Part shown: piece after piece, positions 1-21,033 of the stretch
How positions within the stretch are numbered: the stretch's first letter is position 1
How the letters are laid out: the number at the start of each line of letters is the position of its first letter
Virus record (IMG/VR): IMGVR_UViG_3300017437_000077
Coordinates: 1-21,033 of that record
DNA: 21,033 nucleotides
Direction: 5' to 3' (one strand)
Source: a virus
Made by a program: the position numbers and the translations under genes
Notes under the pieces: generated by a model
What the model was told of the DNA's origin: nothing
Seen by the model: the letters and a program-made list of their open reading frames with translations, nothing else
Database searches by the model: none

Positions 1-593
1 TCTTTCCACGCCTCGCTTATTTCCTCTGCCACTCGCCGTATCTCAATCTGAAACGCATCAACTTCGTCTGTAAGGATACGGCGAGGAAATATCTGCGCCT
101 CTCCGGTGAGGACTACCTCCTCGCCGTCAATTTCGTCCCACACGATACCGCGAGAGTCTTTGACTTTCTGTACGGTCTCCGTATGGAGCCAAACGAGATG
201 GCAGCTGTCGGGAAGCGATCCGTATGCGGCTCGAATCGCTGCGGCGTAAAAGAGAAGCTGGCCTGAAATATTTACCATTTCCTGCGTCCACGGATTCTTC
301 GATGTTTTATATTCAAGTAAGCGAAACGGATGCGTATCGAATGAATCAAGATACGAGAGCGTGGGAACACCTGCGATCACGGTGCGTATCTCATGCTCGG
401 GGTATCGCAATCGGGGGACGTACTGCACGCTCGGATCATTTCTCTCAAGCAGTTTCGCCACAGCGCCGCCGAACGCCATGTATGCGGTCGGTTCAAATCT
501 TTGGCCCTCGAAGTATTGCCGTTTATATTGCTCGGGGCTTTTGAGCCAGAGGGACATTTGTGTATGCGAGAGATAGGAGCGGGGGAGGTTCAT
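1..593 (-). CDS. PD-(D/E)XK superfamily (RecB/Cas4-type) nuclease, 3' end cut by window edge
   Basis: The first 197 residues are visible and the C-terminus lies beyond the left edge. The N-terminus (RSYLSHTQMSLWLKSPEQYK) matches the entry helix typical of RecB-like PD-(D/E)XK nucleases. The metal-binding core follows: D83 in LSYLD, E94-Y-K96 as the ExK motif, and Q112-xxx-Y116 (QLLFY) as the downstream QxxxY motif. Family members cleave or resect DNA ends with Mg/Mn, so a role in phage recombination or replication is likely. Where many relatives have a His after the first helix (GxxxH), this protein has FGGAVAK, so that ligand seems absent. The start at 593 gives an ATGA overlap with the stop of the upstream gene (590-592) and keeps the family's N-terminal helix; the internal Met at 557 would lose it. 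Its codons look richer in G+C than those of the neighbouring helicase gene. Superfamily call is firm, exact role is inferred. Confidence 0.8.
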   Translation of the reverse strand, partial: MNLPRSYLSHTQMSLWLKSPEQYKRQYFEGQRFEPTAYMAFGGAVAKLLERNDPSVQYVPRLRYPEHEIRTVIAGVPTLSYLDSFDTHPFRLLEYKTSKNPWTQEMVNISGQLLFYAAAIRAAYGSLPDSCHLVWLHTETVQKVKDSRGIVWDEIDGEEVVLTGEAQIFPRRILTDEVDAFQIEIRRVAEEISEAWK

Positions 594-979
594 ACATTAC
601 TGTGTGATTTACGTACCATATCTCTATATTTTAATAACCATTTAGTAATTTGATTACTTATTTTGTTATTGTTGTGTTTGTCCGGATGACAGAGTGAGAT
701 AAGTTTTATTAAATTTTCATTCAATTCCGGCACTATACTTGAGAATGCCGGTGGTTTTTTTTGTTTTGACTGTCGCGGTTCATTGTTATCTTTGCTACAT
801 AAATAACAGGAATCATAGGATGCTTTCTTGAAATTACCACATGTACAAACATTTTCTTCCGGCGTACATTCTTCGCAAATGAACTGATGATCCATTGCAA
901 ACATTTTCATTCCTTGTTCGACTCTTTCTCCGCATGATTGACAACGAGAATCAAATTTTGTAAAAAATGGATTCGGCAT
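590..979 (-). CDS. Zinc-finger protein with C-terminal J-domain-like HPD motif
   Basis: 129 aa. The N-terminal half has four Cys pairs: C13/C16, C35/C38, C45/C47 and C58/C61, consistent with two zinc ribbons. A basic low-complexity linker (about residues 66-78) leads to a C-terminal helical segment LIKLISLCHPDKHNN (HPD at 98-100) followed by another helix (ITKWLLKYRD). An HPD tripeptide between two helices is the signature by which J-domain proteins stimulate DnaK ATPase, and similar 'LCHPDKH' tails occur in small phage zinc proteins. It begins 3 nt after the primase-helicase stop and overlaps the nuclease start by 4 nt, so it belongs to the replication operon. Plausible roles are recruiting host DnaK to the replisome or origin, or single-stranded DNA/protein binding; both are inference. 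The complete J-domain is too short to be certain, as only helices II and III are apparent. Confidence 0.7.
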   Translation of the reverse strand: MPNPFFTKFDSRCQSCGERVEQGMKMFAMDHQFICEECTPEENVCTCGNFKKASYDSCYLCSKDNNEPRQSKQKKPPAFSSIVPELNENLIKLISLCHPDKHNNNKISNQITKWLLKYRDMVRKSHSNV

Positions 980-982
980 ATT

Positions 983-2950
983 TCAAAATATGACATCATT
1001 CCATGTATCTTCAGCTTCTTTTTCTGATTCTTCGAGCTTCCGATACATATAAAATTTTGCATTACCTTTCCCCACTCCTGCTAAATACGCGCCCAGTTTC
1101 GTGCGTGTTGAAACATGGATGAATGATCTATCTTCGAGATCGCGAAGAGCAAGACGGATATTTTTCTCGGAAATCTTTGTCGCGGTTACAAGGTCGGAAA
1201 CGGAAAACCATTTTTCTTCCTGACTTTCAAGTAATTTTAGAATTTTATCTCGCGCGACTTGGAATGAATAAAGGATTGATTGATGCTCGCTTCCAAATTC
1301 AAAACGAACTCCATCGGTGTCAAAGATGCGTATTTCAATCGGTTCTCTTTTTTTTGTCGCCTTGCTTTTCAAGTGCTTTACAATAAGGAAGGTTCCCTCT
1401 TCTCGTTTTTCTTCCTCAAGAGATATATGACCGGAGACTGCTGCATTGATCGCTGTTGATCCGCGTGTTGCTTCAGCATCATCCAATTTTTCGTCTTTAA
1501 GCGGCTTCTTCTTGTGATGGTGCGTAAAAACAACTGTTACGCCTGCGCGGACAAAAATTTTTAGATGATCCATCACTTCCTGCATTTCGGTACTGTCATT
1601 CTCTCTTGCATTATGAATGGAACGAAGAGAATCGAATATCACAAGTGAGATGCCTTGTTTTTGACATTCCGTTAAAATTTCTTGTACACTTTTTTCATTC
1701 AATTTGTATCCTTTCATTATGTAGAAATACACATCAGAGACGTTTTGTTTCGCCCCCAGAAGAAATAATCGAGATTGTATTTCAGATTCAGTGTCTTCTT
1801 CATTCACAAGGAGAACTTTCTGTTTATCTGTTTTGAACATCCCGAGCCACTCCTTTCCATCAGCTATGGAAAGCGCAACATCAAGCGTAAAAAAGGTCTT
1901 CCAGTTATTCGGCGGAGCCGAAATCATATTTATCGCATTCGTTTCAAAGAACGGTTGCAGAGCGAAGCGGACAGGCGGAAATTCTTTACGGACGAAATCG
2001 GCAAGATGGATAAATGGCTCTGGGACTGTCTTGTCTTGTTGTTTCTGTTGTTCCTGTGGTTTTCTCCATGTATAAAATTCTTTTGCTCCTTTGAATGCGG
2101 CTGCGATGGTTCTATCTCGATAATCTTTCCGTTTGTGTGTTTTCTCGCGGCGGCCGAGTGGTGAATGTACCCACAGACGTTCGACGGTCGTGTGATTTCC
2201 TCCGCTCCAAAATACACAGTGCGAGACAAACGCCATATCTGCGGCAGAATCGTCATTATTATATTTGGTGATGTCGCCATGATAGAGGGTTTTAATTTCC
2301 GCACCATTTTTTGAGGTAAACATCTTTTCCAGTACCTCGAAATCGGATGGAGTATATTCATTGTTTCCCGTCTCTTCTTTTGCGTCTTGAAATGGGTCTG
2401 TTTTATCTTTGCCCCATGGGTAACCAAGTATTGTAAGAATGTCTATCGCTTCTTTTGGTTCTATCGTACGGACGGGCTTCGGATCACCAAATGATTGTTC
2501 AGTAACGGTAAAGTATCTTCGCTCGGTATAGCACTCGACAGCTGTGCCATCTTCACTCTCTTTTTTGTGCGCTATGAGCGGACAAGGAGCAGAAAGAGCG
2601 AGAATAATATGCAGCCCTTCCCCACTCGGCGACCTTTCGGTATACGAGTTGGCTTTCTCGAATAACAGTTGCAATGTTTGTTTTTTCGATTCTTTATTGA
2701 GCCAATGATCCAGGTCTATGCCGAGCAGGGTACCATCTAACCCAAATTGAATGCCGATTTTGTCAGAATGTTGTTTTACTTCGGTATATGTGGCCCATGT
2801 TTCGGGATCATCAGCTTTTGCGTGTTCGCCGGAGATTTGGTAAGGAACTTTCGTCATTTTTCCATCGCGCGTTTCAAAACGCCAGTTTACCCATCGTTTT
2901 TCTGCCCCGAAAGTATCACGCAATACTGAGTTGTTCGCGATTTTGTCCAT
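983..2950 (-). CDS. Primase-polymerase (AEP) fused to RecA-like helicase
   Basis: 655 aa, the core phage replication enzyme. Residues 1-175 form an archaeo-eukaryotic primase fold: catalytic D79-x-D81 in GIDLDHW, the SPSGEGLH motif (107-114), and R144/R145-YFTVT. Residues about 230-290 (YNNDDSAADMAFV...RKDYRDRTIAAAF) match the helical domain found behind the primase in NrS-1-type phage polymerases. Residues 310-550 are a RepA/AAA_25-type RecA helicase: a divergent Walker A (SAPPNNWKT, 344-352), VNEED (382-386), Walker B (LVIFDS, 436-441), THHHK (476-480) and RGST (496-499). The last 90 residues look like a winged helix (SVSDLVTATKISEKNIRLALRDLE). It would prime and unwind DNA at the phage origin, which probably lies just upstream (3099-3340). 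It is the first gene of the leftward operon; no Shine-Dalgarno sequence is seen, and its ATG touches the base of a long hairpin (2949-3046). Confidence 0.88.
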   Translation of the reverse strand: MDKIANNSVLRDTFGAEKRWVNWRFETRDGKMTKVPYQISGEHAKADDPETWATYTEVKQHSDKIGIQFGLDGTLLGIDLDHWLNKESKKQTLQLLFEKANSYTERSPSGEGLHIILALSAPCPLIAHKKESEDGTAVECYTERRYFTVTEQSFGDPKPVRTIEPKEAIDILTILGYPWGKDKTDPFQDAKEETGNNEYTPSDFEVLEKMFTSKNGAEIKTLYHGDITKYNNDDSAADMAFVSHCVFWSGGNHTTVERLWVHSPLGRREKTHKRKDYRDRTIAAAFKGAKEFYTWRKPQEQQKQQDKTVPEPFIHLADFVRKEFPPVRFALQPFFETNAINMISAPPNNWKTFFTLDVALSIADGKEWLGMFKTDKQKVLLVNEEDTESEIQSRLFLLGAKQNVSDVYFYIMKGYKLNEKSVQEILTECQKQGISLVIFDSLRSIHNARENDSTEMQEVMDHLKIFVRAGVTVVFTHHHKKKPLKDEKLDDAEATRGSTAINAAVSGHISLEEEKREEGTFLIVKHLKSKATKKREPIEIRIFDTDGVRFEFGSEHQSILYSFQVARDKILKLLESQEEKWFSVSDLVTATKISEKNIRLALRDLEDRSFIHVSTRTKLGAYLAGVGKGNAKFYMYRKLEESEKEAEDTWNDVIF

Positions 2951-3046
2951 AGTTTTTGTAGACTAAAAGGACGTCCCGACCTGAACCGGCACGCGAATGC
3001 CGTGGCTTGCGCCAGTCGGAACGTCCTCTAAAACTACAAAAATAAT
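2949..3046 (-). ncRNA. Branched three-way-junction RNA-like leader element of primase-helicase mRNA
   Basis: Two 32-nt arms (2949-2980 and 3015-3046) are inverted copies with seven mismatches, one of them a G.U wobble. Read on the minus strand they form a 13-bp stem, a symmetric 6x6 internal loop (UUUUAG/UUUAGU) and a 9-bp stem. The 34-nt apical part folds into two further hairpins: UGGC-GCAA-GCCA, closed by a GNRA tetraloop (3003-3014), and CGGCA-UUCGCG-UGCCG (2987-3002), with GUUCAG (2981-2986) as the only unpaired junction strand. The GNRA loop exists only in the leftward transcript, which argues for a folded RNA rather than only a DNA cruciform. It fills nearly the whole predicted 5' leader (transcription start near 3064) and ends at the primase-helicase ATG. 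Cis-regulation of replication-gene translation is the simplest reading; a DNA role in origin function is an alternative. I do not recognise a known RNA class. Confidence 0.6.
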
Positions 3047-3070
3047 CGACGCGATTTCGTTCATTGGTAC

Positions 3071-3097
3071 ATAATACCATGAGTGGTTTTTTGTCAC
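3071..3097 (-). promoter_or_regulatory. Leftward promoter for replication operon
   Basis: On the minus strand a -10 hexamer TATTAT (3071-3076) is preceded by TGG, giving an extended -10 (TGGTATTAT). A -35-like GTGACA lies at 3092-3097. The spacer is short (15 nt), which the extended -10 could compensate. Transcription would start near 3064 and run through the branched leader element into the primase-helicase gene. The DnaA box at 3099-3107 sits directly behind the -35, so an origin-binding protein could influence this promoter. Confidence 0.45.
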
Positions 3098-3098
3098 C

Positions 3099-3107
3099 TG
3101 TGGATAA
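3099..3107 (-). promoter_or_regulatory. DnaA box (TTATCCACA)
   Basis: The minus strand reads TTATCCACA, an exact match to the high-affinity bacterial DnaA box consensus TTATNCACA. It lies between the leftward promoter and the iteron cluster. One perfect 9-mer can occur by chance in a genome, but its position next to iterons and the primase-helicase gene makes host DnaA binding at a phage origin credible. Confidence 0.5.
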
Positions 3108-3152
3108 ACTTTTTTGTCTTAATATAAAACAAAAAGAGAGAGTTGTCTAATT

Positions 3153-3338
3153 TTCTGCTTGGTAAATGCCATTTACCAAGCAGAACTGCTTGGTTCTGCT
3201 TGGTAAATGGGCTTACCAAGCAGAACACGGCTCTGTTGAGCCATTATAGTTTTGCTTGGTTTTGCTTGGTAAAATACCTTTCTGCTTGGTAAATTGCCTG
3301 TATATATATATATATATACAGGCAAGATACCAAGCAGA
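3153..3338. repeat. Iteron cluster, consensus TTCTGCTTGGTAAAT
   Basis: The TGCTTGG core occurs nine times. Full 15-nt forward copies are at 3153-3167, 3194-3208 and 3280-3294. Reverse copies are at 3171-3185 (perfect), 3212-3225 (CTTACC end) and 3327-3338 (ATACC end). Shorter forward copies are at 3186-3193, 3251-3260 and 3261-3274. Copies 3153-3167 and 3171-3185 form a perfect 15-bp inverted repeat with a 3-nt spacer; 3194-3225 forms a second, imperfect one. 3251-3260 and 3261-3270 are tandem 10-nt direct repeats. Spacing is irregular and the orientation mixed, which fits binding sites of a dimeric or multimeric DNA-binding protein. Confidence 0.85.
3294..3325. repeat. 32-nt perfect palindrome with (TA)9 core
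   Basis: TTGCCTG (3294-3300) and CAGGCAA (3319-3325) flank exactly nine TA dinucleotides (3301-3318). The symmetry extends outward through the flanking iterons (3280-3294 forward, 3327-3338 reverse) with only small mismatches, giving arms of about 20 nt on each side of the TA core. Such a block is prone to cruciform extrusion and local melting. It is a candidate DNA-unwinding element. Confidence 0.8.
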
Positions 3339-3401
3339 GGATATTTATGAAAAGTGAAAAGTCATTTTTCTGTGTTTGGTTAATTTATCCCCGTTTATGG
3401 T

Positions 3402-3435
3402 TTAGCAGGGTAAGCAGAAATATGCTATACTAATC
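3402..3435 (+). promoter_or_regulatory. Rightward promoter with extended -10 (TGCTATACT)
   Basis: TGC-TATACT at 3423-3431 is a perfect extended -10. A weak -35-like TTAGCA (3402-3407) lies 18 nt upstream. The following bases make the motif TATACTAATC (3426-3435), which recurs in front of the tail-fibre gene at 20434-20443. The first gene starts at 3441, about ten bases downstream of the -10, so the mRNA would have almost no leader. Confidence 0.5.
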
Positions 3436-3440
3436 AAAAC

Positions 3441-3755
3441 ATGCTTTCTCGTTATCTCCGGCCGCACGAACGCAAGATCAAGCGTGAGCGGAAGATTATG
3501 CGTTTATTGCAATGCAGTGCGGGAACTGCACGGATCATTTGTGGTGTTCTTGACTCGCAGGGAGAAAAGGTGTTGGATGAAGATAAGATTGTTGACGAAT
3601 CTAAAAATCGTCTTTACATGCGAGCGGCCGCAGAGGAGATATATTTTTTAATTAAAAGACTCTTTTTCTCTGAGATACGATATGGTGTTGGAGCGCATGG
3701 GGTGCAGACGCAGATTTTAGAGGTGGTGAAGAAGTACAAGGAGGAACATAGATAG
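3441..3755 (+). CDS. Unknown 104-aa protein, first gene of the rightward operon
   Basis: I do not recognise this protein. The N-terminus is strongly basic (RPHERKIKRERK, residues 7-18), followed by a mixed helical body with an EEIYFLIKRLFF segment and a charged C-terminal helix (VVKKYKEEHR). Basic N-terminus and helical content would suit a small DNA-binding or packaging-accessory protein, but no known domain is visible. The ATG lies only about ten bases from the promoter's -10 box and has no Shine-Dalgarno, suggesting leaderless translation. An internal ATG (residue 20) has no better ribosome site. Its place between the control region and the terminase genes would suit a regulator or small packaging factor; this is inference. 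Confidence 0.6.
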   Translation: MLSRYLRPHERKIKRERKIMRLLQCSAGTARIICGVLDSQGEKVLDEDKIVDESKNRLYMRAAAEEIYFLIKRLFFSEIRYGVGAHGVQTQILEVVKKYKEEHR

Positions 3756-3757
3756 GT

Positions 3758-3883
3758 ATGTTTTTTAGAAACGTATATCCACACTGGTGGCACTATGTTT
3801 TGTGGGCTATGCTTGGCTTCGTAAGCGGGTTCTGTTTTCAAATTGGGATGAATGTGGTTTTTCTTTTGAATGAGTTGATATAA
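3758..3883 (+). CDS. Small single-pass membrane protein (41 aa)
   Basis: The short reading frame runs from ATG 3758 to TAA 3883. The protein starts MFFRNVYPHWWHYVLW and has one hydrophobic segment at about residues 13-38 (VLWAMLGFVSGFCFQIG then MNVVFLL). It starts 2 nt after the preceding stop, with AGGAGG at 3739-3744, about 13 nt upstream, so it is probably translated. Aromatic residues at the N-terminus are typical of membrane-interface anchoring. A holin-like or superinfection-exclusion role is possible, but no endolysin is seen nearby and the function is unknown. Confidence 0.55.
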   Translation: MFFRNVYPHWWHYVLWAMLGFVSGFCFQIGMNVVFLLNELI

Positions 3884-3887
3884 AATT

Positions 3888-4025
3888 ATGCCATATGTAA
3901 TAAAAAAAGGTTCAGGGAAACGCCCTTATAAAATAATCAAAAAGACAACTGGCAAGGTTGTCGGGACTTCGATGTCGAAAGCAAAAGCGCAGGCGAGTGT
4001 GCGAGCGAGATATAGGGGGGAATAA
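3888..4025 (+). CDS. Small basic phage protein (45 aa)
   Basis: The frame runs from ATG 3888 to TAA 4025. The sequence contains YKIIKKTTGKVVGTSMSKAK followed by AQASVRARYRGE. The pattern 'YKVVNKxTGKVhGTxxSKxKAxxQxRAxY' is one I recall from many small basic proteins in phage and virus genomes near packaging or structural genes, with no established role. The protein is rich in Lys/Arg, so nucleic-acid binding is plausible. It lies 4 nt after the membrane protein and about 30 nt before the small terminase gene, so it is cotranscribed with the packaging genes. Confidence 0.65.
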   Translation: MPYVIKKGSGKRPYKIIKKTTGKVVGTSMSKAKAQASVRARYRGE

Positions 4026-4054
4026 AAAAAATAATTGTCAAATTAGTTGTGCAT

Positions 4055-4318
4055 ATGGCAATAAGAAGTGGTACAGGTCAAGGGGGTAAATCAATGCAGG
4101 ATCGTGAATTAGCGACCCGGGTTCGTACTCTTACCTTGAATGAGATTGAGAAGATATTGAAACAAAAAAAATTAGACGAATTTAAGAAAGCAGTTATTTT
4201 ACGACTTGCTGGTTCTATTCTTCCGCGCTTGAATGAGCATGCGGGGCCAGATGGTGAGCCAGTTCAGGTACTTGTAAAATTTATAAATGGAAACGAGAAT
4301 AATAGAAATACCGATTGA
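4055..4318 (+). CDS. Probable terminase small subunit
   Basis: 87 aa from ATG 4055; a GTG at 4049 in frame would add two residues and is less likely. After a Gly/Ser-rich start (RSGTGQGGKS) the protein is mainly helical (TRVRTLTLNEIEKILKQKK, DEFKKAVILRLAGSILPRLN). It then has EHAGPDGEPVQVLVKFI, a C-terminal strand segment I associate with small terminase-like proteins of uncultured phages. Its position directly upstream of, and overlapping by 32 nt, the large terminase gene is the main argument. Small terminase recognises phage DNA and feeds it to the large subunit and portal. At 87 aa it is shorter than most known small subunits (about 140-180 aa), so it may be a reduced or divergent version. 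Confidence 0.6.
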   Translation: MAIRSGTGQGGKSMQDRELATRVRTLTLNEIEKILKQKKLDEFKKAVILRLAGSILPRLNEHAGPDGEPVQVLVKFINGNENNRNTD

Positions 4319-5516
4319 ATTTAAGCGACTCTTTGAAGATTGGTGGCGTGAAGTAGCGATTTATGGCGGCAGGTTTTCACTGAAATCGCATACGACGGCA
4401 CGTTATCTGCTTATAAAAGCGCGGCAGCAAAAAACGCGCGTTGCATGTTTTAGGGAATTTCAAAATTCTATCGCAGAAAGTTCTCATCAGCTTTTGAGAG
4501 AACTTATAAATCAATATGGTCTAACTGATTTTGAAGTTACCAATAATTCAATTTTTAATAAATTAAATGGTTCAGATTTTCTTTTCAAGGGTCTATATCA
4601 CAATGAGCAAAATATAAAATCTACAGAGGGGATTGATATTGCATGGGTTGAGGAGGCACAAACTGTTTCGCAAGAAAGTTTAGAAGTTTTGACTCCTACC
4701 GTACGAAAAGAAAATTCAAAAATTATTTATACATACAACAGATTACTCGAAGATGATCCTGTACATAATCGTCTTGTTATCGAAGGAAGGCCGGACACTC
4801 TTGTAATAAATGTAAATTATGATACCGCGTTAAAATATGGCTTTATACCGGAAGTAATCTTAAAGGAAATTGAAGATGATAAAGAAAAGCGTCCGGCATT
4901 ATATAAACATAAATGGCTTGGTGAGCCATATAGTTTAGAGAGAAGAATCTATAAAGACTGGCAGGAAATAGAATCTATACCACATGAAGCCCGCCTTGAA
5001 GGATATGGTTTAGATTTTGGTTATTTTCCTGATCCTACTGCAATAATAGCTATTTATTATTATAATGGAGGATATATTCTTGACGAAGTTTTTTATCAAG
5101 TAAAGCCAAGTAATGCGGAGATAGCCGATACGTTGAAGAATTTTGAAAAAGGTCTGATTGTGGCTGATAGTGCCGAAAAAGATAGAATTGCAGATATAAA
5201 ATCTTATGGATTAAATATAACTCCAGCTCGTAAGGGTCCCGGATCGGTTCGTGCTGGGATTCATATGGTGCAGGGGTTGAAGATTTCTTATACAAAACAA
5301 AGTAGTAATTTGCGTCAAGAATATAGAAAATATCTATGGCAAATTGACGCAAATGGTAAAATCTTAGCAGGCATACCGGAAGATAAACACAATCATTTGC
5401 TTGATGCCGCACGTTATCGTCTAGAGCTTCTGATCCCCATGCACGTTAGGAGAGATATGATTACACGACATGCTTTGCATAGACAGCATAAGACGAGAGA
5501 AAATATAGCAGTATGA
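4287..5516 (+). CDS. terL: Terminase large subunit, PBSX/Terminase_3 type
   Basis: 409 aa packaging motor. The ATPase domain has a divergent Walker A GGRFSLKS (27-34) and Walker B IDIAWVEEA (116-124) with the catalytic Glu, followed by a coupling-like segment (YTYNRLLEDDP, 148-158). The C-terminal RNase H-like nuclease has its metal ligands at D243 (GLDFGYFPDPTA), D294 (IVADSAEKDR) and D373 (NHLLDAARYRLE). These motifs place it with PBSX-like large terminases. It cuts concatemeric DNA and pumps it into the prohead through the portal. The ATG overlaps the upstream gene by 32 nt and no nearer start is available. Its stop overlaps the start of a 47-aa gene by ATGA. Confidence 0.93.
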   Translation: METRIIEIPIEFKRLFEDWWREVAIYGGRFSLKSHTTARYLLIKARQQKTRVACFREFQNSIAESSHQLLRELINQYGLTDFEVTNNSIFNKLNGSDFLFKGLYHNEQNIKSTEGIDIAWVEEAQTVSQESLEVLTPTVRKENSKIIYTYNRLLEDDPVHNRLVIEGRPDTLVINVNYDTALKYGFIPEVILKEIEDDKEKRPALYKHKWLGEPYSLERRIYKDWQEIESIPHEARLEGYGLDFGYFPDPTAIIAIYYYNGGYILDEVFYQVKPSNAEIADTLKNFEKGLIVADSAEKDRIADIKSYGLNITPARKGPGSVRAGIHMVQGLKISYTKQSSNLRQEYRKYLWQIDANGKILAGIPEDKHNHLLDAARYRLELLIPMHVRRDMITRHALHRQHKTRENIAV

Positions 5517-5656
5517 GTAATCCTTTTGAAGAAACTAAACAGAAAGAAATCAGTATTGAGGATATTAAAATTCCTGAATGTTGCAAAGAAGGTAGTGCTG
5601 ATTGTCCGCATGGAACACAGAAAGAACGGCCGCAAAAAGGTAATATCGGCATGTAA
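5513..5656 (+). CDS. Small Cys-containing acidic protein (47 aa)
   Basis: The frame from ATG 5513 to TAA 5656 starts in an ATGA overlap with the terminase stop and ends 1 nt before the next start, which supports it being real. The N-terminal half is acidic (FEETKQKEISIEDIKIPE) and a Cys/His cluster follows (C23, C24, C31, H33), which could bind a metal ion. The C-terminus is short and polar. I do not recognise a family. The tight spacing suggests translational coupling in the packaging operon. Confidence 0.55.
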   Translation: MSNPFEETKQKEISIEDIKIPECCKEGSADCPHGTQKERPQKGNIGM

Positions 5657-5657
5657 T

Positions 5658-5978
5658 ATGGAGGAAGACATTGCCAAAAAGTTACCCGCTAGGTTGCCGC
5701 GAAATCGTCTTTTGGATTCGCTGCCGTACTATCTCAAAGACCCGGCAAATTACGAAAAAATACGAAAAGCAATTTTTGAAGCCGGAGCGTCAACATGCGA
5801 TCATGCGGAAGTGATAGAATGGGCGGGGTGCATGAAGTGTCAACGCAAGCAATGGGATAGAAAAGAAACGATGGCACGTCTTGGGTTCCAAAATGGGCAG
5901 CAGTATCTTATGTGGGCTCGGACCCATGAGCGTATCAGGAGCTTGCAAAGAGATCGGTTAGAGAAATATAATACATGA
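5658..5978 (+). CDS. Unknown phage protein with CxH/CxxC metal-binding-like motif
   Basis: 106 aa from ATG 5658. A longer reading frame begins at 5526, but that extension overlaps the 47-aa gene and is Lys/Val-rich without family character, so I prefer 5658. The core DHAEVIEWAGCMKCQRKQWD contains C47-x-H49 and C58-xx-C61, a possible zinc site. It continues with LGFQNGQQYLMWARTHERI, a helix-turn segment. Similar 'HAEVIEWAxCxKCQ' proteins occur beside terminase genes in uncultured phages as far as I recall, with no known role. It could be a DNA-binding packaging accessory. Its stop overlaps the next start (ATGA). Confidence 0.65.
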   Translation: MEEDIAKKLPARLPRNRLLDSLPYYLKDPANYEKIRKAIFEAGASTCDHAEVIEWAGCMKCQRKQWDRKETMARLGFQNGQQYLMWARTHERIRSLQRDRLEKYNT

Positions 5979-6412
5979 ATCACGACGAAAAAATTGATCG
6001 TCTTAACATGATGGTAGCAGTGCGATTAGCGCCGTCTACCATTCATGGGGTTGGAATTTTTGCTTTACGAGATTTGGGTAAAGGTCGAAAGATGTATTTA
6101 GATAACATGCCGGAGGCGTATCACTTGCCTTATGCGTCATTTAATAAATTGTTACCGAATGTGCGACAGATACTTCTTGAACGCTGGCCGCAGATTGTGA
6201 ATGGATCAGCTTTTATGTATCCGGACGCTCGGTATCAGGCATATCTAAACCATGCCGATGATCCGAATTATGATGCAATAAATGATGTTCTGTTAAAAGA
6301 TGTTATAGAGGGAGAAGAAATTACAGAGGACTATAAGCATATCAGCGGCTGGGGTTTAGTATATACATGGTTGAAAAAGGAAGAGAGTGCTCTAAATTTA
6401 GATCAGATATAA
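5975..6412 (+). CDS. SET-domain protein (putative lysine methyltransferase)
   Basis: 145 aa. The three SET hallmarks are present in order: the N-terminal motif STIHGVGIFALRDL (21-34), the cofactor/substrate motif NHADDPN (92-98, compare NHSxxPN), and the C-terminal GEEITEDY (113-120). SET enzymes transfer a methyl group from S-adenosylmethionine to lysines. This is a minimal SET without recognisable pre- or post-SET cysteine clusters, near the size of the smallest stand-alone SET proteins of bacteria and viruses. The post-SET region is only about 25 residues, so catalytic competence is uncertain. It starts by ATGA overlap within the packaging operon. Substrates could be a phage structural protein or host ribosomal or DNA-binding protein; this is unknown. 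Confidence 0.82.
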   Translation: MNHDEKIDRLNMMVAVRLAPSTIHGVGIFALRDLGKGRKMYLDNMPEAYHLPYASFNKLLPNVRQILLERWPQIVNGSAFMYPDARYQAYLNHADDPNYDAINDVLLKDVIEGEEITEDYKHISGWGLVYTWLKKEESALNLDQI

Positions 6413-6413
6413 T
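6408..6413 (+). promoter_or_regulatory. Possible internal promoter -10 (TATAAT)
   Basis: A perfect TATAAT at 6408-6413 overlaps the SET gene stop, 28 nt before the next ATG. It follows a perfect 12-nt palindrome TCTAAATTTAGA (6391-6402). No convincing -35 is seen at 16-18 nt, so this may be chance in AT-rich DNA. Confidence 0.25.
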
Positions 6414-6440
6414 AAAATTATTATTAACTAAATTATTTTT

Positions 6441-6911
6441 ATGAAGGAAGAGTTATACAAAATTTTAGACAGTCTCGGTGTTGGGTATGATAAACGATGG
6501 AACGCCGAAAAATTACAAAGATTGATTGATGAAGAAAAAGCGGATGAGGCGGCGACAAAAAGACTAGAGGGCGTGGATGGTTCTGTATCCGTAAAAGTCG
6601 CGCTACAAGAATCTCCTAAAAAGGAGGAACCTTACAAAATAATTGCTACATTCAAAACACGTACCATAGACGGAGATCGTATCACGCATCGGTATGTGGG
6701 AGAGGGAAGTATTGAGGAAGCATTAAATCTCACGTGTGAGGAGCCGGAGGAGACCGTCGGTCAAGTATGGCCGAGAGGCTGTAATTGTTTAGTCAATATG
6801 AAAGTAAAACGAGGAACGTATGAGTTTAATCGATCTATTGCGCCGCATGTAGTGAGGGCAATTTTAGAGGATAAAAATATCCCTCTCTTTAGAAGACTTT
6901 TTGGTATATGA
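6441..6911 (+). CDS. Unknown protein with N-terminal HeH/SAP-like motif
   Basis: 156 aa. Residues 4-31 (LYKILDSLGVGYDKRWNAEK then LQRLIDEE) match the short helix-extended loop-helix (HeH/LEM/SAP-like) element often found at the ends of phage proteins and thought to bind DNA or proteins. A charged linker (residues 32-63) follows. The C-terminal domain of about 95 residues (KIIATFKTRTIDGDRITHRY ... VNMKVKRGTYEFNRSIAPHV) looks like mixed alpha/beta and is not a family I know. The 28-nt upstream gap is almost pure A/T with no Shine-Dalgarno. Its end overlaps the next gene by ATGA, so it is part of the packaging operon; function unknown. Confidence 0.65.
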   Translation: MKEELYKILDSLGVGYDKRWNAEKLQRLIDEEKADEAATKRLEGVDGSVSVKVALQESPKKEEPYKIIATFKTRTIDGDRITHRYVGEGSIEEALNLTCEEPEETVGQVWPRGCNCLVNMKVKRGTYEFNRSIAPHVVRAILEDKNIPLFRRLFGI

Positions 6912-7120
6912 TTCATGAATGTATAAAATGTAAAGCTCGGTACGAAGATGAGGATGTTGACCCATATTATTGTATATCGTGTCAAGAAAATAATAAGATA
7001 TTGGCAAAGGAACTGGATAAGCGATTTATAGCTCGTCCGAAAGTAAAAAGTGTTTTGGAAGCGTATGAAGAAGCTCCTAAACTACATGGGTTCCCCAGTG
7101 CTAAAGATTTTATGGTATGA
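6908..7120 (+). CDS. Small zinc-ribbon protein
   Basis: 70 aa. One zinc ribbon is clear: C5-xx-C8 (CIKC) and C22-xx-C25 (CISC) separated by 13 residues with an acidic turn. A helical tail (ILAKELDKRFIARPKVKSVL) and the short end HGFPSAKDFMV follow. Single-ribbon proteins of this size usually bind nucleic acid or act as protein adaptors. It is translationally coupled on both sides by ATGA overlaps. Function unknown. Confidence 0.65.
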   Translation: MIHECIKCKARYEDEDVDPYYCISCQENNKILAKELDKRFIARPKVKSVLEAYEEAPKLHGFPSAKDFMV

Positions 7121-7344
7121 AAGCAACTATAAAAATTTTGAATAAAGAATACGTCGCGGAGGGCGAAACGGTGAAAGAAGCGTTAGAAAATTTAGGCTAC
7201 AAAGGATTTGCTAAATTAAATTCTGTCTTAACTATAAAGGAGAAAACGGTGTATCTTGCTCCAATGCGAACACAGCGATTATTTGCACTCTCTCCCTTAA
7301 TGAGACAAATTGCGATAAAACAGATTGCGATGTTGTTTGAATAA
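7117..7344 (+). CDS. Unknown 75-aa protein
   Basis: The first half (MKATIKILNKEYVAEGETVK then EALENLGYKGFAK) has the strand-strand-helix pattern of a small beta-grasp-like domain (ThiS/ubiquitin-like order), but no conserved C-terminal diglycine is present. The C-terminus is a hydrophobic-basic helix with an internal duplication QIAIKQIAM, mirrored by the DNA repeat ATTGCGAT. It starts by ATGA overlap and ends 4 nt before the portal start I prefer. Family and function are not recognised. Confidence 0.6.
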   Translation: MKATIKILNKEYVAEGETVKEALENLGYKGFAKLNSVLTIKEKTVYLAPMRTQRLFALSPLMRQIAIKQIAMLFE

Positions 7345-7348
7345 ATAT

Positions 7349-9136
7349 ATGTTCCCTAAAGATATATTTGCATATATCACGCAACAGGAAAACGAATATC
7401 AATCGGGTGGTATTACTATTGGTGACAACTGGACATGGTCTATGCGTAACCATGTCCAGTTGATTTTTCATCTAACAAACGGTGTTTTTTTTACGGGAAA
7501 AAATGACTGGAGTCGTGCATTCAAAAATATCATCGAGCCGATTATTGATCTTGCTAATTGGACGGAAGATTTAGAAGTAAAGGATATAGTTTTTTATATT
7601 GAAACATCTAATGGTCGTGTACTTTCCTTTTTGATAAAAAAATATCACGATGAAGTGTATGCGAAAGAGCATGATCTTGACGCACTATTGGACGAGATAA
7701 CTGAAAGCGACAATGTGTACGGTGGTGTGCTGATTGATACATCGCAAAAAAAAGAGCGGCCGAAAAGTTTGGATTTAATTAGCATTGCTTTTTGCGATCA
7801 AACGGATATTGTCGGCGGCCCGATAGGATTCAAACTTTATTTTTCTCCATCCAAATTAAAAAAAATGGAAAAAAATGGATGGGGTAAAGCTGAAAATGGA
7901 GCTACGGGAACTATTGGCGAATTGATTAAACTTGCTACTTTTGATAAAGATGCGAAAGGAGGAATGAAGGGGAATATCGAGGTATATCTAATTCGTGGTC
8001 CTTTAGCGAAGGGATATTTAGAAGATACTGATGAGTTAAGCGATACAGAAAATGTTTTATTTATAGTTGCATTTTATTATGATACAAATAAAAAACGGCA
8101 AGGCTATATTTTATATCGTAAGCCTGAAAATAAAAGCACGCTTAAATTTTTTACGTCAAAAGAAGTTGTAGGAAGAGCATTAGGTCGTGGAGTTGGAGAG
8201 CAGATATTACATCCTCAAATTTGGACAAATTTTCTCGAAATTCATAAACAGAAATTACTGGAATCCGGCGCGAAGGTACCGCTTGCAACGGATGATGAGA
8301 CATATACGAATCGTCAACAAGTGCAGGACATGGAGAATTTGGAAGTGACGACTGTAGCAGACGGTAAGCGTCTGTGGCAGATACCAACAGCAGCGCCAGC
8401 GAATATACGTCTGTTTCAAGACGCGGTAAATCAATGGTTTGAACACGCGCAATATGCGGGCGCGGCATTTGATCCTCTGATGGGCAAGGAACCGCCGTCA
8501 GGTACTACGTTTCGAGGCCAAGAACGTGTGGTAGCTCAAGGTAGGGGACCGCACGATAGGAAGCGGGGCAAGCGTGCTAAATTTGTGGAGAGTATTTATC
8601 GTGAAGATATAATACCCCAAATTAAGCATGAGTTATTGGGCGGTAAGAAATTTTTGGCTACTCTTACTTTTGAGGAAATGCAATGGGTAACAGAGCAGTT
8701 AGCTGAAAATTATGCTAATAGAGAACAAATGGAAGATGTATTGAATGGCGCAGACCTTCGAGATAAAGAAGAGTTGAAGCGAGAATTTATGGTACAATCT
8801 CAAAAGATAGGCAATAAGTGGCTTATAACAATTTTGAAAGAAGAATTTAAGGATGTTGAAATAAAAATGGGGATAAACATTGCAGGAAAGCAGAAAAATC
8901 TTGCTGGATTGTCGGATAAAATCCTTTCTATTTTCCAGATGGTTTTTTCAAATCCACAAGCGTTTCAGCAGTCAATGCAGATTCCGGCGCTTGCAAAAGC
9001 ATTTAATGATATACTGGAATTTAGTGGAATATCACAAATAAATTTTAGTACCTTAATGGCAGCTCCAATTCAATCTCCTATTCAGTCTGTCGGAGAAGCG
9101 CCAGAATTACAATTAAACGAAACTCCAAATGAATGA
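7349..9136 (+). CDS. Portal protein
   Basis: 595 aa from ATG 7349 (MFPKDIFAYITQQ), 5 nt after the preceding stop. An in-frame upstream start at 7325 would overlap the previous gene and add eight uncharacteristic residues. Size, place after the large terminase and before scaffold and capsid, and overall character fit a portal: an alpha/beta N-terminal wing, a long central region with the segment EPPSGTTFRGQERVVAQGRG, extended helices (FVESIYREDIIPQIKHELL), and a Gln/Pro-rich tail (about 560-595). The portal forms the dodecameric ring through which DNA enters and leaves the head. No sequence motif is decisive, so the call leans on synteny. A perfect 13-bp inverted repeat lies inside its 5' coding region (7426-7462). 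Confidence 0.68.
   Translation: MFPKDIFAYITQQENEYQSGGITIGDNWTWSMRNHVQLIFHLTNGVFFTGKNDWSRAFKNIIEPIIDLANWTEDLEVKDIVFYIETSNGRVLSFLIKKYHDEVYAKEHDLDALLDEITESDNVYGGVLIDTSQKKERPKSLDLISIAFCDQTDIVGGPIGFKLYFSPSKLKKMEKNGWGKAENGATGTIGELIKLATFDKDAKGGMKGNIEVYLIRGPLAKGYLEDTDELSDTENVLFIVAFYYDTNKKRQGYILYRKPENKSTLKFFTSKEVVGRALGRGVGEQILHPQIWTNFLEIHKQKLLESGAKVPLATDDETYTNRQQVQDMENLEVTTVADGKRLWQIPTAAPANIRLFQDAVNQWFEHAQYAGAAFDPLMGKEPPSGTTFRGQERVVAQGRGPHDRKRGKRAKFVESIYREDIIPQIKHELLGGKKFLATLTFEEMQWVTEQLAENYANREQMEDVLNGADLRDKEELKREFMVQSQKIGNKWLITILKEEFKDVEIKMGINIAGKQKNLAGLSDKILSIFQMVFSNPQAFQQSMQIPALAKAFNDILEFSGISQINFSTLMAAPIQSPIQSVGEAPELQLNETPNE
7426..7462 (+). repeat. Perfect 13-bp inverted repeat in portal 5' coding region
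   Basis: CAACTGGACATGG (7426-7438) and CCATGTCCAGTTG (7450-7462) are exact reverse complements separated by 11 nt. In the mRNA they would form a stable hairpin about 26 codons into the portal gene. There is no T-run after it, so it is not an intrinsic terminator. Possible uses are slowing or tuning translation, RNA processing, or a DNA-binding site. Confidence 0.8.
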
Positions 9137-9359
9137 AGGTCAGATCATAAAAATACGTCGTTTCTTGGGAGATACAGAAATGCAGAGTACAATAAAAAGT
9201 GTGCTATATGCTTCATTTCTAAAAAAAAGAGAGAATAACGTGTATCTACTCGCAGCGCAGACTCTTGCTGTTCAGTGTCTCGAAGAAGCATGGCGAGAGC
9301 TTGAACGCTACAGGGTCGAAATCAAGCAAAAAGATAATTCAAAAAATATAGGAGTATGA
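9129..9359 (+). CDS. Unknown small helical protein
   Basis: 76 aa. It overlaps the portal end by 8 nt and the next gene by 4 nt (ATGA). The protein is nearly all helix (IRRFLGDTEMQSTIKSVLYA, VYLLAAQTLAVQCLEEAWRE) with a basic C-terminal tail. This position (between portal and scaffold) often holds small head accessory proteins, but no family is recognised. Confidence 0.6.
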   Translation: MNEGQIIKIRRFLGDTEMQSTIKSVLYASFLKKRENNVYLLAAQTLAVQCLEEAWRELERYRVEIKQKDNSKNIGV

Positions 9360-9811
9360 AAAGCAAAAGATATACAATGTGGGGTGGTTTTGGGCTCATT
9401 ATATTAGGATTGGCAATGTTCCTTGTATTTGGAAAATATAAGATTTCGGAAAATGACGCATTGGGCGGTACCGCTAACAATTTGGCAACTCAATTACACC
9501 GTGCGACAACGACACAGATAGCAGCAAAAGGAGTAGCCCGGATATTTGCTGATTTTAGCGCAACAAGCACGATGAGCGGCTGCTCGTCTAGGGCAATTTC
9601 TGCCTATGGTGGTGATATAGTAGTTTCGTTTGATGAGCCAAGATTAACATCTCTAAACGGAAATTTATCGTCAACAACATTGAGCTATATGCGCGGGCAT
9701 CAAGTTGCCTCTTCGACAACGGCACAATTCGACAGTTCTTTGTTTGGTTGTGGTGATTTATTCATCTATGCTAATGCATCAACAACTGTTACCGTAAGCG
9801 AGTTTCGATAA
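9356..9811 (+). CDS. Membrane-anchored or exported Ser/Thr-rich protein (151 aa)
   Basis: A short basic start (MKSKRYTMW) is followed by one hydrophobic segment (about residues 9-26, GGFGLIILGLAMFLVFG). The rest is an outward-facing-type domain rich in Ser/Thr/Ala (TQLHRATTTQIAAKG, ATSTMSGCSSRA, ASTTVTVSEFR). Two Cys (SGCSS, FGCGD) could form a disulfide if exported. The TATST/SSTT style matches surface proteins of Patescibacteria as I know them. Its place between portal and scaffold is unusual for an exported protein: it may be a virion decoration protein that is inserted in the membrane, or a host-surface or exclusion factor. Function unknown. Confidence 0.6.
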   Translation: MKSKRYTMWGGFGLIILGLAMFLVFGKYKISENDALGGTANNLATQLHRATTTQIAAKGVARIFADFSATSTMSGCSSRAISAYGGDIVVSFDEPRLTSLNGNLSSTTLSYMRGHQVASSTTAQFDSSLFGCGDLFIYANASTTVTVSEFR

Positions 9812-9841
9812 ATTATTAGTTAATTATATTATTATTAGTTA
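9812..9841 (+). repeat. AT-only leader with 11-nt direct repeat
   Basis: ATTATTAGTTA occurs at 9812-9822 and again at 9831-9841, directly before the start at 9843. The gap contains almost only A and T and has no Shine-Dalgarno. It may act as an unstructured ribosome landing site or an AT-rich promoter element. Confidence 0.5.
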
Positions 9842-9842
9842 T

Positions 9843-9998
9843 ATGTTAGAATCAGCAAAAATGTGGTCTCTCAAAGATAAATTTAGAGAGCAAACGGAGA
9901 AAGAAGGTGCGAGTGAGGAAACCGCATCTTTGGAAGAAAAAGTAATTAAGCGGAGACGCGGTCGAAAATTATCAGCAAAAAAAAGAACATCAAAATGA
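9843..9998 (+). CDS. Small charged protein with basic tail (51 aa)
   Basis: The frame ATG 9843 to TGA 9998 overlaps the next start by ATGA. The protein has an acidic middle (REQTEKEGASEETASLEEK) and a strongly basic end (VIKRRRGRKLSAKKRTSK), suggesting nucleic-acid or membrane-phosphate contact. Coupling to the secreted 272-aa protein suggests a shared role. No family is recognised; being very short and of low complexity, its reality rests on the overlap. Confidence 0.5.
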   Translation: MLESAKMWSLKDKFREQTEKEGASEETASLEEKVIKRRRGRKLSAKKRTSK

Positions 9999-10813
9999 AA
10001 AAGGTACAGAAAATGAAGAAATTAGCGACAAAGACGATGGGGAAGATGAAGTCGAAAATGAAGAAAGCTAGGCCGAAATCTGCTGCAGCGTATGCAGTGG
10101 TGCTTTTGGCCGTGTCGCTTCTGGGCTTTTCAGTTGTAACAGCACAGACTTCTGATTTGTCTCTGCGAGCCATGATTGCGCAAGTGGCTGGTACGATTTT
10201 AGGGAATCGTCTTGCGGGTGAGATAAATACGGGTACAGCATCACTTGATGTAACAGGCGAGGAACCTACATTCGGTGCACAGCCCGGGGCAGATGCGTTT
10301 TTCCCCGTAGAGTGTCATCAAGGAATCTGCTATGGATATGCGCAAGCGAATATTATACCGACAACAACGGCATGTATTTTGCGGAATCCGCTTAATGCTA
10401 CTTCTACATTGCTTTCATGGACCGCAAAAGTGACAGCAAATACGATGGGTGATGCTACTGGACCACAAGCTAATACAACCCATACCTTTGATGTTTCTAC
10501 ATCAACAACAGTAGGAGGTTATGGAAGTAGTACGCCAGCTATATTCTTTGGCGGCATTTCAAATGGGACAGGAGAAACGCAAAGGGTCGGTATTCGCTCA
10601 AATGAGGCACCGAGAAATTATTATTGGTTGCCGAACATGGCAACGACGACTGCATATACGCAGTATAGTCAAACGACATTTCGAGAAAAAGATGAGATTT
10701 TTATTGCAGCAAATGATTATTTGACTATGAGAATTGCGACTGGAACACCAGGAACATTCGCGTCAAGTGCGCTTCAAGGTACATGTTCTGCGGTGTTTCA
10801 AGAAATAAAGTAA
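9995..10813 (+). CDS. Secreted or membrane-anchored protein with long polybasic N-terminus (272 aa)
   Basis: The first 29 residues contain 13 Lys/Arg, an exceptionally long n-region. A hydrophobic helix (about 30-48, AAAYAVVLLAVSLLGFSVV) follows, then a possible signal-peptidase site at VTA|QTS (50/51). The remaining 220 residues are Thr/Ser/Gly-rich and probably beta structured, with Cys in VECHQGICYG, TACIL and GTCSA that could form disulfides outside the cell. The style (NATSTLLSW, STSTTVGGYGSSTPA) resembles exported proteins of Patescibacteria. It is coupled to the 51-aa basic protein and sits just before the scaffold gene. It may be a virion surface or host-attachment protein, or act at the host envelope. 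A shorter start (M17 or M22) would give a more ordinary signal peptide. Confidence 0.6.
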   Translation: MKKVQKMKKLATKTMGKMKSKMKKARPKSAAAYAVVLLAVSLLGFSVVTAQTSDLSLRAMIAQVAGTILGNRLAGEINTGTASLDVTGEEPTFGAQPGADAFFPVECHQGICYGYAQANIIPTTTACILRNPLNATSTLLSWTAKVTANTMGDATGPQANTTHTFDVSTSTTVGGYGSSTPAIFFGGISNGTGETQRVGIRSNEAPRNYYWLPNMATTTAYTQYSQTTFREKDEIFIAANDYLTMRIATGTPGTFASSALQGTCSAVFQEIK

Positions 10814-10853
10814 CGTATGAGGTTATGCCACCTCAATAACAGGCGAACGAGTT

Positions 10854-10881
10854 TATTCTTTAACTTTTTATAAAGAGAATA
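10854..10881 (+). repeat. Hairpin preceding scaffold gene start
   Basis: TATTCTTTA (10854-10862) pairs with TAAA-GAGAATA (10871-10881) leaving a 2-nt bulge and an 8-nt loop. The 3' arm carries the AAAGAG segment that is the only Shine-Dalgarno-like sequence for the gene at 10887. The stem is AT-rich and modest in stability. A second short repeat, TGAGGT/ACCTCA (10818-10834), lies upstream but has no T-run. Confidence 0.45.
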
Positions 10882-10886
10882 CTGTT

Positions 10887-11477
10887 ATGAGTACAGATAT
10901 AAAAAATCAAGATGAGTCCGTTGAAACTGACGGAGAAGAAGGTGCAGCCGAGAATGAGAAGGATGATCGTATATATCTTGCAAAAGATGAGTACGATAAG
11001 CTCAAATCAAACGAGGCTACTGTCGGTTCTCTGAAGCGCGAATTAAAAGATTTGAAAAAATCTCTTGAAACCGCGAAAGAAGGTACTGATAAAACTTCTA
11101 AAAACCAAACGGAAGAGTTTGGACTTTTGCAAAAAACATATCTTCGCGCCGCCGGTGTTGTGGCGGAAGATGAAATAGAACTTGCCAAAGAAATTCAGAA
11201 AAAGACCGGCATAGATTGGGATAAACTTGTTGATGATGATTATTTTCAGGGTAAACTTCAAAAACTGAAAGATGCGAAGGCTAATGCCGACGCTCTCAAT
11301 ATGGGGCGAGGAGGACGCGCTCCTTCATCGGACGCAAAAACTACCGTCTCATATTGGTTACAACAAAATAATCTACCAAGCGATAAGGATATTCCTGATC
11401 GCAAGAAACGAGCGGCTCTCATCAGAGAAATAACCGATACGCAAAAAAATGCCGGTGGCACTTTCTATAACGAATAA
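10887..11477 (+). CDS. Capsid scaffolding protein
   Basis: 196 aa, highly charged. An acidic N-terminus (residues 8-28) leads into a coiled coil (about 45-70, GSLKRELKDLKKSLETAKEG), a middle with YLRAAGVVAEDEIELAKEIQ, and a polar C-terminus (GRGGRAPSSDAKTT ... KKRAALIREITDT). Coiled-coil, acidic, and directly upstream of the major capsid gene is the standard profile of tailed-phage scaffold proteins, which guide prohead assembly and then leave. The 73-nt upstream gap holds hairpins rather than a clear promoter. The GRGGRAP...WLQQNN part resembles the C-terminal half of known scaffold-like proteins. Confidence 0.78.
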   Translation: MSTDIKNQDESVETDGEEGAAENEKDDRIYLAKDEYDKLKSNEATVGSLKRELKDLKKSLETAKEGTDKTSKNQTEEFGLLQKTYLRAAGVVAEDEIELAKEIQKKTGIDWDKLVDDDYFQGKLQKLKDAKANADALNMGRGGRAPSSDAKTTVSYWLQQNNLPSDKDIPDRKKRAALIREITDTQKNAGGTFYNE

Positions 11478-11498
11478 TCGTTACTAAAAGTCGTGCAA

Positions 11499-11544
11499 AA
11501 GTAGAATCCTCCGTTCCTTTATTCATTAAAGGAAAATTCTACTT
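11499..11544 (+). promoter_or_regulatory. Shine-Dalgarno-sequestering double hairpin before capsid gene
   Basis: AAGTAGAAT (11499-11507) pairs perfectly with ATTCTACTT (11536-11544), which ends at the base before the ATG. Inside it TTCCTTTA (11514-11521) pairs perfectly with TAAAGGAA (11527-11534) around a 5-nt loop. The ribosome site AAAGGA (11528-11533) lies in the inner stem. The fold therefore would hide the Shine-Dalgarno sequence and abut the start codon. It may time or limit capsid translation, or protect the 5' end of a processed capsid mRNA. Confidence 0.75.
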
Positions 11545-12423
11545 ATGGCTGTTTCGAATACGATTACTTATCGTACAGAATTTGAGACAATTCTCCAAGA
11601 TAGGTTAGATCGTCCGACAACGTTCAAGGAGATGTGCCGAATTACCATTACGAATGAGCGGGCAATCTCTACGTCGTACATGTCCACTACCCCGGCGGTG
11701 GAGACGGTTACTCGTGGTACCGGACACATTATGAAGACATTTGCGGAGACGGCGGAAACTCTTACGATTTCCACCGGCCGTGATCTGGGTCTGTTCGTAG
11801 ACTTCGCGGACGAAGCGCAGTCCCCGTGGACTACGGGTGTTGAACTCTTCGATCGCATCGGTGCGCTTCTTAATGAATTCATTGAGAACAATGTGCTTGC
11901 ACAGCACGCAAGCTGGACCGATTTCGATAATGCGTCTATTGGTGGAGCTGCAGGTAACATTACGGTTTCTGTCACCAATATTGATGACATAATTCGAGGA
12001 GTGAAACGTGAAATCCGTGAGGCGAATGGGCAAATGTTCATGAGCAAGAACGGAGTTGGATTTGTGTGGCGTGCGGCTGATTTTGAGTTGCTCGAGGCTT
12101 TCGTCCAAGCAAATGGCTTTATGACCGCTGACGCGGCTCTTAAAGAGGGAACTGTTGAAGGTTTCCGGTATCTTGCCGCTGACCATTACTGGTCAAACGA
12201 CCATACGACCGCTGCTGGCACTACGCATGTTTTTGCGGCTGTGAAGAAAATTCAACGATTGGGGATACTCAAGAAAACATACGGACGCGCCCATACCATC
12301 GAATTTCCGGCCGGTGATACGAATACATACCTTTCTGGTACTTCGTATTATTCTCGTGTGGATATTGGTCATCTGACTCCGACGGGGCATGTTGGGATTG
12401 TTTTTGATGTGAATGTTGCTTGA
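11545..12423 (+). CDS. Major capsid protein, HK97-fold
   Basis: 292 aa. Pattern fits HK97-type capsid proteins: extended N-arm (TYRTEFETILQDRLDRPTTF), a long helix-containing region (GVELFDRIGALLNEFIENNV), a peripheral domain with DDIIRGVKREIREANGQMFM, and a strand-rich C-terminal axial domain (TYLSGTSYYSRVDIGHLTPT). It directly follows the scaffold gene. It has more C/G-ending codons than its neighbours, as expected for a highly expressed gene. It has a good Shine-Dalgarno (AAAGGA, 11528-11533) that is buried in a hairpin. It forms the icosahedral shell. The exact subfamily is not clear, and no protease gene is evident nearby. Confidence 0.85.
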   Translation: MAVSNTITYRTEFETILQDRLDRPTTFKEMCRITITNERAISTSYMSTTPAVETVTRGTGHIMKTFAETAETLTISTGRDLGLFVDFADEAQSPWTTGVELFDRIGALLNEFIENNVLAQHASWTDFDNASIGGAAGNITVSVTNIDDIIRGVKREIREANGQMFMSKNGVGFVWRAADFELLEAFVQANGFMTADAALKEGTVEGFRYLAADHYWSNDHTTAAGTTHVFAAVKKIQRLGILKKTYGRAHTIEFPAGDTNTYLSGTSYYSRVDIGHLTPTGHVGIVFDVNVA

Positions 12424-12432
12424 GTATGGATG

Positions 12433-12456
12433 TCACTTGAGAGTGAGATAGTTTTT
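12433..12456 (+). terminator. Weak terminator-like hairpin after capsid gene
   Basis: TCACT (12433-12437) and AGTGA (12442-12446) form a 5-bp stem with a 4-nt loop, followed after a few bases by TTTTT (12452-12456). The stem is short and AT-mixed, so termination would be partial at best, perhaps setting a higher capsid-to-downstream ratio. Confidence 0.3.
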
Positions 12457-12459
12457 ACC

Positions 12460-12486
12460 CTCTACGCCTCTTGTGAGGGCGTAGAG
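12460..12486 (+). repeat. Perfect 9-bp hairpin touching adaptor gene start
   Basis: CTCTACGCC (12460-12468) and GGCGTAGAG (12478-12486) are exact reverse complements with a 9-nt loop. The 3' arm ends 2 nt before the GTG start at 12489. No Shine-Dalgarno is visible, so start selection may rely on this structure or on coupling. No T-run follows, so it is not an intrinsic terminator. Confidence 0.7.
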
Positions 12487-12488
12487 AT

Positions 12489-13223
12489 GTGAGCTCTATT
12501 GCTGATCTAAATCAAGAGGCGCGAGATTTATGTGATGCGGATACAGTAAGTTATCCTGCTGCTACTTTATTGCGTCGAATAAATTATGCCTACGAACAAG
12601 TCGTGGGTTGGATTATAAATGCCGATGGTAAATGGCAATTTGATGATACAAACTTTACAAATTTTCCTATCGGTACTCAAACTCTCGTAAATGGCCAGTC
12701 CAAATATTCTTTTAATGATAAATTTCTTCAATTAGAAGAAGTGCAAATAAAGAATAAGGACGGAAAATATGAAATTATTTATCCGATTGATCAAAAACAA
12801 GAGGGTAGCTATCAGCCATTGAGCGAGAGATACGCTACATCTGGTAAGCCGTTTCTCTATGATAAAGTAAGCGATGATACCATCGAGCTTTTTCCTCCTG
12901 CTGATAATGGAGTAAGTGTAACGCTTGCGGCCGGACTAAAAATAAAATTCAAACGGACTGCTGATCTTTACACTTCCGCGCAAGTAACAACGGGGACAAA
13001 AGAGCCTGGGTTCGCCAGTCCTTTTCATGTAATTCTCGCATGGATGGCCGCACGGCCATATAACACGATCTATCATCCTGAAAGAGTGCCAGCACTTGAT
13101 AAACTTATAGGAGACACCACTTTAGAACCTAGCGGAATGAAAAGAGCGATCTTGAAACACTATGCGTATCGTTCCAAAGATGAGAGGCCGAGAATGACAA
13201 TGAGACTTGAATCTTATATATGA
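12489..13223 (+). CDS. Head-tail adaptor-like virion protein
   Basis: 244 aa with GTG start. The N-terminus IADLNQEARDLCDADTVSYP then AATLLRRINYAYEQVVGWI fits a widespread phage protein whose members start with an 'ARDxxDADxxSYPxxxLxRxxN' helix and are found right after the capsid gene in short-tailed phages. A strand-rich middle (about 60-170, DDTNFTNFPIGTQTLVNGQ) and a helical end (HVILAWMAARPYNTIYHPER) follow. By position and size it is likely an adaptor/gatekeeper between portal and tail, though I know no specific assigned function. The upstream ATG at 12487 is followed at once by TGA, so GTG is the only reasonable start. Confidence 0.62.
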   Translation: MSSIADLNQEARDLCDADTVSYPAATLLRRINYAYEQVVGWIINADGKWQFDDTNFTNFPIGTQTLVNGQSKYSFNDKFLQLEEVQIKNKDGKYEIIYPIDQKQEGSYQPLSERYATSGKPFLYDKVSDDTIELFPPADNGVSVTLAAGLKIKFKRTADLYTSAQVTTGTKEPGFASPFHVILAWMAARPYNTIYHPERVPALDKLIGDTTLEPSGMKRAILKHYAYRSKDERPRMTMRLESYI

Positions 13224-13224
13224 T

Positions 13225-13416
13225 ATGGCTGTCTCACTTACATTGGACAGTAAATCAAGCGCTTCTCTTTCTTTGGAAGGAAAGGGGAGCAGCACGACTA
13301 CATGGGATGAAGCGGACTGGTCGTGGAATGAGGCGGAGGGAACATGGGATGCGTCAAATGTTTCTCTTACGAAAGAATCTAAAAGTAAAGTAAACTTAAC
13401 CTTGGAAACAAAATGA
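13225..13416 (+). CDS. Small Trp-rich repeat protein (63 aa)
   Basis: Start chosen at ATG 13225, 1 nt after the previous stop. The ends are near copies of each other (VSLTLDSKSSASLSLEGK and VSLTKESKSKVNLTLETK) around a central TTTWDEADWSWNEAEGTWDA with four Trp. 'WDEADxxWxEAEGTWD' proteins of this size occur in tail gene clusters of many uncultured phages, as I recall, and are probably minor virion or assembly proteins. No enzyme motif is present. It overlaps the next gene by ATGA. Confidence 0.65.
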   Translation: MAVSLTLDSKSSASLSLEGKGSSTTTWDEADWSWNEAEGTWDASNVSLTKESKSKVNLTLETK

Positions 13417-14579
13417 GAGAATTTTTTACAATTTTGGCGGCAATGGTTGTATCAGCGATTGTTATGGTCGGCATGTATTTATATGTGCCGATTAGTTGGT
13501 TTGAATGGATGCCTACGCTTGAAAAAGAAAAGTCATTTGGCGCGACGATTACGACCATACAGGGTACGGATACGCTCAAAGATTCGCGCGCTGTAATCAA
13601 TACGAATTTTAGCAATCTAAATACCGATAAAATCGAAGTCGCGACGACATCGGTGGGTAACATTATCACGCTTTCTGGGCTTACCACGGCCGGTAGTTTA
13701 GCAACTGTCGGTACTATCACAAGCGGGAGATGGAATGGAACCCCTATTTTGAGTGCATACGGGGGTACAGGAACTACTACGTTTCCCGCTTACCATGTTC
13801 TTGTTGCAAGTTCGACAGGAGCAGGGATTATGTCGGTTTCTGGCCTTGGTACATCTGGTCAATTTCTAACTTCACAAGGAGCGGGGGCATTTCCGCAATG
13901 GACGACCTCATCAGTGGATTTAGGGATAGCGTATATATGGACAGCGGAACATACTTTTAAGAGCGCAAGCTCAACAACATTATTCGCAGCTTCTTCAACA
14001 ATCAGTAGATTAAGTACGTCTGTTTTAACTGCTTCAAGTTCTGCTACTTTTGCTGCCGCGACTGTGCAGGGTAATTTGCGGGTAAATGGGCAATGTTTAG
14101 CCGGATGCGCAGCAACGACGACGTTTGTTACTCCAGGTGCGGCGACAGATTATACCCAGGTCACTCAAGATTTCAATGGCGGTCTTGGTGTTTTATCGTA
14201 TACGGATGCTCAAGACGCTCGTGCGTTTTGGGCGACGCAGGTTCCGTTAGGAGTTACCGGTATTTCTTCGATACAGATACTTTATGAGGGAACATCAGGG
14301 GGGAATTTAAATATAGCTTTCGGTGTGACACATTTGCAAGGGCAAGTCGGGTCATTTCCTATCGCTGAAACAACGGATACGGTTGCGGCAACGACATATA
14401 CCGCTACGGGTGGTAATAATGTAAGTGCATTAGCTGTGCCATCAACGGCTTATGATGGACTTTCCAGTATAACAGAGGGAGATATAATTTCAGTTGATTT
14501 GCGACGTGATTCGAGCGGTGCTCCTGACACATTCGATGCTGCATGGCTTGTGAAAGGTATCATTTTCGTGTGGCAATAA
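13413..14579 (+). CDS. Membrane-anchored, Ser/Thr-rich tail-fibre-like protein
   Basis: 388 aa. Residues 5-26 are a hydrophobic helix (FFTILAAMVVSAIVMVGMYL), which would anchor or export the protein. After it comes IQGTDTLKDSRAVINTNFSN, a segment common near the start of tail fibres, then LSAYGGTGTTTFPAYHVLVA and SGLGTSGQFLTSQGAGAFPQ, which resembles fibre-shaft repeats. Next is a Ser/Thr/Ala-rich stretch (about residues 180-220; ASSTTLFAASSTISRL) and a C-terminal beta-rich domain. This style is familiar from Parcubacteria-associated fibre or surface proteins. Fibres of cytoplasmically assembled virions normally lack a membrane helix, so either the virion interacts with the envelope or the protein is a host-surface factor. 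Assignment as a receptor-binding protein is an inference. Confidence 0.55.
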   Translation: MREFFTILAAMVVSAIVMVGMYLYVPISWFEWMPTLEKEKSFGATITTIQGTDTLKDSRAVINTNFSNLNTDKIEVATTSVGNIITLSGLTTAGSLATVGTITSGRWNGTPILSAYGGTGTTTFPAYHVLVASSTGAGIMSVSGLGTSGQFLTSQGAGAFPQWTTSSVDLGIAYIWTAEHTFKSASSTTLFAASSTISRLSTSVLTASSSATFAAATVQGNLRVNGQCLAGCAATTTFVTPGAATDYTQVTQDFNGGLGVLSYTDAQDARAFWATQVPLGVTGISSIQILYEGTSGGNLNIAFGVTHLQGQVGSFPIAETTDTVAATTYTATGGNNVSALAVPSTAYDGLSSITEGDIISVDLRRDSSGAPDTFDAAWLVKGIIFVWQ

Positions 14580-14581
14580 AT

Positions 14582-16171
14582 ATGACAAAACGTGTTGAAA
14601 CAACAATCAATAGATTTGATGGCGGCATAGATAATGATCCTCGTGCTCCTTTTGAGGGTAGCGCGCGGATGATATCGCATTTTGATACGTATACTAACCC
14701 GAGAAAATTGATTCCGTATCGTTCTACGGAGAGCGGTGATGATGCACCAACAACAAGTAAAAAAAGAAGATTTACGGCATTACGGGTAACGATTGGCGGA
14801 ACGACTAAAAATGTCGTTTATGCTTTAGGCGTGCAAAGCGGAACGTCAAATCCGCAGATTCTTTATAAAGATTTAACTAACTCTGGCGCAGGCGCGAATG
14901 ATTTGGGCGATAATACATGGAGCGCGCCTGGAAATAACAACGGTTCTGCAACAAGTGTACAAACAGAATGTTTTGTATTTTATGCAAAACAAACACGGCT
15001 CTATTTTGGAAAAAGTCTGCGCTATATCACTGACATGGACCCGCAAGGGTCTGCCGCAGAGGGGGGAAATATCACTGACTTAACATCGTATACGACAATT
15101 GCCCAAGGGATAGTACATTCAAAAGATGATATTTTATATATTCCTTATGATAACAAAATAGCAAAAAATAATGCAGGAACATGGACAAATGCAGCTCTGA
15201 CATTGCCGACGCATTTCGTCATTACTTCAATTTGTGAATATGGAGATTATATCGCAGTTGGTGCGCGGCATATTGCAGGTATAGGGAGTTCGCGAGTTTT
15301 TCTTTGGGATAGGGATTCAACATTAACGACTCTTTCGGAGAATATAGACTGGGGTGAGGGGACATTGCGCGTTTTAGAGGAAATAGAAGGTGATTTGATC
15401 GGGATTACAGATAAGGCGGTTAGTTATGCTTTTAATTTTAATACGAGTTTGATTTTCAAACGGTATCGTTTTGGAATGAACGCGGCACAAATTATCACCA
15501 TTTTACAGTCTGATGGAACGACAAATAGCTTGAGCGCAGATAAACAAAAGATAGATAATCGTCTCTTTTTTGGCGGCAGGTTCAAGTTTAACGGCGCGGT
15601 GCGAGAGGGTATATTTAGCATCGGGCGGGGTAATTCACCAACGGGATATACGATAGTGCATGAGCAATTGGTAAATAATGACACCGCTCTTACTGACAGT
15701 ACAAATTCCGAGATAACAGGATTTCTAAAGGTAGGAGATCATTGGTTTATCTCGTATAAAGATAACTCTACGGAAGCGGTATCGAAGACCGTTGCAAATA
15801 ATGTGGGGACGGCTTCTCGTTATTTAAGCTATTCCATTTATGAGAAGCGTTTTGCAACCGAAGGAAGCGGAAAAAAGAAAGATTTAGTTGGTGTTACCGT
15901 TACATACGAATATCTGCCTGCTGATGCTTCAGTGGAATTGTTTTATCGAACGGATCAAAATACTTCATGGACACAGATTATGGTGGATAGTACGGACAAT
16001 TCAATTTCAAAATCAGCTGTTACTGCGGATACCGACGGAGATGGAGATTATGATGCGGGATTGCCGAAAGATTATAAAGAGATAGAGTTTCGGATTAGAA
16101 GCCGTGGAGCGGCAGAGATTACGAGTTTGAGTTTTATGGAGGATGTAACTGATAAACGACCCTATGGATGA
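14582..16171 (+). CDS. Large beta-rich virion protein (tail hub/nozzle-like)
   Basis: 529 aa from ATG 14582, 2 nt after the previous stop; an in-frame earlier start (14543) would overlap the fibre gene. The N-terminus INRFDGGIDNDPRAPFEGSA then RMISHFDTYTNPRKLIPYRS recalls tail proteins of short-tailed phages that begin with an 'xFxGGxxxDxR....hxDxxxxPxxL' segment and form propeller-like nozzles. The centre consists of many short strand repeats (ILYKDLTN, RVFLWDRDST, LYFGKSLRYI) consistent with a beta-propeller. Near the end, D483TDGDGDYD491 is a calcium-loop-like DxDxDG motif. It is probably structural and part of the tail hub or nozzle. Confidence 0.5.
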   Translation: MTKRVETTINRFDGGIDNDPRAPFEGSARMISHFDTYTNPRKLIPYRSTESGDDAPTTSKKRRFTALRVTIGGTTKNVVYALGVQSGTSNPQILYKDLTNSGAGANDLGDNTWSAPGNNNGSATSVQTECFVFYAKQTRLYFGKSLRYITDMDPQGSAAEGGNITDLTSYTTIAQGIVHSKDDILYIPYDNKIAKNNAGTWTNAALTLPTHFVITSICEYGDYIAVGARHIAGIGSSRVFLWDRDSTLTTLSENIDWGEGTLRVLEEIEGDLIGITDKAVSYAFNFNTSLIFKRYRFGMNAAQIITILQSDGTTNSLSADKQKIDNRLFFGGRFKFNGAVREGIFSIGRGNSPTGYTIVHEQLVNNDTALTDSTNSEITGFLKVGDHWFISYKDNSTEAVSKTVANNVGTASRYLSYSIYEKRFATEGSGKKKDLVGVTVTYEYLPADASVELFYRTDQNTSWTQIMVDSTDNSISKSAVTADTDGDGDYDAGLPKDYKEIEFRIRSRGAAEITSLSFMEDVTDKRPYG

Positions 16172-16451
16172 AATAACAAAATTAAAACAACGGATTGAAT
16201 TGCTTGAACGGCTTGTGGGTTCGTTTGCGCGGCCAGATATTTTTATCTTTACAAAAGATATTGAATTTCGCAATGGAGCAAAGATAGGAATTTCAGCAAC
16301 AACAAAATTGGGTTTTTACGGGCAAACACCTATCGCGCAACCAAGTGATATATCCGCTCCGAGCGGAGGATCGACGATTGATACTCAAGCTCGTACTGCT
16401 ATAAATACTATTATTACTGATTTGGCTAATCTTGGACTAACAGGAACATAA
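16164..16451 (+). CDS. Short tail-fibre-like protein (95 aa)
   Basis: It overlaps the previous gene by 8 nt. The N-terminal helix (EITKLKQRIELLERLVGSF) can form a trimeric coiled coil. A beta part (IFTKDIEFRNGAKIGI) is followed by the tail KLGFYGQTPIAQPSDI ... TIDTQARTAINTIITDLANL. The 'K.GFYG.tPi.QP ... aRtaIn.ii..L...Gl' tail is a pattern I recognise from many phage tail or fibre proteins as the C-terminal end. The protein is probably a small fibre or fibre tip; its exact location in the virion is not known. Confidence 0.68.
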   Translation: MDEITKLKQRIELLERLVGSFARPDIFIFTKDIEFRNGAKIGISATTKLGFYGQTPIAQPSDISAPSGGSTIDTQARTAINTIITDLANLGLTGT

Positions 16452-16454
16452 AGC

Positions 16455-18107
16455 ATGGACCCAACGGAAGAACAACTGCGCAATAGAAAACTCGCTGCAT
16501 CCGGTGAGATAAGTTCGGAGACATTAGCGCCGACAGCAACTTTGGCGTTTACACAACCGCAAGAGACGTCTGTTTTTCCCGTCAAAGATTTGGAATTAAC
16601 GGAACCGGAAAAACAGGTGCAAGGATTGAGTGAAGAATTACAAGGACTGTATACGAGCCTAGAAGGAGAATCTGCTTTTAGAACGGGGCTTGAAAAAGAA
16701 AAAGGTTTTGCCGATCTTGAAAAAACACAACAAGATTTAACGTCACAGTTGCGGATGCTACAAACGGAAGCAGAAGCAATCCCGATACAAATACAGCAGG
16801 AGTTTGAGGGACGCGGCGTAACAAAACGTGGTGTTGCGTCGATAGAGAAGGGGCGATTGCGAGAAAATGCAATCAAGGCATTTATGGTTTCTTCGCTCCT
16901 CGAAGCAAGCAGAGGTAATCTTGTGCTTGCTCAAAATCAGATAGATAGAGCTGTGGCTCAAAAATATGACCCTATACGAGAAAAAATAAATACAAAAATA
17001 AATAATCTCAATCTCATCCTGCAAAGTCCGGCGTCTTCTCTTGCGGATAAAAATAGAGCGCAAAAACAACTTGCGCTCTGGCAACAGCAGCAACGTGAAA
17101 TAGCGAAGCAGGACGATAACACAAAGATAGCACAAGCTATGAATGCGGCTGCGGTGAAATTACACCCAGGCAATCAGCAGGTGCTGCTTGCGACGCAGCG
17201 GGTGCAAGCGCTCAATGCTGCTGATCCTTTGTATCTTCAGAAGGTGTACTCTCTTGTGGGGCAGTATCAGAGTGATCCTGCTGAAATGCAGAAGGATTTG
17301 GATGCGCATTTGTTGGCGCAGGGTAATTTGGAAAAGATACGTCTTGATTTGGCAAACGAGCCGCTAGTGAAGAAAAAATTGGAAGCTGAAATTGCACGCA
17401 TAGAATCTGATACATCATTAGACCCGCTTAAAAAGCAAGAATTAGAAGCGCAAATAGCGCAAAGATATGTAGATAGGCTAAAAACACAGGCGGATATTAG
17501 AAAAATAGATGCTGAAATTGTTGCAAAACAAGCCGAAACAGGGAACCTAACTACGAATGAAAAAAATAACCTTCTACGGCTTACAACACAATTTGGTAAT
17601 AGGCCGGAGGTGAAAGATTATCGTGAAATGGGGCGATATGTGAGTAACATTGATGTAGCAATGAAGGAAGCAAAAGTTACTAAGAATTTTGTTGCCGTAG
17701 ATCAGACGCTTATCAATGCGTTTAATAAATTGAATGATCCAACAAGTGTTGTTCGCGAGTCAGAATATGCTCGAACGGCAAGCGACATAGCATTACTTAA
17801 TAAATTACGCGGTAAATGGCAGAAGATACAAACTGGTGGCGCGGGGCTTACGTCCGATGAACGGGAAGCCATCTCTCGAATGGCTAAAAATTTTTATCAA
17901 TCCGCTAAAACGCGATACGATAGCGCATATACGGAAACTTCTTTGTTGGCTAATGAATTGGGAGTCGGGATGAGTTTTGATACGGTATTTAATCCACAGA
18001 CAAATAGTATCGAATCGCTTGCCGTAGAAAAAGGTTTTGATTTAGCTGCTGCGAAAGCGGCCGGTTATACGGACGAAGAAATAAAACAATTTCTCCATGC
18101 CCAATAA
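16455..18107 (+). CDS. Large coiled-coil protein, probable internal virion/ejection protein
   Basis: 550 aa, almost wholly helical and Gln/Lys/Glu-rich. After a Thr/Pro-rich N-terminus (about 1-50) there are long coiled-coil stretches (about 55-110, 150-215, 290-370) and the conserved-looking segment QQEFEGRGVTKRGVASIEKG (115-133). The second half is a charged helical domain (DPTSVVRESEYARTASDIAL, GGAGLTSDEREAISRMAKNF). Short-tailed phages carry such proteins inside the head and eject them ahead of DNA to cross the cell envelope. A tape-measure-like role is an alternative, although no other long-tail genes are seen. AGGA (16442-16445) gives a weak ribosome site. It overlaps the next gene by 11 nt. 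Confidence 0.5.
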   Translation: MDPTEEQLRNRKLAASGEISSETLAPTATLAFTQPQETSVFPVKDLELTEPEKQVQGLSEELQGLYTSLEGESAFRTGLEKEKGFADLEKTQQDLTSQLRMLQTEAEAIPIQIQQEFEGRGVTKRGVASIEKGRLRENAIKAFMVSSLLEASRGNLVLAQNQIDRAVAQKYDPIREKINTKINNLNLILQSPASSLADKNRAQKQLALWQQQQREIAKQDDNTKIAQAMNAAAVKLHPGNQQVLLATQRVQALNAADPLYLQKVYSLVGQYQSDPAEMQKDLDAHLLAQGNLEKIRLDLANEPLVKKKLEAEIARIESDTSLDPLKKQELEAQIAQRYVDRLKTQADIRKIDAEIVAKQAETGNLTTNEKNNLLRLTTQFGNRPEVKDYREMGRYVSNIDVAMKEAKVTKNFVAVDQTLINAFNKLNDPTSVVRESEYARTASDIALLNKLRGKWQKIQTGGAGLTSDEREAISRMAKNFYQSAKTRYDSAYTETSLLANELGVGMSFDTVFNPQTNSIESLAVEKGFDLAAAKAAGYTDEEIKQFLHAQ

Positions 18108-20358
18108 GCCACCACTTGAATCGTTTCTAACAAAGAAACCGGTTGTTTCAACAACGCGGCCTTCTTTGGAATCGTTTCAAACGATCGAAAATAATCTTTC
18201 ACAAAAGATTTTTAATAGTATGGACGACGCTGATGTTCGTTCTGCGGAACAATATGGCGCTTCATTCCCCGCAAAAACTGGCGAGGGGCCACTGGCGGCC
18301 GGATTAAAGGCGATAGGAAATGTGCCTAGTTCTGCTTTTAATTTGGGAAAAAATATAGTAAGCGCTGCGGTTCATCCCGCACAAACGGTGAAAGGGCTAG
18401 CTCAAGTTGCGACTGGAGGAGTGGAAAAATTGATACCGGGAGAACAAGGAAGTGAGCAGGCGTTTGATGCTTTTACTAATGCACTCAAAGAGCGATATGG
18501 TTCTCTTGAAAATTTGCAACGTACAGCAACAAATGATCCGTTTGGTTTTGGGGCTGATATTTTGACTGTTCTTGGAGGAGGAACACAGCTTCTCAAAGTT
18601 GCTGGAGTAAAAAATGCTCCCGCTTTATTGCACAAAGGCATAGAAAAAACAGGGCAGTTGGTTACAAAACCGACTGTAGCCGTGGCAAAAGGCATTACGA
18701 AGGCTGCGAAAAGCACCGTAGGATATGGAGTATCGCAGGCGACGGGGCTTGAAAAGGGAACTATCGAACAAATTATAAAAAGTCCTGATGAGTTTACTGC
18801 TCATGCACAAGCGACGAATGTACGTTCTGCGATTGCCGATGATGTTTATAAAGTGATACAAAAAAATCTTAATGATTTAAGTGATACAGGGAAACTCTAT
18901 AATGAGATACGACAGGCGGAAGGAAACGTTACTATTCCTCAAACAGGCGTAAAGGAAATTTTAGAGAGGCACGGGTTACAACTTAATGATGAAAATAAAA
19001 TACTCCAAACTGCCGAAAGCGTGCCTATTTCTTCTGTTGATAAAAGTGCATTGGAATCATTTATCGGAACCTACGGAAAAGAAGAAACACTCTCTAACAA
19101 CGCTTTTTTGAATACAAGAAAAGCCCTTGATAATCTTGCAAAATATGAAACTGGTAAGACTGATGCACCACGGCGAATAGCGCGTGAATTGAGAAGTTTC
19201 TATGATAATTTGGGGAAGAATCAAATTGAAGGTCTCAAACAACTTGATGAGACTTACGCACCGCAAGTAAAACAACTGAATAAACTTAAAAAAGACTATT
19301 TCACATCTACAGGGGAATTCAAAGATGGAGCAATCAATAAAATTGCGAATCTTACCGGCAAGGGGAAAGACGCAACACTTGCTCGTCTTGAACAAATAAT
19401 GCCCGGCGCAGGACAACGTATAAAGGTAATGAAAGCCGTTGAAGATATACAAGCTGCTTCCGGCATGAAAGTAGGAACGTATATTCGTGGGGGGATTGCG
19501 GTAGGCGGCGCTGCAACAGGAAATGTCCCGCTTATTGTGGGGGCTATAATTGCACAGCCAGAGATAGCGGTGCCATTATTACGAGGGTATGGGAAGGCAG
19601 GAAAAGCGGTTGCGCCTATTGTGGAAGGATTGCAGAAAGCGCTGTCTGATATAAATAATTTTAGACTCCCCGCGATTCAACCTCGCGGCGGTCTCTCCAT
19701 GGAGGACATTTCATCGCGCGTCAAAACTGTCGCTGCAAAACTTGATGATACAGATCGTACTATCCTCTCAAAATACTGGAATAAAATAAATCAAAGACAG
19801 CAATTATCAATTCAAGAAAGTAATCAAGTGGATAGTATTTTTGAAGGTATCGGCAAAGAATTAAAGATGGATTTAGTTAATGCTTCATTAAGCGATCAGG
19901 CGGATATTATTCGTATGCTCATGCGGGAAGCACCTGCTGAATTGACGAGTACGCTTGAAAAATCTAACGATACAATTCGCGAAACTACTATATCAAAAGA
20001 TTTAGAATCTTTAGCTGCCGAAGCGAAGAATTTCAAAAGTGCAAATGAGTTCGTAGAGTCTATGACCCAAAAAATAAATGTTCCTATTGGATTTATTGGT
20101 AAAACAAAATTAGAAGAATTGCAAGATATTATTAAGAAGAATTTTAAGACAAAAATAAATATATCTTCAGAAGAACTTGGAATAAAAGCAAAAAAAATCT
20201 TTGATAAAGCAAAAATAGATAAAGAAAGTTGGGCAAGGGGTAGAAAATACGACAGTGTAATCATGGATGCAATGCAAAGAGCAATGAAGGAGGTTTCTTA
20301 TTCAGATATGAAATCTCAACTCATTGATTTTTATAATAAAATAATGAAAAAAACATAA
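18097..20358 (+). CDS. Large virion protein with Gly/Ala hydrophobic zones, probable ejection protein
   Basis: 753 aa, the largest protein in the window. The N-terminus contains a repeated P-LESF-T motif (residues 6-12 and 23-29). Several Gly/Ala-rich amphipathic or hydrophobic segments (about 66-160 and 463-505, for example GGIAVGGAATGNVPLIVGAI) could insert in membranes. A central helical domain (about 320-420, LNTRKALDNLAKYETGK) and a charged helical C-terminus follow. Large size, alternating coiled coil and membrane-active segments, and place after a similar coiled-coil gene suit internal head proteins that build a transenvelope channel on infection. No lysozyme or transglycosylase motif is evident, unlike some relatives. 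Alternatives include a tape-measure-like structural protein. Confidence 0.5.
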   Translation: MPNKPPLESFLTKKPVVSTTRPSLESFQTIENNLSQKIFNSMDDADVRSAEQYGASFPAKTGEGPLAAGLKAIGNVPSSAFNLGKNIVSAAVHPAQTVKGLAQVATGGVEKLIPGEQGSEQAFDAFTNALKERYGSLENLQRTATNDPFGFGADILTVLGGGTQLLKVAGVKNAPALLHKGIEKTGQLVTKPTVAVAKGITKAAKSTVGYGVSQATGLEKGTIEQIIKSPDEFTAHAQATNVRSAIADDVYKVIQKNLNDLSDTGKLYNEIRQAEGNVTIPQTGVKEILERHGLQLNDENKILQTAESVPISSVDKSALESFIGTYGKEETLSNNAFLNTRKALDNLAKYETGKTDAPRRIARELRSFYDNLGKNQIEGLKQLDETYAPQVKQLNKLKKDYFTSTGEFKDGAINKIANLTGKGKDATLARLEQIMPGAGQRIKVMKAVEDIQAASGMKVGTYIRGGIAVGGAATGNVPLIVGAIIAQPEIAVPLLRGYGKAGKAVAPIVEGLQKALSDINNFRLPAIQPRGGLSMEDISSRVKTVAAKLDDTDRTILSKYWNKINQRQQLSIQESNQVDSIFEGIGKELKMDLVNASLSDQADIIRMLMREAPAELTSTLEKSNDTIRETTISKDLESLAAEAKNFKSANEFVESMTQKINVPIGFIGKTKLEELQDIIKKNFKTKINISSEELGIKAKKIFDKAKIDKESWARGRKYDSVIMDAMQRAMKEVSYSDMKSQLIDFYNKIMKKT

Positions 20359-20415
20359 ACCATATAGTAGGCGATAGCACGAGCAAAACGAGTAAAATCC
20401 CCTTAAATATCTCCA

Positions 20416-20443
20416 TATAATGTTAGTATAGCATATACTAATC
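20416..20443 (+). promoter_or_regulatory. Promoter-like region with palindrome before tail-fibre gene
   Basis: Two -10-like boxes occur: TATAAT (20416-20421) and TATACT (20434-20439). TATACTAATC (20434-20443) is identical to the -10 region of the rightward promoter at 3426-3435. TTAGTATA (20423-20430) and TATACTAA (20434-20441) form a perfect 8-bp inverted repeat with a 3-nt spacer, a likely operator that would cover the -10. No strong -35 is seen. The upstream part of the gap (20359-20415) holds nothing I can assign. Confidence 0.5.
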
Positions 20444-20455
20444 TACAAAGTAACC

Positions 20456-21033
20456 ATGCCCGATCATCTTCAAAAACTAAAAGCGGTTCTCGAACTCATC
20501 AAAGAAGGTATAACCCGTAAAGAGTTTATCGCCTCTTTCAAGGCCATAGTCGATCAAATCCTCAAACTCGAAAAGGATATGGTTGCTCGACACCATGAGC
20601 TTATGGGCACCGTGCGTGGCGAGTTAAAAACAGACTTTGAGGCAACTGCCGCTGTTTGTACCGCCCTCTGTACTAGGCAGAAAGAAGAAATTGAAAAGGC
20701 TATACAATTAGTGCATGCCGCGATCGCTCGGATAAAAAATGGAATAGATGGACGTGATGGGCGTGATGGTATAGACGGTACAAATCCATCACGTGAAGAA
20801 TTACTGACAACGATAACGGAATTGTTGCCTGAAACGACACCGCCTGAAACAGCAGAACAGATACGAGATAAACTAGAAAGCTTACAAGATGAAAATCGTC
20901 TCTCTATTGCGGCTATACATGGCCTTGAAGAAAAACTGGATAAACTCGAAAAGAAAGAGTTCGTAGTTCGCGGAGGCGGTGGCGGATTTTCAAAGGGTCA
21001 CATGGAGGGTCATATCATAGATGATGAGACGCC
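20456..21033 (+). CDS. Tail fibre with collagen-like triplets and coiled coils, 3' end cut by window edge
   Basis: 192 residues are visible. The N-terminal 95 residues are helical with a heptad pattern (LKAVLELIKEGITRKEFIAS; LKLEKDMVARHHELMGTVRG). Five collagen-like triplets follow (GID GRD GRD GID GTN, residues 96-110). A second helical region (about 112-168, EELLTTITELLPETTPPETA ... LDKLEKKEF) comes before a glycine run (RGGGGGF, 172-178). Coiled coil, G-X-Y triplets, coiled coil and then a Gly-rich hinge is a common layout of trimeric phage fibres, with the receptor-binding tip beyond the edge. It has its own promoter-like region, unlike the overlapping genes upstream, so it may be expressed separately. 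Confidence 0.65.
   Translation, partial: MPDHLQKLKAVLELIKEGITRKEFIASFKAIVDQILKLEKDMVARHHELMGTVRGELKTDFEATAAVCTALCTRQKEEIEKAIQLVHAAIARIKNGIDGRDGRDGIDGTNPSREELLTTITELLPETTPPETAEQIRDKLESLQDENRLSIAAIHGLEEKLDKLEKKEFVVRGGGGGFSKGHMEGHIIDDET

Follow-up and report, generated by a model that had tools for sequence, protein, structure and literature searches.

A leader hairpin ahead of a phage primase gene: a proposed translation-coupled attenuator

Introduction

What is the function of a large, branched inverted repeat that fills the space between a promoter and the gene for a replication enzyme? The question is raised by the IMG/VR virus record IMGVR_UViG_3300017437_000077, a fragment whose 21,033 nt constitute the stretch analysed here (the window). 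On its minus strand, a hairpin at 2952-3043 is flanked by a predicted promoter and by the gene for a PrimPol-helicase. To our knowledge, gene control has hardly been studied in the phages of this primase family or in Patescibacteria, a group that holds full-length relatives of the window primase. The element had been interpreted from the letters of the sequence alone as a folded cis-regulatory RNA, built around a three-way junction and a GNRA tetraloop. We have followed up this interpretation by folding both strands, by comparing the leaders of related primase genes and by weighing the locus against known leader systems.

Results

Fold of the leader hairpin

The inverted arms (2945-2980 and 3015-3050) are 36 nt long and 78% complementary. 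As RNA, the minus strand folds with a minimum free energy (MFE) of -53.6 kcal/mol, compared with -26.3 +/- 3.4 for shuffled sequences (z -7.9; 0 of 200 shuffles as stable), while the plus-strand RNA is weaker (-41.8, z -5.8); the DNA strand of the hairpin also folds (z -6.8). The computed structure reproduces the inverted arms, the two adjacent hairpins, the GCAA loop and the single unpaired strand of 6 nt that the sequence-only reading had drawn (Table 1). An internal loop is likewise present in the long stem, albeit as 4x4 in the MFE structure and not as the 6x6 loop proposed before, and the inner stem comprises 12-13 bp. With only 1-2 nt between them, the outer stem stops just short of the primase start codon (ATG at 2950). 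The element is present in a single copy in the record. No described class had been recognised in it, in agreement with our Rfam search, which gave no match at gathering scores and only chance-level matches below them.

Table 1. Features of the primase leader in the window
Feature	Position	Strand	Basis
Predicted alternative promoter, TAGACA-17-TATATT, further upstream, higher-scoring	3121..3149	-	consensus scan, 10/12 matches
Predicted extended -10 of the leader promoter, TGG-TATTAT	3071..3079	-	sequence
Leader ORF, 33 codons (MNEIASIIFVVLEDVPTGASHGIRVPVQVGTSF), predicted leaderless, spans the entire hairpin	2963..3064	-	translation
Outer stem, 5' arm AUUUUUGUAG	3034..3043	-	RNA fold
GC-rich terminator-like stem GGACGUUCCGAC / GUCGGGACGUCC, encloses two small hairpins	2969..3026	-	RNA fold
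Inner hairpin 1, UGGC-GCAA-GCCA, GNRA loop	3003..3014	-	RNA fold
Inner hairpin 2, CGGCAUUCGCGUGCCG	2987..3002	-	RNA fold
Junction strand GUUCAG, 6 nt, the only unpaired one	2981..2986	-	RNA fold
U-tract UUUU, right behind the GC-rich stem	2965..2968	-	sequence
Outer stem, 3' arm CUACAAAAAC	2952..2961	-	RNA fold
Putatively regulated gene, 655 aa: archaeo-eukaryotic primase-polymerase (AEP), NrS-1-type helix-bundle domain (HBD), AAA_25 helicase domain	983..2950	-	Pfam, PHROG

Terminator-like features and leader ORF

Two features had been overlooked: the U-tract behind the stem and the ORF that spans the hairpin. When scored as a terminator, the window hairpin reaches 19.8, the highest value in the 21 kb on either strand. 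Its U-tract is short (four U, then AG), and its interior of 34 nt is branched and lacks the short loop of an intrinsic terminator, for which such an interior is atypical. U-rich sequence also precedes the stem. The upstream genes diverge, running rightward, so there is no leftward gene in need of a terminator at this place.

The leader ORF stops with a TAG 12 nt ahead of the primase ATG. The spacing between the -10 element and the leader-ORF ATG is 6 nt (TATTAT-gtacca-ATG) and, at so short a distance, the RNA is predicted to start at the ATG itself, as a leaderless mRNA; this prediction and that of the alternative promoter are consensus matches and no proof of function. A Shine-Dalgarno-like sequence is missing ahead of nearly all genes in the window, and a start-site check found none at the primase start. 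The primase domains were assigned with Pfam (PF22763 and PF13481) and with the PHROG primases. The leader peptide of 33 aa contains no run of regulatory codons of the kind found in attenuators of the trp/his type.

Recurrence in related primase leaders

Neither blastn nor nhmmer found a homologue of the element, an exact DNA pattern derived from it gave zero matches, and a single-protein scan with the window primase as query returned no viral relatives. Because the nucleotide searches had detected no homologue, relatives were sought through the primase protein, and searches with it and with its alignments yielded 135 distinct leaders. Beside the window, nine leaders are structured (L086, L103, L105, L106, L107, L110, L205, L209 and L225, the last being a fragment), with primases whose identity to that of the window, over the N-terminal domain where measured, ranges from ~40% (L205) to 46% (L209). 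In all nine, as in the window, the hairpin separates the promoter side from the start of the primase gene, and across the ten leaders, which were selected for their hairpins, it ends 1-26 nt ahead of the primase ATG.

A UUUU directly 3' of the GC-rich stem is common to 10/10 leaders, and in a MAFFT alignment of nine of them this tetranucleotide and one A are the only invariant columns. The terminator score is above zero for 8/10 sense hairpins (it is slightly below zero in L205 and L225) versus 2/10 antisense ones, and in every leader the sense score exceeds the antisense score; the control, random windows, gave a positive score in 3/120. In a structure-blind test, which took the 100 nt before the primase in 32 close relatives, 7 scored above zero. 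The stems share no sequence between leaders, and yet 77 of the 80 cells nearest the U-tract are paired. As they are too divergent for MAFFT, an arm-swap control took the place of a covariance model: when 3' arms were exchanged among the leaders (20000 trials), the mean was 38 and the maximum 68, and 77 was never reached. Since the leaders had been chosen for folding, this control shows that the stems have been rebuilt and not inherited unchanged, and is no independent proof of structure.

An ATG-started ORF of 30-60 codons spans the hairpin in all ten leaders, and its stop falls between -12 and +8 nt from the primase ATG; an equivalent ORF arises in shuffled leaders at a frequency of 0.018-0.139 each. 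A -10 hexamer stands exactly 6 nt ahead of the leader-ORF ATG in six of the ten, the window included, against a background of 1-7% of ATGs; L106 has TATAAT at 5 nt, and L103 lacks a -10 at the expected distance. The leader peptides are not conserved in sequence across the ten leaders. L110 and L225 have in common an apical hairpin, UUGGUUCURCCGARCCAGU, which their ORFs read in different frames; it is therefore the RNA that is conserved here, and the notion of a conserved leader peptide was dropped.

The junction and the tetraloop, put forward earlier as the hallmarks of the element, are not conserved across these leaders. A three-way junction is found in the window, L103 and L209, possibly also in L106 and L086, and is missing from the others, several of which are plain hairpins, while the GNRA loop is GCAA in the window and GAAA in L106 and is absent from L103 and from L110 and L225. 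In L103, L105 and L106, the loop of the second inner hairpin is AGTCATGC or AGTAATGC, with an AUG inside. Loss of the helices from homologous loci, or changes in them without compensation, had been named as grounds for rejecting the earlier reading, and on this point the outcome is mixed: the stems are compensated where the hairpin is present, but many homologues have no leader hairpin (for example L087, L100 and L178). On a tree of the primase domain, the hairpin trait is clustered, requiring ~5 changes as opposed to a mean of 8.8 after shuffling (1/500 shuffles as low); it falls inside one large primase group, yet does not form a single clade.

Replication origin and host

The only exact DnaA box of the window (3099-3107) lies upstream of the leader. 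It is accompanied by TTCTGCTTGGTAA iterons, of which there are seven copies on both strands at 3153-3339 (0.6 expected), and by a palindrome with 29-bp arms and a TATATATA core at 3281-3338. The iteron recurs, together with an extended palindrome whose stem core differs, ahead of full-length primase relatives on the Patescibacteria contigs L179, L180 and L182, and also on L181 (bacterium). The interval 3099-3339 is thus a likely replication origin, distinct from the leader hairpin, and these relatives suggest a Patescibacteria host for the window phage. The recognition sequence of the NrS-1 polymerase, TTTGGTTA, has an exact match in an intergenic position at 3375-3382; with 2 occurrences against 0.97 expected, it does not exceed chance and was discarded as a candidate NrS-1 site.

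Discussion

Ribosomes are able to repress terminators that lie within an ORF or just past it (PMC4824070; PMC10135430). The U-tract, together with the ORF that spans the hairpin, points to transcription attenuation coupled to translation and away from a ligand-binding RNA. We consider it reasonably probable that the leader is a transcription attenuator of the replication operon, which is relieved by translation of the leader ORF and passes ribosomes into the primase gene by termination-reinitiation. RNA polymerase would start at or near the ATG of the leader ORF. If no ribosome followed closely, the nascent RNA would adopt its branched, GC-rich fold, and at the adjoining UUUU transcription could stop, ~15-20 nt ahead of the primase gene, with release of a structured RNA of ~100 nt. 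A ribosome that kept close to the polymerase while translating the leader ORF would block the hairpin, so that transcription could read through, and on finishing at the leader stop codon it might re-initiate at the adjacent primase ATG, which has no Shine-Dalgarno sequence of its own. Ribosomes on the leader ORF would thus probably decide whether the replication enzyme is made. The anatomy behind this proposal can be read directly from the letters: a hairpin with its U-tract, an ORF whose stop overlaps the primase start, the spacing of the -10 and the recurrence of these parts in relatives. Termination, translation of the leader ORF, relief of the former by the latter and a signal that sets the balance are what such an anatomy suggests.

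Could translation alone account for the leader? The hairpin would then hide or crowd the primase start until translation of the leader ORF opened it, and transcription would not terminate. The tap-repA genes of plasmid R1 and repY-repZ of the IncI plasmids are models for control of this kind through a leader ORF. The stop/start overlap in 10/10 leaders, the primase start devoid of a Shine-Dalgarno sequence and the closeness of the hairpin to the ATG would all fit, but the stem for the most part does not include the start codon, and translational control leaves unexplained both the UUUU that follows the stem in every leader and the preference of the terminator scores for the sense strand; we regard it as rather unlikely. 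The view taken in the sequence-only reading was that of a folded regulatory RNA centred on the junction and the GNRA loop, with a ligand or the primase protein itself as its binding partner. That an RNA acts in cis within the leader of this operon is supported by the recurrence in nine relatives, the rebuilt stems and the favoured sense strand, whereas the U-tract and the ORF lead away from a ligand-binding leader. The branched fold with its GCAA loop speaks for such an RNA, as do a junction strand common to L103 and L209 (CAGCAG) and the window (GUUCAG) and a loop, AGUMAUGC, common to L103, L105 and L106. However, Rfam offers no match, and with junction and loop not kept throughout and several leaders reduced to plain hairpins, we find a binding RNA improbable.

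The inverted repeat might also act as DNA, in the form of a cruciform or single-strand hairpin serving as a replication origin or as a loading site for the primase, whose family has known recognition sites (PMC8718748). The leader adjoins the DnaA box and the seven iterons, and its DNA strand folds too. Yet a cruciform should be strand-symmetric, and the bias towards the sense strand argues against it: in 9/10 leaders the sense RNA has the more stable fold, with 33-38 G-U pairs in sense versus ~7 in antisense. Moreover, it is another palindrome (3281-3338) that the origin has in common with the Patescibacteria loci L179-L182, and L062 has a DnaA box and iterons without a leader hairpin. After folding of both strands the origin-hairpin reading was dropped, and a DNA element appears very improbable.

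Among known systems, the proposed attenuator would work like E. coli pyrL-pyrBI, where a short leader ORF runs through an intrinsic terminator just ahead of the regulated gene and termination is prevented when a ribosome closely follows the polymerase (PMC10135430; PMC5021804). An ORF that spans the terminator-like hairpin and ends near the gene, an arrangement of the pyrBI type, was found in all ten leaders. The two differ in that pyrBI senses UTP via polymerase pausing, while in the window the leader ORF is predicted to be leaderless, the hairpin is branched and the regulated gene is a phage primase. In the immunity of satellite phage P4 (CI RNA, seqA/seqC, alpha primase operon), a phage replication operon is similarly held off by premature transcription termination in the leader (PMC4825925). 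P4 acts through a trans-acting antisense CI RNA, and no antisense partner of at least 12 nt to the leader was found elsewhere in the window, the longest complement in this fragmentary record being 11 nt. The isrK-orf45-anrP locus of the Gifsy-1 prophage, which produces a short terminated RNA and a longer read-through mRNA, shares a small leader ORF with a stop codon that overlaps the following start (AUGA), coupled translation, and an RNA sequence that is kept while the peptide varies (PMC4825925). Points of difference are that IsrK works in trans on alternative structures and that it controls an antiterminator gene.

In Firmicutes phages with related primases, among them phi105 and phage Wrath (L297 1113-1138; L298 1092-1122), an intrinsic-terminator-like hairpin with a U-tract lies directly ahead of the AEP primase gene, between it and the SSB gene. 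There the primase has a normal Shine-Dalgarno sequence and the leader ORF is absent. As these phages have a plain terminator, the guarding of primase genes by terminators may extend beyond the clade of the window. For the window, attenuation, if confirmed, would provide a concrete and testable switch for the replication genes of the phages of this primase family, a case of ribosome-coupled attenuation joined to a leaderless leader ORF, and another terminator guarding a phage primase gene, a theme also open to study in a cultured phage, phi105. A bolder joint reading, which we hold to be unlikely, combines gating of the commitment to replication by leaderless translation with action of the terminated RNA in trans, in phages of this replicon family, whose hosts are probably Patescibacteria. 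As the leader mRNA would begin at its own AUG, the attenuator could sense the readiness of the host for leaderless messages, and the terminated RNA of ~100 nt might act on the leaders of other copies, in the manner of a P4-like immunity or a copy-number RNA.

Other structured elements were seen at related loci. In L091 (111-161) and L094 (5690-5751), the primase operon is preceded by hairpins with the potential for H-type pseudoknots (AATTGAG/CTCAATT and AATCGGT/ACCGATT); they lie ahead of its first gene, and their stem sequences differ between the two loci. L179 carries at 3267-3340, upstream of its iterons and primase, a terminator-like hairpin (ACAAAAATCACCCGCTT/AAGTGGGTGATTTTTGT) and an upstream segment, TTCTTGCGGAA, that can pair with the loop side of the hairpin, TTCCGCAAGAA, the two pairings being mutually exclusive; the region looks like an antiterminator-terminator attenuator. 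The same contig, from Staskawiczbacteria, contains a LOOT RNA (RF03000, 76.5 bits) at 12267-12386, near an integrated element.
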